Assembly (NCBI RefSeq): GCF_021513135.1
Contig: NZ_CP090981.1
Coordinates: 1,736,001-1,800,000 of the forward strand
From: Vibrio sp. SS-MA-C1-2
Lineage (GTDB): Bacteria > Pseudomonadota > Gammaproteobacteria > Enterobacterales > Vibrionaceae
Reading direction: 5' to 3'
Length of the DNA stretch: 64,000 nucleotides
The notes under the pieces are model-generated. The model searched no databases. It was not told the DNA's origin and worked only from the letters and a program-made list of their open reading frames with translations. Within the stretch, counting starts at the first letter, position 1, and each line of letters starts with the position of its first letter. The position numbers were made by a program, and so were the translations under genes. Positions 1-64,000 of the stretch are shown here, in pieces.

Positions 1-1262
1 ATAACTAAAATTGCCATGAAATAACCAGATGTTGGGAATAAGATATTAGTTATTCCGTCACCCCATTGAGTAGCTAAAACAATTGTTTGGCGAGTTATTC
101 CTAATAAATCTGCAAGAGGAATTAAAATGGGCATAGTTAATAATGTTTGCCCACTACCAGAAGGAACTAAAAAGTTAAAAACAGCCTGAGTAAATAATAT
201 ACCAATAGAGACCATCGATGATGGTAGAGTTGCCAAAGCAATCGATAAATGATGAACAATAGTATCTAAAACGTTACCATCGACTAAAACAACAGAAACG
301 GCTCGAGCAACACCAGTTATTAAAGCGCCTGTCAGCATATCTTGAAAAGATAAATTAAATTTATTACAGATCTCATTGGGCTTAATACCTGCAATGGCAG
401 CCGCAAGAATAGACATACAAACAAATAATCCTGAAAGTTCGTAAAACCCAAGACCAAAAATAATGGTACTAGCAATAATTGCGACAAAAACAAAAAGTGT
501 AATAATGCTTGAGTAGAATAATCGAGAACTTATTTCCTCAATGACAATATCAGGAGAAGCAATTGGTGTAACTCGGTTATTTTTTGCGTAATTTAAAATA
601 TAATAAATAGCAATAGACATAACAATTGTTAATGTCGCAAAGCGGAATAATGCACCAGAAAACATTGGTAATTCGGCTAACATATGCCCAAGTCCAACAT
701 TAGTTGGTGATGTGATACCAAATGCAAATCCAAATGTACAGCTAATTAGAACAAGTGCTACCCCCGTCATTTTGTCATATCCTAATTTTGCCATTAAAGG
801 TATTACGATAGGTATATATGCAATACCTAATTCAGGAGTACCAACAAAAGCACAGATTGCTGAAAAAATAACCATTAAAATTGGGATAGCTAAATATTCA
901 GACCCTTGTATCTTGTTAATTAATGTGTTGATACCAAATGAAATAACGCCAATTCTTTGTAATACACCAATTGAACCACCAACGAGAAGAGTGAGAAATA
1001 CAACAGATGATGCTTCACTTAATCCTCTAGGTATTGCAGTCACAATTTGCATTAAGTCAACTGGGGAGTTTTCTGTTACCGTATAAGAACCAGCGACAAC
1101 CGTTTGACGCCCATTTTCTAATGTAATTCTTGAAAACTCACCCGCTGGAATTAAATAGCTTAATACTGCTGATATAAGTAACATTCCAATTAGAATCAGA
1201 TAGATGTCTGGAAACTCTTTTTTTACAGGTGCTTTAATATGTACGGTTGTATCTTGTTGCAT
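1..1262 (-). CDS. YfcC/DcuC-like membrane carrier, partial (C-terminus outside window)
   Basis: Reading leftwards from an ATG at 1262 the frame stays open to the window edge, so about 420 N-terminal residues are visible and the end is missing. A short polar start is followed by a membrane segment (YLILIGMLLISAVLSYLIPA) and a PAGEF turn, as in the YfcC family of the C4-dicarboxylate/basic amino-acid ion-transporter superfamily; many further hydrophobic segments follow. It starts 50 bp after the NCS1 permease stop and is probably in the same transcript, which suggests import of a purine-breakdown compound or an associated organic or amino acid. The substrate cannot be read from sequence. Family confident, role inferred. 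Confidence 0.75.
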   Translation of the reverse strand, partial: MQQDTTVHIKAPVKKEFPDIYLILIGMLLISAVLSYLIPAGEFSRITLENGRQTVVAGSYTVTENSPVDLMQIVTAIPRGLSEASSVVFLTLLVGGSIGVLQRIGVISFGINTLINKIQGSEYLAIPILMVIFSAICAFVGTPELGIAYIPIVIPLMAKLGYDKMTGVALVLISCTFGFAFGITSPTNVGLGHMLAELPMFSGALFRFATLTIVMSIAIYYILNYAKNNRVTPIASPDIVIEEISSRLFYSSIITLFVFVAIIASTIIFGLGFYELSGLFVCMSILAAAIAGIKPNEICNKFNLSFQDMLTGALITGVARAVSVVLVDGNVLDTIVHHLSIALATLPSSMVSIGILFTQAVFNFLVPSGSGQTLLTMPILIPLADLLGITRQTIVLATQWGDGITNILFPTSGYFMAILV

Positions 1263-1312
1263 TGATATTTCCCTTATCACAGTTAATTTACGTGGAGTGT
1301 TTGAATAACTTT

Positions 1313-2773
1313 TTAGTTATTAGTTGAAAGTACGTGTGATCTGTTTGCTTTCATCAATGTGTAATAAAGTCCCGCACCTAAGATAGCGCCAATAATCCAA
1401 CCAAAACCGTTGAATATAGTAAGTGCAGGTACCCAGATTGTTGCGACAGCAAAGATCGCGGAGATTAAAGCTGAGAAAATAGCGATACGGTTCCAACCAT
1501 TATTATAGTAATAACGTGAGTCAGGCGAAGAAGAGAAGAGATCTTGAACATCTAGTTCTTCTTTTTTTAACAGGTAATAATCTGCCATCATGATTCCGTA
1601 GATTGGCGCTAGCATTGCACCCAAGCTATTTACAAATCCCGCAATACCAATTTGACTTATCACAGAGACCCAAAGTGCACCAATAAAGAAAGAGATAATG
1701 GAAGTTAGTATGCCACCTTGTTTAAAGTTGATTTTTTCTGGCATTAGATTTGCCAAGCCATAAGCTGAAGGGATAAAGTTTGCAACGAGATTAATACCCA
1801 CAGTAGCAGCAAAGAAACAGATAGCGGCGACGATGGTTAGGATTGGATTATTAACTCGTTCTATGATGTCAGCCGGATTTGTTAGGTTTTCACCAAATAC
1901 AACGGCAGTGCCTGCAGTGACAAAGAGGGCGATAATCGAGAAGATTAAAACATTACCAGGTAAACCATACCAATTTCCTTTTTTCAACTCAGCTTCAGTT
2001 TTGACATTACGTGTGAAATCACCAAAGTTAATAACAACAGCAGCAAAGTAGGCAATCATCGTCCCCATAATTGCAAAGAAAGCAGAGATTGATGAGCCTT
2101 CATATTCGCTATTCCCTGCGAATATATTACTTACTGCAGGTAACATTTTATCACCAGCTTGATACCAGATAGCAATCATCAATACAATCATGACTAAATA
2201 GACAAAAGGGCCAGCCCAGTTCAAAAATTTGGTTATCCCATCAATTCCACGCATAAACATGACTAATTGGAAGCTCCAGACGAGTAAGTAAGAGATCCAT
2301 TCAACCGATGTTAGAGAAAGGAATGTAAAATAGATTGTCGGTTCAAAAATGGTGTTGATTAATAGTGTTACCGCAGTTGAGGCAAAATAAGTTTGAGCAG
2401 CAAACCAAAACATAGAAACAATGGCTCTAGTCATGGATGGAATGTTAGCGCCATAAACCCCCATGCTTGCCCTTGCAAAGACAGGGCTGGGAATACCATA
2501 TTTGATACTAGGTTTACCGGCTAAATTACAAAGCACCATAATAATGATTGAAGCAGCCATAATTGCAGCTAAAACAGACCACCCATTTAAGCCATAACTG
2601 ATAAAGAGTGATGCTGCTAAGGTATAGCCAAATAAGCTTTGTACATCATTAGCCCAGACATTAAATATTTCAAAACTTCCCCAATTTCTCTTTTGCTTCG
2701 CAATGGGAGCAAGATCTTCATTGTAGAGTTTGGGGTCGCAAGCTTTGATGTTGATCTCTTTTTGTTCATCCAT
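1313..2773 (-). CDS. NCS1-family nucleobase/allantoin permease
   Basis: A 486-residue cytoplasmic membrane protein with about 12 hydrophobic segments and the usual NCS1 length. The family pattern is visible in the N-terminal third: a soluble leader ending in a NWGSFEIFNVWANDVQS stretch before TM1, then GIPSPVFARASMG, the region that binds the substrate ring in Mhp1-like proteins, and W-F-A-A-Q in TM3. NCS1 members import cytosine, uracil, hydantoins, thiamine or allantoin. In a urate/allantoin gene island, allantoin or a related ureide is the likeliest cargo. It heads a minus-strand unit that continues into the YfcC-like carrier. Substrate is inference. Confidence 0.85.
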   Translation of the reverse strand: MDEQKEINIKACDPKLYNEDLAPIAKQKRNWGSFEIFNVWANDVQSLFGYTLAASLFISYGLNGWSVLAAIMAASIIIMVLCNLAGKPSIKYGIPSPVFARASMGVYGANIPSMTRAIVSMFWFAAQTYFASTAVTLLINTIFEPTIYFTFLSLTSVEWISYLLVWSFQLVMFMRGIDGITKFLNWAGPFVYLVMIVLMIAIWYQAGDKMLPAVSNIFAGNSEYEGSSISAFFAIMGTMIAYFAAVVINFGDFTRNVKTEAELKKGNWYGLPGNVLIFSIIALFVTAGTAVVFGENLTNPADIIERVNNPILTIVAAICFFAATVGINLVANFIPSAYGLANLMPEKINFKQGGILTSIISFFIGALWVSVISQIGIAGFVNSLGAMLAPIYGIMMADYYLLKKEELDVQDLFSSSPDSRYYYNNGWNRIAIFSALISAIFAVATIWVPALTIFNGFGWIIGAILGAGLYYTLMKANRSHVLSTNN

Positions 2774-3358
2774 GATGAGAATATTCCTTTGGTTAATAAT
2801 TTGTTAATTAAAAGTTGTTATTATCTTCGATGCAAAACAATTACTTTTTAAAGCTCTAAGTTGAGTGCTAGATCAAAGATTTTTGAATGAAAATTACATT
2901 TTTTGCAAAACTCTTGTGATCTGTTTAACTATTTTGTAAAGGGGATGCCCTCCTGCCTCGTTGCTTGATTGTTAAATATGTAAAGCAATATTGAGGCCAG
3001 AAATTAATAAGTTTTAATTGGTTTGTAAGATGTTGATATAATTATATTTAATGTGAGGTGGCATAACGTTGTAATTAATGTATGTACAACTTTGGTGCGA
3101 AATTAATTCTCTGGGACTAATTTAGGGCGGTCAAAGAGGAGGCTGAATTTTTGAATAACTCAACTCTGGCTCTATCTTCTTTTCATTTCGAGGTTGAGGC
3201 TGTTGTCTGCTATGTATTACTTAGTGACAACAGTAATCATGTTGATTTAGATATTTAGTTTTAAGGTATATCTAAAATAAGTGGAGTTGCTAGTAGGTAG
3301 ACGGCAAGTGAGTGAAGCCCTAGCGACTTCAAGTATGAAAGGTATAAACAATTTACGG
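2774..3358. other. 585-bp non-coding stretch upstream of the NCS1 permease
   Basis: No plausible gene on either strand. The left part must hold the leftward promoter of the permease; the right part holds the terminal region of the upstream minus-strand gene and a shortened ERIC-type repeat at 3267-3346. No convincing operator palindrome was found. Confidence 0.5.
3267..3346 (+). repeat. ERIC-type repeat, internally deleted copy
   Basis: Begins GTATATCTAAAATAA and ends with TCAAGTATGAAAGGTATA, the two termini of the full repeat seen for example at 47696-47823. About 45 bp of the middle (the CATGAGTATA...CCAACAACC part) is missing. Strand here means the orientation that starts with ATACCTAAAATAATT. 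Confidence 0.8.
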
Positions 3359-3802
3359 CTAGAGTAAATTTTTAATCATTTGGTGGTTTTTTTCTGACAT
3401 CGCAAGGTAACCCACTAAGGTACTTTCTTTAATAAACCAGTAATCATTTTCAATTTTACTCGATGCATAAATCTTAATGCTTTCAACTTCAGAAGGGAGA
3501 GAAAGTAACGCTTTGACAGCGAGTTTTATCGTGTACTCATCGATAGAGACTTTATTCAATCTATCAACCGTAGTAAGGGTGAGATGACAAGGAAACCCTT
3601 CTTTTTCTGCTCGTTCAAAAACAGCGCTTAATCCATTTTCTTTTAACTTCTTTAATACAGTGGTTTGATTTTGAGAGATCTTTGCTCGTGATATTAGCTT
3701 TTTGAAGACAAACTTATAGATCAACAGCATATCTAGGATAAAAACCGCAACAACAATAACAATCAATAAGAACCAGCCTAAAGGCGTTGTTGGTAATGGC
3801 AT
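3359..3802 (-). CDS. Hypothetical single-pass membrane protein
   Basis: 147 residues. Residues about 9-31 form one strongly hydrophobic segment (LLIVIVVAVFILDMLLIYKF) followed by a lysine/arginine-rich stop, then a soluble cytoplasmic part of about 110 residues of mixed alpha/beta character. No motif recognised. It sits alone between an ERIC remnant and the divergent exonuclease-like lipoprotein gene and has its own upstream space, so it is probably monocistronic. Start ATG at 3802 follows an AAAAGAG stretch. Function unknown. Confidence 0.6.
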   Translation of the reverse strand: MPLPTTPLGWFLLIVIVVAVFILDMLLIYKFVFKKLISRAKISQNQTTVLKKLKENGLSAVFERAEKEGFPCHLTLTTVDRLNKVSIDEYTIKLAVKALLSLPSEVESIKIYASSKIENDYWFIKESTLVGYLAMSEKNHQMIKNLL

Positions 3803-4021
3803 TAATGCATCTCTTTTTTGAGGGTATATTCATTAATAGTAGCTCTTTTTTAAGATCATTTTTGATTTAGATATTTTAATCACAGTTGTTATTCAATCAA
3901 TTGTTATACAATAAGGTTTTAGTTGGTTAGATTTTTTCAAGTTGCTAATTACTTTTACAAATTGGGTTTTTACATCGTGTTTTTACAGCGTATTGATTAA
4001 AAATAGATTGGGATAGAATAA

Positions 4022-5534
4022 ATGGAATTTAAAAAAAGGTTATTGGTTTCTGCATTAGTGATGGGGTTAATGTCTGGTTGTGTTAATACAACAGAGCAAA
4101 GTGCCGAGCCTTCAGTCGTTGACTTAACCATCGTATCTGCAAATATGTGGCTTAGTTTAAATAAAAACTTTAACAACAAGAACTCCTTTGATCTCGCTAT
4201 TGAAGAGCTAAAAGCCGCAGATGCTGATGTGTTATTACTTTCAGAAGCGGGAGGAGTCAATGCTCGTCTCGCTCAAGAGCTAGGGATGTATTTATGGCAA
4301 GGTTCTCATCAAGTTGCTGATTTAGGGATCTTGTCTAAATACCCTATTGTGAAGGTCATTGATGCTCGAGATCAGGATAAAGGGGTTGACCATGGTGGAA
4401 GTATTGGTGCGGTTATTAATATTAATGGAACTTTAGTTAATGTATGGGCTAACCATCTAGATTGGACCAATTATATAACGTATGACGCACGTGGTGGAAA
4501 TGGTGAGTCATGGCAAGCGAGAGAAAACTGTGAGGTTATTTCAGATAGTGACATTTTAGATAAAATGGATAGACAATCAAGACGTCCTGCCCAAATGGAG
4601 TATGTTCTTGATAAGAATAATCAATTAAATAATAGCAATATTATTTCCATTATCGGTGGTGACTTCAATGAGCCGAGTGGACTTGATTTGGACTACCGAA
4701 ACTCAAACGATGTTTGATCATTCAGGTACGGTGTATGATTTTTTAACTCATCGACTGATTCGTGAAGATGGGTATATTGATAGCTACCGTCAACTTTATC
4801 AAGATCCAGTTACCTATCCTGGAATTACATGGCCTGTGGTACAAGAAGATAGTTGGACTGCAGGAGATAGCTATCTTAAAGAGTGTGGGCGAGCGTTAGA
4901 TGATCGTGATCGTATTGATTTTATCTATTATAACCAAACGCCAAATATAGAACTCAAAGCGGTCTCATTTATTGGGCCAAGAGCAAATACGTTCTTTAGT
5001 AGTCCAGAAGGGAATGATACAGACTACCAATGGCAAGACCCATTTTCAGGCAGTCGAGTGAATAATCAAGGGGAACCTGATTATAATGAACGAGAGTTCG
5101 TCTCTGATCATCTCTGGTATCGTGCAGACTTCATGATAAGAACTGCTGGGGAGTTTGAAACGGTTAGCTCAATTGAATCAGAGCCTATATTCTCGAATGT
5201 AACCATTACAAAACCCAAGAATAAGCAACAAAACAGCGGACAGATCGTTTCATTTACACTCAGTAATTTAGGTTTGTGGGATAATAATCTACAGTATGAA
5301 TTTGAAATTATAGGTAATAAAGAGGGATCGAGAGAGCAGAGTTGGCAAACTATTGGTATTGAAGGTAAGCCATTAGAACAACAACAGTTCACTCTTGAAA
5401 TTAAGCCCGAAACACTTGAGCGATTTAAGCAGTCACTGTTTAGTGATCAACTCCAGATTCGACTACGAAGTGTTGAACCGATAGCGAGTTGGCGCAAGCA
5501 CTATGCCGTTTTAACATTGCCAGCCTTAAAATAG
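4022..5534 (+). pseudogene. Endonuclease/exonuclease/phosphatase-fold lipoprotein, split by a 1-base frameshift
   Basis: The N-terminus has a lipoprotein signal (KKRLLVSALVMGLMSGC), so the product is predicted to be anchored in the envelope. Family signatures follow: SANMW near the start, LLLSEAGG with the metal-binding Glu, WANHLDW, GGDFNEPS, and near the C-terminus DRIDFIYYN and SDHLWY with the catalytic Asp-His. The first reading frame ends at 4717 and the second runs from about 4690 to 5534. Removing one T from TTT at 4687-4689 restores ...NEPSGLDWTTETQTMFDHSG..., giving a protein of about 503 residues. A likely extracellular phosphodiesterase or nuclease. The frameshift may be a sequencing error. 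Confidence 0.75.
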
Positions 5535-5558
5535 TAAATGTAAGAAAAATATATGAGA

Positions 5559-5596
5559 TAGGTACTTACTATTTAAATCCAAAATATAAGTACCTA
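5559..5596. terminator. Hairpin between convergent genes
   Basis: TAGGTACTTA at 5559-5568 pairs with TAAGTACCTA at 5587-5596, loop 18 nt, lying between the exonuclease-like gene (plus) and the GntR gene (minus). A-rich and T-rich flanks on both sides fit a bidirectional terminator. Confidence 0.5.
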
Positions 5597-5622
5597 CTAT
5601 TTTAATGCCATGACTTTAAATG

Positions 5623-6309
5623 CTAATTATTCACTACATCAGAAAAAACATTATGAAGATCAAATGTCGACTCATTGCTTAAATTAAGCCCACTCGCTAA
5701 ATGATCTAAATGTGCTTGCATTAATGATTTTGCTCTTTCAGTGTTACCTTCCTCAATGGCTTCAACTAACTCTCTATGCTCTTTTAATGCACATAACGGC
5801 GTGTGTTGAGAAGATTTTTTCCCATACAGAGAAATTAAAAGAGAGCATTGTGAGACCGTGATTTTCTGAAAGTTAAGCAGGGCACTATTTTTTGCCATCT
5901 GTGCCAGTTGAACATGAAAATCTCCCGAAATTCGAATTGCCCTTCCTTGATCACCTTTTTCGATTGCATCTTCTTCTAAATCAATTAGATTTTTAATTTC
6001 TGTTATTTTTTCTTTGGTTCGATTTTCGATGGCTAATTCAAGAATAGCCATCTCAAGGACTTGGCGAGCTTTTATAATCTGTTTGGCTTCATCGATCGTC
6101 GGAGCATAAACCGTCGCGCCTTTATTTGGCTGAATCGTGAGGATATTCTCCATTGAAAGACGAAAAAGGACTTTACGGATTATTGTTCGACTAACAGAAA
6201 ATATCTCACATAAAGACTCTTCACTCAGTTTAGTTTTAGGTGGGATCTTCTGCTCTAGAATCGCATCGAAGATGTGTCTGTATACAATTTCATCCTGTTT
6301 TTTCATCAT
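5623..6309 (-). CDS. GntR-family (FadR/FCD) transcriptional regulator, probable regulator of urate catabolism
   Basis: 228 residues. An N-terminal winged helix (about 1-75; LSEESLCEIFSVSRTIIRKVLFRLSMENIL, then QPNKGATVYAP for the wing) precedes an all-helical FCD effector domain (about 85-215). The FCD metal-site histidines are visible in FHVQLAQMA, EHRELVEAIEEGN and MQAHLDHL. FCD regulators sense carboxylates or similar small metabolites through that metal. It is the last gene of the minus-strand puuE-allA-puuD run, so it is the natural candidate to control the divergent urate operons. A TGTATACA octamer lies within its own start region (6279-6286) and others in the divergent region. Repressor role is inferred. 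Confidence 0.85.
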   Translation of the reverse strand: MMKKQDEIVYRHIFDAILEQKIPPKTKLSEESLCEIFSVSRTIIRKVLFRLSMENILTIQPNKGATVYAPTIDEAKQIIKARQVLEMAILELAIENRTKEKITEIKNLIDLEEDAIEKGDQGRAIRISGDFHVQLAQMAKNSALLNFQKITVSQCSLLISLYGKKSSQHTPLCALKEHRELVEAIEEGNTERAKSLMQAHLDHLASGLNLSNESTFDLHNVFSDVVNN

Positions 6310-6389
6310 AAACCTAGTTGTTTTTTTTGATATAAATAGCTTCGCATATTAAGGATTAAATAACAAATAGCGCTAAGTTTGATTAATAA

Positions 6390-6503
6390 TGAAGTTGCTA
6401 GGTTGTTGGCTGTACTCGTTCGCCCCAATCATAGAGTACACCTATACTCATGGGGCTTCACTTGCTTGCCGCCCACTAGCAACTTCAATTACTCTGGGTA
6501 TAT
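6390..6503 (-). repeat. ERIC-type repeat, full-length copy
   Basis: Carries the core GCTAGGTTGTTGGCTG, CGCCCCAATCATAGAGTACA and ACTCATGGGG segments and ends CTGGGTATATA. It lies between puuD (downstream end) and the GntR start, both transcribed leftwards, so it would be transcribed within any puuD-GntR message. Confidence 0.9.
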
Positions 6504-6513
6504 AAAGCAATAA

Positions 6514-7776
6514 CTAGTTGGTAATTACAGCGCCATCTTTAATCCACTGACCAAGGATTTCTCGCTCTTCTGGTGTCATCTTTGTAATGTTACCTAAAGG
6601 CATAACATTAGTATTAACAGCTTGCGCAAGAATACGAGTTGAATTTAGCTTTACTTGACTAATATCATCTAAAATAACACCACTTGGTGCAGTCGAGAAG
6701 GCTGAAAAAGTCGGTGATTCAGAATGGCAAGTTGTGCAGCGACCTTTAATGATTGACATAACTTCTTGATGTTGACTCTCTGTATTTGCTGTAGAGGTTG
6801 TATCAATGGTTTCCTCGATAATCACGATATCGGTCTGTTCAGTTATTGATGATTGAGCCATTACTGACGCAGGTTGAACACCAAAATTTCCGGAAGTTAC
6901 ATAGGCTAGACAAATCATACCTAATGCAGCCGTTGGAACCGCCCATGCAAACTTTTGGCTATTGTGACGAGTATTGAAGTAGTGACGAACTAAAATACTG
7001 ATTGCTGCTAATGAAGCCAGTATTAACCAGTTATATTCATTGCCGTAAGTTGAAGGAAAGTGATTACTGATCATAATAAATAAGATCGGTAACGTAAAGT
7101 AGTTGTTATGACGAGAACGTAATAGTCCTTTAGCTGGTAAGCTTGGATCTGGTTGTTCATTGGCTTCGATAGCGGCAACTAAATTTCGCTGAGCGGGCAT
7201 AATCACGCGAAATACGTTGCCTACCATGATGGTACCCATAATCGCACCAACATGGATATACGCGCCACGGCCTGTGAAAATCTGACTAAGTAAATAAGCG
7301 GCTAAGGTTAATAAGGCGAATAAGATCACTCCAAGTAGTACTGGCCTTTTCCCCAATGCTGAATCGCATAAGAAGCTATAGATAAACCAACCTGAAATAA
7401 TCGCGCCAACACCGATAGCAATTGCTCCACCTGAACTTAATCCACTGTCAGGAGAAACCAGATAAATATTCGCATTTAAGTAATAGACAACAGATAGTAA
7501 TGCAACACCGGTAATCCATGTGAAATAGGCTTCCCATTTAAACCAGTGTAAATTTTCAGGCATTTTTTCAGGCGCAAGTTTGTATTTTTCTAAGTGATAA
7601 ATACCACCGCCATGAATAGCCCAAAGATCACCCGTTAAACCTGTTTTAGGATTAACGCGATTTAAGTTGTTTTCTAACCAAATAAAGTAAAATGAAGCAC
7701 CAACCCATGCAACACCCGTAATCATATGAGCCCAACGGATGGCAAGATTCAGCCATTCAACCATATAAGATTCCAT
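6514..7776 (-). CDS. puuD: Urate hydroxylase PuuD (membrane domain plus cytochrome c)
   Basis: 420 residues. About 300 N-terminal residues form a urate-oxidase-type membrane domain with 7-8 hydrophobic helices (start MVEWLNLAIRWAHMITGVAWVGASFYFIWLE is diagnostic, with conserved His and Trp). A linker rich in T/S leads to a C-terminal cytochrome c domain with heme motif CTTCH (Cys347, Cys350, His351) and a likely axial Met in VMPLGN (about 393). The enzyme oxidises urate to 5-hydroxyisourate and passes electrons to the respiratory chain rather than making peroxide. Next acting proteins HIU hydrolase and OHCU decarboxylase are encoded nearby. A pentanucleotide repeat lies 77 bp before its start codon. 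Confidence 0.93.
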   Translation of the reverse strand: MESYMVEWLNLAIRWAHMITGVAWVGASFYFIWLENNLNRVNPKTGLTGDLWAIHGGGIYHLEKYKLAPEKMPENLHWFKWEAYFTWITGVALLSVVYYLNANIYLVSPDSGLSSGGAIAIGVGAIISGWFIYSFLCDSALGKRPVLLGVILFALLTLAAYLLSQIFTGRGAYIHVGAIMGTIMVGNVFRVIMPAQRNLVAAIEANEQPDPSLPAKGLLRSRHNNYFTLPILFIMISNHFPSTYGNEYNWLILASLAAISILVRHYFNTRHNSQKFAWAVPTAALGMICLAYVTSGNFGVQPASVMAQSSITEQTDIVIIEETIDTTSTANTESQHQEVMSIIKGRCTTCHSESPTFSAFSTAPSGVILDDISQVKLNSTRILAQAVNTNVMPLGNITKMTPEEREILGQWIKDGAVITN

Positions 7777-7852
7777 AATATAAATCCTTCTATAATATGA
7801 GAAATACGTTTCTCAATTAGTACTAATTTAGTGTTAGAGCAATAATGTCATT

Positions 7853-7915
7853 GTTCTGTTCTGTTCTGTTCTGTTCTGTTCTGTTCTGTTCTGTTCTGTT
7901 CTGTTCTGTTCTGTT
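7853..7915. repeat. Pentanucleotide microsatellite (CTGTT)12
   Basis: Twelve perfect CTGTT units occupy 7856-7915, preceded by a partial unit; on the transcribed strand this is (AACAG)12. It fills most of the spacer between the allA stop (7937) and the puuD start (7776), beginning 77 bp upstream of that start. Tracts of this kind change length by slipped-strand mispairing. Being outside the coding frames it could alter promoter spacing, RNA structure or read-through from allA into puuD. Confidence 0.95.
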
Positions 7916-7936
7916 TGATTTTATGCGGTATTGTTC

Positions 7937-8464
7937 TTAGGCCGAGGGGGCATCAAGCTCTACATATAATGTTTTATCAAAAAAGTATTCATCACAGTTA
8001 TTACCATCTCCTACACGGTCAACAACAACTTGTAATAAATCATCGTCAAGAGCAATAACGGGATGGTGCCAAACATTTTTGTTATAGCTGACACCTTGAG
8101 TTCCATCACTATAAAAAGCATGTAAATCTTCAATTTGTGGACTTTCGCCCGGTTGAGCAACAACAACTAAAAAGGGGATACCATTAATGGGAATAAATGC
8201 TTGAGATCCTAATGGATGACGCTCAACCATTTCGATACGAAAAGGCATTGATTTTGCTTTAGATTCAAAAAGACTAATAATTGAGTTTCCGCCTTGATCT
8301 AAAGTGTCGGTGTCTGCTAAACGGTGATAACGCTTAGTGCCACCATTATTAATATAAAAAAACTCAGCTTGATTTTTATCAATAACTTGACCAAATGGTT
8401 TAAAATTTTCTGGTGTTAATGGTTCGATTTTTAATGCCAACTTTGTTGTTGCTTCTGCAATCAT
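7937..8464 (-). CDS. allA: Ureidoglycolate lyase
   Basis: Releases glyoxylate and urea from (S)-ureidoglycolate. The protein matches the AllA family over its length: LTPENFKPFGQVID, FYINNGGTKRYHRLAD, ERHPLGSQAFIP, GVSYNKNVWHHPVIAL. I chose ATG 8464 (175 residues) because an AAAGGAAG ribosome site lies 5 bases upstream; an ATG at 8485 is in frame but would place that site inside the gene. Order puuE-uraD-allA with short gaps indicates one transcript. The glyoxylate formed is used by malate synthase G encoded at 14580-16784. Confidence 0.92.
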   Translation of the reverse strand: MIAEATTKLALKIEPLTPENFKPFGQVIDKNQAEFFYINNGGTKRYHRLADTDTLDQGGNSIISLFESKAKSMPFRIEMVERHPLGSQAFIPINGIPFLVVVAQPGESPQIEDLHAFYSDGTQGVSYNKNVWHHPVIALDDDLLQVVVDRVGDGNNCDEYFFDKTLYVELDAPSA

Positions 8465-8507
8465 CTCTACTTCCTTTAAATTCATCGCGACAATTTATTT
8501 AGCTGTG

Positions 8508-9053
8508 TTATAGCTCTTGTAGGCGGAACATTGCGATTTTATTTATCTCTTTAATAGCAGTATTAAACTCAACTTCTGGAGAGTGATGAATTCGAACTTC
8601 AAAAGCATCAAGGATTAAAAATCTATTCGCCCCTTTCACTGCCATGATAAAAGGAAATTGAAATTTTTCCTTATATGCTGAATTTAATTGCTGAAATTTC
8701 GTCATCTCTTCTGGGCTGCATTGATCAATGCCTGCGCCCGCTTGTTCTTTTGTCGATGACTCAGTTAACTCACCATTAATCGCTGCTCGCCCCGCTAAAT
8801 CAGGGTGAAGATTAATTAATTCTAATTTTTTCTCATTGTGACTCTTATCGAGAATGGTTGCCATTTTTCGATGCAATTCATTTATATTGTTGTCTTGCTC
8901 GGATAGCCCATCGGTGTAGGCTAATTCAGCAATCCAGGCACTATGTTCATAAATATCACCAAAAACAGAAAGAAATTGATCTTTACTCATCTCTGAAGGG
9001 GTGACGGTTTTAAATTGATTTTCCGCTGTTAAGCATGTCGTTGCTGTTGTCAT
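8508..9053 (-). CDS. uraD: 2-oxo-4-hydroxy-4-carboxy-5-ureidoimidazoline (OHCU) decarboxylase
   Basis: 181 residues, the usual length. Converts OHCU to (S)-allantoin, the third step after urate hydroxylase and HIU hydrolase. Recognisable family segments are FGDIYEHSAWIAELAY (with the catalytic His), LINLHPDLAGRAA, SSTKEQAGAGIDQCSPEE and FPFIMAVKGANRFLILDAFEVRIHHSPEVEFNTAIKEINKIAMFRLQ. It starts 4 bp after the puuE stop and ends 43 bp before the chosen allA start, so the three genes are probably translated from one message. Confidence 0.93.
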   Translation of the reverse strand: MTTATTCLTAENQFKTVTPSEMSKDQFLSVFGDIYEHSAWIAELAYTDGLSEQDNNINELHRKMATILDKSHNEKKLELINLHPDLAGRAAINGELTESSTKEQAGAGIDQCSPEEMTKFQQLNSAYKEKFQFPFIMAVKGANRFLILDAFEVRIHHSPEVEFNTAIKEINKIAMFRLQEL

Positions 9054-9057
9054 TGTG

Positions 9058-9975
9058 TTAAGACTCCTTCATATCTGGGTGTGGATGATTTTCATGCCAA
9101 TGGTTTGCAATATCGATGCGACGAGTAACCCACACACTGTCAAATTCATTGATATATTTTAGGAAACGTTTAAGAGCTTGAATACGACCAGGGCGTCCAA
9201 TTAAGCGACAGTGTAGACCAATAGACATCATCTTAGGACTTGTAGCCCCCTCTTCATATAAGGCATCAAATGAGTCTTTTAAATATTGAAAGAATTGCTC
9301 GCCTGAGTTAAAGCCTTGTGAGGTGGCAAAACGCATATCATTGACATCTAAAGTATAAGGGATCACTAGTTGTGGTTTTTCCCCTTCGGTATGCCAGTAG
9401 GGGAGATCATCATCATAAGCGTCTGAGTCATAAAGGAAACCGCCTTCTTCAGCCACTAAGGCACGAGTATTATCACTGGTTCTGCCTGTATACCAGCCAT
9501 AAGGGCGCTCTCCGGTTATCTCTTTGATAGCATTGATTGCTTGATACATCTGTTCGCGTTCAGCTTCAATAGAAACATCTTTATAGTCGATCCATCGGTA
9601 TCCATGACTACAAATCTCATGACCCGCATCATGCATCTGCTTGATGATTTCAGGATAACGTTGTGCAGCCATACCAACCGCAAAAATAGTGAGAGGGTAT
9701 TGATATTTTTCAAAAAGGTTTAAAACGCGCCAAACACCAACTCTGGAACCGTATTCATATATAGACTCCATTGAGATATGTCGTTGATTAGGAAAAGGCT
9801 GAGCTCCTGGAATTTCCGAGAGAAAGGCTTCAGATTCTTTATCACCATGGAGAATTGAACGTTCTCCACCTTCCTCATAATTTAAAACAAAAGAAACGGC
9901 AATTTTAGCTTCATTTGGCCATTTTGCATGCGGTGGCTTCCCTTGGTAGCCTTTTAAATCTCTTGGATATTCCAT
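9058..9975 (-). CDS. puuE: Allantoinase PuuE (polysaccharide-deacetylase fold)
   Basis: 305 residues. Hydrolyses allantoin to allantoate. Belongs to the metal-independent PuuE type with a polysaccharide deacetylase fold, not the amidohydrolase AllB type. N-terminal YPRDLKGYQGKPPHAKWPNEAKIAVSF is typical; later YEYGSRVGVWRVLNLFEKY, AGHEICSHGYRWIDY and MMSIGLHCRLIGRPGR are conserved. First gene of a minus-strand operon that is divergent from HIU hydrolase, sharing a 250-bp control region. The product allantoate needs an amidohydrolase or allantoicase that is not present in this window. Confidence 0.93.
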   Translation of the reverse strand: MEYPRDLKGYQGKPPHAKWPNEAKIAVSFVLNYEEGGERSILHGDKESEAFLSEIPGAQPFPNQRHISMESIYEYGSRVGVWRVLNLFEKYQYPLTIFAVGMAAQRYPEIIKQMHDAGHEICSHGYRWIDYKDVSIEAEREQMYQAINAIKEITGERPYGWYTGRTSDNTRALVAEEGGFLYDSDAYDDDLPYWHTEGEKPQLVIPYTLDVNDMRFATSQGFNSGEQFFQYLKDSFDALYEEGATSPKMMSIGLHCRLIGRPGRIQALKRFLKYINEFDSVWVTRRIDIANHWHENHPHPDMKES

Positions 9976-10236
9976 ATCAACCTCCTACGAATGGTTTTCG
10001 ATTATCTTGTATACATTAAGTCATAAAATTGTTAACAATTAAAGTTGTTTGTTCCCGCGGTCTATTTTTTGTGACTTGTAACAAGGTTGTTAATAATATT
10101 TTGATTTTAATGTAGACTTGTATCCATAATAGTAATAATTTTAACCTGTAGATAGAGTTTTTTATTTATTTTTATGAAGTTTTATCTAAGGAAGAGTTAA
10201 TGTAAGCCCAAATAGACAAAGGAGATGGGTGAATTT
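9976..10236. promoter_or_regulatory. Divergent control region of the urate genes
   Basis: Space between puuE (leftward) and HIU hydrolase (rightward). It contains the octamer palindrome TGTATACA at 10008-10015 inside CTTGTATACATTAAG, and a related TTGTATCCA around 10119. The same octamer occurs at 6279-6286 (GntR start) and 10661-10668 (NCS2 permease start). These are candidate sites for the GntR/FCD protein, which often uses short TNGTATACNA-like operators. Inference only. Confidence 0.4.
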
Positions 10237-10599
10237 ATGTCTGGATATTTAACAACGCATGTTTTAGATACAGCTCAAGGGTTACCAGGAGAAGAAATTA
10301 CTGTTTCTTTATACGCTTTTGAATCTGGAGAGTATAAGTTAATAACTAAAACTGTCACCAATTCGGATGGCAGAACGGATACACCGATCTTATCTGGGGC
10401 AGAGTTTAAAAAAGGAAAGTATCAACTAGTTTTCGAAGTGGCCGCGTACTTCGAAAAAAGCCAAAAGCCGGGAGCAGCAGATAATGTGCCATTTCTTGAT
10501 GATGTTGTTCTTCGCTTTGGTATTAATGATGAGCAAGCGCATTATCATGTGCCCCTTCTTGTTTCTCCATATAGCTTCTCAACTTACCGAGGAAGCTAA
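10237..10599 (+). CDS. hiuH: 5-hydroxyisourate hydrolase (transthyretin-like)
   Basis: 120 residues from ATG 10237. Hydrolyses 5-hydroxyisourate to OHCU, the step between PuuD and OHCU decarboxylase. The family signature is complete: LTTHVLDTAQGLPG at the start, the central beta-sandwich, HYHVPLLVSPYSFSTYRGS at the extreme C-terminus (the YRGS tetrapeptide is diagnostic, with catalytic His, Arg, His). An in-frame ATG at 10225 directly abuts the AAAGGAG ribosome site and would add four residues not normal for the family; the ATG at 10237 has 12 bases of spacing and fits the protein family better. First gene of the rightward operon. Confidence 0.93.
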   Translation: MSGYLTTHVLDTAQGLPGEEITVSLYAFESGEYKLITKTVTNSDGRTDTPILSGAEFKKGKYQLVFEVAAYFEKSQKPGAADNVPFLDDVVLRFGINDEQAHYHVPLLVSPYSFSTYRGS

Positions 10600-10650
10600 A
10601 TTGAATACCTCTCGTTAATTTTACCAAATGTAAAATGTTAAGGATAGAAC

Positions 10651-11985
10651 ATGAAACTCTTGTATACAGTTAACCAAAGACCCCCATCAGGATCGATGCT
10701 ACTACTGGCTTTACAGCATATGCTAGCATCAATTGGTGGTATCGTAGCCGTCCCCCTTATCGTAGGAAGTAGCGTCGGTTTAGGGCAACAAGATATTGTC
10801 ACGCTGGTGAGTGCCGCGTTGATTGCATCAGGTATCGTTACTATTGTTCAGTGTATTGGCTTTAAATATATTGGTATTCGATTACCTGTTGTTATGGGGT
10901 CGAGTTTCGCATTTTTAGGGGCACTTATTGCCATAGGTGCATCTAAAGGTCTCCCTGACATTTTTGGCGCAAGTTTAGCCGGTTCATTTGTTGTTGTTAT
11001 TGCCAGTTTCTTTATGGGAACCGTCAGAAAATTATTCCCACCTGTCGTGAGTGGTGTGGTTGTTACTTTAATCGGTTTAACTATTTTGCCTGTTGCGATG
11101 AATTGGATTGGTGATTCACAGGTGACGGAAGAGTTTGCAACGATTCCTAAGCTATTTCTGGCTGCTATTTCTCTGGGTATTGTGATTTTTATTGCTTCTT
11201 ATGGAAAAGGTATCTTAGGGGCTTCTGCAATTTTTATAGGTTTAGTTGGAGGAACGATTGTCGCAACGGTCATGGGGGTTGTTGATATTAGCACGGTCGC
11301 TAATGCACCATGGTTTGCACTGCCTGAACCTATGAAATTTGGAATGAACTTCTCTCTATCAGCTGTAATTACTATTTCATTAGTGTATTTAGTTGTTGTT
11401 GCTGAAGCGACAGGAGATTTCATGGCGCTTGCTAATAACTGCAAGGTGGAGCTTAAAGGTAATGACCTGAAAAAAGGCTTATTGTGTGATGGGTTAGGTA
11501 GTACATTTGCTGCTTTTATGAGTGCAATGCCGCTTGCTTCGTTCTCACAAAATGTCGGTATTGTTGGTATTACCGGTGTGGCTAGTCGTTACGTTGTAGC
11601 AACCACGGGTGTACTAATGATTATTGCGGGGTTATTTCCCAAGGTTGGTGCTTTGGCGGTTTCAGTACCAAAACCGGTACTTGGTGGTGTTGGTATTGTG
11701 ATGTTCGGAATGATTGCCTATTCAGGCATTCGTATGTTGGTAACAGCCGCAGATACTCGTCGTAATGCTTTAGTTATCTGTATTGGTATTGCAAGTGGAC
11801 TGGCGGTAACTTATGAGCCTCGCTTGATACAACATCTTCATCCAGATATCAAAACAATTTTTCATTCAGGTATATCAACAGGTACATTGATTGCTATTTT
11901 AGTTGATCAGTTACTACCGAAAAGCAAAAGTGACATTGAAGCTGAAGAGAAAGCCCATTTAGTTGAAGATCTTAATACAAAATAA
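10651..11985 (+). CDS. NCS2-family urate/xanthine permease
   Basis: 444 residues with about 14 hydrophobic segments. Carries the NCS2 signature QNVGIVGITGVASRYVVA (positions about 300-317), the MLASIGGIVAVPLIVG N-terminal pattern and a VVMGSSFAFLG stretch typical of the urate/xanthine subgroup (Q/E-x-P equivalents). Imports purines with protons or sodium. Lies 50 bp after hiuH and 15 bp before the 8-oxoguanine deaminase, so urate or xanthine uptake is the natural role. A TGTATACA octamer overlaps codons 4-6. Exact substrate among urate, xanthine and 8-oxopurines is not decidable here. Confidence 0.9.
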   Translation: MKLLYTVNQRPPSGSMLLLALQHMLASIGGIVAVPLIVGSSVGLGQQDIVTLVSAALIASGIVTIVQCIGFKYIGIRLPVVMGSSFAFLGALIAIGASKGLPDIFGASLAGSFVVVIASFFMGTVRKLFPPVVSGVVVTLIGLTILPVAMNWIGDSQVTEEFATIPKLFLAAISLGIVIFIASYGKGILGASAIFIGLVGGTIVATVMGVVDISTVANAPWFALPEPMKFGMNFSLSAVITISLVYLVVVAEATGDFMALANNCKVELKGNDLKKGLLCDGLGSTFAAFMSAMPLASFSQNVGIVGITGVASRYVVATTGVLMIIAGLFPKVGALAVSVPKPVLGGVGIVMFGMIAYSGIRMLVTAADTRRNALVICIGIASGLAVTYEPRLIQHLHPDIKTIFHSGISTGTLIAILVDQLLPKSKSDIEAEEKAHLVEDLNTK

Positions 11986-12000
11986 AGGAAGAGAATAATC

Positions 12001-13380
12001 ATGGAAACTATCTGGATTAAAAACCCAAAAGCAATTTATACCGGAACATCCGAGAATGCTGAGGGTGGTTTTGTTGTCCAAGGTAATAAAATCATTGAAC
12101 TTGTTGCTCGTCATCAAACACCAAAAACATCGATTAGTTATGCTGTAGATGCGAGTTCTCATGTTGTTACCCCAGGATTGGTTAACTCTCATCATCACTT
12201 TTATCAAACATTGACTCGTGCATACCCTGATGCTCTGGATAAAGAACTCTTTGACTGGCTAAAAACACTTTATCCGGTTTGGGCTGGTCTTGATGGTGAC
12301 ATGATTAAAAATTCAACCGAGTTGGCTCTGGTTGAGTTGTTAAAATCGGGTTGTACAACCGCCTCTGATCATCACTATTTAATTCCTCAAGGGACGGAGA
12401 ATGCGATAGATATTCAGGTTAACTCTGCAAAAGAGTTAGGCATGAGAACCATATTTACTCGTGGCTCCATGAGTTTAGGTGAAGATCAAGGCGGTTTACC
12501 ACCAAGAAATACCATTCAAACAGAACAACAGATTATTGATGATAGCTTACGTTTAATTAAAGCGTATCACAGTAAAGAAGAGGGGGCGATGACACAAATT
12601 GCCTTAGCGCCGTGTTCTCCTTTCTCGGTTACCACTGACTTAATGCGAGAAACCGCAAGAATCTCTAAAAATGAACAAGTGATGATGCATACTCATCTAT
12701 GTGAAACGTTAGATGAAGAAGATTTTTGCCTTGAGCGTTTCGGTCTACGTCCGGTTGATTATTTAGAGGATGTCGGCTGGTTAAACTCAAGAACGTGGTT
12801 GGCTCACGGTATTCATTTTAATAGTGAAGAGATTAAACGCTTAGGCCAAGCTGGAATCGGTATTGCTCACTGTCCTACTTCTAATATGATGCTGGCATCA
12901 GGGATTAGCTGTAATAATGAGCTTGAAGCAGCTGGGGTAAACGTTGGATTAGGTGTGGATGGTTCTGCCTCGAATGATGGTTCAAACTTAATCAATGAAG
13001 TTAAAATGGCGTTATACCTTCAGCGTCTTCGGTATGGTTCTAAAAATGTTTCACATAAAGATGCATTGCGTTGGGCTACATCTGGTTCTGCGCGTGCAAT
13101 GGGACGTGAAGATATCGGTACGATTGCCGTTGGTAAACAAGCAGATATTGCCATGTTTAAATTGGATGACTTGAGATTCTCTGGACATCATGATTCTTTA
13201 GCTGCACTTATTTTGTGTGGCGGACAAGAAGCTGACCGTGTGATGGTTGCTGGTGAATGGCGACTGATTAATGGTAATGTCGTCGGATTAGATCTTGATC
13301 AACTATTATATAATCATAAAGAGTCGGCACAAAAGCTGGCAATAAAAGCAGCAAATAGAACAAAAGATCTTATTATTTAA
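12001..13380 (+). CDS. 8-oxoguanine deaminase (amidohydrolase superfamily)
   Basis: 459 residues. Deaminates 8-oxoguanine to urate and ammonia, giving the urate pathway a second entry. Amidohydrolase metal motif HHHF (in VTPGLVNSHHHFYQTLTRAYPD), a second His in MMHTHLCETLDEEDFC, AHGIHF, and the catalytic Asp in GLGVDGSASNDGSN; the segments LDKELFDWLKTLYPVWAGL and SMSLGEDQGGLPP are characteristic of the 8-oxoguanine deaminase/hydroxyatrazine-hydrolase-like branch. In a urate operon the 8-oxoguanine function is by far the best fit. Starts 15 bp after the permease stop with a GGAAGAG ribosome site. Confidence 0.9.
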   Translation: METIWIKNPKAIYTGTSENAEGGFVVQGNKIIELVARHQTPKTSISYAVDASSHVVTPGLVNSHHHFYQTLTRAYPDALDKELFDWLKTLYPVWAGLDGDMIKNSTELALVELLKSGCTTASDHHYLIPQGTENAIDIQVNSAKELGMRTIFTRGSMSLGEDQGGLPPRNTIQTEQQIIDDSLRLIKAYHSKEEGAMTQIALAPCSPFSVTTDLMRETARISKNEQVMMHTHLCETLDEEDFCLERFGLRPVDYLEDVGWLNSRTWLAHGIHFNSEEIKRLGQAGIGIAHCPTSNMMLASGISCNNELEAAGVNVGLGVDGSASNDGSNLINEVKMALYLQRLRYGSKNVSHKDALRWATSGSARAMGREDIGTIAVGKQADIAMFKLDDLRFSGHHDSLAALILCGGQEADRVMVAGEWRLINGNVVGLDLDQLLYNHKESAQKLAIKAANRTKDLII

Positions 13381-13433
13381 ATAAAGATTAATTTGGATTT
13401 AGATATTTTTTATCAAAAGTATAAGGATATATC

Positions 13434-14270
13434 ATGGTTAAAGATAAACCCTATTATTCCCCAACAGGGGGATTACCTCCTCAGACCCAGCTCTTATCAG
13501 ATAGAGCGGTATTAACAGAAGCCTATGCGATTATACCAAAGCGTGTACTCACTGATATTGTAACCAGTTATTTACCCTTTTGGGATGAGATGAGAATGTG
13601 GGTCATTGCTCGTCCATTAAGTGGTTTTTCTGAAACGTTCTCTCAATATATCGTTGAGGTTGGACCGGGTGGTGGTTCAGATAAACCTGAGCTTGATGAT
13701 GTGGCTGAAGGTATCTTATTTGTGGTTTCTGGCTCTATGGATATCACGATTGAAGGTGACGTTCATCGACTTGAAGAAGGAGGATATGCCTATCTTCCTC
13801 CGAGATGTGATTGGTCATTAAAAAATAATGGTGAAGAGCCCGTTCGCTTCCACTGGGTACGAAAAGCCTATCAGTTTGTTGCAGGTCTAGATGCACCAAC
13901 GCCATTTGTTGCAAATGAAAATGACCTAGAACCTATTGTGATGCCTGATACTGACGGTGGTTGGTCAACGAAGCGTTTTGTTGATCCACAAGACATGCGT
14001 CATGACATGCATGTTAATATTGTTACCTTTAAACCTGGTTGTGTTATTCCATTTGATGAAACGCATGTGATGGAACATGGTTTGTATGTCTTACAAGGTA
14101 AAGCGGTTTATCATTTAAATCAGGATTGGGTTGAAGTTGAAGCTGGTGACTTTATGTGGTTGCGCGCTTTCTGTCCTCAATCGTGCTATGCCGGTGGTCC
14201 AGAAGAATTTCGTTATCTTCTGTATAAAGATGTGAATCGTCATATGCCATTTATTCGCCCCAAAAATTAA
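13434..14270 (+). CDS. allE: (S)-ureidoglycine aminohydrolase
   Basis: 278 residues with two cupin domains. Converts (S)-ureidoglycine to (S)-ureidoglycolate and ammonia using Mn. The bicupin pattern is plain: GPGGGSDKPELDDVAEGILFVVSGSM with GYAYLPPRCDWSL in the first half, and HVNIVTFKPGCVIPFDETHVMEHGLYVLQGKAVYHL with GDFMWLRAFCPQSCYAGGPEEFRYLLYKDVNRH in the second, including the His/Glu metal ligands. Its substrate is normally made by allantoate amidohydrolase (AllC), not found in the window. Its product goes to AllA. Confidence 0.93.
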   Translation: MVKDKPYYSPTGGLPPQTQLLSDRAVLTEAYAIIPKRVLTDIVTSYLPFWDEMRMWVIARPLSGFSETFSQYIVEVGPGGGSDKPELDDVAEGILFVVSGSMDITIEGDVHRLEEGGYAYLPPRCDWSLKNNGEEPVRFHWVRKAYQFVAGLDAPTPFVANENDLEPIVMPDTDGGWSTKRFVDPQDMRHDMHVNIVTFKPGCVIPFDETHVMEHGLYVLQGKAVYHLNQDWVEVEAGDFMWLRAFCPQSCYAGGPEEFRYLLYKDVNRHMPFIRPKN

Positions 14271-14306
14271 TTATTTTGGTAATTTAATTTTTTATTTAAA
14301 AAGGCT

Positions 14307-14346
14307 GAATAGTTTATCTTTAATGTTACATTAAAATAAGCTATTC
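14307..14346 (+). terminator. Hairpin after allE
   Basis: GAATAG...TTTAATG pairs with CATTAAAATAAGCTATTC, making a stem of about 18 pairs with one bulge and a 3-nt loop. No strong U-run follows, so it may work as a processing or partial stop element between allE and glcB. Confidence 0.5.
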
Positions 14347-14466
14347 AAAACATCGAATTTGTTATAAGACGTGACATTATTTTCAGTACTCATTTTACTC
14401 CGTTTTTTGAGATGGTTTTTTGTTACGTTTATTTAAATAAAATCGTTTAATGCAATAATTTTTTAA

Positions 14467-14497
14467 GCTTGAAAATTTTCTACAAGCTTATTTTTAA
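14467..14497 (+). terminator. Leader terminator-like hairpin upstream of glcB
   Basis: AAGCTTG at 14467-14473 pairs with CAAGCTT at 14485-14491, followed by ATTTTT. It ends about 82 bases before the malate synthase start codon, so it could be an attenuator in the glcB leader or a second stop for the allE transcript. Confidence 0.5.
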
Positions 14498-14579
14498 ATT
14501 TCTTATTTAGGGTCAAATGTTAACGATACCGTTAACATTGTTAGATTGGTCAATCGAAACAGTATTTAAAGGAATGATG

Positions 14580-16784
14580 ATGAATAATTATATTGATGCT
14601 TTTGATATTAAAGTCGATCAAAACTTATTTTCATTTGTAGAGAATGAAGTATTACCTGGCTTGCAAGTTGAATCAGAGCAATTTTGGTGTGGTTTTTCAA
14701 ATACGATTAAAGAACTCGCACCTAAAAATGCCGAACTTTTAGCCACGCGTGATCGTTTTCAAAAGCAGTTGGATGAGTGGCATATTGCTCATCAAAGCCA
14801 GCCATTTGATTTTTCAGAATATAAATCATTTTTAACTGAGATTGGTTATTTAGTTGAAGAAAAAGATGCATTTTCTATCGCAACCAAAGATATTGATCCT
14901 GAAGTTGCCGTTGTTGCTGGTCCTCAGTTAATCCTACCTATCTCAAATGCACGATTTGCACTAAATGCAACCAATGCGCGTTGGGGGAGTCTTTATAATT
15001 CACTTTACGGTTCTGATGCTGTAACAGGGGCATTACCAAGTGGTAAAGGATTAGATATAGAAAAAGCCAACGCGGTGATTCAATGGGGAGCCGAATTTTT
15101 AGATGATGCTATTCCATTGACTTCAGGTTCTCATCAAGATGTCCAAGTGTATGAGTTATGTCAAAAAGAAGGCCAACACTTTGTACTTTGTCACCTTGCT
15201 AATGGCGACATCGTAGATCTGAAAGATTCTAGCCAATTTGTTGGTTTCAATACATCTCCGATATTGTCTCTATTGTTTATTAATAATGGTTTACATATTG
15301 AAGTGCAAATTGATGCCACAACACCGATTGGTCAATTATGCAATGCCGGCATTAAAGATGTCATTGTTGAAGCAGCTCAGACAACAATTATGGATTTTGA
15401 AGATTCAGTTGCAGCTGTGGATGCTGAAGATAAAGTACAAGCTTATCGTAATTGGTTAGATTTGATGAAGGGAACGTTGACCGCCGAGTTTGAAAAAGGT
15501 GGTAAAACAGTCACTCGAACCATTGCCAAAGATAGATCTTACCAACAGCCAAACGGAGAAGCATTAACTTTACGTGGTCGCAGTTTGTTACTTGTTAGAA
15601 ATGTTGGTCACTTAATGAAAACCAATATGATTTTGGATAAGCAAGGCAATGAGATCCCTGAAGGAATTGCAGATGCCTTTTTAACGTCATTATGCGCACT
15701 TCATGAGCGTACAGAAGAAGGTTTAATTAATTCTCGATTTGGTAGCATCTATATTGTTAAGCCTAAAATGCACGGCCCTGAAGAGAGTGCGTTTACAAAT
15801 ACTCTATTTTCTTGTGTTGAAGAGACCTTGAACTTGGCACCAGCAACATTAAAAGTCGGTGTAATGGATGAAGAACGTCGTACTTCCGCCAATCTAAAAG
15901 AAGTGATTCGTAGTGTTAAAGATCGTTTATTCTTTATTAATACGGGCTTCCTTGATCGTACTGGTGATGAGATCCACACTTCGATGCATGCTGGTGCGGT
16001 TTATCCAAAAGATTTAATCAAAGCACAAGGTTGGATTCAATCTTATGAAGCACGTAATGTTAAGATTGGTTTAGATTGCCAATTAGATGGGACAGCTCAG
16101 ATTGGTAAGGGCATGTGGGCAATGCCAGATGCGATGCAAGAGATGCTAACTCAGAAGATTGGTCATCCTAAAGCTGGGGCTAATTGTGCTTGGGTTCCTT
16201 CGCCATTAGCTGCATTTATTCATGCCACTCATTATCATCGTTGCGATGTGAAAGAGGTTCAACAGCAGATTAAATCAGCCACTTATGATTATACCGAATC
16301 ATTAGATAGCCTATTAACACCGCCAATTATGGAGAATAAAGACCTTGATTCAGCCACGATTGCTCAAGAAATTGAGAACAATGCGCAAGGTATTTTAGGT
16401 TATGTGGTTCGTTGGGTTAATCAAGGGGTTGGTTGCTCTAAAGTGCCAGATATTCATGATATTGCGTTGATGGAAGATCGTGCAACATTGCGTATCTCAA
16501 GCCAAATTCTAGCTAATTGGTTACTCCATGGTGTTTGTAGTGAACAACAAGTGATGGAAACAATGAAGCAAATGGCAGTGGTTGTCGATAAACAAAATGC
16601 GAATGATCCTGAGTATACCAATATGGCTCCTGATTTTGATAACAGCATTGCGTTTAAAGCGGCTTGCGATTTGGTTTTCAAAGGTGGTGAACAACCTAGT
16701 GGCTACACTGAACCCTTACTACATGGGGCAAGACAGCAGTTTAAAGCCAGTATTACAAAACCAGAATTACTTGCTGAGTCTTAA
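14580..16784 (+). CDS. glcB: Malate synthase G
   Basis: 734 residues from ATG 14580, matching the usual 720-735. Condenses glyoxylate with acetyl-CoA to malate. Full-length family match: FSFVENEVLPGL, LNATNARWGSLYNSLYGSDA, IMDFEDSVAAVDAEDK (catalytic region), MKTNMILDKQGNEIPEGI, VGVMDEERRTS, FLDRTGDEIHTSMHAG, GKGMWAMPDAM, QGILGYVVRWVNQGVGCSKVPDIH. Frame-extension upstream to 14517 is not used: the AAAGGA ribosome site (14568-14573) points to ATG 14577 or 14580. Placed after the urate genes, it removes the glyoxylate released by ureidoglycolate lyase. It may have its own promoter in the 309 bp upstream. Confidence 0.96.
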   Translation: MNNYIDAFDIKVDQNLFSFVENEVLPGLQVESEQFWCGFSNTIKELAPKNAELLATRDRFQKQLDEWHIAHQSQPFDFSEYKSFLTEIGYLVEEKDAFSIATKDIDPEVAVVAGPQLILPISNARFALNATNARWGSLYNSLYGSDAVTGALPSGKGLDIEKANAVIQWGAEFLDDAIPLTSGSHQDVQVYELCQKEGQHFVLCHLANGDIVDLKDSSQFVGFNTSPILSLLFINNGLHIEVQIDATTPIGQLCNAGIKDVIVEAAQTTIMDFEDSVAAVDAEDKVQAYRNWLDLMKGTLTAEFEKGGKTVTRTIAKDRSYQQPNGEALTLRGRSLLLVRNVGHLMKTNMILDKQGNEIPEGIADAFLTSLCALHERTEEGLINSRFGSIYIVKPKMHGPEESAFTNTLFSCVEETLNLAPATLKVGVMDEERRTSANLKEVIRSVKDRLFFINTGFLDRTGDEIHTSMHAGAVYPKDLIKAQGWIQSYEARNVKIGLDCQLDGTAQIGKGMWAMPDAMQEMLTQKIGHPKAGANCAWVPSPLAAFIHATHYHRCDVKEVQQQIKSATYDYTESLDSLLTPPIMENKDLDSATIAQEIENNAQGILGYVVRWVNQGVGCSKVPDIHDIALMEDRATLRISSQILANWLLHGVCSEQQVMETMKQMAVVVDKQNANDPEYTNMAPDFDNSIAFKAACDLVFKGGEQPSGYTEPLLHGARQQFKASITKPELLAES

Positions 16785-16851
16785 ATTTACAATGATCTTG
16801 ATAACCAATAATTAGGGTATATCAAGTTATTGGTTAAAGCCTTTATTTTAC

Positions 16852-16894
16852 AGGCTAATTTAAGCACCCCTTATCGCTTAAGTTAGCCTTTTTT
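16852..16894 (+). terminator. Rho-independent terminator of glcB
   Basis: AGGCTAATTTAAGC pairs with GCTTAAGTTAGCCT (one mismatch), 10-nt loop, followed by a run of Ts to 16894. Confidence 0.88.
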
Positions 16895-17003
16895 ATCAGC
16901 AATGTTTCTATTAAAAATTTGAGTCCGTGTATATGACAAGACAACTTGAAAGCGAGACGGTATAGTAACCAACTCATTTAACTACGTTGATGGTTGCAAC
17001 CCG

Positions 17004-18098
17004 ATGATTCTACCTGTTGTGATTGCTGGTGGAGCGAGTGCTCGTCTTTGGCCTTTGTCTCATTCCCATTACCCCAAACAATTTTTACCCCTGCTTAATG
17101 ACACCACAATGATTCAGGATACATTACAGCGATTAGATGGGCTGGATCTGTTTTCGCCTTATGTCGTCTGTCACCATCAGCACCGGTTTATTGTCGCGGA
17201 GCAACTGACTGATTTTTCTCCTGACGCTATTATCTTAGAACCCATTGGACGAAATACCGCCCCTGCAATTGCGTTAGCTGCATTTCATGCTATTGCTTTA
17301 GGTGGTGATCCTTTAATGTTAGTCCTTCCTGCCGATCATAAAATTAATCATATTGCTGCTTTTCATCAAGCCGTTGAGCAGAGTATTGATGCTGCCGAAA
17401 ATGGTTTCTTGGTCACTTTTGGAGTTATTCCTAATCGAGCTGAAACAGGGTATGGATACATTAAACAGGGGGCTAAATATAGCGGACAAATTGTTTTTGT
17501 TGATAAGTTTGTTGAAAAGCCAAATGCAGAAGATGCAGCAACCTATGTGAATGGTGGGCATTATTGTTGGAATAGCGGTATTTTTCTTTTTAAAGCATCA
17601 ACCTATTTAGATGAGTTGAATCGATATCAACCTGAGATATTTAATGCCTGTCATGAGGCGTTAGAAAGTGGGGTAGTTGACCCTGATTTTGTCCGCATCA
17701 ACGAACATTCATTTACGGGATGTCCGGATATTTCTATCGATTATGCCGTGTTAGAAAAATCAGATAAAGTTTTAATGACCCCGATGGATGTTGGCTGGAG
17801 TGATATCGGTAGTTGGCAATCGCTTTGGCAAGAATCGACTCGGGATGAGAACCAAAATGTGTTAAATGGCAATGTTGCGATGATTGATAGTCAAAATAAT
17901 TATATCCATTCAACAGGAAGATTGATTGCGACATTAGGGATTAATGACTTAGTGATTGTTGATAGTGATGATGCTATTTTGATTGCAGATAAACATCGAA
18001 GCCAAGATGTGAAATTATTGGTGGAAAAAATAAAAAAAATCAGAGACTTTAGTATTTTGATAATGAATATTAATCTTTTAGGATATAGGCGAGTTTAA
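17004..18098 (+). CDS. Mannose-1-phosphate guanylyltransferase lacking the C-terminal isomerase/cupin domain
   Basis: 364 residues. Makes GDP-mannose from mannose-1-phosphate and GTP. The nucleotidyltransferase domain (about 1-285) has IAGGASARLWPLSHSHYPKQFLPL, PADHKI, FVEKP, WNSGIFLF and DVGWSDIGSW. The linker (about 290-345) includes SQNNYIHSTGRLIATLGINDLVIVDSDDAILIADKHRSQDVK. Bifunctional ManC proteins continue with a cupin mannose-6-phosphate isomerase (about 470 residues in total); here the sequence diverges after VEKIKKI and stops. The next gene begins 2 bp later. The isomerase activity is available from manA at 60299. Probably an activated-mannose supply for surface polysaccharide. Confidence 0.85.
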   Translation: MILPVVIAGGASARLWPLSHSHYPKQFLPLLNDTTMIQDTLQRLDGLDLFSPYVVCHHQHRFIVAEQLTDFSPDAIILEPIGRNTAPAIALAAFHAIALGGDPLMLVLPADHKINHIAAFHQAVEQSIDAAENGFLVTFGVIPNRAETGYGYIKQGAKYSGQIVFVDKFVEKPNAEDAATYVNGGHYCWNSGIFLFKASTYLDELNRYQPEIFNACHEALESGVVDPDFVRINEHSFTGCPDISIDYAVLEKSDKVLMTPMDVGWSDIGSWQSLWQESTRDENQNVLNGNVAMIDSQNNYIHSTGRLIATLGINDLVIVDSDDAILIADKHRSQDVKLLVEKIKKIRDFSILIMNINLLGYRRV

Positions 18099-18099
18099 C

Positions 18100-19344
18100 G
18101 TGAAGAAAACGATTTTAGCGATTGGTTATGTTTGGCCTGAACCAAACTCATCAGCAGCCGGGACTCATATGATGTCGCTACTGCGATTATTTAAACAGCA
18201 AGGTTGGTTGGTCGAGTTTGCGACGCCTGCTCAGCGAACTGAACATATGATTGATCTAGAAAAAGAAGAGATAACTAGTCAGAGTATTGAATTAAATTCA
18301 GATAGCTTTGATCAATATATCTCAGAGTTACAACCTGACATTGTTATGTTTGACCGTTTTATGATGGAAGAGCAGTTTGGTTGGCGTGTTGATAAGTGTT
18401 GTCCAAAGGCATTGAAAATTTTAGATACTGAAGATTTACAGTTTTTACGAAATGCTCGACATACTGCGGTTAAGGCATCAAGAGAATTGACCCAATCCGA
18501 TCTTCAGTCTGATTTAACTAAACGTGAGATCGCAGCAATTTTACGTTGTGATCTCTCTTTAATCATCTCGAATTATGAGATGGAATTATTAATTAATCAG
18601 TTCAATATTTCAGAGCATATTCTCCATCATTTACCCTTTATGGTCGACTTAACTCAATTGCCAACAGAAACTCGCGAATTTGAAGCCCGGGAGCACTTTA
18701 TGACCATTGGTAATTTCCGTCATGCGCCGAATTGGGATGCGGTACTTCAATTGCAACGAATTTGGCCACAGATACGTCGCCAACTTCCTGATGCCGAATT
18801 ACATATCTATGGTTCATATCCACCACCAAAAGCGACAGCAATTCATAATCCTAAAATGGGTTTTCATATCAAAGGTTGGGCAACTGATGCGCTAGAAGTG
18901 GTAGAAAAAGCGAAAGTTTGCTTAGCGCCTATTCGTTTTGGGGCGGGTATCAAAGGGAAATTTCTTGATGCCATGAAAGTGCAAACCCCCAGCGTGACAA
19001 GCTCAATGGGTAGTGAAGGAATGTTATCTGATGCTTATCCTGATTGGCCCGGTAACGTTACAGAGCAAGATGAAGAGTTTATTAAACAAGCGATTGAACT
19101 TTATTCAAACAAAGCACGTTGGCTTCAAGCTCAAGATATTTGTCATCCATTATTAAAAGATAAATATGATGCGACGAAGTTAGGTGCCAAACTAATTGAA
19201 AAGATTGAAAAAATATCGCTCGATTTAGAAGCGCACCGTTTAGATAACTTCTTTGGTGAAATGTTAAAGCATCATACGATGGCGAGTACTAAGTATATGT
19301 CACAATGGATCAGTGAGAAGAATAAAAAGATTAACGTTGACTAG
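18100..19344 (+). CDS. GT4-like glycosyltransferase
   Basis: 414 residues, GTG start one base after the preceding stop, so translationally coupled to the GDP-mannose enzyme. The N-terminal Rossmann part has a glycine-rich loop (IGYVWPEPNSSAAGTHMMSLL); the C-terminal part shows GT-B features: HFMTIGNFRHAPNWDAVLQLQRIWPQIRR, LHIYGSYPPP, GFHIKGWATDALEVVEKAKVCLAPIRFGAGIKGKFLDAM, where the Glu-x7-Glu-like donor site is replaced by the GAGIKGK pattern of this subgroup. Resembles cytoplasmic transferases that act on envelope glycans. Acceptor and donor not known; GDP-mannose is plausible from the neighbour. Confidence 0.8.
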   Translation: MKKTILAIGYVWPEPNSSAAGTHMMSLLRLFKQQGWLVEFATPAQRTEHMIDLEKEEITSQSIELNSDSFDQYISELQPDIVMFDRFMMEEQFGWRVDKCCPKALKILDTEDLQFLRNARHTAVKASRELTQSDLQSDLTKREIAAILRCDLSLIISNYEMELLINQFNISEHILHHLPFMVDLTQLPTETREFEAREHFMTIGNFRHAPNWDAVLQLQRIWPQIRRQLPDAELHIYGSYPPPKATAIHNPKMGFHIKGWATDALEVVEKAKVCLAPIRFGAGIKGKFLDAMKVQTPSVTSSMGSEGMLSDAYPDWPGNVTEQDEEFIKQAIELYSNKARWLQAQDICHPLLKDKYDATKLGAKLIEKIEKISLDLEAHRLDNFFGEMLKHHTMASTKYMSQWISEKNKKINVD

Positions 19345-19427
19345 AGTCTCATTAGAAGCAGTTTTCCAAATTCGAGCTATAATCTATTGGTTGCATAAGA
19401 TGATATCAATATATTTAGGTAATCGTT

Positions 19428-19904
19428 ATGGCTCGGATCACAAAAGAACAACGACAACAAAAATATGAGTTTATTAATCAGTCTATCTGGGAGCTTTTCT
19501 TAGAAAAGGGCTGGGGTCAGGTTACGTATCATCAAGTTAGTTTGAAAACGGGGATTCGACAATCTAGCTTACAATCGTACCATAAAAGTGTGAGTAGTTT
19601 TGGTGATGCACTTAAAGGTCGCGCTTTTCCTTATTTTCTCTCTCATTTAGATCTTTCAAGTTGCGAAGTATTAGATAAAAGCTGGACAATCGCGCTTAAG
19701 GATCCAGGATTTCGTCATATTATTTGGTTATTAATCGGTCATATATCTGAATCTAAAGAAATCAATGAACTTGCTTATCAAGGGTTATCTAAATTATTAA
19801 TGAAGGTCAGTGAAGAGTTAGGGGAAGAAGGCTATCAAACCATAGAAAAAATGATCGGTAGAACTGCGATTGATATGGCATTTAATCATAAATTAATTAA
19901 ATAA
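19428..19904 (+). CDS. TetR-like DNA-binding regulator
   Basis: 158 residues. Residues about 8-60 fit a TetR-type helix-turn-helix: FINQSIWELFLEKGWGQVTYHQVSLKTGIRQSSLQSYHKS. The remaining helical part is about 95 residues, shorter than most TetR ligand domains, as in a small Vibrionaceae subgroup. It lies 83 bp after the glycosyltransferase in the same direction, but has its own upstream space. Target and ligand unknown. Confidence 0.7.
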   Translation: MARITKEQRQQKYEFINQSIWELFLEKGWGQVTYHQVSLKTGIRQSSLQSYHKSVSSFGDALKGRAFPYFLSHLDLSSCEVLDKSWTIALKDPGFRHIIWLLIGHISESKEINELAYQGLSKLLMKVSEELGEEGYQTIEKMIGRTAIDMAFNHKLIK

Positions 19905-20080
19905 CTCAAAAAAATTTTGTATAACGTATATGAATACGTATAATCAATATGACTGATTAGTTCCCATTACTGGTCAGCTTTTTTTTGATATTAATACGTA
20001 CTGGTATATTTTCATTCGTGACAGCAAAGAAATGTCAAAGTATGGAATTAATCTTGTAATTGATGATGACCGAGGAAGTT

Positions 20081-20455
20081 ATGAGTTTTTCCAATCTCTC
20101 TACTTGGGAGAGACATTCAATGAATAAAGGTTTAATTACTTTTATTTTTCAAAAATTTAGTGAGAGGTTTGAGAGTGTTCATTCAATTTTAATGAGTGAA
20201 AATCAAGATCAAATAGATATAGACTCTATTTCTATATTTATGTCTGATATCAATAATGAAGCGATGGTTCTATTTGCTTACAACCATAGTATTAAAAGAA
20301 CTTATGGTGAGGTAGGAATTCTTTCTATTCGATTGCAGAGAGTGATTGATGAGTACTTTGTGACTGAGTACGGTACATTACCCAAAGTTCAAATTGTTGA
20401 TGATTTTAAGCTAGATGAGCGTGTAGATATTTCAAATATTGTCTTTTTAGATTAA
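20081..20455 (+). CDS. Hypothetical protein, 124 residues
   Basis: No family recognised. Soluble, acidic, mixed alpha/beta, with no signal or membrane segment. I chose ATG 20081 because GAGG lies 5 bases upstream; an ATG at 20060 in frame has no ribosome site. Coding-like codon use and length support a real gene. Neighbours (TetR-like gene upstream, convergent CpdB downstream) give no functional hint. Confidence 0.55.
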   Translation: MSFSNLSTWERHSMNKGLITFIFQKFSERFESVHSILMSENQDQIDIDSISIFMSDINNEAMVLFAYNHSIKRTYGEVGILSIRLQRVIDEYFVTEYGTLPKVQIVDDFKLDERVDISNIVFLD

Positions 20456-20478
20456 CAGGATAGCTCTTCTTACTGAAC

Positions 20479-20568
20479 GTTGCTGGTTGTTGGCGTGGTT
20501 CTTTTGCCTATGAGAGTACCTATATTTATGAGGTTAACTTAGTGGCCGATGACGAGTAACACTATTTG
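20479..20568 (-). repeat. Degenerate ERIC-type repeat
   Basis: GTTGCTGGTTGTTGGCGTGGTTC, TATGAGAGTACCTATA and TTATGAGG align with the core of full copies such as 6390-6503, with many substitutions. An old copy next to the hairpin at 20589-20632. Confidence 0.6.
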
Positions 20569-20588
20569 CTTTATGTACATCATTTTAA

Positions 20589-20632
20589 ATAACCCACAAG
20601 AAGGGAGAATCGCTCTCTTTTTCTTGTGGGTT
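20589..20632. terminator. Long hairpin between convergent genes
   Basis: ACCCACAAGAA pairs with TTCTTGTGGGT, with an inner GGGAGA/CTCTCT stem; lies between the plus-strand hypothetical gene and the 3' end of cpdB. Suits a bidirectional terminator, though U-runs are weak. Confidence 0.75.
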
Positions 20633-20639
20633 GATTATA

Positions 20640-22658
20640 TTATCGGTTAGTTATATTTAATCGATAAATACCAAAACCAATATTATCTGTTGTTATAAAT
20701 TCAGTTGAATTGACTGAATGGGACTTAATATAACGTTTTGCATTATCACTTGGCGAACTTTCAAATTGAATATCAAGTTTCTTCTCACTATTAATAGGCT
20801 GTAAACGCCAATTATTATCAATTTTCACATCAACATAACCATTTTTCTTACTTTGACTTTCGATATAATTAGTCAATACTTGTCGGTTTTGATCTGGTGC
20901 AGAGAAGACAATATGGTCTTTACCTGTACCTGCAAAGTGACCTCCACCAAACGCACGATAATTATTAGTGACAACAAGAAACTCCTGTTTAGGATCAACC
21001 GCTTTACCTTGATAGGTTAAGTTAACCACACGATGACTATTTTTATTGCTTAATTGACAGTTGTCATCAAATCGCGCTGGCTTAGTCACATCAACCTGAT
21101 AACTAATGCCATCAATCACATCATAGTTATAGCTGCGATGATTCCAGTTAATCAATGATTGAGGTTGAGTACTTTGAGGATCTATTTGGTTAAACATACC
21201 AACACTACATTCTAACCAGTCACTCACTTCCGCACCTGTCGCCTTGACTACAATCAAAATATTTGGGTATAAGTAGAGATCAGAAGCATTACGGAAGGTT
21301 AATATCCCTTTTGGCATTGCAGTATAGCTCGATGGATCATTCTTACGACCACCAACTTTAAAAGGTGCTGCCGCAGATAACACTGGCAGTTGATTCAGTG
21401 TTTTGTTATTTTTTAAGACCGTTTTAACATAGTCAGTTTGAGCGTTATTGACAATTTGAATAGATGGATCATCTTGAACAAACGCTAAGTAACTATTGAT
21501 CTCACTGTTGCTTTTACCAATAGTCTTATTGAGATATTTAATGGTTTCTAAATGATCTTCTTTTAGAATCTGTTGTGTTTCTTTATCTGCTCTAACTAAT
21601 GCCTTGTTGTCTCGTTTATCATAAATCGCATTGGTAGAGCCGCGTTGATCAATGATAGACCATTGGTGATCATTATTTAGCTGTAATTTATAATCTAGGA
21701 TACCGATATGGTCACCGTATCGCCCAGGCATAACAGAGGGAATGCCATTTAATAGCCCATTTTTAAGGTCGGCACCTGGAATATGAGCGAAATCAGATGA
21801 AGGAAAAACTGCGTGAGCATGACCAAACAGAATACCATCGATACCAGAAACTTTAGATAGATAGTAAACTTCATTTTCCATCAACTCATGATAAGGGTCA
21901 TCATTAAGCCCTGAATGTGGAATGGCAATAATTAGATCCGCGCCTTTTTCACGCATTTCTGGAATATATTGTTTTGCTGTATCAACAATATCTTTAACGA
22001 CCACTTTCCCTTTTAGGTTTTTTGCATCCCAAAGCATAATTTGTGGTGGTACAAAACCAATAAATCCGACTTTAATGGTTTGTTTATTACCATCATTATC
22101 AATAACGGTTTTATTTTCGATAATATAAGGGTTGTAGGCATGTTTGCCTGCCTCACCATGTCCATTATCAAGATAAACATTGGCATTGATGTAGGGGAAA
22201 TTGGCTTGGCTTGTTGCTTGAAGCTGATACTTTAAACCATAATTAAAATCATGATTGCCTAAGTTACCAACATCATAATGCATAGGATTCATCGCTTGAT
22301 AAGCAGGGAATTTCTCACCATGATCAAGACCACGATCTGCTGCCCAATCGCCCATCGGGCTACCTTGCAGTAAATCGCCATTATCAACAAGTAAATTATT
22401 CTTTGATGCTTTACGTGCATTCTTGATCAGAGTAACAGTTCTAGCATAACCAAAACGTTCTGTTGGCTTGTTTTTATAGTAATCGTAATCCATAAAGTTC
22501 ATATGGATATCACTGGTTTCAATGATACGTAAATCTACTGTTGGAGATTGTTGAGCAAAAATAACTGGAGATACTAAAGAAAGTGTTAAAAGAAAAGTAG
22601 TCAAGTATCGAGTCAATCTAGATTGCTTATTTTTAACCGTTAATAAGGTCGGCTTCAT
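20640..22658 (-). CDS. cpdB: Periplasmic 2',3'-cyclic-nucleotide 2'-phosphodiesterase/3'-nucleotidase
   Basis: 672 residues, close to the usual 650. A Sec signal peptide (LTTFLLTLSLVSPVIFAQQ) sends it to the periplasm. N-terminal calcineurin-like metallophosphatase with DIHMNF, NLLVDNGD, GNLGNHDFNYG, PHSGL and GHAHAVFP metal motifs; C-terminal 5'-nucleotidase domain with YPNILIVVKATGAEVSDWLECS and NNYRAFGGGHFAGTG. Opens 2',3'-cyclic nucleotides and dephosphorylates 3'-nucleotides so that nucleosides can be imported. The upstream minus-strand gene also encodes an exported nucleotide-enzyme-like protein. Confidence 0.95.
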   Translation of the reverse strand: MKPTLLTVKNKQSRLTRYLTTFLLTLSLVSPVIFAQQSPTVDLRIIETSDIHMNFMDYDYYKNKPTERFGYARTVTLIKNARKASKNNLLVDNGDLLQGSPMGDWAADRGLDHGEKFPAYQAMNPMHYDVGNLGNHDFNYGLKYQLQATSQANFPYINANVYLDNGHGEAGKHAYNPYIIENKTVIDNDGNKQTIKVGFIGFVPPQIMLWDAKNLKGKVVVKDIVDTAKQYIPEMREKGADLIIAIPHSGLNDDPYHELMENEVYYLSKVSGIDGILFGHAHAVFPSSDFAHIPGADLKNGLLNGIPSVMPGRYGDHIGILDYKLQLNNDHQWSIIDQRGSTNAIYDKRDNKALVRADKETQQILKEDHLETIKYLNKTIGKSNSEINSYLAFVQDDPSIQIVNNAQTDYVKTVLKNNKTLNQLPVLSAAAPFKVGGRKNDPSSYTAMPKGILTFRNASDLYLYPNILIVVKATGAEVSDWLECSVGMFNQIDPQSTQPQSLINWNHRSYNYDVIDGISYQVDVTKPARFDDNCQLSNKNSHRVVNLTYQGKAVDPKQEFLVVTNNYRAFGGGHFAGTGKDHIVFSAPDQNRQVLTNYIESQSKKNGYVDVKIDNNWRLQPINSEKKLDIQFESSPSDNAKRYIKSHSVNSTEFITTDNIGFGIYRLNITNR

Positions 22659-22997
22659 TATTACACCTTAATGGTAATATATACGTGATTATAAAATGAA
22701 TGCAGATCATAAAGTCTTTAAAATTTGATTCAATCTGTAGTTTTTATTTAAACTGAAAACATAAATTTCAAAATTGTAAAAAGTGCTATTTTCATAAAAA
22801 CAACCGGTGATTTTTCTGGTTTTAAACAGCTGACTTATGTATTAATAAATTGGCATGCTACTGATTATTTTATTTATGAAAAAGAGAGTTTTAATCGAAA
22901 GGAAAAGAATTGTACTTATTAGTAAGAAAGTTGGAAATAGAATGATTGAGTGAGCATTATTCAAATGATTGTAAATAATGCTCTTGGATAATGAGAA
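22659..22997. other. 339-bp non-coding stretch upstream of cpdB
   Basis: Contains the presumed leftward cpdB promoter and a hairpin at 22952-22983 just after the RelA/SpoT-like gene. No open frame of note. Confidence 0.4.
22952..22983 (-). terminator. Hairpin downstream of the RelA/SpoT-like gene
   Basis: GAGCATTATT at 22952-22961 and AATAATGCTC at 22974-22983 form a perfect 10-bp stem with a 12-nt loop, starting 15 bp past the stop codon. No clear U-run, so efficiency uncertain. Confidence 0.6.
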
Positions 22998-23762
22998 TTA
23001 AGCAACATCTTTAATTGGCGTATGCTTTGACCACGCCTCATCATATAAGCGGTTTGTTTCAACACGGATTCGAGCAATTTTGCTGTGCTCTAAATCGGTT
23101 AGATCGCGCTGTTGTTGAACAGCGACATGTTGGATCTTTTGTACTTGTTGGTAAAGCTGATGTTCAGAGCCATTTTTGATCTCGGCAATTTCAGCTAAAT
23201 GAAGTTGCACCTCAGTGACCATTTTGGTCTCTGGTAAAATAATCAATAAGCTAATATCACGGTAACCAGATGGAGCGGGCTCTAAGAATCGGTTTTTAAC
23301 ACGAACAACTTCACTATGCTGTGCCAATTGATTATATACTTGCGTCAGTTGAGCAATATTATCCGTCACGATGGTAGCACGAGCAACATCGGTTAGTAAC
23401 TCTGGCTGGCCATTCAATTCATGAGCAATTTTCTTTTCTGCTCTCGCAATAGACTTTACACCTGAATAGTAGGGTTTAGCTGAATTTTGTGCTGATATCA
23501 GATTACAAAGCGTTTCTAACTCTTGTTGAGCAGGGATAGCTAGTTGATAAAGATCATCAAAGTGATTAAATGGCTGTGTTGGGTTGGTATCAAATGATGC
23601 AATTTCATTAAGTTCCTCTAAAGGATCTCGATGGAGTTGAGAGTTAGCAACCTGCACAATCGGGGCAGAGTAGCGTACTGTTGTTAGTGCTGAATTAGCG
23701 AAGACAGGGCTTTGGCTAATAATCATCAATAAGATAGCAGAGCGCTTTAATGGTAACTTCAT
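22998..23762 (-). CDS. Exported RelA/SpoT-domain protein (synthetase-like fold)
   Basis: 254 residues. Residues 1-22 are a Sec signal peptide (KRSAILLMIISQSPVFANSA). Residues about 80-215 fit the (p)ppGpp synthetase fold: YYSGVKSIARAEKKIAHEL (nucleotide-binding Lys/Arg region), DVARAT with Asp125 at the metal-binding Asp position, SGYRD with Tyr167 in the guanine-stacking G-loop, and VTEVQLHL with Glu184 at the catalytic Glu position of E-x-Q. No HD hydrolase, TGS or ACT domain. Cytosolic alarmone synthetases never have a signal peptide; exported relatives include toxins that make (p)ppApp. Here no secretion-system domain or immunity gene is seen. Function open. Confidence 0.75.
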   Translation of the reverse strand: MKLPLKRSAILLMIISQSPVFANSALTTVRYSAPIVQVANSQLHRDPLEELNEIASFDTNPTQPFNHFDDLYQLAIPAQQELETLCNLISAQNSAKPYYSGVKSIARAEKKIAHELNGQPELLTDVARATIVTDNIAQLTQVYNQLAQHSEVVRVKNRFLEPAPSGYRDISLLIILPETKMVTEVQLHLAEIAEIKNGSEHQLYQQVQKIQHVAVQQQRDLTDLEHSKIARIRVETNRLYDEAWSKHTPIKDVA

Positions 23763-24088
23763 CTTAAATTCCTAACACATGAACGAAAAAGGTAAACATA
23801 AATGGTCGTATCGTCAGGTAGAGCCGCTATCTTATTTTCTGATTTAAATATAGCTTATTTTTTTAAGATTACCATTGGCAGAATATCTGAATGGTAGATT
23901 GCTCACATCTCGGCGGATAGTTCTAATAAAAATTGATATCAATATCACATAATCTATTGGCTGTTTGATACTTAGGGTTGAATTTCTAAGCGTGTTCTTT
24001 GATTCTATTTATTCTGTGACATCCTCCACCTTTAGCGTATGATTGGTGGCTTTTAAAATTTATTTGAACAAAATATGGAGAGGGAAAA
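23763..24088. other. 326-bp divergent control region
   Basis: Lies between the leftward RelA/SpoT-like gene and the rightward radical SAM gene and should hold both promoters. A short CCACC...GGTGG stem (about 24026-24049) followed by TTTTAAAATT precedes the radical SAM start. I could not fit it to a preQ1 riboswitch. Confidence 0.4.
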
Positions 24089-24829
24089 GTGCTTTTAACT
24101 GAAGCTGAACAGCTTATTTATTCAACAGCTGAACCTGTTGCTGAACGGTATTGTTTAACTACCGATGGTTTTGATCGAGAGGTGGTTTTATTAAAGTCAC
24201 GTTTTTGTAAATGGCGTAAATGTACATTTTGTGATTATTGGGCTGATGGCAGTCAAGATATTAATGAATTAGATGAAGTGAATTTCGTTGAGTTAGATAA
24301 AATCACAGGTGAAACCGGAGTTTTAGAGATTATTAACTCAGGCAGCATCTTTGAATTACCTAAAGCTCATATTGAACGTATTAAAGTGATCATTAAAGAG
24401 AAAAATATTCATACCTTTATGTATGAAGCTCATTATATGTATCATGAATTAATCGCGGATTTTAATAAGCAATTTGACGTTGATAAAATTATTGCTAAAA
24501 CGGGATTAGAAACTTATGACGATGACTTTCGAGAAAAAGTTTTAAATAAAGGCTTTATTGATAAGCTTGATCTTGAGTATTTTCACCAAACATTTGATGC
24601 AGTTAACTTGTTAATTGGTATTAAAGGGCAAACGATAGAGATGATTGAGCGTGACCTACAACTCGCGTCAGAAAATTTGGATATTGTTTTGGTCAATATT
24701 TTCACAGAAAATAGCCAAGACGTGAATATTGATGAAGAACTCATCAAACAGTTCTACGAGATTTATCCAAAATATCAACGTGACAATGTCATTGTTTATG
24801 ATCACAAAAACGCGGTTGGCTTAGGTTAA
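24089..24829 (+). CDS. Radical SAM protein next to queuosine-precursor transporter
   Basis: 246 residues, GTG start behind GGAGAGGG. An iron-sulfur motif CKWRKCTFC (Cys40, Cys45, Cys48; spacing Cx4CxxC rather than the commoner CxxxCxxC) is preceded by EVVLLKSRF and followed by a partial TIM barrel with ITGETGVLEIINSGSIFELP. It lies 100 bp upstream of yhhQ in the same direction. Radical SAM enzymes linked to queuine salvage (the QueL queuine lyase type) are known beside precursor transporters, so a role in queuosine salvage is a reasonable guess. Family confident, role speculative. Confidence 0.75.
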   Translation: MLLTEAEQLIYSTAEPVAERYCLTTDGFDREVVLLKSRFCKWRKCTFCDYWADGSQDINELDEVNFVELDKITGETGVLEIINSGSIFELPKAHIERIKVIIKEKNIHTFMYEAHYMYHELIADFNKQFDVDKIIAKTGLETYDDDFREKVLNKGFIDKLDLEYFHQTFDAVNLLIGIKGQTIEMIERDLQLASENLDIVLVNIFTENSQDVNIDEELIKQFYEIYPKYQRDNVIVYDHKNAVGLG

Positions 24830-24929
24830 AATACGCTTTAAATTTTTATTTATTGTATAAATTAACGAAACAAACATTCATTCATTGCAGTTCGTCAACC
24901 ATCCTGCATAATCAAAACTTGGAGATACA

Positions 24930-25691
24930 ATGTACAACATTTTACTGTTAGGTTTGTTAATCCTAACCAGCTTTACCCTCTTGACCCTTTCATACCGTAA
25001 GTTTGGTTTAATTGGCGTCTATATCTATGTCATTATTTGTGTGATTGCTGCAAATATTCAAGTCAATAAGTTTATCCATTACACCTCTTTTGGTGACTTT
25101 TCGCTTGACGCAACCTTAGGTAATGTCGTTTATGGCAGCGTATTTTTAGCCACTGATTTTATAAGTGAAAAGTTTGGAAAAAGTGCAGCTCGTAATATTA
25201 TCTATATTTCGATTTCTGCCAATATTGCGTTTATTTTATTAATGGTCGCAGCGAGTTTATTTCAACCATTTAATGCGGATCAATATTCAACGCTTTATAA
25301 TCAATCTTTTGATGCCCTGTTCTCTGCAAATAGTGGGATGGTGAAGGCGGTTCTTATTGGTAATTTAGTTTACCTCTGTAGCCAAAGCTTAGATGTGACA
25401 ATTTATCATATGATTAAAAAACTATTTCCTTCAAGGCGGTTGCTCTATATTCGGAATAATCTATCTACGCTACTTTCCCAGTTTTTTGATACGGTATTAG
25501 TGACTGTTTTATTTGGTTTAGCGGGTGTGATTCCAGAAGATTATATTGTTAGTGTGATTATTTCTACTTACTTGGTCAAGATTGTGATTTCACTCTTGGA
25601 TACGCCATTTTTGTATGTAATGACGAGAATTGAGACAAAAACGGATTATGATTTTGTTGCTGAAAAAGTGACAAAACAGCTTAAGCGTTAA
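24930..25691 (+). CDS. yhhQ: Queuosine precursor transporter (YhhQ/VUT family)
   Basis: 253 residues with about six membrane helices. Family pattern: VIAANIQVNKFI, FGDFSLDATLGNVVYGSVFLATDFISEKFGKSAARN (the conserved acidic TM region), and the late QFFDTVLVTVLFGLAG and TYLVKIVISLLDTPFLYV. Imports preQ0, preQ1 or queuine across the inner membrane for tRNA modification. Preceded by a GGAG ribosome site and followed by a strong terminator. Upstream radical SAM gene is probably co-transcribed. Confidence 0.92.
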   Translation: MYNILLLGLLILTSFTLLTLSYRKFGLIGVYIYVIICVIAANIQVNKFIHYTSFGDFSLDATLGNVVYGSVFLATDFISEKFGKSAARNIIYISISANIAFILLMVAASLFQPFNADQYSTLYNQSFDALFSANSGMVKAVLIGNLVYLCSQSLDVTIYHMIKKLFPSRRLLYIRNNLSTLLSQFFDTVLVTVLFGLAGVIPEDYIVSVIISTYLVKIVISLLDTPFLYVMTRIETKTDYDFVAEKVTKQLKR

Positions 25692-25698
25692 AGATAAG

Positions 25699-25734
25699 AA
25701 GCCGCTTTAACAAAATGCGATGTTAAGGCGGCTT
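25699..25734. terminator. Bidirectional terminator between yhhQ and ligB
   Basis: AAGCCGCTTTAACA at 25699-25712 pairs with TGTTAAGGCGGCTT at 25721-25734 (one wobble), 8-nt loop, between two convergent genes. Confidence 0.88.
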
Positions 25735-25773
25735 GGTCAATTATTATATGATCTTTCGATCATAACATTGGAA

Positions 25774-26619
25774 TTACCGATTCTCTGTTTGAATTAACAT
25801 CGTGCCAGCACCTGTATTTGAAACAGGGATATGATAGTTACTGTGGAGTAGGGAGATTTCATCACCTAATGCACCACGCATACCCAACCACATAATTAAC
25901 TCTGGACCTTGAGCACCAGCTTGCTCGATAAGGTCTCGAATTGTCAATTTAGTTAATGCTTCAGGATCGTGAATTAATTTATCCATGCAGTAAAGATCAA
26001 ATTCTTTATTGATAAAACCAGCTCGTTCACCATCTAATTGATGTGAAAGTCCACCTGTACCTAATACAACAACTTTCAGATCTTTATCATAACTTTCAAC
26101 CGCTTCACCAATCGCTTTACCAAGATCCATACAACGTTTTGGTGAAGGCATTGGGTGTTGTTCAACATTGATACAAACCGGGATGACTTTCATGTGACTG
26201 TAATTATTACCTGGCCACATTAATTGCATTGGTACCGTTAGACCATGATCGACACGCATCTCTTGACAGATAGTGATATCAAACTCTTTATCAACCAATT
26301 CATTACAGATATGCCATGATAAGTCAGGATCACCGTTGATCGCAGGGATCGGTTTAATTCCCCAACCTTCATCTGCATTTTGATATTGCTCAGCCGCACC
26401 AATGGCAAACGTTGGTTTTTTATCAATGAAAAACTCTAACCCATGATCATTATAAAAAACGATTGCGACATCAGGTTGTTCTTGTTCTAACCAGTGATGG
26501 ATGGGTGGGTAACCGTCAAAAAAAGGTTTCCAGTAAGGTGTTTGTTGGATTCCTTGATCGATTGCTTTACCAATTGATGGGATGTGAGATGTGGTGATAC
26601 CACCGATAATTTTAGCCAT
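25774..26619 (-). CDS. ligB: Protocatechuate 4,5-dioxygenase, beta (catalytic) subunit
   Basis: 281 residues, class III extradiol dioxygenase. Non-heme Fe(II) ligands are visible: His12 in ITTSHIPSIG and His59 in FYNDHGLEF, with the third ligand expected in GPELIMW; the active-site His is in GTGGLSHQL. Cleaves the ring of protocatechuate between C4 and C5 to 4-carboxy-2-hydroxymuconate-6-semialdehyde. Follows ligA by 4 bp and ends the minus-strand operon before a strong terminator. Confidence 0.94.
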   Translation of the reverse strand: MAKIIGGITTSHIPSIGKAIDQGIQQTPYWKPFFDGYPPIHHWLEQEQPDVAIVFYNDHGLEFFIDKKPTFAIGAAEQYQNADEGWGIKPIPAINGDPDLSWHICNELVDKEFDITICQEMRVDHGLTVPMQLMWPGNNYSHMKVIPVCINVEQHPMPSPKRCMDLGKAIGEAVESYDKDLKVVVLGTGGLSHQLDGERAGFINKEFDLYCMDKLIHDPEALTKLTIRDLIEQAGAQGPELIMWLGMRGALGDEISLLHSNYHIPVSNTGAGTMLIQTENR

Positions 26620-26623
26620 GTCG

Positions 26624-26980
26624 TTACTTCCCTGCAGCTACTAATTTGTCTTTAAATTCTTCTACTGTCATACCAGTTTGGATAGCACCCACGTCCTGAA
26701 TGGTCAGTCCTAACATGCCTGTAAACTTAGCTAAGTAATAAATACTACCGCCTAACTCTAATAACTTAAGAACATCACGTTTTAATATCGCTTCTTTTTG
26801 TTCTGGCGTGACACCAAATTTATCACAGTATGCGGCTTCGTCACGATTGAATTGATCACGAGCATCTTGTTCATTGAATGAAAAACACATTTTATTTAAA
26901 CCATAGCCTTTACGAGACATTGCACCATCAAATAGGGTTGTCCCTTCAATAGGTGTTTTATTATTTAAATATGAAGACAT
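26624..26980 (-). CDS. ligA: Protocatechuate 4,5-dioxygenase, alpha subunit
   Basis: 118 residues, all-helical small subunit that covers the LigB active site. Characteristic segments: PIEGTTLFDGAMSRKGYGLNKMCFSFNEQDAR, AAYCDKFGVTPEQKEAILKRDVLKLLELGGSIYYLAKFTGMLGLTIQDVGA and the QTGMTVEEF end. Separate ligA and ligB genes, as in sphingomonads, rather than a fused protein. Lies 20 bp after ligI. Confidence 0.94.
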   Translation of the reverse strand: MSSYLNNKTPIEGTTLFDGAMSRKGYGLNKMCFSFNEQDARDQFNRDEAAYCDKFGVTPEQKEAILKRDVLKLLELGGSIYYLAKFTGMLGLTIQDVGAIQTGMTVEEFKDKLVAAGK

Positions 26981-26999
26981 AAAATTTCCTTATTTTTAC

Positions 27000-27872
27000 T
27001 TATTTTTTCCAGTAGAGGCGCATTGGATTCTTAACAAGAAGTGCTTGTTGTAATTCAGTGGTTTGTGCAATTTTCGGAATGACATCAACAAGGTGCCCAT
27101 CATCTGGCGTATGTGACTTCATATTGGGATGTGGCCAATCTGTCCCCCATAAGACTCGCTCAGGAAATTTCTCTACTAATGTTTTAGCAAAAGGAATCAC
27201 ATCACTATAATTTGGTGGGGTTAAGGTTAAACGCTCTGGACAACTTACTTTTGTCCAGATATTCGTATTGTTTGCCATTAAGTTTATAAATTTAGCAAAG
27301 CTTTCACTCTCGATGCCTTCTGAGATATCGGGACGACCCATATGGTCAACAACAATCGTGGTATCTAACTCTACTAAGAATGGGGCAATTTCATCAAGAT
27401 CTTGAGACTCGAAATAAACTACAATGTGCCAGCCAAGGGGTTTAATCTTTTCAGCAATTGATTTAAATACCTCTTTAGGTGTCGTATCAACGAGGCGTTT
27501 AACAAAATTAAAGCGAACCCCGCGAACCCCTAAACGATCCATCTGTTCTAGCTCTTCTTTTGTGATATCTGGTGAAACAACAGCAATACCACGAGCAAGG
27601 TCACCTGCTGTTTCTAATGCATCTAATAGAGCCTGGTTGTCTGTTCCATGACATGATGCTTGAACAATAACATTTCGGTCAAAACCCAAGTAGTCACGTA
27701 GCTCAAAAAGCTGTTCTTTTGGTGCATCACAGGGGGTATATTTACGTTTTGGAGAATATGGAAAAAGTGATGCAGGGCCAAATACATGACAATGTGCATC
27801 TACTGCACCTGCTGGTGGTGTATAGTTTGGTTTACTAGGAGCAGGGTGAAAAGGTAAGTAATCAGCATCCAT
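27000..27872 (-). CDS. ligI: 2-pyrone-4,6-dicarboxylate hydrolase
   Basis: 290 residues, metal-independent member of the amidohydrolase superfamily. Opens 2-pyrone-4,6-dicarboxylate to 4-oxalomesaconate. Family marks: AVDAHCHVFGPASLFPYSPKRKYTP, VIVQASCHGTDNQALLDAL, GVRGVRFNFVKRL, TIVVDHMGRPD, WTKVSCPERL and ERVLWGTDWPHPNM (catalytic Asp). Its substrate is made by LigC, encoded 15 kb away at 42675. Third last gene of the ligJ-to-ligB run. Confidence 0.94.
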   Translation of the reverse strand: MDADYLPFHPAPSKPNYTPPAGAVDAHCHVFGPASLFPYSPKRKYTPCDAPKEQLFELRDYLGFDRNVIVQASCHGTDNQALLDALETAGDLARGIAVVSPDITKEELEQMDRLGVRGVRFNFVKRLVDTTPKEVFKSIAEKIKPLGWHIVVYFESQDLDEIAPFLVELDTTIVVDHMGRPDISEGIESESFAKFINLMANNTNIWTKVSCPERLTLTPPNYSDVIPFAKTLVEKFPERVLWGTDWPHPNMKSHTPDDGHLVDVIPKIAQTTELQQALLVKNPMRLYWKK

Positions 27873-27947
27873 CTTTATTCTTCCTTAAATTTAAGAGTAT
27901 CTTGCTAGTAATAATTAAACATTAAATATTGGTTATTAACAATACTT

Positions 27948-29018
27948 CTAACCGTGTTGAAAAATCGTCCCATCGAAAAGCTTTCGAGCCGTTCGTAATA
28001 TTGCTGCGCTTTGTACTTGGTTATTCTTTGTTTGCAAAATAACGGATAATTCGCCAGCGGGATGTTCAACTGAAACGCGTTTTGTTTTTTGTTCAGGGAG
28101 TGTTGAGACACTAAAAGCTGGAGATTCAGGTAGCATACACGCTGTTGCAACACTCACGGCACCTAAAACGCCAATAGAAGCATGGCAACGATGAGGAATA
28201 AAGGTGCGAGTTGAAACCGAACCATTTGGAGTTGGCTCACTCACCATGGTTAATTTGGGAATCGATTTCTCAGTCACATCACCTAAATTCATTTTTTGAC
28301 CTGCCTCTAAACGGATACGCTCAAGTTTTTGACGCAGCTTATCATTGCTCTCGAGTTCTTGTGGAGATTCTTGTCCAGTTATCCCCATATCTATAGCTCG
28401 AATGACAACCACTGGCATCCCATTATCGATTAAGGTAACGGTTGTCTCGTCAATAATATCAAACTCATTCCCAGTAGGTAAAAGTGCGCCACAAGTTGAA
28501 CCGGCAGTATCTTTAAAGGTGATGGCGATAGGGGATGCACTGTTTGGTACTCCATCAATAGCCACATCTCCTCGATAACAAACTTCTTTATTAGGAGTGT
28601 TGACCTCACAAGTCGCAACCTGACCGGTATTTTCCATATAAATAGAGACATTAGTTATGTCACTTAGAATATCAACTAATCCGCGTTCAATAGCAAAAGG
28701 GGCGACACCCGCTAAGATATTGCCACAATTTTGACCATCACTGACAATGGGTTGATCAACAAAAACTTGTAAGAATAAGTAATCAACATCAATTCCAGGA
28801 CGCTCAGAAGGTTTGATAATAGCAACTTTTGATGTGAGAGGAGTTGCACCACCCATACCATCAATTTGTTTGCTATCTGGCGATCCCATTATAGCTAATA
28901 GAAACTCATCTCTCTCTTGTTGATCTTGGGGGAGATCATTTGCAAGAAAATAAGCACCTTTGGATGTACCACCGCGCATCCACATACACGGAGCTGATAC
29001 GGTCTTGTTATTTGACAT
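27948..29018 (-). CDS. galD: 4-oxalomesaconate tautomerase (PrpF-like)
   Basis: 356 residues from ATG 29018, which has AAGG about 8 bases upstream; a TTG at 29024 is also in frame. PrpF/GalD family: [20 protein letters not shown] at the start (the RGGTSKG motif), [34 protein letters not shown] and [19 protein letters not shown]. Interconverts 4-oxalomesaconate isomers so that LigJ can hydrate the right one; the related LigU carries out an allylic isomerisation. Its start overlaps the ligK end by 11 bp, indicating translational coupling. Confidence 0.9.
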
Positions 29019-29733
29019 AAACAAGACCTTTTTCTTCTAAGCGAGGTCGCATGTTATAAATATCTAAACCTAACTCACCATTAGCTAAACGAATGCGCTT
29101 CTCTTCTTCTCTTACCATGCGAGCACGAGATTCTGCTAATACTTGTTCCGCCTCTTGACGACGAACGACACAAACACCGTCATCATCGGCAACAATAATA
29201 TCACCGGGGTTAATGATCTCTTCGGCACACACCATTGGGATATTGACTGAACCTAAGGTTTCTTTAATCGTGCCTTGGCTAAAGATGTGTTTAGACCATA
29301 CTGGAAAGTTCATTTCTCTTAGGTCTCGAGTATCTCGAACACCACCTTCGATAATTAATCCGACAACACCACGACTTTGTGCTGATGTGGCTAGTAGGTC
29401 ACCAAAAAAACCAAAATTAGAAGGCGATGTTGGAGCAAAAACAAGCATGTCACCTGCTTGAGCTTGTTCAATAGCAACATGCATCATCCAGTTATCACCC
29501 GCAGCGCCAGAAATGGTTAGTGCTGAACCCGCGATAGCTGGACCTGAATAGATTGGACGCATGTAGTCAGCTAATAAACCACGGCGGCCCTGTGCTTCAT
29601 GAACAGTTGCAACGCCACATTCTGCTAATCCTTTGATAACCTCTGGGGTAGCACGTTCAATATTACATATCACGACATTTTGAGGTAGTTGTTGGGTTGT
29701 TGTTGATGTTTGTTTTTTTTCCATAGTGGTCAT
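29008..29733 (-). CDS. ligK: 4-carboxy-4-hydroxy-2-oxoadipate aldolase
   Basis: 241 residues, class II (divalent-metal) HMG/CHA aldolase of the RraA-like fold. Splits 4-carboxy-4-hydroxy-2-oxoadipate to pyruvate and oxaloacetate, the last step of the 4,5-cleavage route. Motifs: [68 protein letters not shown] (Arg-Asp metal/pyruvate site) and [15 protein letters not shown]. Lies 25 bp after ligJ. Confidence 0.94.
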
Positions 29734-29758
29734 CGTTTAATTCCTTTTTTAACCAATG

Positions 29759-30820
29759 CTAGATAATAATTGCTGACGCTTCCTGCTGTTGTACCGAGTT
29801 TTTTATCGCAGGAGCTTGTAAACGGCTAAATACTCGGCGAGCATTATCTTCAAATATTGCCTGTTTATCTGCCGCAGTCACTTTAGTTGATGCATCTATA
29901 TAACGTTTTGTATCATCGTAATTATGACCGGTTAATGGATCAACACCACGTACCGCTCCAATCATTTCAGAGGCAAAAAGGATATTTTTTGATGGTAAAA
30001 TATCGAGTAAAAGATCAATGCCTTTTTGGTGATAAACGCAAGTATCAAAATAGATATTATTAAGCATTAATTCTTCAAGTGGTGCTAAGCCCATATCTTG
30101 AGCCATTCCACGGAAACGTCCCCAGTGATAAGGGACAGCACCACCACCATGAGGAATAATAATCTTTAATTCAGGGAAATCTTTGAATACGTCAGACATC
30201 ATAAGTTGTGAGAATGCCATGGTATCTGCACCAAGATAATATGACGAAGTGGTATGCATACAACTGTTACATGAACCGCTGACATGGATCATCGCAGGAA
30301 CATCTAGTTCAACCATCTTCTCATATAAAGGATAAAACGCACGATCGCCCAAAGAGACATCTTTAAACGAGCCTCCAGAAGTATCAGGATTTAAGTTACA
30401 ACCAATAAAGTCCATCTCTTCTACACAGCGAACTAATTCACTGACTGATTTTTCAGGTGAGATACCAGGCGATTGAGGAAGTTGAGCAACAGGGGCAAAG
30501 TTATTGGGAAAGAGGTCACATACTCGGCGGATCAAATCATTTTGATGTTCAGTCCAAAAGCGACTGGTGTGCTCATTGCCGATATGGTGACCCATCCAAC
30601 TTGCACGAGGAGAAAATATAGTTAAGTCGGTTCCACGCTCTTTTTGTAAACGAAGTTGATTATTGATAATACTTTCACGGATTTCATCATCTGAAATAAC
30701 CATGATTCCTTTAGAACCAACATGGCTTGGATCTTTTATTATTGCTTCTTTTTGAGCATCGCGATATTTGCCCACTTGTGGTGGTGTTGTAGTGTAATGT
30801 CCATGACAATCAATAATCAT
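29759..30820 (-). CDS. ligJ: 4-oxalomesaconate hydratase
   Basis: 353 residues, amidohydrolase-superfamily hydratase. Adds water to 4-oxalomesaconate to give 4-carboxy-4-hydroxy-2-oxoadipate. The Zn motif IIDCHGHYTTTPPQVG opens the protein; SPRASWMGHHIGNEHTSRFWTEHQNDLIRRV, AMIHVSGSCNSCMHTTSSYYLGADT, IIPHGGGAVPYHWGRFRGMA and NILFASEMIGAVRGVDP follow. First gene of the minus-strand operon; the divergent aroE-like gene is 250 bp away, so the region 30821-31070 should carry two promoters and a LysR-type operator. Confidence 0.94.
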   Translation of the reverse strand: MIIDCHGHYTTTPPQVGKYRDAQKEAIIKDPSHVGSKGIMVISDDEIRESIINNQLRLQKERGTDLTIFSPRASWMGHHIGNEHTSRFWTEHQNDLIRRVCDLFPNNFAPVAQLPQSPGISPEKSVSELVRCVEEMDFIGCNLNPDTSGGSFKDVSLGDRAFYPLYEKMVELDVPAMIHVSGSCNSCMHTTSSYYLGADTMAFSQLMMSDVFKDFPELKIIIPHGGGAVPYHWGRFRGMAQDMGLAPLEELMLNNIYFDTCVYHQKGIDLLLDILPSKNILFASEMIGAVRGVDPLTGHNYDDTKRYIDASTKVTAADKQAIFEDNARRVFSRLQAPAIKNSVQQQEASAIII

Positions 30821-31070
30821 TTTTAGCGTCCTTAACTAATGAAATTACAAACACTATACGAGGCAATATAAGATTGGGCTATTTCAATTTAATTTCAGGC
30901 TATAAGATTTTTAGATAGAGGTGGTTTTTTGAGCTGTATAGTAATTGTAAATGTTTAGCTAATAGTGATACAAAAAATTCTAATAAATGAATAGAGATAA
31001 GCGAAAAATGATGGATAAATTTGACCGATTTTCTGTTATTTTTAACTGATGATAAAAGGAGAGTGTATTT
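30821..31070. promoter_or_regulatory. Divergent promoter region ligJ / aroE-like
   Basis: Holds the start signals of the leftward protocatechuate-cleavage operon and the rightward quinate/shikimate genes. AT-rich; no single operator palindrome stands out. A GGAGAG ribosome site precedes the aroE-like start. Confidence 0.45.
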
Positions 31071-31961
31071 ATGATATCGTGTCGACTTATTGGTATAAAT
31101 ATAGATAAATCAAGTGCTCCAAGCTTTCATAACCAATTAGCGAATGAATTATCGTTGTCATTAGATTATCAATTGTCACCGTTAAGTGAGCCAGAGTTCT
31201 CTGTATTTGAAAATTGTGTTAAGTTTCAACTCTCTCAGAATGTTAATGCGATGAATATCACATTTCCTTATAAAGAAATGGCAATAAAAGTTGCAAATTG
31301 GATTGATCATTCCGCGAAAGTTGTTGGTGCAGCGAATACTTTGATCTATCATAATAAAAAACTTTTAGCCTATAACACTGATTATACGGGCTTTATTCAA
31401 GCTTTTCGGCAGTCCAGTATCAATAAACCAGGCAAAGTTGTTGTTATTGGTTGCGGAGGCGTCGGTAAGGCTGTTATTCATGGGTTAATTGCATTGCAAG
31501 CATCAGAAATTATTATTTATGAGCAAGATACAGAGAAAGCTGAACATTTTTTACACACCCTGCCATTAAAAAATAGACAGGTTAAAGTGATTAATAAGAC
31601 CCTTCTTGAATCCGCGGTGAGGTCTGCAAATGGCGTTTTAAACTGCACGCCTATTGGTCATCACAATTATTCTGGAATACCGATATTAGCTGAATGGCTA
31701 GATAAACAGCAATGGGTTTTTGATGCTGTTTATACACCAATAGAGACAGCTTTTATTCAGGAAGCAAAAGGCAAAGGGATTAAAACGTTGAGCGGTTTTG
31801 AACTTTTCTTTCATCAAGCTGTGGATGCTTTTAAATTATTCATACAACATGATCCTTCTATAAGTACATGTGTTTCTAGAAACCCATATCCTTATAGAAA
31901 CCAAAGTATTTCTGAACAACAATTACAAGCGTTTAGAGATCAACATTTTAGTCAAAACTGA
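31071..31961 (+). CDS. Shikimate/quinate 5-dehydrogenase, probably catabolic
   Basis: 296 residues. AroE-fold: substrate domain with a serine pair (DKSSAPSFHNQLA), NITFPYKE with the catalytic Lys, AANTLI, NTDYTGF with the catalytic Asp; NAD(P) domain with VVVIGCGGVGKAVIHGL and an acidic residue after beta-2 (IIIYEQD), which tends to favour NAD. CTPIGHH and GFELFFHQAVDAF are conserved late motifs. Located beside a dehydroquinase, 3-dehydroshikimate dehydratase and protocatechuate genes, it most likely oxidises quinate or shikimate rather than serving aromatic amino acid synthesis. Confidence 0.85.
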   Translation: MISCRLIGINIDKSSAPSFHNQLANELSLSLDYQLSPLSEPEFSVFENCVKFQLSQNVNAMNITFPYKEMAIKVANWIDHSAKVVGAANTLIYHNKKLLAYNTDYTGFIQAFRQSSINKPGKVVVIGCGGVGKAVIHGLIALQASEIIIYEQDTEKAEHFLHTLPLKNRQVKVINKTLLESAVRSANGVLNCTPIGHHNYSGIPILAEWLDKQQWVFDAVYTPIETAFIQEAKGKGIKTLSGFELFFHQAVDAFKLFIQHDPSISTCVSRNPYPYRNQSISEQQLQAFRDQHFSQN

Positions 31962-31964
31962 AAC

Positions 31965-32091
31965 TATACCTAAAATAATTGAAGTTGCTAGTCAGTGGCC
32001 AATGAGTTAAGCCCCATGAGTATAGGTGTTCTATATGATTCGGATGCACGAGTGACGCCAATAATCTAGTCGCTTCAGGATGAAGGGTATA
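31965..32091 (+). repeat. ERIC-type repeat, full length but diverged
   Basis: Starts TATACCTAAAATAATTGAAGTTGC, keeps GCCCCATGAGTATAGGTG, and ends AGGATGAAGGGTATA; the right half has many changes. Located between the aroE-like gene and aroQ, so it would be transcribed if they form an operon. Confidence 0.85.
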
Positions 32092-32116
32092 AAATAAAAC
32101 TGAAAACCAAAAGGAA

Positions 32117-32563
32117 ATGAACGTGAGCAAATTACTCATTTTAAATGGACCTAACCTTAACTTATTAGGCACTCGTGAACCAACCCAATATGGTTTTGAA
32201 ACATTAGCGGATGTCGAGGAAAAGTGTCGAGTTCTTGCAGCTAAATACGATGTAGGTACAGAAGCTTTTCAAAATAATATCGAAGGCGAATTAATCAATG
32301 CTATTCATCGTGCGGGTGAAGAATTTAAGCGAGGAGAGTGTAAGGGGATTGTGTTTAATCCTGGTGCATACACACATACTTCAATTGCTTTACATGATGC
32401 AATTAAAGGCGTTGATGTCCCTGTTGTTGAAGTACATATTTCTAATGTCCATGCTCGTGAAAGTTTCCGTCATCACTCATATATTTCACCAGTAGCAGCC
32501 GGTACCATTATTGGAATGGGAACCCGCGGTTATGAGTTAGCGATAGAGTTTTTATTAGGTTAA
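32117..32563 (+). CDS. aroQ: 3-dehydroquinate dehydratase, type II
   Basis: 148 residues, typical type II length. LLILNGPNLNLLGTREPTQYG carries the catalytic Arg/Tyr region; FQNNIEGELINAIH, FNPGAYTHTSIALHDAI, VEVHISNVHARESFRHHSYISPVAAGTIIGMGTRGYELAIEFLL complete the signature, including the catalytic His. Converts 3-dehydroquinate to 3-dehydroshikimate. Downstream of the catabolic dehydrogenase, it likely works on quinate. Start uncertain: ATG 32117 sits only 2 bases from AAAAGGAA, while GTG 32123 has better spacing. Confidence 0.94.
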   Translation: MNVSKLLILNGPNLNLLGTREPTQYGFETLADVEEKCRVLAAKYDVGTEAFQNNIEGELINAIHRAGEEFKRGECKGIVFNPGAYTHTSIALHDAIKGVDVPVVEVHISNVHARESFRHHSYISPVAAGTIIGMGTRGYELAIEFLLG

Positions 32564-32581
32564 CTATTCACAAGTATCGTT

Positions 32582-32633
32582 AAAGCCTGTCTTTTATCTT
32601 ACGAGTAAGTGGTGAGATAAATGCAGGCTTTTC
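32582..32633 (+). terminator. Terminator of aroQ
   Basis: AAAGCCTG pairs with CAGGCTTT and an inner TTATCTTAC/GTGAGATAA extends the stem; ends in TTTTC. The tail touches the 3' end of the convergent small membrane protein gene. Confidence 0.8.
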
Positions 32634-33022
32634 TATATGAGCACATTGATTTTTTTATTATGATTTTTGGATATTGAATATCGCTTTATTTTATCTACTG
32701 TCCCGACAAAGAGGCAAAAAAAGAAGACAATACTAAGAAGGCTAACGAATTGCCAATAAGTCGAATTGAAATAAACAAACATGAATAAACCATGAATGTA
32801 ACGAAATATCAATGCAATAAATAATAGGATTGAAGGGGTAATCTCTCTAATCAGGATATAAGAGATGATGGCTGTGATAGAGATAATTAATTTGAAAGCA
32901 TACATGAGAGGCGAATAGACCGTTGACGTAAGGTTTGTCGTTAAGGCGATTAACACAATAAGGATAAATACAATAAAACTTTCTATTTTTACTCTAGACA
33001 CAAAAAAACCAATATTTAACAA
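32633..33022 (-). CDS. Hypothetical small membrane protein
   Basis: 129 residues, TTG start, with about four hydrophobic segments (residues roughly 14-31, 37-58, 63-86, 88-110) and a basic tail ending KNHNKKINVLI. No motif recognised and no obvious ribosome site, so the start is uncertain. Stands alone between the aroQ terminator and an ERIC copy. Could be real or a chance hydrophobic frame in AT-rich DNA. Confidence 0.4.
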   Translation of the reverse strand: MLNIGFFVSRVKIESFIVFILIVLIALTTNLTSTVYSPLMYAFKLIISITAIISYILIREITPSILLFIALIFRYIHGLFMFVYFNSTYWQFVSLLSIVFFFCLFVGTVDKIKRYSISKNHNKKINVLI

Positions 33023-33364
33023 ATCATCAATAATTGTAACATTGTGGGTTGATTAATTACAAGTTATTTTGATTTAGTTAAGCCTATTCTATTCAATCTA
33101 TTATCATTTTTTATGATAAACGGCTGGTATAGGTTATGTAAAAAAAGAGCACAATGGTTGCTAGGTAGAGCCCAAGGGAAATAAGCCAATATACTCTTCA
33201 TACGTGAAGTCGCTAGGTTGTTGGCTGCACTCGTTCGCCCCAATCATATAGTACACCTATACTCATGGGGCCTCACTGATTTGCCGCCTACTAGCAACTC
33301 CAATTACTTGGGGTATATATAAATAGTTTGAAGGTTTGTTATTATGTTAAAGATAAAATGTGTA
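33023..33364. other. 342-bp non-coding stretch with ERIC copy
   Basis: Contains a full ERIC-type repeat at 33190-33318 and, just before it (about 33157-33185), a GGTTGCTAGGTAGAGCCC fragment resembling part of a second, opposite copy. Also the 3' flank of quiC. Confidence 0.55.
33190..33318 (-). repeat. ERIC-type repeat, full-length copy
   Basis: TATACTCTTCATACGTGAAG at the left, TCGCCCCAATCATATAGTAC and CTCATGGGGCCTCACTGA in the middle, CTCCAATTACTTGGGGTATA at the right. Downstream of quiC on its transcribed strand, possibly in the message 3' end. Confidence 0.93.
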
Positions 33365-35185
33365 TTAATAAGCAGACGCTTGTGCAGCTAAACGGATAAA
33401 TGCATTCGTTTCACCATACTTATTATACTCACCGATACGCTGTACCACTTCGAAGAACAACCCATTCATCTCTTTGGTGTAAAAGTGGAAGAAGCTTCCT
33501 TTATCATCCTCAGCATAAAGAATATTATTCTGTTGAAGCTTAGCGATAAGTTCGTCTGATACATCATATTGCGCTTGAATATCCAAGTAATAGTTACTTG
33601 GGATCTTCAATTGATAGATGGGAGACAGCTTCTTAACCGCTTTGAAAATATCATCACAGGCAATTGCAATTTGGTTAATGCTGGCACCATTTGACTCATT
33701 GATGAAACGTTGAGTGCTTGTCTTTTTCGCATTGGTGCTATTTAAAGCAATCTTTACTTTATCGTTTGGACTTTTTATTGTTTGGCTAGTAATTAAACCA
33801 TTAATGTCGGGAAGATCAAAACTTTCTTCTGGAGTAAAACCAAAAATAGATTTATAAAAGAACAGATTTGATAAGAAATCAGCAGGTGCAACAACCTGTC
33901 CCATATGGTCAATATGGCTAAAGTTTGCATCACTATTTTGTTCTGCAACTCTTTCGAAATCAACTTCATAAAAAGTATGAGATTCAATACCATTAAATAG
34001 GCTAATCATAAGATTATTGGCACTTTTTAATGTAGGAATAGCGAGCTCATTCTGTTGTCGTGTTTGTGCAATAGTTGAACCGTTATAACGGATTGCAAGA
34101 TCCTTCAAAGCTGAGACATTAGAAGTCACTAAACCTAAACCACAAACTGACTCGCCGTGCTCCTGTAGATGTAACCCTGCAGGGCTATTCTTTTCATAAT
34201 TGAAAATAAAATTAATCTCACCAACTTGGTAAAGATCAACATCTTTACTTTTATGTTGGTGAGTTTTACAAAAACCAAGAGACTCAAGTACATCCGTAAA
34301 TGGATTGTTTAGACGATCATGGGCTGCAAACTCGACAAAACTAACTCCTTCAGCAACCGGCGGTATTACGTCTTTATTTGTCTGATCTTCTAACCATTTT
34401 AGCGATCGAATACCATCGACTGCTTTTTTAATTGGTGACGATGAGCGGAACTCATCATTAAAGACTTCATGAGAGAGGTAATCATTAAAACCTTTATCCT
34501 TGAGTGCCTGTACGAATTCAATAACAGGAAAATCACCTTGACCAGGGAAGCAGCGGTAATGGCGACTATACTGCAAAATATCCATTTGCATTTTAGGCGC
34601 ATCGGCAACTTGAACAAGTGCAATTTTTTCAACCGGGATCTCATTTTTTAGCGTGTCTAAAGTATTTCCGCGAGCAAACATGTGGAAAGTATCGAGTACG
34701 ATACCAAGATTGTCGTGGTCAACCATATTAACGAGCTTCCATGCATCATCATAGTCAGCAATGTGACGACCCCAAGCAAGTGCTTCATAGCCAAGTTGAA
34801 CGCCTTCTCGTTTAGCTAACTCAGCAATTTTATGAAGATCATCAGCACACTGGTGAAGGTCAGGTGATGAATAAGGCTGAGTATTACTACACATCATTAG
34901 GCGTTGAGTCCCTAATTGGTGAGCAAGTTCAATTTTCTTTTCTAACATATGGAATTTTTTTTCACGTAAACCGTCAGGCATACCCTCCATATCTCTAACC
35001 GGTTGAAGAACCAATATTTCAAGACCTAAACTGTCTGCAATACGACGTACGTCAGCAGCAGATCCTCGGTATTGTGTGAGATCATTTTCAAAAATTTCGA
35101 TAGCATGAAATCCAGCTTTTGCTGCGGCATGCATTTTTTGTTCAAGGGTGCCAGAGAGGCAGACTGTTGCAATAGAATACTTCAT
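33365..35185 (-). CDS. quiC: 3-dehydroshikimate dehydratase fused to HPPD-like domain
   Basis: 606 residues, two parts. Residues about 1-275 are an AP-endonuclease-2-type TIM barrel (TVCLSGTLEQKMHAAAKAGFHAIEIFENDL, YEALAWGRHIADYDDAWKLV, GIVLDTFHMFARG, QVADAP, RCFPGQGDFP, LSHEVFND) giving the metal-binding dehydratase that turns 3-dehydroshikimate into protocatechuate. Residues about 285-606 are two vicinal-oxygen-chelate modules like 4-hydroxyphenylpyruvate dioxygenase (FSHIDHMGQVV, and FFEVVQRIGEYNKYGETNAF at the end). The same fusion occurs in pseudomonad QuiC proteins. Last gene of the TRAP-AEC-Gfo/Idh operon; feeds LigAB. Confidence 0.93.
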   Translation of the reverse strand: MKYSIATVCLSGTLEQKMHAAAKAGFHAIEIFENDLTQYRGSAADVRRIADSLGLEILVLQPVRDMEGMPDGLREKKFHMLEKKIELAHQLGTQRLMMCSNTQPYSSPDLHQCADDLHKIAELAKREGVQLGYEALAWGRHIADYDDAWKLVNMVDHDNLGIVLDTFHMFARGNTLDTLKNEIPVEKIALVQVADAPKMQMDILQYSRHYRCFPGQGDFPVIEFVQALKDKGFNDYLSHEVFNDEFRSSSPIKKAVDGIRSLKWLEDQTNKDVIPPVAEGVSFVEFAAHDRLNNPFTDVLESLGFCKTHQHKSKDVDLYQVGEINFIFNYEKNSPAGLHLQEHGESVCGLGLVTSNVSALKDLAIRYNGSTIAQTRQQNELAIPTLKSANNLMISLFNGIESHTFYEVDFERVAEQNSDANFSHIDHMGQVVAPADFLSNLFFYKSIFGFTPEESFDLPDINGLITSQTIKSPNDKVKIALNSTNAKKTSTQRFINESNGASINQIAIACDDIFKAVKKLSPIYQLKIPSNYYLDIQAQYDVSDELIAKLQQNNILYAEDDKGSFFHFYTKEMNGLFFEVVQRIGEYNKYGETNAFIRLAAQASAY

Positions 35186-35197
35186 ATCAAACGCCTT

Positions 35198-36268
35198 TTA
35201 GTCTAATAATGGTGTAATATCACGCACTGGTGTGTATTGCTCTGACTCACAAGCATCGATAATTGCATCAATAACCAATAAATTTTGAAGTCCATCCCAT
35301 ACGCTGACTGTTGGTTCTGTTTCGTCACCACGAATAATGGCACAAAAGTGATTTAACTGACGTGCTAATGGATCTTCGCGAGTTAACTCTACTTGCTTTT
35401 CTTCCATTGCATTCCACCAAGAAGGTGTGACATCTTGATTAAAACTTTTAACTTGCATTGTAGGAATCGAAAGTGAACCATTTGTTCCTGCAATGTGATA
35501 ACAATCTTCTTGATTATAAGTCGCGTAACTTTTATTTTCTTGGGATGTCTGCTCCCAACTACGAGGGCTTGAGGTTGCATCTGATAAAATAAAACTTCCG
35601 ATTGCACCACTAGCAAAGCGCAATGTCATTGCTACGCTGTCTTCTACTTCAAACTGACGAGTATTATTAGAGCTAACAGCCTGAACACCAATAATCTCTC
35701 CCATCAGATGACGAAGATTGCCAATTTCATGAATCATATTGATTAAAATAGGGCCACCACCTTTTACTTTACGCCAAGGCCCTTCATCAAAATAATAGTC
35801 AGGTTTGTAGAAAGATGCGCTACCCATAATGGTGACCAGTTTACCCAACTCACCACTTTGGATAATTTCTTTCGACGTCTCAAGTAGTGGACTATAAGCT
35901 CGGTGATGACCAACAAGCAATTTACTCTTTTCACGTTGTGAATGTTTAAGGAGTTCAATTGCGTCATCAATTGAATCAGTGACTGGCTTTTCAATAATTG
36001 CAGGTACATCAGCTTCAATACAGGCATGAGCTTGCATAGCATGTAATTTATTAGGCGTCGCAAGGATGATTCCATCTGGTTTATCCGCAGAAAAAAGAGC
36101 ATCCAAATCGTGATAAAGTGCAACACCTAGCTCTTTAGCGTAATCTTTTGCTGCTGGAGAAGGGTCAACAATAGAGGCGAGTTCACATTGCTCATTTTCA
36201 ATAACAAGCTTAATGTGAGTTTTTCCGATAAGGCCAGCGCCGGCCACTGATATTCTAACTTTGTCCAT
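35198..36268 (-). CDS. Gfo/Idh/MocA-family dehydrogenase in the quinate operon
   Basis: 356 residues from ATG 36268 (MDKVRISVAGAGLIGKTHIKLV); an upstream in-frame ATG at 36319 would overlap the preceding gene and lacks support. Nucleotide site GAGLIGKTH, catalytic EKPV Lys region (PAIIEKPVTDSIDDAIELL), GGGPILINMIHEIGNLRHLMG in the substrate domain. The family oxidises ring polyols such as inositol and sugars. Sitting directly upstream of quiC, it may be an alternative quinate or shikimate dehydrogenase. Substrate is inference. Confidence 0.85.
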   Translation of the reverse strand: MDKVRISVAGAGLIGKTHIKLVIENEQCELASIVDPSPAAKDYAKELGVALYHDLDALFSADKPDGIILATPNKLHAMQAHACIEADVPAIIEKPVTDSIDDAIELLKHSQREKSKLLVGHHRAYSPLLETSKEIIQSGELGKLVTIMGSASFYKPDYYFDEGPWRKVKGGGPILINMIHEIGNLRHLMGEIIGVQAVSSNNTRQFEVEDSVAMTLRFASGAIGSFILSDATSSPRSWEQTSQENKSYATYNQEDCYHIAGTNGSLSIPTMQVKSFNQDVTPSWWNAMEEKQVELTREDPLARQLNHFCAIIRGDETEPTVSVWDGLQNLLVIDAIIDACESEQYTPVRDITPLLD

Positions 36269-36287
36269 GTCTAAATACCTATTACTG

Positions 36288-37220
36288 TTATAAAGGTGAA
36301 GATAAAAGAAATACAACAACGGAAAGGGTTATTCCTGAACATAACGTTGCTGTAATTAATGTGTTTGCGCAGAATTTTTCTTGACCATAGTTAGCACCCA
36401 AAACAGGGTAAATAGTTAACATTGGTGCAGCACAAAAAATAATCAGCGCATATTGTAAATTTTGTTCTAAATAAATATATTGAGTTAATAAAAGTGCGAT
36501 CAGAGGGAAAAGTAAAAGCTTAACGCTGATCACTGAAAAAACTCGTCTTTTTTGGTCAAATTTTGGTGAATTAGCCAATGCTCCACCGATAACAAATAAA
36601 GCTAACGCGATAGCACTTTTAGAGAGTAAGGATAATGTCTCTTGTATTGCTAAAGGCAATTGAATACCTAATAAATTAATCGTGATTGAAAAAATAATCG
36701 TGACGATTAATGGGTTCTTAATTAATTTTTTAATAATGATGTTTATTTGATTAAATAACGATGTTTTAGTCCCTGAAACTGACTCTAATAAGATCAAGCA
36801 GAGAGGGATGAACAATAAGTTTTCGACAATAACGGCCATAATAAAGGCTTGGATATAAACATCATTAACCACTGATAGTGCAATAGGAAAACCAATGAAT
36901 GCGCTATTCGGCATCCCACTTCCTAACGCATTAATATAAGCATCTTTCCACGATGTTTTTAATAAGCGCCGGGCAATGAGTAAAGCAATTAAAATACAAC
37001 TTAAGCCGCTTAATGCATAGATCAAAAGAAAGTTTAGATTAATTGCACTGTCTAATTTAAGTTGTGAAACGTTATTAAAAATGACTGCTGGCATGGCAAT
37101 ATAAAGAACAAAGCGACTTAACTCTTTATGAAACGAAACGGTAAAGAATTGTTTCTTTATTGCGATATATCCCAAACCAACAGCTAGCATTAAAGGTAGA
37201 AGTATATTAAATACAGTCAC
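36288..37220 (-). CDS. AEC-family (auxin-efflux-carrier-like) transporter
   Basis: 310 residues with about ten hydrophobic segments in two inverted halves. Typical AEC features: LLPLMLAVGLGYIAIKKQFF start, LSRFVLYIAMPAVIFNNVSQL with the conserved Pro, GMPNSAFIGFPIALSVV in TM4 and APMLTIYPVLGANYGQE near the end. AEC proteins move organic acids such as malate or malonate, either direction. Placed between the TRAP large subunit (16 bp) and the Gfo/Idh gene, it may be a second carrier for aromatic or cyclitol acids. Confidence 0.9.
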   Translation of the reverse strand: MTVFNILLPLMLAVGLGYIAIKKQFFTVSFHKELSRFVLYIAMPAVIFNNVSQLKLDSAINLNFLLIYALSGLSCILIALLIARRLLKTSWKDAYINALGSGMPNSAFIGFPIALSVVNDVYIQAFIMAVIVENLLFIPLCLILLESVSGTKTSLFNQINIIIKKLIKNPLIVTIIFSITINLLGIQLPLAIQETLSLLSKSAIALALFVIGGALANSPKFDQKRRVFSVISVKLLLFPLIALLLTQYIYLEQNLQYALIIFCAAPMLTIYPVLGANYGQEKFCANTLITATLCSGITLSVVVFLLSSPL

Positions 37221-37236
37221 CTTAATGATTCCTTAT

Positions 37237-38502
37237 CTAATAGCCAAATAAGTTCGGTAAGAACAGGACACTTTGAGGCACAAAAGTAATAAAGAACAAT
37301 ACCAATACTTCAAGTAAAAACAGTGGCATGACTTGACGAGATATCGCAGCAATACCAACTTTCGAAATACTATTCGCGACAAATAGACAGATACCCATTG
37401 GTGGTGTAATCAAACCAATCATTAAGTTAAATATAACCACGATACCAAAATGGACCGGGTCAATACCAAAACTCATTGCAATTGGATGAAAAATTGGAAT
37501 CAAGATTAGCATTGCTGCAATTCCTTCCAATACCAGGCCAACGGCAAGTAAGATTAAGTTCACCATAATTAAAAACATCACAGGATCTGAAATTGTGCTT
37601 AAAATTTGTTGGCTAATAAATTGTGGTACACGAGAAAACGTTAGTATCCAGTTTGCAACAGAGATAACAGCAATCAAAATAAGTACTATCGATGAATCAC
37701 GCATCGAACGCACAAATACTTCAGGTAAGTCGCTAATTTTTAATGTTTTATAGACAAACATACCGACTGTTAGTGCATAAAATGCAGCAAATGCAGCAGC
37801 CTCAGTTGGGGTTACAATACCAAATAGAATAGAACCCAAAATAAACAATGGCATTGTGAGTGGAATAAACGCCTTCACTAATGCTTTACGTCGACTTGTT
37901 CGAACAACTTGGCTCTTAATATTATGACGAGTGGCATAGAAATAGACGAAAATAGAGAGTGCTATGGCAGATAAAACACCTGGTACTATACCGGCCAAGA
38001 ATAGAGCAGGAACAGAGACACCACTGGCAATTAAGGCATAAATGATAACTGGAATACTTGGTGGAATCATTGGACCAATAACGGATGAAGCCGCGGTTAA
38101 AGCCGAAGAAAACTCTTTGCTATAACCTTCTTTTTCCATCTGAGGGATAAAAACACGACCTAACGCTGAAGTATCTGCCACTGCAGAGCCAGAAATACCC
38201 GCAAACATCACTGAAGACCAGATATTTACTTGTGCAAGACCACCACGAAAATGACCAACAAGAGAGTTAGCAAAATCAATGATTCGACCAGTAATGCCGC
38301 TCTTATTCATTAACTCACCGGCTAGAACAAAAAGAGGAATTGCTAAAATGGAAAATGAATCTAGGCCGCTAAAAATGCGTTGTGAAATTAAACTAATAGA
38401 AATAGGGGTACTTGATACATAAAAGGACATTGCTAAGATGATACTAAAGACCAAAGGCAACCCAATAAATAGCATCGAACCCATTAGAAAAATAGAAGGC
38501 AT
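37237..38502 (-). CDS. TRAP transporter large permease subunit (DctM)
   Basis: 421 residues, about 12 membrane segments. DctM family: FSILAIPLFVLAGELMNKSGI, WSSVMFAGISGSAVADTSALGRVFIPQMEKEGY, ALTAASSVIGPMIPPSIPVIIYA, LFGIVTPTEAAAFAAFYAL, DPVHFGIVVIFNLMIGLITPPMGICLFVANSI. Forms the channel of a sodium-driven binding-protein-dependent importer with the DctQ and DctP proteins encoded just upstream. Context points to quinate, shikimate or a related hydroxy-acid as cargo. Confidence 0.94.
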   Translation of the reverse strand: MPSIFLMGSMLFIGLPLVFSIILAMSFYVSSTPISISLISQRIFSGLDSFSILAIPLFVLAGELMNKSGITGRIIDFANSLVGHFRGGLAQVNIWSSVMFAGISGSAVADTSALGRVFIPQMEKEGYSKEFSSALTAASSVIGPMIPPSIPVIIYALIASGVSVPALFLAGIVPGVLSAIALSIFVYFYATRHNIKSQVVRTSRRKALVKAFIPLTMPLFILGSILFGIVTPTEAAAFAAFYALTVGMFVYKTLKISDLPEVFVRSMRDSSIVLILIAVISVANWILTFSRVPQFISQQILSTISDPVMFLIMVNLILLAVGLVLEGIAAMLILIPIFHPIAMSFGIDPVHFGIVVIFNLMIGLITPPMGICLFVANSISKVGIAAISRQVMPLFLLEVLVLFFITFVPQSVLFLPNLFGY

Positions 38503-38511
38503 CGTATTTCC

Positions 38512-39015
38512 TTATACATCGCTTTGAGAAAGAGAAAGTTTAGGGGCACGCTTATAGTTTGTGACGTGCTGTATGAGTTTCATTGATGACGCTAAACAAA
38601 GAGCAATACCACCAATAATTAATGCAGATTGGAAGTAGTACATATGGACACCAATTCCGGGTGATTCAATAAAACCACGCTTCATGACAAATAAATAACC
38701 AGAATAAATTAAGATAATTGAACTAGCAAAAACCGATAAATCGATAACAATCGCCAGTGCTTTTTTAATTACGGTTGATTTTAAATTGTCTAAAATAGCG
38801 AATTTGATATGTAGGTCCTCTAAATAACAGAGTGAGGTTGCAAACATAACACCATAAATCATTGAGTATTTGGAAAGTTCTTCACCCCATAAAATTGAGG
38901 TATTAAAAAAATAACGGCTAATTGTGGTGGTTAACATGATCATAAATAGAACAAATAATGAAGTTCCTGATAAAACCGCTAACACTCTTTTATATTGAGT
39001 AATCATTCTTTTCAC
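38512..39015 (-). CDS. TRAP transporter small permease subunit (DctQ)
   Basis: 167 residues with four membrane helices. DctQ features: SRYFFNTSILWGEELSKYSMIYGVMFATSLCYLEDLHIKFAIL, with the conserved W-x-EE motif. Pairs with the large subunit, whose gene starts 9 bp downstream. Ends with a polar tail. Follows the binding-protein gene by 56 bp, where a TTGCCTATCTGCTTAAG... hairpin could reduce expression relative to DctP. Confidence 0.93.
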   Translation of the reverse strand: MKRMITQYKRVLAVLSGTSLFVLFMIMLTTTISRYFFNTSILWGEELSKYSMIYGVMFATSLCYLEDLHIKFAILDNLKSTVIKKALAIVIDLSVFASSIILIYSGYLFVMKRGFIESPGIGVHMYYFQSALIIGGIALCLASSMKLIQHVTNYKRAPKLSLSQSDV

Positions 39016-39071
39016 TTCTTCTTGTTATTTGCCTATCTGCTTAAGTTAAGAAGATAGGCAAGATCTAGACT

Positions 39072-40085
39072 TTATTTTGATGCGATTTTTACTGCATTTA
39101 ATGCGCTGTCAATCCATTGTTGATCAACTTGCTGACCTAACCACTTAATTACCGGTGGTTGAGTTTTTTCACGGAACTGTTCAAGTTCAGCAGGCGTTAA
39201 GGTTGTTACTTTCATCCCTTTTTCAGCCAAAATTTCAAGACCTTCAGCCGAGTTAACTTGTTGGATACCTCTTCCCACTGTACCTGCAATTTTAGCCGCT
39301 CGATCAATTATCAATCTATCTTGATCTGAAAGTGAAGCGTAGAAATCATCGTTCATTAATAAGAAGTCAGTACTATAAACATGACCGTCTAAGGTGATGA
39401 ATTTTTGAAGTTCATAAAATTTATTAGCACTAATCACGCTAACTGGATTCTCTTGACCATCAATAACACCTGTAGTTAATGCAGCAGGGACTTCTGGGAA
39501 AGCGATAGGGGTTGGTTCAGCGTCTACTGCCTTTAACATTTCAACATAAAGAGGAGTTGTCATCACACGAATTTTTAACCCATTTAAATCTGCAGGTGTC
39601 TTAATTTCATGCTTTGAATTAGTGAAGTGACGGAAACCTGTTTCACCATAAGCTAATGTTCTTAAACCCGTTGTCTTAAGGCATTTTTCGCTAAGCTTTT
39701 GACCAAATTCGCCATCTAAAACATCCCAAGCAACGGGAGAAGAAGGGAATAAGTATGGGATTTCTAATACATTTGCTTCTTTACAAAGTTTAGAGAATGC
39801 ACCTGATACCATGGTCATTGATAACATCCCCTCCTGAGTTGATTGTAATAACTCAGTTTCACCGCCTAACTGGCCTGATGGATAGATATTGACATTGATA
39901 CGACCATTAGATTCTGCTTCAACTAAGTTCTTAAAGACTTGAGTCGCGGCTCCTTTTTTTGAGATTGTCCAATCCTGAGAGTCGACGTGAGCAAGAGTGA
40001 TATCAATACTTGCACTCGCTTGAGTTGCAGAAAGAATACCGATTGTTAAAGGCAATGCTAAAGCTAACTTCTTTGTCTGTTTCAT
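39072..40085 (-). CDS. TRAP transporter solute-binding protein (DctP)
   Basis: 337 residues with a cleavable signal peptide (LALALPLTIGILSATQASA) placing it in the periplasm. DctP signature: TLAHVDSQDWTISKKGAATQVFKNLVEAESNGRINVNIYPSGQLGGETELLQSTQEG, RHFTNSKHEIKTPADLNGLKIRVM with the carboxylate-binding Arg, and ALTTGVIDGQENPVSVI. First gene of the minus-strand operon, divergent from the LysR gene. The bound ligand is probably a carboxylate; quinate or shikimate by context. Confidence 0.94.
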   Translation of the reverse strand: MKQTKKLALALPLTIGILSATQASASIDITLAHVDSQDWTISKKGAATQVFKNLVEAESNGRINVNIYPSGQLGGETELLQSTQEGMLSMTMVSGAFSKLCKEANVLEIPYLFPSSPVAWDVLDGEFGQKLSEKCLKTTGLRTLAYGETGFRHFTNSKHEIKTPADLNGLKIRVMTTPLYVEMLKAVDAEPTPIAFPEVPAALTTGVIDGQENPVSVISANKFYELQKFITLDGHVYSTDFLLMNDDFYASLSDQDRLIIDRAAKIAGTVGRGIQQVNSAEGLEILAEKGMKVTTLTPAELEQFREKTQPPVIKWLGQQVDQQWIDSALNAVKIASK

Positions 40086-40458
40086 TTGAATCTCCTTTTC
40101 AATATGAGATGAACATTAACATTAAAAAAACAAATGTGTGTAATTCATATAGTGAAAGTATTATTCACTTTTTAGTAACAAGAGACAATGATAAAATTAA
40201 GGATTTATCACGTTGCTATTAAAAAACTCATATAATACAGGTGATTATTTTCTTTTGTGAGAATGTTTTACCTAATTATTTTATTCAAATAATGTAAAAT
40301 AATATTTTTCAAATAACGTGCGTGTTGTCACATATTGATGACTTGAATCATGCGTGTTCTTTATTTGTTAATGGTAAGTGTTACTATTTGCAGGGTTCAA
40401 CAGGACGTTGATAGTTATCGAAATTACGATGATATATAAATAGCAAGGAGAGTAAAAA
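40086..40458. promoter_or_regulatory. Divergent control region TRAP operon / LysR regulator
   Basis: 373 bp without a gene. Two near-identical 12-mers, TTCAAATAATGT at 40284-40295 and TTCAAATAACGT at 40308-40319, lie 24 bp apart on the same strand; a GCGTGTTGTCACATATTGATGAC stretch follows. Candidate binding sites for the divergent LysR protein. Ribosome site GGAGAG precedes the regulator start. Confidence 0.5.
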
Positions 40459-41676
40459 ATGAATAACAATTTTAATATTCCAAATCTTCGCCATTTAAGA
40501 GCCATTGTTGAGGTTGTTCATACAGGGAGTATAACTAAAGCCTCGGAGGTGGTTTTTTTGTCTCAGCCTGCAATTACTCAAGCCATTTCTAAATTAGAAA
40601 ATAATATTAATTGTGAATTATTTGAACGCTTGACTGATGGTATGCATCCAACTAAACAAGGTAAGGCTTTCGCGTTTCGAATTGAGCGTGCTTTAGAGTT
40701 AATAAGTCAAGGGATCTCCCAATCTTTGAAAGCGGGTACTGGACAACGGAAAACGATTGTTCAACGTTATCTTTTTAATATAACAACAACTCAATTGAAG
40801 GCTTTGGTTGCGGTTTCTGACGGTCAGAGTTTTACAGAAGCAAGTCGAATTCTTGGGGTATCTCAATCATCTGTCTATCGGTCATCAAAAGATCTCGAAT
40901 CTATTTTAGATATTACCTTATTTGAAAAAACCAGTACCGGAATCTCAATAAGTAAAGCCGGTAAATTTTTTGTTAAAGCGGTAAAGTTAGCATTTATTGA
41001 GATTAAGCAGGGGGTAGAAGAGGTCACTCTTTGTGACAACATTGTCTCAAGTGTGATTAATATAGGTTGTTTGCCTCTGGCTCGAACGTGTTTGTTACCC
41101 AAAACGGTTAATCAATTTCTTGATACCTGTCCCGATTGCTCAATCAACATAATAGATGGCCCATACAATAACTTACTTGATAAATTAAGAAATGGTGATA
41201 TTGATATACTTATTGGTGCATTACGTTTTCCATCACCTTATACCGATATTCGACAAGAAACGTTATTCCAAGCTGAGAATAAGATTGTAGGTCGTTTTGA
41301 TCACCCGTTATTAAGCCAGAAGTTAGTTATTGATGATCTGCAAAAAGCCAGTTGGGTTGTGTATGGTAAAAACAGTCCAGCCAGAAGTATGTTTGAAAGT
41401 ATTTTTACTGAACAAGATCTTGAAATCCCGACTAGATTAATCGAAGCGAGCTCACAGGTACTTATCCGAGAAATTCTTCTTGGTAGTGACCGATTAGCAC
41501 TTTTGTCTGAACATCAGATCGAACGTGAATTGAAAGATCAGCAGTTCGCGATTCTTCCATTTAATTCAGGAAAACAGGTAAGACCCATTGGTTTAACATT
41601 AAGAAAAAACTGGTATGCAACAGAAACACAGAATCAATTTCTTCAACAATTAAGAGTCAATGGTGTACAGCTATAA
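40459..41676 (+). CDS. LysR-family regulator with two N-terminal HTH domains
   Basis: 405 residues, about 100 more than usual. Residues about 10-70 are a LysR winged helix (LRHLRAIVEVVHTGSITKASEVVFLSQPAITQAISKLENNI). A second copy at about 110-170 (TQLKALVAVSDGQSFTEASRILGVSQSSVYRSSKDLESIL) is joined by a coiled linker. The periplasmic-binding-like effector domain (about 190-400) begins INIGCLPLARTCLLPKTVNQFL. Divergent from the quinate transporter operon and upstream of ligC, so it probably senses quinate, protocatechuate or a cleavage intermediate. The two-HTH layout occurs in some regulators of aromatic and sugar-acid genes. Confidence 0.88.
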   Translation: MNNNFNIPNLRHLRAIVEVVHTGSITKASEVVFLSQPAITQAISKLENNINCELFERLTDGMHPTKQGKAFAFRIERALELISQGISQSLKAGTGQRKTIVQRYLFNITTTQLKALVAVSDGQSFTEASRILGVSQSSVYRSSKDLESILDITLFEKTSTGISISKAGKFFVKAVKLAFIEIKQGVEEVTLCDNIVSSVINIGCLPLARTCLLPKTVNQFLDTCPDCSINIIDGPYNNLLDKLRNGDIDILIGALRFPSPYTDIRQETLFQAENKIVGRFDHPLLSQKLVIDDLQKASWVVYGKNSPARSMFESIFTEQDLEIPTRLIEASSQVLIREILLGSDRLALLSEHQIERELKDQQFAILPFNSGKQVRPIGLTLRKNWYATETQNQFLQQLRVNGVQL

Positions 41677-41805
41677 GCTAAAATATTGCATAACTTTTAT
41701 CAAAATTGAATACCCTATTGTTTTATTTAATTATCTTGTTTTTATCGTAGCTGTTACTATTTTTTAAAGATTAAAACCAATTACTTTAAATGGATTTATA
41801 GGGAT

Positions 41806-42554
41806 ATGGCGACGTTAAACAGAGTAGCATTGATTGGATTTGATGATACTGCTAAATCATTTATGAATAACTGGCAGCAAAGCCTTCCTAAGGTCATCAG
41901 TGCTTATGATATCAAAACTGAATGCCCATCTACACGAGAAGCAATACTGCTACAGTATATTGAATATGGTGTTCAAGGTACCTTTGTACTCGAAGAGGCA
42001 TTGAGTAGTGCTCAATTGATTTTTTCTTTTGTTCCTAATCTTCAAGCCATCGATATTGCCAAAGATTGCGCTCAGTATATTCATAAAAAGCAACTTTATT
42101 TAGATTGTAGTTCGACCTCTATGGTGGTGAAGAAACAAGCTGCACACTACTTTGAACGGACAGGGTTGAGTTATATTGATGTGGCTGTGATGCCGAAAAA
42201 AACAGCCAACAAGAAACCATTGAGCTTCTTATTTCTGGTGAAAAAGCAGAACAAGTAGCAGATCAATTGACTGAGCTTAACTTTGATGTAAACGTTGTTT
42301 CAAATATTGCAGGGAATGCGACTGAAATTAGAGAGCGGTGTCTTGCTATTGATCAAGGCGTGAAAGAGTTATCTTTAGCGTGTTTAGAATCGGCACAAAA
42401 GGCCGGTGTTGAAATGCATTTAAAACATTATTTAGAAAAGACCTATCCCAATATTTGTTTAAATAATAATGCATGTTTAGTCGTCGATACTTATTTAGAC
42501 TCTAAAAGTGATTTAAATGTAAACAAGGTTTTTAGCAACAAAAAAGTGGCTTAG
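41806..42554 (+). pseudogene. DUF1932-type NAD(P)-binding oxidoreductase, split by frameshift
   Basis: The first frame (41806-42258) has a Rossmann-like start (RVALIGFDDTAKSFMNNW) and 6-phosphogluconate-dehydrogenase-like features (LIFSFVPNLQAIDIAKDCA, LYLDCSSTS, YIDVAVM). The second (to 42554) continues with ETIELLISGEKAEQVADQLTELNFDV and a helical domain with RERCLAIDQGVKELSLACLESAQKAGV. The switch lies at the A7 run 42196-42202; one extra A joins the two halves into a protein of about 249 residues, near family length. DUF1932 proteins commonly accompany protocatechuate 4,5-cleavage genes, role unknown. Homopolymer error likely. Confidence 0.75.
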
Positions 42555-42674
42555 AAAACTCGAACAGCGCTTTTTATTCATTCTACAAATTACTGTGTAA
42601 AAGGCTCAATTATTTATTGTAATAAAATTCAACTGTTATAAAAGTTAGAAATGAAAATAATTTAAGGATAAGTT

Positions 42675-43628
42675 ATGAATGTATGTATTGTTGGTGCAAC
42701 TGGGGCTTTTGGTCTAAAACATATCGATGCAGTAAAGCAGATAGAAGGAGTGGCTATTTCTTCGCTTGTTTCTCCTGATCTTGACAAATTAGATGATCTA
42801 ATTTCAACGTTTGAGCAACCACCTGTAGGCTATGCTAACTTAACGGCGGCTTTAGAGTCTCCAGACGTCGATGCGGTGATTTTAGCAACGCCAACACAAA
42901 TGCATGCAGCACAAGCCATTGAGTGTATGGAAGCGGGAAAACATGTTCTTGTTGAAATCCCAATGGCTGATAATATCGAAGACAGTTATAAAGTTGTTGA
43001 AGCTCAAAAGAAGAGTGGCTTAATTGCTATGGCTGGCCATACTCGTCGTTTTAACCCTAGTCACCAGTGGATCCAAAATAAAATTGCTGCGGGTGAGCTA
43101 CATATCCAGCAGATGGATGTACAAACGTATTTCTTTCGTCGTACTAATACGAATGCTAAAGGTGAAGAGCGTTGCTGGACGGATCATCTTCTTTGGCATC
43201 ACGCTTGCCACACTGTGGATCTTTTCCAATATCAAACGGGTGAAAAAGCGACTAAACTGCAAGCGATGCAAGGTCCAATTCATCCGAAATTAGGTATTGC
43301 AATGGATATGTCTATCGGGATGAAAGTACCAAGCGGTGCAATCTGTACCTTATCTTTATCGTTTAATAATGATGGTCCTTTCGGTACTTTCTTCCGTTAT
43401 ATTTGTGAAGAGGGAACGTATATTGCACGTTATGATGATCTCTTTGATGGCCGTGAAAACCCGATTTCACTTGAAGGTGTAGCAGTATCTAATAATGGCA
43501 TTGAATTAATTGATCGTGAATTTTTTGATGCAATTAAGACTGGACGCGAGCCAAACTCAAGTGTTGCTAGTTGTCTTCCTGCAATGGAAACACTTCATGG
43601 TTTAGAGCAATTATTAGAATCAGAGTAA
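42675..43628 (+). CDS. ligC: 4-carboxy-2-hydroxymuconate-6-semialdehyde dehydrogenase
   Basis: 317 residues, Gfo/Idh/MocA fold. Oxidises the hemiacetal form of the LigAB product to 2-pyrone-4,6-dicarboxylate with NAD(P). Family-specific segments are strongly kept: VGATGAFGLKHIDAV, DAVILATPTQMHAAQAIECMEAGKHVLVEIPMAD, MAGHTRRFNPSHQWIQNKIAAGELHIQQMDVQTYFFRRTNTNAKGEERCWTDHLLWHHACHTVDLFQYQTG. This identifies it as LigC rather than a sugar dehydrogenase. Lies far from ligI-ligAB but next to the LysR gene, in the direction away from the TRAP operon. Confidence 0.94.
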   Translation: MNVCIVGATGAFGLKHIDAVKQIEGVAISSLVSPDLDKLDDLISTFEQPPVGYANLTAALESPDVDAVILATPTQMHAAQAIECMEAGKHVLVEIPMADNIEDSYKVVEAQKKSGLIAMAGHTRRFNPSHQWIQNKIAAGELHIQQMDVQTYFFRRTNTNAKGEERCWTDHLLWHHACHTVDLFQYQTGEKATKLQAMQGPIHPKLGIAMDMSIGMKVPSGAICTLSLSFNNDGPFGTFFRYICEEGTYIARYDDLFDGRENPISLEGVAVSNNGIELIDREFFDAIKTGREPNSSVASCLPAMETLHGLEQLLESE

Positions 43629-43691
43629 ATTAATACAATACTTTCTTCTCTTATTAGAATTGAATAATCATTAGTGAATCATTATTTAAAT

Positions 43692-43729
43692 ACCCTACCA
43701 CATTAGTCATGCTATTTGGTGGGGTTTTC
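43692..43729 (+). terminator. Terminator of ligC
   Basis: ACCCTACCA at 43692-43700 pairs with TGGTGGGGT, 16-nt loop, followed by TTTTCTGTTT. One G-T wobble. Confidence 0.8.
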
Positions 43730-43868
43730 TGTTTATAAAGATAATCACAAGCTTCATATATGAAAAGCCAGATTGTTAGTTATGTTCATTCATCTACTCG
43801 CCTCACGATGAAGTTTCGGTATAAATAGAACAAGTAAGAAAAGATAGCGTGAAAATAAGGATTAAGAC

Positions 43869-44876
43869 ATGACAAAAATTGCAGATAAAAAATTGGCACC
43901 AATTGCTTTAGGTTGTATGAATCTCTCTCATGCTTATGGCCTTGCACCAAGCAAGGAACATGGTATGAAGGTGTTGAATCAAGCATTAGATCTTGGCTAT
44001 GATATGTTGGATACGGCAGCACTTTATGGTTTTGGATTAAATGAAGAATTATTAGCAAAAGCAGTTGGCCATCGTCGTGATGAGTTTTTTCTTGCCAGTA
44101 AATGTGGCATGTTTAAAGGTGATAATGGGTTACGAACCATTGATGGTCGACCTAAAACATTGCGAAAAAATTGCGAAGATTCATTAAAACGCTTGAATAC
44201 CGATGTGATTGATCTCTATTACCTTCATCGCTGGGATAAATCGGTACCTATCGAAGAGAGTGTTGGAGAGCTTTCTCGTTTAGTCGACGAGGGGAAGGTA
44301 AAGCATTTAGGTTTATCTGAAGTGTCAGCTAAAACTTTATGCCTAGCCAATCAGGTTCATCCTATTGCAGCAGTCCAGTCTGAATATTCGCTTTGGTCTC
44401 GTAACCCTGAAATTGCAATTATTGAGAAATGCCAAGAATTAGGTACAACCTTTGTTTCATTCAGCCCTGTTGGTCGTGGTATTTTAACAGGAAAAGTTAA
44501 AAGTAATCAGTTTGTTGAAAAAGATATCCGTCGTGCAATGCCTAGGTTTTCAGAGCCAAACTTTACGCAAAATTTAGGGTTAATCGAACAGTTACAACCA
44601 CTTCTAATTCAATTTGGGGCTGAAAATAGTACACAACCTCAACCAACATTAGCACAATTAGCTTTGGCTTGGACATTAACTAAATGTCCAAATAGTATTG
44701 CGCTTCCAGGAACAACTAACTTTCAGCATTTAGAAGAGAATTGGCTGGCTCAAAATTACCGCTTATCTTTAGATTTGTTGGCTAAAATTAACGACCTATT
44801 TAATTATCAAAATGTGTTTGGTACTCGTTATAATGCAACAACACAGCTAGAGATAGATACTGAAGAGTTTATTTAA
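43869..44876 (+). CDS. Aldo/keto reductase
   Basis: 335 residues. Catalytic tetrad visible: Asp and Tyr in MLDTAALYGFGLNEELL, Lys in FLASKCGMF, His in DLYYLHRWD; NADPH-site ending PGTTNFQHLEENW is typical of the AKR11/AKR13-like group. Has its own start region and terminator, so it is probably an independent unit. It could reduce an aldehyde or ketone from the neighbouring aromatic pathway, but nothing in the sequence fixes the substrate. Confidence 0.9.
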   Translation: MTKIADKKLAPIALGCMNLSHAYGLAPSKEHGMKVLNQALDLGYDMLDTAALYGFGLNEELLAKAVGHRRDEFFLASKCGMFKGDNGLRTIDGRPKTLRKNCEDSLKRLNTDVIDLYYLHRWDKSVPIEESVGELSRLVDEGKVKHLGLSEVSAKTLCLANQVHPIAAVQSEYSLWSRNPEIAIIEKCQELGTTFVSFSPVGRGILTGKVKSNQFVEKDIRRAMPRFSEPNFTQNLGLIEQLQPLLIQFGAENSTQPQPTLAQLALAWTLTKCPNSIALPGTTNFQHLEENWLAQNYRLSLDLLAKINDLFNYQNVFGTRYNATTQLEIDTEEFI

Positions 44877-44901
44877 CCACTCTTATTTTTTGATTAAATT
44901 T

Positions 44902-44949
44902 AACGCCGTTCTCGATGAATTCTCTGAATCATTAAGAACGGCGTTTTTT
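44902..44949 (+). terminator. Terminator of the aldo/keto reductase gene
   Basis: AACGCCGTTCT at 44902-44912 pairs perfectly with AGAACGGCGTT at 44935-44945, then TTTT. Strong. Confidence 0.9.
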
Positions 44950-44986
44950 ATGATATAAAGGTAATATCAATAGTCGAAAGATAAAA

Positions 44987-45493
44987 ATGAGTACAAATAA
45001 TTCAACTCGGACTATAGTGATAAGTAAAGATAACTCTTGGAGTCAAGCTATGTCTACTATTTATTCCGTATTAACTCAGCATCACAATCAATGTGATTCA
45101 ATATTAGAATTGACGAAGTCAGCAATTAATCATGATAAATGGCAAGAGGCGGATAATCATTGGAAAAACTTTCAACGTGAATTAAATTGCCACATTGAAC
45201 AAGAAGAGGATGTGTTATTCCCTGCTTTTGAAGAAAAAACGGGAATGACACAAGGACCGACAATGGTTATGCGGATGGAACATGTTGAGATTAAGCAGTT
45301 AATGACGAACGTTCAATCGGCAATTAACAGTGAAAACAGCAATGATGGCTTAAATGCCTTAATCAGTTTGGTTGAAATCTTAGTGCAACATAATATGAAA
45401 GAAGAACAGATTCTTTATCCTATGTCTGATAGCCATCTAGATAATAATGAAGAGATTGCTATTGAGATAGCGCAAAAGCTTTCTCATCGTTAA
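44987..45493 (+). CDS. Hemerythrin-domain protein
   Basis: 168 residues, four-helix bundle of the hemerythrin HHE type. Iron-ligand pattern: LTQHHNQCDSILELTK, NCHIEQEEDVLFPAFEEKTG, MRMEHVEIKQLM, LVQHNMKEEQILYPMSD. Such proteins bind di-iron and handle oxygen, NO or iron-sulfur repair. Two starts are possible: ATG 44987, or ATG 45050, which has GGAG 7 bases upstream and gives 147 residues beginning right before the first helix. I keep the longer form because it cannot be excluded. Followed by an ERIC fragment. Confidence 0.88.
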   Translation: MSTNNSTRTIVISKDNSWSQAMSTIYSVLTQHHNQCDSILELTKSAINHDKWQEADNHWKNFQRELNCHIEQEEDVLFPAFEEKTGMTQGPTMVMRMEHVEIKQLMTNVQSAINSENSNDGLNALISLVEILVQHNMKEEQILYPMSDSHLDNNEEIAIEIAQKLSHR

Positions 45494-45503
45494 TCTATTT
45501 CTT

Positions 45504-45591
45504 GTTCGCCCCAGTCATCAAATATATTTAAAATATGAAGGGTGGGGCCTCACTCACTGCCGCCTACTAGTAACTCCAATTATCTTTAGTA
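45504..45591 (-). repeat. ERIC-type repeat, truncated copy
   Basis: Keeps GTTCGCCCCAGTCATCA, GGTGGGGCCTCACTCACTG and CGCCTACTAGTAACTCCAAT but lacks the TATACCCTTCATACTTGAAG end. Confidence 0.8.
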
Positions 45592-46248
45592 TCAGTATAT
45601 TCAATGAAATATATTTATTCGTTACAGGGAAAGTTAGACCTGACTCAAAAAAAACAAGTAAATTTAATCAAATGATATTCAATGAATTAAAAGTTGATTT
45701 TAATCAAATTTAAACCGATTTTTAAGAGTAGTATATTTCGCAGAAAGTCATCAAGTACCTAATAATTATAATAAATAAAACCATGAAGAATATACGTCTC
45801 TAAATGTTCAGTTCAGTTTATTTAAATAAATAACAGTTGCCTCTGTTTGTATGAGTAGAATAAGAATCCAACTTTTAATTATCATTATGAGACTACTTTT
45901 ATCATTATGAGTTAATTAAATATCAATTTGATCTCTTTATATGTCAATGAATTCCTTGGTTATATAAGTAATAAAGGCTTGTATTAACTGACGTGCAATA
46001 AGTTATTTGATGATGAAGTATTAAAAAGTGTAAATAGTTTAAATAGTTTAAATAGAGTAAAGATTAAAAAATAAAACACCTCACATAAGGTGGAGTAACC
46101 TAATCTTAATTAAAGTTTAAAAAAGCAGACTATATTGCTTTTATACTCAAGTATGAAGAGTATATACGTTAATTTTTTCTTATTAACTTATCAATAAAAA
46201 TAGTGATAGGGAGTGTTTTTCCTATCTTAATTTTATATCTTAGAGTGA

Positions 46249-46376
46249 TATACCTAAAATAATTGGCGTTGTTAGTAGGCGGCAAGTGAGTGGGGCCCCA
46301 TGAGTATAGATGTACTCTATGATTGGGGGGAACGCATACAGCCAACAACCTAGCGACTTCAAGTATGAAGGGTATA
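46249..46376 (+). repeat. ERIC-type repeat, full-length copy upstream of the RidA gene
   Basis: Starts TATACCTAAAATAATTGGCG and ends TCAAGTATGAAGGGTATA, 26 bp before the RidA ATG. Nearly identical to the copy at 47696-47823 on the other side of that gene, same orientation. Confidence 0.95.
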
Positions 46377-46401
46377 AATATAATAAATAGGAGTCGTTAA
46401 A

Positions 46402-47637
46402 ATGAGTCATGATATTATCAAGGTTTCAAGAAATACTGACAATGCACCATTAAATGCACTTTCATCTCAAACAGTTGCATTCTCTCATTATAATAATATT
46501 TCTGCCCAATTACCGGTAGATCCAAAAACAAATATGGTCGTTGTTGGTGGTGTAAAAGAACAAACTGAACAATGCTTAAATAACATTAAAGCCATTGTTG
46601 AAAGTATTGACCATGTAATGGATGATGTTGTTAAGTTAACACTATTTGTTCGAAATATTGAAAATCTTGATGCAGTAAATGAAGCATATGCAACTTTCTT
46701 TACTGATTACCTACCAACTAGAACTGTTATTGCTGTAGATTCACTACCTAATAGTGATGCTTTAATTCAGATTGATGCATTAATTTCAAATGGTGAAGGA
46801 ACTGCACCTCAAGCGCCATGTGAATTAATAAAAGTTTCACGTAATACGGATAACGCGCCTGTAGGTCTTTACACTCAAACGGTTGCTTTCTCGCACTATA
46901 ATAACTTAGCTTCACAGCTTCCTGTTGATGTAATAACTGGAAAGTTAGTCGATGGCGGTGTTGAAGATCAAGCAGAGCAGTGCTTAACAAATGTTAAAAC
47001 TATCTTAGAAAGTATCGGTCATGTGATGAACGATGCAGTTAAAACAACGATTTTTGTTAAAAACTTAGCAGACGTTGATGCAATTAATAAGGTTTGTACT
47101 AAATTCTTCCCTAATTATGCTCCAGCTCGCTCTTTTGTAAATGTTGCGGCATTACCAATGGGGGCGTTAGTCCAGATCGATACCGTTGTTTCACACGGTG
47201 ATGGAACGCCTCCACAACTTGAAGAAGATAGCCGACTTTTGATCATCGAATCAAGTAATAGCGCGACTGCACCTTATGCGCCATATGCTCATACCGTCGC
47301 TTTTTCTCACTATAATCATATCTCTGGGCAGCTTCCAGTGGATCCAAAAACCAATACAATTGTTGCTGGTGGGGCAAAAGAGCAGGCTACACAATGCTTA
47401 GAAAATATTAAAGCGATTATTGAAAGTGTTGACCATGTGATGGATGATACCGTTAAAATCAATATTCAATTACGAGATATGACAGATCTTGATGCGGTAA
47501 ATGAAGTGTATGCAACTTTCTTCAGTGGAGATTTGCCGGCAAGAACCGTATTCGGTGTCCCTGCGATTGCACAAGGGGCAAAAGTTCAAATTGATGCCGT
47601 TGTTTCTAATTGTGAAGGAACGCCACCAATAGCTTAA
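46402..47637 (+). CDS. Three-domain RidA (YjgF/YER057c/UK114) fusion protein
   Basis: 411 residues made of three tandem RidA domains, about 1-136, 140-272 and 276-411. Each repeats SHYNxxxxQLPVD, a GG/KEQ helix start (EQxEQCLxNIK), SIDHVMDD and a late beta strand holding the conserved Arg of the RidA active site (Arg107, Arg243, Arg381). Domains 1 and 3 resemble each other most. Normal RidA is a homotrimer of about 128-residue chains that hydrolyses reactive 2-aminoacrylate-type imines; this chain could fold as a covalent trimer. GGAG precedes the ATG. Flanked by two same-direction ERIC copies; no operon partner. Confidence 0.88.
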   Translation: MSHDIIKVSRNTDNAPLNALSSQTVAFSHYNNISAQLPVDPKTNMVVVGGVKEQTEQCLNNIKAIVESIDHVMDDVVKLTLFVRNIENLDAVNEAYATFFTDYLPTRTVIAVDSLPNSDALIQIDALISNGEGTAPQAPCELIKVSRNTDNAPVGLYTQTVAFSHYNNLASQLPVDVITGKLVDGGVEDQAEQCLTNVKTILESIGHVMNDAVKTTIFVKNLADVDAINKVCTKFFPNYAPARSFVNVAALPMGALVQIDTVVSHGDGTPPQLEEDSRLLIIESSNSATAPYAPYAHTVAFSHYNHISGQLPVDPKTNTIVAGGAKEQATQCLENIKAIIESVDHVMDDTVKINIQLRDMTDLDAVNEVYATFFSGDLPARTVFGVPAIAQGAKVQIDAVVSNCEGTPPIA

Positions 47638-47695
47638 TAATACTTATCATACTGAATTTTATAAATATTCATTTACTTTTTTGTTATTAAAGTTC

Positions 47696-47823
47696 TATAC
47701 CTAAAATAATTGGCGTTGCTAGTAGGCGGCAAGTGAGTGAGGCCCCATGAGTATAAGTGTACTCTATGATTGGGACGAACGAGTACAGCCAACAACCTAG
47801 CGACCTCAAGTATGAAGAGTATA
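47696..47823 (+). repeat. ERIC-type repeat, full-length copy downstream of the RidA gene
   Basis: TATACCTAAAATAATTGGCG through GAGGCCCCATGAGTATAAG to ACCTCAAGTATGAAGAGTATA. Same orientation as the copy at 46249-46376. Confidence 0.95.
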
Positions 47824-47863
47824 GATCTTTAAATTAAGTCGATGACAAGTAACAAACAATATA

Positions 47864-47896
47864 AATACCTCTGTAAATTTACAGAGGTATTTTTTT
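47864..47896 (+). terminator. Terminator downstream of the RidA gene
   Basis: AATACCTCTGTAA pairs perfectly with TTACAGAGGTATT with a 2-nt centre, followed by a 7-T run. Located after the ERIC copy, so the ERIC would be in the RidA message. Confidence 0.88.
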
Positions 47897-47932
47897 ATTT
47901 ATAAAAACTATAAGTACTAGTACAAGTAACTA

Positions 47933-47960
47933 TTGACTAATTTATTTATACGATTAAAAT
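47933..47960 (+). promoter_or_regulatory. Sigma-70-type promoter of the lipoprotein gene
   Basis: TTGACT at 47933-47938 and TAAAAT at 47955-47960 with 16-bp spacing. A palindromic GTACTAGTAC lies just upstream (47914-47923) and a larger one just downstream, around the expected transcription start. Confidence 0.6.
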
Positions 47961-47967
47961 ACCGCCA

Positions 47968-47993
47968 CACTATAGGTACTAGTACCTATAGTG
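47968..47993. promoter_or_regulatory. 26-bp perfect palindrome, candidate operator
   Basis: Each half is CACTATAGGTACT; the whole is a perfect inverted repeat with no loop, centred at 47980/47981. Its core GTACTAGTAC also occurs at 47914-47923, 62 bp (about six helical turns) upstream, bracketing the promoter. Suits a dimeric repressor binding two sites; the regulator is not identified. Confidence 0.65.
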
Positions 47994-48029
47994 GTAACTA
48001 ACAATATTATTAATAAATAAGGAAAATGA

Positions 48030-48398
48030 ATGAATTTCAGGACTTTGACTATTGTAATAACAATGATGACATTGATTTTTACTACTGGTTGTTCCCAGCG
48101 TGTTGCAGATTTAACGGTGGCGTCTACTCAGAATATAAATATGAACTCGAATGATTTTATTGAAGGAAAGCGGGTAAAAGGAACTGATACCGTCGCTGCT
48201 ATTATTTTTCCACTGGGAACTCCAAACGTAGAAGAAGCATTTGATGATGCAATTAAGCATGATCCTTGTATTGTTGGGTTAACTGATACAGTGATTACTC
48301 ATAACTGGTTTTATTTATACTTTGGATATTTTCAGTATAACGTTGAAGGCACTGAGTTAATCGATCAGAGTAAAGTAGGTTGTGACAGCTATCAATAA
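48030..48398 (+). CDS. Small lipoprotein of unknown function
   Basis: 122 residues. Lipobox signal (TIVITMMTLIFTTGC, lipidation at Cys21) predicts a membrane-anchored periplasmic protein. The mature part has RVKGTDTVAAIIFPLGTPNVEEAFDDAIKHDPCIVGLTDTVITHNWFYLYFGYFQYNVEG with two further cysteines that could form a disulfide. The sequence pattern (repeated turn into an aromatic-rich strand) recalls small lipoproteins of stress operons, but I cannot name the family. AAGGAAA precedes the ATG. Expression is probably controlled by the flanking palindromes. Confidence 0.7.
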   Translation: MNFRTLTIVITMMTLIFTTGCSQRVADLTVASTQNINMNSNDFIEGKRVKGTDTVAAIIFPLGTPNVEEAFDDAIKHDPCIVGLTDTVITHNWFYLYFGYFQYNVEGTELIDQSKVGCDSYQ

Positions 48399-48543
48399 AA
48401 TAATTAAAATCACTTTAACAATCTGTTATTAATCATATTTATTCCCGTCGGTTTTTTGATGTATTTATCAGGTGTATTTATACTTAATTATCATATATAA
48501 TTAAGTCTGTTGTATCTGGATGAAACAATAGAAAGGAAAAGTA

Positions 48544-48855
48544 ATGAGAACGATTTTAAATAAAGAATTGCTTCGAGAGTTAGATGAAATTGATGAATTG
48601 GAATGTGATGTAATGAACACATATCCAATAAATGGCGTTCACCACCTTTTATTATGTAAGATCATTTTTAGTGAACCAGCCGAAATTAGCAATAAAACAT
48701 TAACTGTATTAGGCGAAGTTTCAAAAGAGGCACTTGTCGTATTAGAAAAACACGATTGTTTTATTCATGATGTTAAAGTGTCATTTGAGCCGGTTATTGA
48801 AGATCTTATATTACCAGAAGATCGTGATAACTTTAGCTGTGAGAAAAGTGCTTAA
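48544..48855 (+). CDS. Hypothetical protein, 103 residues
   Basis: Soluble acidic protein with no signal or membrane segment. GAAAGGAAAAG ribosome site before the ATG. Contains several Cys (CDVMNTYP, LLCKIIF, HDCFIHD, FSCEKS). No family recognised. It is 145 bp downstream of the lipoprotein gene and may belong to the same unit, though a TTAATTATCATATATAATTAAG dyad in between could separate them. Confidence 0.6.
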   Translation: MRTILNKELLRELDEIDELECDVMNTYPINGVHHLLLCKIIFSEPAEISNKTLTVLGEVSKEALVVLEKHDCFIHDVKVSFEPVIEDLILPEDRDNFSCEKSA

Positions 48856-49087
48856 AAGATTATGCTTATTATATAACTTGATGATTTATATTTTATTTGT
48901 GATGATCCAGCACAAGACAATTGATTGATGTTTATTTATAATTAATTGTGAGATGTGATCTATACCTATAAATAGGTATTTAATTTATTAAGTTGTTGAT
49001 ATTAATTGATTAGAGTGATTATACTATTTCTATCTTGTTTAGCTCAATATTAGAAGCTAAACATTAAAATTGAAGAAGGTATAAATC

Positions 49088-50234
49088 ATGAGCGCATTTT
49101 TCATCCCATCAATAAATCTAATGGGTGCAGGTTGTTTAACGGACGCTGTCGATAACATTCAAGCACAGGGCTTTAAAAAAGGCTTAATTGTCACGGATAA
49201 TGTTTTAATGCAATTAGGCATGGTAACAAAAGTACAAACGTTACTGACTGAGCGCAACGTTGAAACCGCTGTCTTTGATGGTACTCAGCCAAATCCAACG
49301 GTAACGAATGTCAATGATGGTTTAGCTATTCTTAAAGAGAATGAGTGTGATTTTGTGATCTCACTAGGTGGTGGTTCACCTCATGATTGTGCTAAAGGTA
49401 TTGCGTTATTAGCCGCGAATGGTGGGCAGCATTGCAGATTATGAAGGTGTCAATCAGTCTGTTAAGCCTCAATTACCTCTCATCGCGATTAATACAACGG
49501 CAGGTACCGCATCAGAGATGACACTATTCTGTATCATTACCGATGAAGAACGTCATATCAAGATGGCTATTGTTGATAAAAATACCACGCCTTTGATTTC
49601 AGTTAATGATCCAGAGTTAATGTTAGCAAAACCTGCATCTTTAACAGCCGCAACGGGTATGGATGCATTGACTCATGCGATTGAAGCTTATGTTTCTATC
49701 GCCGCGACCCCAGTCACTGATGCGGTTGCGATTAAAGCCATTGAACTCATTCAAGCAAATCTACGTACAGCGGTTGAGCACGGTGATGATATTAATGCTC
49801 GTGAGCAGATGGCTTATGCTCAGTTTATGGCGGGTATGGCATTCAATAATGCATCTTTAGGGTATGTCCACGCAATGGCACATCAACTGGGTGGTTTCTA
49901 TGACCTACCTCATGGTGTTTGTAATGCAATCCTTTTACCACACGTACAACGTTATAACGCAAAAGTTTGTCCTGAGCGTTTAACTGATGTGGCAAAAGCG
50001 ATGGGCGTTGATGTGATAGGGATGTCTCCTCAAGAAGGGGCAGAGGCTGCATTAAATGCGATTGTTCAGCTTTCTCAAGATGTGAAGATCCCTTCTGGCT
50101 TAACTGAATTGAATGTAAAAACAGATGATTTTGAAACATTAGCACAAAATGCACTGAAAGATGCATGTGGTTTTACTAATCCAGTTCAAGCAACAAAACA
50201 AGAAATTATTGATATCTTTGCTGCAGCAATGTAA
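49088..50234 (+). pseudogene. Iron-containing alcohol dehydrogenase (AdhB type), split by frameshift
   Basis: Group III alcohol dehydrogenase, about 382 residues when joined. First frame (49088-49444): [65 protein letters not shown]. Second frame (from about 49426): [52 protein letters not shown] and [26 protein letters not shown] with the Asp and three His iron ligands. An extra base in GGTGGGC (49420-49426) breaks the frame between NGG and SIADYEG. Closely resembles Zymomonas AdhB-like enzymes that interconvert ethanol and acetaldehyde. All catalytic residues are intact, so a sequencing error is likely. Confidence 0.85.
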
Positions 50235-50265
50235 TTTTCGATAAAGCTTTTAAATTTTAATCAAG

Positions 50266-50324
50266 ACCTCAGTTTTTATTTTCACTTAAACAACCAGTTA
50301 AGTGAAAATAGCTGAGGTTTTTTT
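50266..50324 (+). terminator. Terminator of the Fe-alcohol dehydrogenase gene
   Basis: ACCTCAG/CTGAGGT outer stem and TATTTTCACTTAA/TTAAGTGAAAATA inner stem, followed by a T-run to 50324. Very strong. Confidence 0.92.
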
Positions 50325-50332
50325 ATTTTGGG

Positions 50333-50464
50333 TATATACCCTTCATACTTGAAGTTACTAGGTTGTTGGCTGTATTCGTTCGCCCCAATCATAGAGTACA
50401 GCTATACTCATGGGGCCTCACTCACTTGCCGTCGACTAGCAACGCCAATTATTTTCGGTATATA
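50333..50464 (-). repeat. ERIC-type repeat, full-length copy
   Basis: TATATACCCTTCATACTTGAAG start, TCGCCCCAATCATAGAGTAC middle, ACGCCAATTATTTTCGGTATA end. Directly after the alcohol dehydrogenase terminator and 45 bp before the next gene. Confidence 0.95.
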
Positions 50465-50509
50465 CTGAATCACTTTAATGAAATATCGAATTAATAGGGT
50501 GAGCTTAAC

Positions 50510-51816
50510 GTGGAAAAGATAATATTAGTTTTTGGTGGGTTAGGGGAGCAACAAAGTTCAGTTGTTGGCCTTTATCAAGAGTTATTAATTAATTTAAGCC
50601 AACATTTCACGATTATTGCTATTGATCCAAAAGCCAGTAAATTATCGCTTGATGAACGAAAGCAGCAAATGGGAACTTTTGGTTATTATCAATGTTACTC
50701 GTCTTTAGATAAGTTTTTATTAACTCATTCTGAAAAACAGCAATTAACTGATCAAAAAGTAGAGGTGCAAATTGCGGCTGCATTTATATTAACGCCTGTC
50801 GCTACTCATCTTTCAATTATTCAACAGTTAAATAAAACCGTTGATGTTGATAACTTGTTGTTTGTTGTTGAAAAGCCTTCATTTTCTTTAAATGAGGTTG
50901 AAGATGGGTTTAATCTTGTTATCCCGCAATTAAAACATCAGGGCGCAAAATTTTACTTTATTGATACCGCATTGGTAACACCTTCTCTTGAAGCTTTTTT
51001 TCTCATTCAAAGCTAACATGTGCCGTCAATTCAACATTAATCCCCAATAAAATTATCGCTATTGCCAGTGATAATCCAGTTGATATTATCAAGCCTTTAT
51101 CTGACTTTTCTTATGATGCTCGAATTGAACGCTTGAATCGCCGTCAATTGTTAGATGTAGAGAAGAGTGGTGGTGCAGGGTTTGGCTTTGATATGGGGAT
51201 TCATGCGGTAGCAGGATTAGTGCGTTATTTACAAAAGTCTGGGTTATTGTCTGCGGATCTCTCTTTAACCAATGTCGTGACTGAAGCTTTAAATGATAAA
51301 AGATTAATAAGAACAATAGGGGCTGAAACACACATTTATGTCTCTGGTAAGTTAACTTTTAATGAACAATGTTGTGATTTACTTATTGAAGCAGGAAAAG
51401 CTGGAGATACTTGGGATCGAAGGTTAGAGTTACATTATGATCATCAAGTTATTGCCATCGGATTAGGAACGTTAAAGCATCCACCTTATCTCTGGTATTT
51501 CGATCGTATGATAAATAGGACAGAATTGGTAACTTTTGATGTGGCAGGCTCTGGTTATTCGATGCATTTTAACGATATCCTTACCGCTCTTGGTTTGAAA
51601 AACCAAGCAATTTTAACCGAGATAGAAAGTGAGCAATTAATGTCACACTCGATGAATCTTCTTGCGGATATTTTTAATCAGTTAGGTGAATCACCACAAC
51701 AACGTGAATCTAATCTCACCAAAGTGCCACAACATAATCCTAAATTTCTATCTCAGGATGAATTAAAAGTAAGGGCTCAGTTGAGTGGTGTTTTGGGTGA
51801 GATTATTTTGTATTAA
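50510..51816 (+). pseudogene. Gfo/Idh/MocA-like oxidoreductase, split by frameshift
   Basis: GTG start behind GGGTGAG. First frame (to 51016) has an N-terminal Rossmann part (IILVFGGLGEQQSS, IIAID) and LFVVEKPSFSLNEVEDG, like the family's EKP motif. Second frame (readable from about 51001) continues HSKLTCAVNSTLIPNKIIAIASDNP, GAGFGFDMGIHAVAGLVRYL (conserved D-x-G-x-H) to 51816. The frame change falls in a T7 run at 50995-51001; an eighth T, or a -1 slip on T-TTT-TTT, joins the parts into about 434 residues. Substrate unknown; similar in outline to glucose-6-phosphate-type or inositol-type dehydrogenases. Confidence 0.65.
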
Positions 51817-51879
51817 ACGTTTTTTGAGAGTGAAAGTAGAGAGCAGATAAAGTATTCATCACCGCTCTCAGAACGAATA

Positions 51880-52704
51880 TCACCCCTTAATCAACATCTT
51901 ATCTAACCATTTTGTTGGTAATATGCGACGTAAAAAACCAAAAATATAAGTAGGCTGAGTGACATAATAACGACTCTTAGGTTTCTTACTGGTTAGTATT
52001 TTTTGTAGCGGTGCTAATACAGCTTCAGGCCCTAGCGTGAATTTATTTGTGCTTTCCGCTTTACCTAAACGAGATAACATCTGTTGATAGTTTTCATGAT
52101 GACGGGAACTCGCAACATCGATATATTTTTCAACCATTTTTAAAGAGTTGGCTCTAAATTGACTAACAATAGGGCCAGGTTCAATTAAAGAAACGGTAAT
52201 ATTGGTACCCATTAACTCTAAGCGCAAAGTATCGGTATAGCCTTCTAACGCAAATTTACTGGCATTATAAGCACCTCGGTAGCGCATAGCCACTAAGCCA
52301 AGAACGGAACTATTTTGAATGATTTTTCCATGTCCTTGTTTTAACATAACTTGGATAACTGCTTGAGTTAGATCATGCCAACCAAAGAGGTTTGTTTCAA
52401 ACTGTTCTCTTAATGCTGCTGTTGGGAGGTCTTCTAATGCACCACCTTGTCCATAAGCTGCATTATTAAACAAGATGTCTATTGTTCCACCCGTTATATC
52501 GAGGGCTTGTTGTAATCCAGAATGAATGGATTTTGAATCAGCCAAATCAAGTTGAACTGCATTTAATCCTGCTTTCTTTAATACATTGACATCTTCAATC
52601 CGTCGACAGCTAGCGATCACGAGATAACCTGCTTGATGAAGTTGTTCGGCACAATACTTCCCAATACCACTACTGCATCCGGTTATTAATATCGATCTCT
52701 TCAT
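51880..52704 (-). CDS. Short-chain dehydrogenase/reductase
   Basis: 274 residues, classical SDR. NAD(P) site TGCSSGIGKYCAEQL, NNAAYGQGG, catalytic Ser in IIQNSSVLGLVAMRYRGAYNASKFALEGYTDTLRLEL with Tyr and Lys (Y-x3-K), and GPIVSQFR. Arg in ASCRR after beta-2 suggests NADP. Of the group that also includes retinol/steroid-like oxidoreductases in bacteria; substrate unknown. Monocistronic, convergent with the preceding Gfo/Idh-like gene. Confidence 0.9.
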   Translation of the reverse strand: MKRSILITGCSSGIGKYCAEQLHQAGYLVIASCRRIEDVNVLKKAGLNAVQLDLADSKSIHSGLQQALDITGGTIDILFNNAAYGQGGALEDLPTAALREQFETNLFGWHDLTQAVIQVMLKQGHGKIIQNSSVLGLVAMRYRGAYNASKFALEGYTDTLRLELMGTNITVSLIEPGPIVSQFRANSLKMVEKYIDVASSRHHENYQQMLSRLGKAESTNKFTLGPEAVLAPLQKILTSKKPKSRYYVTQPTYIFGFLRRILPTKWLDKMLIKG

Positions 52705-52843
52705 TTTTCACTCTTACTTTAAAAGTTGTTATTGATAATCTATACAACAATTTATCTCGTTACCAGATGTTTTTGTTGTAAAAGTGAGCAATATAATGAA
52801 GTTAAATCTATATTTAATATGAGTACAGAAATCAGGAGGTATT

Positions 52844-53002
52844 ATGAAACGGGATATTCAATTAGAAAATGAACAGCAAAATAAAGATGAAGCATTGAAA
52901 GATAAGTTAACCCCTTTCTATGATTTAGACACTGGGGAGGCACTTTGCTATTTCGACCCTTACCCAACATTACTCGATGAATATATGAAAAATCATCAGT
53001 AA
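52844..53002 (+). CDS. Small acidic protein, 52 residues
   Basis: ATG 52844 has a perfect AGGAGG ribosome site 5 bases upstream, rare in this window, and the frame is followed by a strong hairpin. Residues MKRDIQLENEQQ...KLTPFYDLDTGEALCYFDPYPTLLDEYMKNHQ: a charged helical N-terminus then a conserved-looking aromatic part. No family recognised. Upstream DNA between it and the divergent SDR gene should hold the promoter. Ribosome site, spacing and terminator make it a credible gene despite its size. Confidence 0.72.
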   Translation: MKRDIQLENEQQNKDEALKDKLTPFYDLDTGEALCYFDPYPTLLDEYMKNHQ

Positions 53003-53024
53003 TTGTTTTAATCGGATAGAAAAA

Positions 53025-53095
53025 AGCCAATAAGTTTAGTGTTTTAAAGTAGAAATAAGACTTTAAGCGCTTAAATAACTTATTGGCTAATACTT
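53025..53095 (+). terminator. Terminator-like long hairpin after the small gene
   Basis: AGCCAATAAGTT pairs with AACTTATTGGCT at 53077-53088, with inner pairing in the loop, followed by AATACTTTTTT. Also lies at the 3' end of the convergent HAD gene, so may serve both. Confidence 0.75.
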
Positions 53096-53109
53096 TTTTA
53101 GTTAATTAT

Positions 53110-53919
53110 TTATTTATCACTTTGTAATGCCAATAACTTATCAGCGAATTCAGCAAAGCCATAGCCGCCTGGCTTACCCATCACAATCGAGGGTCTAAAT
53201 GCCAGTTGCTGCCAATACTTCTCTATATTCGCAACCCCGACCGATTTAGGTAAGATTTCGAACATATTTTGATCATTCATAGAATCACCAATATAACAAC
53301 TCTGTTCAAATACAGTTTGGCCGGTTAAACCATTATTTTCTAGGTAAGCCAATGATGCAATTTTCTTTGAGTGTTCGCCATACCAGCAATTAATATGGAT
53401 TGAACTTGCGGTTGCATAAGCACCTAATGCGTGAACTTTTGTTAGGATTTCATTGATAATATTCTCATCAACTCTCGGGCGATTTTGACCGATATCAATG
53501 GCAACTTCACAAAGACGATAAGATTGATCTAGCGTGAGATTTAATTCTGGATAATCAGATAAAATATCAAGCACTTGCTGTTTCAATTTAGCTTGATTAT
53601 TTGCCATTGTCTCACCATCGCTATGGGGCTTTAAGGTGAGAAAACCCCCTTCTTTTTCCATTTTGAATGCCCCATTTTCACCAAGGACAGCATCCACTGG
53701 CCAGAGTTGAGCAATATGATCACACCAGCCTGCACAGGCACCCGTTACGGCGACGACCTTAATACCTGCTTTTTGTAGTTGATCTAAGGCAATTAATGTA
53801 TCTGGTGGTAAGTGTCCTTCCCAAGTTAATGTATCATCAACATCTGTGAGTACCCATTTTACTGATTGCCAATCTGACGTTAATGTTCGATTGGCTTCTT
53901 TAAATGTAATATTTGTCAT
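53110..53919 (-). CDS. HAD-IIB family phosphatase in TRAP operon
   Basis: 269 residues. HAD motif I DVDDT (Asp26 nucleophile, Asp28), motif II VVAVTGACAGW, motif III Lys in EHSKKIASLAYL, motif IV GDSMNDQNMFEI. A C2B-type cap lies between II and III, as in mannosyl-3-phosphoglycerate phosphatase and sugar-phosphate phosphatases. The gene starts 10 bp after the TRAP large-subunit stop, so it probably acts on the imported compound or on its phosphorylated form. Substrate unknown. Confidence 0.88.
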   Translation of the reverse strand: MTNITFKEANRTLTSDWQSVKWVLTDVDDTLTWEGHLPPDTLIALDQLQKAGIKVVAVTGACAGWCDHIAQLWPVDAVLGENGAFKMEKEGGFLTLKPHSDGETMANNQAKLKQQVLDILSDYPELNLTLDQSYRLCEVAIDIGQNRPRVDENIINEILTKVHALGAYATASSIHINCWYGEHSKKIASLAYLENNGLTGQTVFEQSCYIGDSMNDQNMFEILPKSVGVANIEKYWQQLAFRPSIVMGKPGGYGFAEFADKLLALQSDK

Positions 53920-53928
53920 GAGTTAAGC

Positions 53929-55214
53929 CTAAAGTAAATTTGGTAAAAACATCACTAACTTTTCTGAGTAAGTGAGTAGAGCAAGAACTAATAATAAAGC
54001 AAATAAGAAGGGTAGGACTTCACGAACAAAATCAACCATTTTTACTTTCAGAATAGAGCAAACGGTAAACATCATTGAACCAAATGGCGGTGTTACACCA
54101 CCAATCATAATATTGACAATCACAATAATACCGAAATGAACTGGATTAACTCCAAGGTTTAAAACTGCAGGTAGAAGAACCGGTGTCAGGATAATCATCG
54201 CCGCTCCACCTTCAATGAACATACCCACGACAAGTAACAATAAATTGATCAGCATCAATAGCAGAATCTTGTTATCCGTTAGGTCGATAAGTAGAGCCGC
54301 AATAGTCTGTGGAATTTGCTCTAACGTCATGTAATAACCAAAGACCATTGCCCCAATAATGATGAACATCACGGTACTTGTACCTTGTACGGTTTCTCTC
54401 AAGATGGCAGCAAAATCTTTGATTTTTAGTTCTTTATAAATAAATAATCCAATTATAGTACAAAGTAAAACAGCAATTGCCCCTGCTTCAGTCGGGGTAA
54501 ATAGACCGAAACGCATCCCTAAAATAATACCAAAAGGAATGAATAGAGCAGGCACTGCTTTTAAAAATGCTTGGCTTCGTTCACCTAATGAGGCTGCTTT
54601 TTCTCGTGATGGCTTATAATTCCTTTTTCTAGCGATAATCGCGATGGTAATCATTAAAGAGATGGCCATCATGAAAGCAGGCACATAACCAGCTAAAAAC
54701 ATCTGATGCACGGAAACATTCGCTAATAATGCATAAATAATTAAGTTGATACCAGGTGGAATAACCGGGCTAATGCTTGATGAGGCTGCGGTAATTGCTG
54801 CAGTGAATGGCAAGCCATAGCCCCGTTTAGTCATTTCAGGTGCCAGTATTTTAGATTGCATTGCAGCATCCGCATTGGCAGAACCTGATACCCCCCCATT
54901 AAAGTACTTAAAGCCACGTTGACGTGAGCCAAGCCACCTATTTTATGACCGATGAGAGAGTCGGCAAAAGCCAGTAGGTTCTTACTGATGCCTGAATAAT
55001 TCATCACCGATCCAACCATAACAAAAAATGGAATGGCTAATAGTGGAAATGATGAGGTAGATGAAATGAATTTCTGCATCACAAGTGTGACCGGAATTGA
55101 ATCATTCAAAAATAAGAAATAAAACATCGCCGATGAGATTAAAGAAAATGCAATCGGTACGTTTAATAAAAATAGTGCAAATAAAATAAAAATAGGAATG
55201 TAACTGTCCATCAT
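53929..55214 (-). pseudogene. Second TRAP large permease subunit (DctM), split by frameshift
   Basis: The upstream part reads SYIPIFILFALFLLNVPIAFSLISSAMF, PLLAIPFFVMVGSVMNYSGISKNLLAFADSLIGHKIGGLAHVNVALSTLMGG, then leaves frame. The rest, MQSKILAPEMTKRGYGLPFTAAITAASSSISPVIPPGINLIIYALL to the end at 53929, is in another frame. The switch lies in seven Cs (G7 on the coding strand) at 54891-54897; one more G gives STLMGGVSGSANADAAMQSKIL, exactly the family motif. Joined length about 429 residues, normal. ATG 55214 is preferred to an upstream TTG. Almost certainly a homopolymer error and a working transporter. Confidence 0.88.
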
Positions 55215-55223
55215 ACTCACCAA

Positions 55224-55748
55224 TTACCCTTCATTAACGCTAGGTTTTTTTAATAAAATGTTGACATCATTTCTGATGAATTTAACGGTATGTAGCGCCA
55301 TTAGTAGGAAGCTTATAAATAAAACACCATTAATAGTGAAGTATGACATCCCCATAACAGGTGTTAACTTATTCGAAAGCATGGTGTAGTCATAGCTTAA
55401 GTAACACATTATGCCATTGATAATTAGTAGAAATGTGTGAATTAATAACTGAAATGGTGCTTTTGCTTTTTCAGGAAGCATAGTCAAAATGACATCGACA
55501 CCCATATGAAGCTTATGCTTATAGGCGGAACTAATGCCTAAATAGACAGACCAGATAAAACAGACAACAGACAGTTCTTCACTCCAAGGAACAACAAAGC
55601 CAAAGCCGTAACGTAAAATAACATTAGCAATAACAACAATGATGGTCACCATAATGGCGATTGATGCTAATATTTCCTCTATATTTCTAATAAAAAACAT
55701 AGTAATTCCAATTAACTTAGTACAAAAAATAAAGATGGCTCTAATCAT
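55224..55748 (-). CDS. Second TRAP small permease subunit (DctQ)
   Basis: 174 residues with four hydrophobic helices. DctQ signature NVILRYGFGFVVPWSEELSVVCFIWSVYLGISSAYKHKLHMGVDVIL (W-x-EE and K-x-H-x-x-V/I). Spacing of 9 bp to the large-subunit ATG and 36 bp from the binding-protein stop shows one operon. Different in sequence from the DctQ of the quinate locus, so a separate substrate is expected. Confidence 0.93.
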   Translation of the reverse strand: MIRAIFIFCTKLIGITMFFIRNIEEILASIAIMVTIIVVIANVILRYGFGFVVPWSEELSVVCFIWSVYLGISSAYKHKLHMGVDVILTMLPEKAKAPFQLLIHTFLLIINGIMCYLSYDYTMLSNKLTPVMGMSYFTINGVLFISFLLMALHTVKFIRNDVNILLKKPSVNEG

Positions 55749-55784
55749 TAACTAGAGCCATCTTAAATTAAATAGATTAATGAT

Positions 55785-56804
55785 CTATTGTGCTTTGCTT
55801 GCTCTTATTTGTTCTAGTTCAGCTTCAATTTGGCTACGGATATTTGGTGACCAAGTTGGGAACTGTGAATAAACATCAGCAGTGAGTTTTTCAAATGCAG
55901 GTGCATCAACTTCGTTGAAAGTAACACCTAACTCTTCTAGCTTCGTCGTGTATTCAGCATCTAACTTCACTAGATTATTTGTGTTAGAGATAGCACCTTT
56001 AGCAAACTCTTCATTGATGATTGTTTGCTGTTCAGGTGAGAATTTATCCCATAATGTTGGGGAGATATAGATACCAACAGAGCCTAAGAAATGCTTAGTT
56101 AGCGACATATTTTTCGCTACTTCATAAATCTTAGTTGAATACATAGTCAGAATTGAACCTTCTAAGCCATCCACAACCCCTTGCTGAACGCCAGAATAGG
56201 TTTCAGGGAAAGGAAGTGAAGCGGGTGACGCGCCCATAGCTGATAGGGTTTTAATAAACATTTGGCTGCCAGGAACACGGATACGCATACCATCAAGATC
56301 TGCAGGTGTGTGGATCTCTTTATTGGTGATCATATTACGATAACCAAACATATAATCGGCGTTTAAGACTTTAATGCCTTTTTCTTCCGCTTGAGCTTCC
56401 AGATCTTTAACTAGATCTGACTGCATCATTGATAAATATTCATCGTATGAACGGTATAACATTGGGCCTGCAAGTGCAGCAAAATCTGGCACGTAATCGC
56501 CTAGTTGAGTAAAGTCTTCAACGGCAATCCAGTTGGCACCATTAACAACTTGTTCAACATTATCTTTATAAACAGGTAATTGACCACCTGCGAAAACTTT
56601 AATATTCACTGCGTCATCAGTACGCTGACGAATATTATCGGTGACTTTAATTAACTCTTTAGTAAGTAGCTCGTTAGGAGTAAATACTAGGCTTAAGTTA
56701 ACATCAATTGGTTTAATTTCTTGTGCAGTTTCTTCTTTGTTTTTTTCACCACAACCTGCTAATACTAGGCTTGCAGCTAAAACTGTACCAATTAATTTTT
56801 TCAT
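55785..56804 (-). CDS. Second TRAP solute-binding protein (DctP), lipoprotein
   Basis: 339 residues. The signal ends in a lipobox (LAASLVLAGCGEKNKEE), so this binding protein is lipid-anchored, unlike the soluble DctP at 39072. Family features: NEL-x-KELIKVTDNIRQRTDDAVNIKVFAGGQLPVYKDNVEQV, MFGYRNMITNKEIHTPADLDGMRIRVPGSQMFIKTLSAMGASP with the ligand Arg, and VQQGVVDGLEGSILTMYS. Divergent from a glycerophosphodiesterase gene. Substrate not evident. Confidence 0.93.
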   Translation of the reverse strand: MKKLIGTVLAASLVLAGCGEKNKEETAQEIKPIDVNLSLVFTPNELLTKELIKVTDNIRQRTDDAVNIKVFAGGQLPVYKDNVEQVVNGANWIAVEDFTQLGDYVPDFAALAGPMLYRSYDEYLSMMQSDLVKDLEAQAEEKGIKVLNADYMFGYRNMITNKEIHTPADLDGMRIRVPGSQMFIKTLSAMGASPASLPFPETYSGVQQGVVDGLEGSILTMYSTKIYEVAKNMSLTKHFLGSVGIYISPTLWDKFSPEQQTIINEEFAKGAISNTNNLVKLDAEYTTKLEELGVTFNEVDAPAFEKLTADVYSQFPTWSPNIRSQIEAELEQIRASKAQ

Positions 56805-56970
56805 TAATGAGATCCTTGGTGTTTATTTTTATTGACACACTTAAAATGAGTTCTTACATTACCATTTTGATTCAACGTTGGCTTGTACCCAATATGAAAT
56901 TGAGATGCTGGTCACTTAACTGAAACAAATATCTGTGATGACAACAAATAAAATTAAGGTTTATAGAGAA

Positions 56971-57681
56971 ATGAAGGTTACAGCACACCGCGGAGCATCA
57001 GGCTATGCACCAGAAAACACGTTAAGCAGTATAAAGAAAGCGGCTGAATTAGGTGCGGATGGGGTTGAGTTTGATATTCAATTAACTAAAGATGCCGTCC
57101 CGATTGTCTTTCATGATAAAACAGTCGATCGTTGCACTAATGGCTGTGGGGAAGTTTTTTCCTTAACTTTGAATGAGATAAAGAAACTTGATGCTGGGCT
57201 CTGGTTCTCTGATGATTATGAAAAAGAACAAATTCCGACATTAGAAGAAGTATTGGTTTTATGTAATAAACTTGGTTTAAAAGTAAATATTGAGAATAAA
57301 TCATATATTACAGAGAATACGCCATTATTAGTTGATAGGTTGTTTGATGTTATTAAAGATACTGATTTTAATGAGGAAAATGTTTTAATTTCTAGTTTTT
57401 CATACGAGATTTTAAATTTATGCCAAAACAAGAATCCTAATATCAAGTTAGGTTACATAACCGAAACTTGGACTCAAAAGATCAAGAATAATATTAATAA
57501 TTTAAACTTATTTAGCATTAACATTAACTACCTAAATGTAAGTAGTGATATAGCTTTGGATATAAAAGAAAGTGATTATCAATTACAGGTTTGGACATTA
57601 AATGACATTAATAAACTTAATGAGTTAGAACAATGGAACGTAGATACGGTAATTACAGATAAACCTGATCTTTTCATCTAG
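56971..57681 (+). CDS. Glycerophosphodiester phosphodiesterase (cytosolic UgpQ-like)
   Basis: 236 residues from ATG 56971, which begins MKVTAHRGASGYAPENTLSS as the family normally does; ATG 56935 would add a non-conserved leader. GDPD motifs: HRG with PENT, GVEFDIQLTKDAVPIVFHDKTVDRCTNGCG (acidic metal ligands and second catalytic His), LEEVLVLCNKLGLKVNIENK, and a final VWTLNDI...VDTVITDKPDLF. No signal peptide, so it acts inside the cell, releasing glycerol-3-phosphate from glycerophosphodiesters. Divergent from the second TRAP operon, 131 bp between the ATG at 56935 and the DctP start. Confidence 0.9.
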   Translation: MKVTAHRGASGYAPENTLSSIKKAAELGADGVEFDIQLTKDAVPIVFHDKTVDRCTNGCGEVFSLTLNEIKKLDAGLWFSDDYEKEQIPTLEEVLVLCNKLGLKVNIENKSYITENTPLLVDRLFDVIKDTDFNEENVLISSFSYEILNLCQNKNPNIKLGYITETWTQKIKNNINNLNLFSININYLNVSSDIALDIKESDYQLQVWTLNDINKLNELEQWNVDTVITDKPDLFI

Positions 57682-57728
57682 TGTATTGTTAATTTTCGTG
57701 GGGCAAGGTGATATTATAATTTGAACAG

Positions 57729-57793
57729 TTGAAGTTGCTTGGTTGTTGACTGCGTTCGTTCGGCTACGAGCAACTACAATTATTTTAGGTATA
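57729..57793 (-). repeat. ERIC-type repeat, internally deleted copy
   Basis: TTGAAGTTGCTTGGTTGTTGAC then directly ACGAGCAACTACAATTATTTTAGGTATA; the central CCCCAATCAT...CATGGGG part is lost. Confidence 0.75.
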
Positions 57794-57906
57794 AATATTC
57801 TGATAATATATTGTTTACTTCATGAAGAAACAAACAAATTTGCTATTATTCACTATACTTTCTTATGATTAAGAAGAGATTTTTTCTTAATTGAGGGGCG
57901 ATCAAG

Positions 57907-57959
57907 GTTGGCTATTTCTCATTTCAAGTCAACTAGAAACTCCAATTATTTAAGGTATA
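57907..57959 (-). repeat. ERIC-type repeat, fragment
   Basis: GGTTGGCT and AACTAGAAACTCCAATTATTTAAGGTATA match the right end of the repeat. The remainder has decayed. Ends 17 bp upstream of the YbdG-type channel gene. Confidence 0.5.
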
Positions 57960-57976
57960 GATGAGGCAAAGTTAGG

Positions 57977-59221
57977 ATGTTAGAAGAGTTTAAGCAATGG
58001 GTTCAAAAGGTTAATCATTTTTCAGATACTGAGCTTTCAATTTATGGCTCTATTGCTTTAATTCTTATCTGTTCATTTACTGTTCATCTTGTATTTAGTT
58101 TAATCTATAAGTATTGGAAAAAGTCGAATGATGGTGACAAAGTTGGGTGGAGAAAAGCCTTATTTTTGCAAAAGTCATTTAGAAATGTTTCGTTTACTAT
58201 TCAGTTTTTATTTCTGTTGATTTTTATTCATCTGTGGTTACCTGATGATATTGCAATTAAAAAGACAATATCGATGGTAATTGTGGTTGCAACGATATTT
58301 TTCACTGTCTTATCTATTTATTCGATGATAAATGCCGTTGTTTTTGTTTCATATAAGAAGCAAGTTAGCCATGATATTCCAGTTCGAGGAATTGCTCAAA
58401 GTTTAAAGATAGTTATTTTCCTTATTGCCACGATTTTAGTGATCTCAATACTTCTTAATAAATCACCCGTTATTTTAATAAGTGGTTTAGGTGCAATGAC
58501 AGCCTTGTTTATGTTGATATTTCAAGGACCAATTGTAGGGTTGTTAGCCGGAATACAATTATCTGCAAATCGAATGGTAAGTATTGGCGATTGGCTAGAA
58601 ATGCCAAAATACAATGCGAATGGGAATGTTATCGATATCACATTGACGACAGTGAAAATACAAAACTTTGATAATACGGTGACGATGGTACCGACTAATG
58701 CGTTAATTTCTGATTCGTTTAAGAATTGGAAAGGGATGACCGATTCGGGTGCTAGAAGAATTATGCGGAGCATTTTAATTGATCCTAGCTCGGTTAACTT
58801 TATTGAACAAGATACTTTAGATTCTATATTAAAGACTATGGTTAATGACAGTGCTGTTCGAACCGAAATCGAAAAAACTAAATCACCCATTGATAATAAA
58901 TTGACTAACTTAGGTTGTTTTCGTGCTTATTTAAAAAGCTATCTTTTACATCATCCGAAAATACGAAAAGATCTGACTTTGATGGTTCGTCAATTGGACT
59001 CAACTTTTAATGGCATTTCTATGCAAGTTTATTGTTTTACGACAACAACGGTCTGGACTGAATATGAAGATATACAGTCAGAAATATTTGATCATGCTTT
59101 TTCGGCCATTGAAGTCTTTGGTTTAAGAGTTTCACAAGCACCAACAGGGCAAGATCTTCAATCATTAACTAAGCTTCCAGACGGTCGAACCATCACTGAA
59201 AGTAAGTTGATAGCCAAATAA
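57977..59221 (+). CDS. ybdG: YbdG-type mechanosensitive channel (MscS superfamily)
   Basis: 414 residues, same length as E. coli YbdG (MscM). Five N-terminal membrane helices, then the pore helix and MscS beta domain: PVILISGLGAMTALFMLIFQGPIVGLLAGIQLSANRMVSIGDWLEMPKYNANGNVIDITLTTVKIQNFDNTVTMVPTNALISDSFKNWKGMTDSGARRIMRSILID. The C-terminal vestibule domain keeps IRKDLTLMVRQLDSTFNGISMQVYCFTTTTVWTEYE and FGLRVSQAPTGQDLQSL. Opens under membrane tension to release solutes on osmotic down-shock. Own transcription unit. Confidence 0.95.
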   Translation: MLEEFKQWVQKVNHFSDTELSIYGSIALILICSFTVHLVFSLIYKYWKKSNDGDKVGWRKALFLQKSFRNVSFTIQFLFLLIFIHLWLPDDIAIKKTISMVIVVATIFFTVLSIYSMINAVVFVSYKKQVSHDIPVRGIAQSLKIVIFLIATILVISILLNKSPVILISGLGAMTALFMLIFQGPIVGLLAGIQLSANRMVSIGDWLEMPKYNANGNVIDITLTTVKIQNFDNTVTMVPTNALISDSFKNWKGMTDSGARRIMRSILIDPSSVNFIEQDTLDSILKTMVNDSAVRTEIEKTKSPIDNKLTNLGCFRAYLKSYLLHHPKIRKDLTLMVRQLDSTFNGISMQVYCFTTTTVWTEYEDIQSEIFDHAFSAIEVFGLRVSQAPTGQDLQSLTKLPDGRTITESKLIAK

Positions 59222-59298
59222 TGCAGATAAATTTTGAAGTTATTCGGAGATATTTAAACATCCCATTTATGAAACTCAGAGTTTAATATTAAATTCTG

Positions 59299-59362
59299 GT
59301 ATATTTTTTGATTGAAAAATATACTTCCTTACATCAAATCATTCTCATTACTGTAAGGAAGT
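59299..59362 (+). promoter_or_regulatory. Tandem hairpins that bury the ribosome site of the next gene
   Basis: First stem GTATATTTTT (59299-59308) with AAAAATATAC (59315-59324), 10 bp, 6-nt loop. Second stem ACTTCCTTACA (59323-59333) with TGTAAGGAAGT (59352-59362), 11 bp, 18-nt loop. The two share 59323-59324. The 3' arm of the second contains AAGGAAG, the only Shine-Dalgarno sequence for ATG 59369. It may instead end transcription of ybdG, but the T-tract is weak (TTTATTT). Confidence 0.65.
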
Positions 59363-59368
59363 TTATTT

Positions 59369-59806
59369 ATGACTTTTAAAGAAACCTTGAAGATTACATT
59401 ACCAGGCGCAATACCTTCATTTATCGTTAGTTTTATTTTGAACTACAAAATACTTCCATTTCCTGATGATATTCAGATGAACTATTTAAATAATGGAATG
59501 AGCTTGACCATTAGTTGTTTTATGGGCGTTTTAATTGGCGTTTTGACTAATGAACTCAAATTACGAAAACAGTATAATCAAAATAAGTATTTAGCCGCGA
59601 TAAATGTTGTTGGCTTTAGTTTATTAACCGCCGCTTTATCATTTGCTTTATTCAGGCTGTTTTTATATTCAAATATTCAATTCCCAGTTGATACTTTTAT
59701 TAATGGATTAAATAATGGAATCAGTGGTGCAATTGGTGGTTCTATCTTCGCCTTAATCGGAATGATAAGTTACGGATTTTATAGAAATAAACATCTGGTA
59801 AAATAA
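59369..59806 (+). CDS. Hypothetical four-helix membrane protein
   Basis: 145 residues with four hydrophobic segments (about 9-27, 45-62, 77-100, 115-138). A loop FPDDIQMNYLNNGMSL and later FPVDTFINGLNNGISGAIGGS suggest an internal duplication of two helix pairs (NNG-M/I-S motif in both). No known family. Its ribosome site AAGGAAG lies in a hairpin stem, so translation may depend on RNA structure. Next to an osmotic channel gene, but no functional link shown. Confidence 0.65.
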   Translation: MTFKETLKITLPGAIPSFIVSFILNYKILPFPDDIQMNYLNNGMSLTISCFMGVLIGVLTNELKLRKQYNQNKYLAAINVVGFSLLTAALSFALFRLFLYSNIQFPVDTFINGLNNGISGAIGGSIFALIGMISYGFYRNKHLVK

Positions 59807-59842
59807 TACAGATTCTTTGACGTAAGAAGGGTGTAGACTTAG

Positions 59843-59931
59843 TTCATTCGCCCCAATCATACCGTACCTCGATACTTATGGGGTCTCATATACTTGTCAT
59901 CTTCTAGCCATTTCCTCTTCTGGAGGTATAG
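59843..59931 (-). repeat. ERIC-type repeat, diverged copy
   Basis: TTCATTCGCCCCAATCATACCGTACC, ATACTTATGGGGTCTCATATACTTG and TTCTAGCCATTTCC...GGTATA align with full copies; the left end is lost. Confidence 0.7.
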
Positions 59932-60066
59932 GCACCAATTCTTGCTCATTTCTGTCAATAATTCAATGTGCTGAAAAAATCGAAAAGTTTTGCTTCATTA
60001 GCACCATGTATGGCGAAAAGCTTTAAAGTGACATTTGAAGCTTAAATATAATTATCGACGTAAGTT

Positions 60067-60095
60067 GCCTCTCTAAATTTTAGGGAGGCTTTTTT
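60067..60095 (+). terminator. Rho-independent terminator in the manA upstream region
   Basis: GCCTCTCTAAA pairs with TTTAGGGAGGC (one wobble), then a run of Ts to 60095. Probably ends transcription from the hypothetical membrane gene or from an unrecognised small transcript. Confidence 0.8.
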
Positions 60096-60115
60096 ATCGG
60101 TAAGTCTGATGCTTT

Positions 60116-60198
60116 TATACCCATAATACCTAAAGTCGCTAGGTTGTTGGCTACACTCGTTTGCCGCTTACTAGCAACTCCAATTATTTTAGGTATAG
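60116..60198 (-). repeat. ERIC-type repeat, short subtype
   Basis: Ends are complete, but the part between CACTCGTT and TGCCGC is missing. The same junction is seen at 62425-62506. Confidence 0.85.
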
Positions 60199-60298
60199 CA
60201 TTCTATTAATAATCAATGATTGGAAAATAGCCCAGCTAGCAATATAATAGCTAATATGAAGTAACAAATAGAATTTAAACAATCACTAAGAGACGAGC

Positions 60299-61486
60299 AT
60301 GGCATTTTTTAAACTTGATAATATTATCCAAAATTACGCTTGGGGAAGTACAACTTCGATAAATGAACTTTTTGGTATTGAAAATTCTGATAATCTACCG
60401 CAAGCTGAAATTTGGATGGGAGCACACCCAGGTGGTTGTTCAAAAAATGCAGAAACAGGTGAGTTACTGTCTGACATCATAGAACAAGATAAAAACACAA
60501 TATTAGGCGACTATACAACAGAGCGTTTTGGTGAACTTCCTTACCTATTTAAAGTACTTGCCGCTCATACGCCATTGTCGATTCAAGTTCACCCAAATAA
60601 GCAGAAGTCAGAAATGGGTTTTGCTCGAGAGAATCAACAAGGGATTGCCCTTAATGCTTCAAATCGTAACTATAAAGATCCAAACCATAAACCAGAGCTG
60701 GTTTACGCATTAACTTTCTATAAAGCAATGAACGGTTTTCGACCAATCAACGACATTATTGCGCTTTTTAATGAGGTTAATGTTACCGAACTTAAACATG
60801 AATTAGACGCGCTGAAGCAATCACCAAATAGTGACGGTTTACAAGCCTTTTTTAGTGCGATCATGACACTAGAGGGTGAAAGGAAACAGAATGCATTGAC
60901 TCAGTTGGCGGCTCGTTATTCAGTTTCTGCAAAAACAGCGATGGCTCGTGAAGCGCTGCAATACAGCCAAGAATTTAAAGCTCATTACGATGGCGATATT
61001 GGTCTATTTGCACCGTTGATGCTTAATACCATTGAGCTAGCACCAGGTGAAGCAATGTTCTTATTTGCTGAAACACCACACGCATATGTACAAGGTACTG
61101 GCCTTGAGATTATGGCAAGTTCAGACAATGTATTACGTGCAGGTTTAACACCAAAGTATATCGATGTTCCTGAATTAATTGATAATATTATTTATCAGCC
61201 AATTCAGCCTAATGAAATTAAAATGTTACCTGTCAATAAGGCCGGTAAGCAAAGCTATCCAATCCCTGTCGATGATTTTGGTTTTGATATATTAAAAGCT
61301 AAGAGTGAACAACAGCAACAGTTTGTCCGTGGTGCAGAGATCCTATTCTGTATTGATGGTGAAGTTACTGTATCAACAAAAGATAAGAATTTGACGTTAA
61401 AGCCGGGTGAATCAGCATTCATTTCAAACAGTGAACAAAGCTATCAATATTCAGGTCTTGCTACATTAGCAAGAGCATTTAATTAA
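60299..61486 (+). CDS. manA: Mannose-6-phosphate isomerase, class I
   Basis: 395 residues. Type I PMI with zinc and active-site motifs: NYAWGSTTSINELFGI, AEIWMGAHPGGCSKN, FKVLAAHTPLSIQVHPNKQKSEMGF (HP-N and Gln/His zinc ligands), NHKPELVYALT, HAYVQGTGLEIMASSDNVLRAGLTPKYIDVPEL. Interconverts fructose-6-phosphate and mannose-6-phosphate. Supplies mannose for the GDP-mannose enzyme at 17004 or allows mannose use. Own unit with terminator at 61532. Confidence 0.96.
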   Translation: MAFFKLDNIIQNYAWGSTTSINELFGIENSDNLPQAEIWMGAHPGGCSKNAETGELLSDIIEQDKNTILGDYTTERFGELPYLFKVLAAHTPLSIQVHPNKQKSEMGFARENQQGIALNASNRNYKDPNHKPELVYALTFYKAMNGFRPINDIIALFNEVNVTELKHELDALKQSPNSDGLQAFFSAIMTLEGERKQNALTQLAARYSVSAKTAMAREALQYSQEFKAHYDGDIGLFAPLMLNTIELAPGEAMFLFAETPHAYVQGTGLEIMASSDNVLRAGLTPKYIDVPELIDNIIYQPIQPNEIKMLPVNKAGKQSYPIPVDDFGFDILKAKSEQQQQFVRGAEILFCIDGEVTVSTKDKNLTLKPGESAFISNSEQSYQYSGLATLARAFN

Positions 61487-61531
61487 TCATCGTTATCACT
61501 AACAGAGCCATTTCCAAGTGATTAATTAGAG

Positions 61532-61579
61532 CGCCTCTTATTTTTACTTCTAACGAGTAAAATCAGGAGGCGTTTTTTT
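61532..61579 (+). terminator. Terminator of manA
   Basis: CGCCTC pairs with GAGGCG and an inner ATTTTTAC/GTAAAAT extends the stem; followed by seven Ts. Confidence 0.88.
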
Positions 61580-61642
61580 AATTTTCGAAATGGCAAATGT
61601 ATATCGATACGGAATTGATGATTTAGATTAAGAGGTAAAGTA

Positions 61643-62389
61643 ATGAAAAAAATGACTGTGGAAGTTTGCGTCGATAATATTGAGTCATTAGAGACAGCCA
61701 TTGTTGCAGGTGCCGATCGTATTGAGTTATGTAGTGCATTAAGCGTGGGCGGATTGACACCTTCGGTGGGTTTAATCAAATATGCGGTTGAAAAAAGTAA
61801 CACTCCAATATTTGCTATGATCCGTCCTCGTGCTGGAGATTTTCTTTTCAGTGAAGCTGAATCTAAAATGCTCATTGATGAAGCCGAAATGATTCTAGCA
61901 ATGGGAGTGGATGGTATTGTTATTGGTGCATTGAAAGCTAATGGTGATATCGATTTAGCACTCATCGAACAGCTTGTTTATTTAGCCCAAAAACACGGTA
62001 AATCGGTGACATTTCATCGGGCTTTTGATTATTGTGCTGATGCAGAGGTAGCGCTTGAGCAGATAATTAAACTTGGCTGTGATCGCATATTAACGTCAGG
62101 TCAAGCACCTACGGCAGAGTTAGGTATTAAGCGATTAAAGCAGTTAATTACTCAAGCTGATAGCCGAATATCTATTATGCCAGGCGCGGGGGTAACCGTT
62201 AACAATATAGCTCAAATTGTTGATATGACAGATTGTGTCGAAATCCATTTATCAGGGAAAACATCACGTCAATCAGAGATGGTATTTTATCCAGAAGGAA
62301 TCGCGATGGGATCAAGTCAAGATGATGATACCAATATTAGTGTGACTTCTTTTGCGATTATTAAAGAAGTGACAAATATATTAGCTTAA
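61643..62389 (+). CDS. cutC: CutC family protein (copper homeostasis annotation)
   Basis: 248 residues, TIM-barrel protein of the CutC family. Conserved: VEVCVDNIESLETAIVAGADRIELCSALSVGGLTPS, PIFAMIRPRAGDFLFSEAE, GVDGIVIGALKANGDID, VTFHRAFDYCADAEVALEQIIKLGCDRILTSGQAPTAELGIKRL, IMPGAGV and EIHLSGK. The family was named for copper tolerance; its enzymatic role is not settled. Monocistronic, AGAGG ribosome site. Confidence 0.95.
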   Translation: MKKMTVEVCVDNIESLETAIVAGADRIELCSALSVGGLTPSVGLIKYAVEKSNTPIFAMIRPRAGDFLFSEAESKMLIDEAEMILAMGVDGIVIGALKANGDIDLALIEQLVYLAQKHGKSVTFHRAFDYCADAEVALEQIIKLGCDRILTSGQAPTAELGIKRLKQLITQADSRISIMPGAGVTVNNIAQIVDMTDCVEIHLSGKTSRQSEMVFYPEGIAMGSSQDDDTNISVTSFAIIKEVTNILA

Positions 62390-62424
62390 TTTTACTACTT
62401 CTGTTCATGATGTGGTCAAATAAG

Positions 62425-62506
62425 TATACCTTTCTTACTTGACGTCGCTAGGTTGTTGGCTGCACTCGTTTGCCGCCTACTAGCAACGCCAATTACTTTG
62501 GGTATA
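62425..62506 (-). repeat. ERIC-type repeat, short subtype
   Basis: TATACCTTTCTTACTTGACGTCGCTAGGTTGTTGGCTG... reduced to GGCTGCACTCGTTTGCCGCC (middle deleted), ends TACTTTGGGTATA. Same deletion point as 60116-60198. Confidence 0.88.
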
Positions 62507-62588
62507 AGCTGATTGAGATGAGAATTTTTTGGTATTTTTGACGTTTCAATTTATACTCAGCTTACTCTCTATCTCTATTGGTCTACAA

Positions 62589-62975
62589 ATGTTTCAACAG
62601 TCACAAAATAAGCCAGCCGCTAAAGGAATAAAGCGTTGGATCTCTGCTTTTAATAATTCTCTCAATGGGGTGAAGCACGCGTTTAAACACGAAGCAGCCA
62701 TGAGAGAAGAGATGATTGCATTTATCATCTCCCTTCCAGTTGCCGCTTTTATCGCTCAGAATGTATGGCATTATTTGGTTTTGATTTTTAGTGTGTTATT
62801 CGTTTTATTAGTTGAAACATTGAATACGGCGATTGAAACAACATTAGATCGTATCTCAACCGAGTTTAATGAAATGACCGGCTTTGCTAAAGATTTAGGC
62901 TCTTTTGCTGTATTAATTGCAACAATCATTGCCATTGGTGTTTGGTTGGTTTCTCTCTATTACGCAATTTTTTAA
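62589..62975 (+). CDS. dgkA: Diacylglycerol kinase
   Basis: 128 residues from ATG 62589, the normal size; an in-frame TTG at 62529 would add an unconserved leader. Three membrane helices with the DgkA pattern: GIKRWISAFNNSLNGVKHAFKHEAAMREEM (surface amphipathic helix and EAAxREE), VLLVETLNTAIETTLDRIS (ATP/Mg site Glu-x3-N-x3-E) and KDLGSFAVLIATI. Recycles diacylglycerol released from phospholipids, including during phosphoethanolamine transfer. The downstream transferase gene starts 11 bp later, a logical pairing. Ribosome site weak. Confidence 0.93.
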   Translation: MFQQSQNKPAAKGIKRWISAFNNSLNGVKHAFKHEAAMREEMIAFIISLPVAAFIAQNVWHYLVLIFSVLFVLLVETLNTAIETTLDRISTEFNEMTGFAKDLGSFAVLIATIIAIGVWLVSLYYAIF

Positions 62976-62985
62976 TGTGAAGATC

Positions 62986-64000
62986 ATGAATAATAACAAA
63001 TTAAGATTATCGCTTTATTTCTTGACTTTATTCTTAATTAATTTAGCTCCGTATTGGTATCGAATCAGTTATAAAGAGAGTCAATTATTACCAGCTCTCT
63101 TAGATACCGTTTTATATAGTGGCATAGCCACTACTATTACCTTGTTATTACTTATTAACTTAAAAAAGACTCCACTTATTAACCGTTATTCTATTAACTA
63201 TTCTGTGGCTGTCTACCAGTTATATCTGTATTACCTTTGGTAGTTTTGATTTAAGTATTTTAGCTTCAATTATTGATACTACACCGACTGAAGCCTCTGA
63301 ATATATAAAGGATTTAAATACCCCTTATCTATTGTTTCTATTTATTCCTTATTTTTATATTCTTAATTCAACTAGAAATATAAATATAGATAATAAGAGT
63401 AATAAAATTTTATTGATAACCTTATTGGTTTTATATATTCCAGATCTTACTCATAGAGCAGAACGACTGATTCAAATTCATCAACGAACGGGTATTCAAA
63501 CCCAAGATATCTTAAATCAAGCCAAACTCTTAGCAAGAAAGGTCAATGACTTTGAACTATTTTATCGTTCATTTGAAGTTTACCAATTAAAGAAAGAAGA
63601 GAATCAACCGATTCATTCTGAATGGACAAATGTTAAAGCAGATAAGACAACATTAAATTACAACTATGTTGTGATAGTGGGAGAGTCAGCACCAAGAAAG
63701 TCTTTTAGCTATTATCAAGGTGCAGATTTATCGTCTTATAAAGGGTGGCAGTTTATCTCTGATGCTATTTCTCCTGCAACGAATACCAGAGAATCTATCC
63801 CACGTATTCTAAGTGTTAATCATCGAGATAATATTAATACTAATCTAAATCTTATTGATTTGGCCAACCAAGCTGGATTAAAGACAGCTTGGTTCTCAAA
63901 TCAAGGGTTTATTGGTAAATATGACACTCCAATCAGTGTCTTAGCTAAACGAGCAAACCAAGTCGTCTTTCATAACAAAGGCAGTTTTCTTACCGCAGGA
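62986..64000 (+). pseudogene. EptA-like phosphoethanolamine transferase, frameshifted and truncated by window edge
   Basis: From ATG 62986 the N-terminal membrane part (NKLRLSLYFLTLFLINLAPYWYR) is read, then the frame stops at 63243. Continuing one frame later gives LTILWLSTSYICITFGSFDLSILASIIDTTPTEASEYI and a periplasmic sulfatase-like domain: NYVVIVGESAPRKSFSYYQ (metal-binding Glu), ISPATNTRESIPRILS (nucleophilic Thr region). Open to the window end. The shift lies between 63164 and 63236, plausibly at the A6 run 63162-63167. Transfers phosphoethanolamine to lipid A or core sugars and releases diacylglycerol for DgkA. Confidence 0.85.

Follow-up and report, generated by a model that had tools for sequence, protein, structure and literature searches.

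A perfect CTGTT pentanucleotide array in the urate operon of Vibrio sp. SS-MA-C1-2, probably a recently expanded and near-neutral microsatellite

The spacer between allA and puuD in the urate operon of Vibrio sp. SS-MA-C1-2 contains a 64-bp perfect TGTTC/AACAG array. This array is probably a recently expanded, lineage-specific microsatellite which is hypermutable and near-neutral in a tolerant spacer of a co-transcribed operon. It lies in a 64,000-nucleotide stretch of DNA, referred to here as the window, and the features needed for the argument are listed below by their positions in the window.

5623 to 6309, minus strand: GntR/FCD-family regulator, downstream of puuD (PF07729, PF00392)
6514 to 7776, minus strand: puuD, membrane urate oxidase/urate hydroxylase (Pfam PF06181, E 1.8e-125)
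7777 to 7936, minus strand: allA-puuD intergenic spacer, 160 bp, containing the array (from the list of open reading frames; single copy in the genome)
7799 to 7814, minus strand: GAGAAA-CGTA-TTTCTC inverted repeat just 5' of the puuD ribosome-binding site (read from the sequence)
7815 to 7828, no strand assigned: 14-bp perfect palindrome AATTAGTACTAATT between the array and puuD, a possible operator (read from the sequence)
7852 to 7915, minus strand (coding strand of the operon): (AACAG)12+AACA array, (TGTTC)12.8 on the plus strand (Tandem Repeats Finder and regex; unique in the genome)
7937 to 8485, minus strand: allA, ureidoglycolate lyase (NCBIfam, PF04115)
8508 to 9053, minus strand: uraD, OHCU decarboxylase (TIGR03164)
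9058 to 9975, minus strand: puuE, allantoinase (TIGR03212)

Family models back the gene order puuE-uraD-allA-puuD of this urate operon. Gaps of 4 and 22 bp separate the first genes, and the four genes are presumably co-transcribed. The product of puuD has a Urate_ox_N domain and a C-terminal CxxCH haem motif, and belongs to the PuuD-type cytochrome c urate oxidases (PF06181). Elsewhere in the neighbourhood, a gene for an endonuclease/exonuclease/phosphatase-family lipoprotein-like protein on the plus strand (4022 to 5534) appears as two overlapping open reading frames in different frames (4022 to 4717 and 4656 to 5534), which points either to a frameshift within the gene or to an error in the sequencing.

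Tandem Repeats Finder reports the array with a period of 5, 12.8 copies, 100% matches and 0 indels. It begins 21 bp past the allA stop codon, and 75 bp separate its end from the puuD ATG (7776, minus strand). The original prediction, made from the DNA letters, had placed a (CTGTT)12 tract at 7853 to 7915, between allA and puuD and 77 bp upstream of the latter. The position between the two genes holds, the identities of both neighbours being supported by NCBIfam and Pfam models, as do the twelve full units and the location upstream of puuD; the start given was one base late, four bases beyond the twelfth unit had been missed, and the distance needs correcting to 75 bp.

The same prediction had called the tract far longer than chance, and this is confirmed. 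Shuffled windows contain zero copies of even three units of the array pattern, and under a model of independent, identically distributed bases the expectation for a 12-unit tract in the 4.3-Mb genome is about 1e-25. In a census that covered 864 kb and drew on each of the three contigs of the genome, pentamer tracts comprise 742 of two units, 2 of three units and a single one of twelve units, which is the array and the sole pentanucleotide tract with at least 4 units. Perfect head-to-tail units thus extend far beyond chance here, as is characteristic of a microsatellite. No di-, tri- or tetranucleotide tract above the thresholds used was found in the same 864 kb, and a pattern search of the whole genome revealed no second CTGTT array of 4 units. 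The window holds another tandem array of a different kind at 46021 to 46061, an imperfect one with a 9-bp unit, TTAAATAGT, in about 4 copies.

Comparison with other Vibrionaceae points to a restricted distribution. The gene directly upstream of puuD is allA in 29 of 29 puuD loci examined, all from relatives more distant than the species or genus level, and none of the 29 spacers contains a CTGTT array, which argues that the array is lineage-specific. These spacers range from 2 to 155 bp and are unrelated in sequence, suggesting that the distance between allA and puuD is under no visible constraint and is free to vary. In one related genus the spacer has a conserved inverted repeat of the type GGACGACGTAAGC...GCAACGGCGTCC (six loci), a possible intra-operon RNA hairpin which is absent from the window.

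The CTGTT unit has also undergone separate expansions in two other Vibrionaceae, where unrelated loci bear arrays of 9 and 11 units; the reversed control pattern gave 0 arrays in 199 genomes. The 11-unit array lies between convergent genes with no gene start nearby, and its flanks are identical to chromosome 2 of Thaumasiovibrio occultus; the orthologous spacer was not recovered in the congener G005. The 9-unit locus is in genome G063. Three sister genomes (89-93% identity) have CCTGTTCTGTT or TCTGTGCTATT at the matching position, which amounts to two units or a degenerate remnant and never to more than 2 intact units (loci L159 and L221 against L222 to L224). The comparison shows that a CTGTT array at this locus grew or shrank by several units between close relatives, and growth is favoured because each of the three sisters has the shorter form. 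The locus is the best available model for the origin of the array in the window. Together with the purity of the array and its absence in the 29 relatives, this difference between 2 and 9 units makes the earlier suggestion that the tract is prone to slippage almost certainly right. Slippage is likely, and would operate in this strain as well; on sequence evidence the array looks like a young microsatellite.

The array probably grew by replication slippage, starting from a short CTGTT seed within the untranslated allA-puuD spacer. In the mRNA it would form an unstructured, U-free AACAG linker from the allA stop codon to the puuD leader, and its unit number would drift fast, probably with hardly any effect on puuD, if any, given that spacer length is not conserved and that the predicted fold of the puuD ribosome-binding site does not depend on the array. 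When arrays of 0 to 30 units were modelled in silico, opening the puuD ribosome-binding region was predicted to cost 6.02-6.08 kcal/mol with 4 units or more, and the value for the puuD start was flat between 10 and 30 units (6.06-6.02 kcal/mol). With this flat accessibility and an ordinary folding energy (z -0.43), a structural control of puuD by the RNA was rejected.

The original prediction had proposed that slippage could make urate use phase-variable by changing promoter spacing or RNA structure, and neither route finds support. Unit number leaves the predicted accessibility of the puuD start unaffected between 10 and 30 units. A consensus scan found no promoter-like pair spanning or abutting the array, a weak negative since such scans miss weak promoters and those that are not sigma-70-dependent. 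Promoter-like pairs are fewer in this region than in shuffled sequence. On the puuD strand, the sole promoter-like pair near the puuD start overlaps the start codon with its -10 box. Switching of allA or puuD by frameshift is impossible, since the array is intergenic and outside any open reading frame on the coding strand; the frames that cross it, a 31-aa ATG open reading frame and two with CTG or ATT starts, are all antisense. Set beside the usual contingency loci, the array showed neither a consensus promoter in a usable position spanning or flanking it, nor a predicted effect of its length on leader RNA structure at the start codon, nor a place within an expressed open reading frame. A literature search found no paper on AACAG/CTGTT arrays or on a phase-variable urate oxidase.

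Three observations count against near-neutrality. The genome is otherwise poor in microsatellites, so that a lone 12-unit tract in an operon spacer could be under selection. The 160-bp spacer of the window is longer than that of any of the 29 relatives examined. Finally, the two palindromes between the array and puuD hint at puuD having its own regulation. Concerning these palindromes, the genome has two occurrences of ATTAGTACTAAT, equal to the reversed control, with near-matches in the window at chance level, and GAGAAACGTATTTCTC has no further close copy; as neither recurs above chance, their reading as operators of a regulon was rejected. Neither CRP-like nor IHF-like sites were found in the allA-puuD spacer. 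An IHF-like consensus match does occur at 10094 to 10106 (minus strand) in the divergent puuE/hiuH intergenic region, and across the entire window such matches number 17, where 9 would be expected.

By analogy with hmw1A and uspA2, the main rival to a near-neutral microsatellite is a graded contingency tuner, in which unit number would set the level of puuD transcription or mRNA stability and so generate subpopulations differing in urate use. We regard this as unlikely, though it deserves to be taken seriously. The 75 bp between the array and the start codon resemble the placement of the hmw tracts (PMC2651432), uspA2 as described in PMC4679880 provides a precedent for a leader tract that can set expression, and the AACAG unit is found inside restriction-modification and sugar-methyltransferase genes elsewhere. 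Opposed to this are the failure of the consensus scan to find a promoter in the part of the spacer that precedes the array, the flat predicted accessibility of the start site, the absence of the array from all 29 relatives examined, and the nature of the target, a catabolic enzyme being unusual for a contingency locus.

Alternatively, the array could act as an RNA element. Unstructured A-rich repeats bind proteins such as Hfq or S1, and the AACAG linker might be a landing pad for Hfq (ARN-type) or ribosomal protein S1, or a spacer resistant to RNase E, which may stabilise the puuD portion of the polycistronic mRNA or set it apart. Predicted folds leave most of the array unpaired, and no terminator-like hairpin interrupts the allA-puuD spacer, both of which suit such a role; the 5-nt period breaks the 3-nt ARN register and the array is not conserved in relatives, leaving the proposal improbable. 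A riboswitch or other known RNA was rejected, there being zero Rfam matches.

A more speculative idea, and a long shot, is a heritable helical-phase toggle. A 5-bp unit is about half a helical turn, so a slip of one unit would turn the upstream DNA through roughly 170 degrees with respect to a puuD promoter; odd and even unit numbers could then differ in how a factor bound upstream in the 3' end of allA faces a puuD promoter close to the AATTAGTACTAATT palindrome, and urate use would be bet-hedged.

There is only a very slight chance that the true unit number is other than 12.8 through an artefact of assembly or sequencing: the units of a tract that slips easily can be miscounted, but 64 bp fits comfortably into a short read, the flanks occur once in the genome, the assembly consists of 3 contigs, and an error might alter the count, not the existence of the array. 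Least probable of all is a relic of an inserted element that carried the repeat along, for although AACAG arrays occur in many other genomes in various contexts, the spacer matches nothing else in the genome significantly (best secondary E 0.18), no element ends are seen, and the flanks of the other CTGTT loci bear no evident resemblance to those in the window. A dispersed element was likewise rejected, as the genome has no second copy of the spacer; PLSDB gave partial matches only, at 60-80% identity and mostly to puuD coding sequence.

The locus is a naturally occurring case of a pentanucleotide array inside an operon spacer and would be useful as a strain-typing marker. The comparison of G063 with its sister species documents a multi-unit array change between close relatives directly, providing a clean natural example of pentanucleotide length change. 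If unit number did change puuD expression, the logic of contingency loci would reach beyond surface antigens and restriction systems to a purine catabolic operon of a marine bacterium.

Known systems resemble the array in part. The hmw1A and hmw2A genes of H. influenzae have heptanucleotide tracts in their promoters, 69-106 bp upstream of the start (PMC2651432). Like the array, these are short tandem tracts of many units which lie outside an open reading frame, about 70-106 bp upstream of the hmw start codon; unlike it, they have a 7-bp unit and lie within a mapped promoter region. Their unit number is known to vary and to change adhesin expression. The AGAT tract of M. catarrhalis uspA2, as described in PMC4679880, is located in the leader, is polymorphic between strains and has a measured effect on expression. 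It shares with the array a place in untranslated leader sequence ahead of a start codon, provided that the array is transcribed, but it is a tetranucleotide tract and serves a surface protein, whereas puuD encodes a catabolic enzyme.

In the length of the unit, the closest parallels are in restriction-modification genes, such as the pentanucleotide tract in H. influenzae hsdM (PMC2651432). Genomes of GTDB species from many phyla contain at least 118 stretches with at least 6 CTGTT units, and AACAG arrays of 6-22 units occur in open reading frames of unrelated bacteria (seven loci). The latter frames encode type ISP proteins, a type I specificity subunit (HsdS), an N6/N4 DNA methylase and surface-sugar-type methyltransferases; the AACAG strand within restriction-modification and methyltransferase frames encodes NRTEQ repeats, and to judge from their sequence these arrays are probably frameshift contingency loci. 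Restriction-modification and surface-modification genes are the usual sites of slippage-driven switching. The tracts in HsdS, type ISP and N6/N4 methylase genes are identical to the array in their AACAG unit and differ in lying inside open reading frames, where changes in unit number shift the reading frame, whereas the array in the window is intergenic. The 11-unit array of T. occultus and the 9-unit array of G063 are like that of the window in unit, bacterial family and intergenic position, at unrelated loci.
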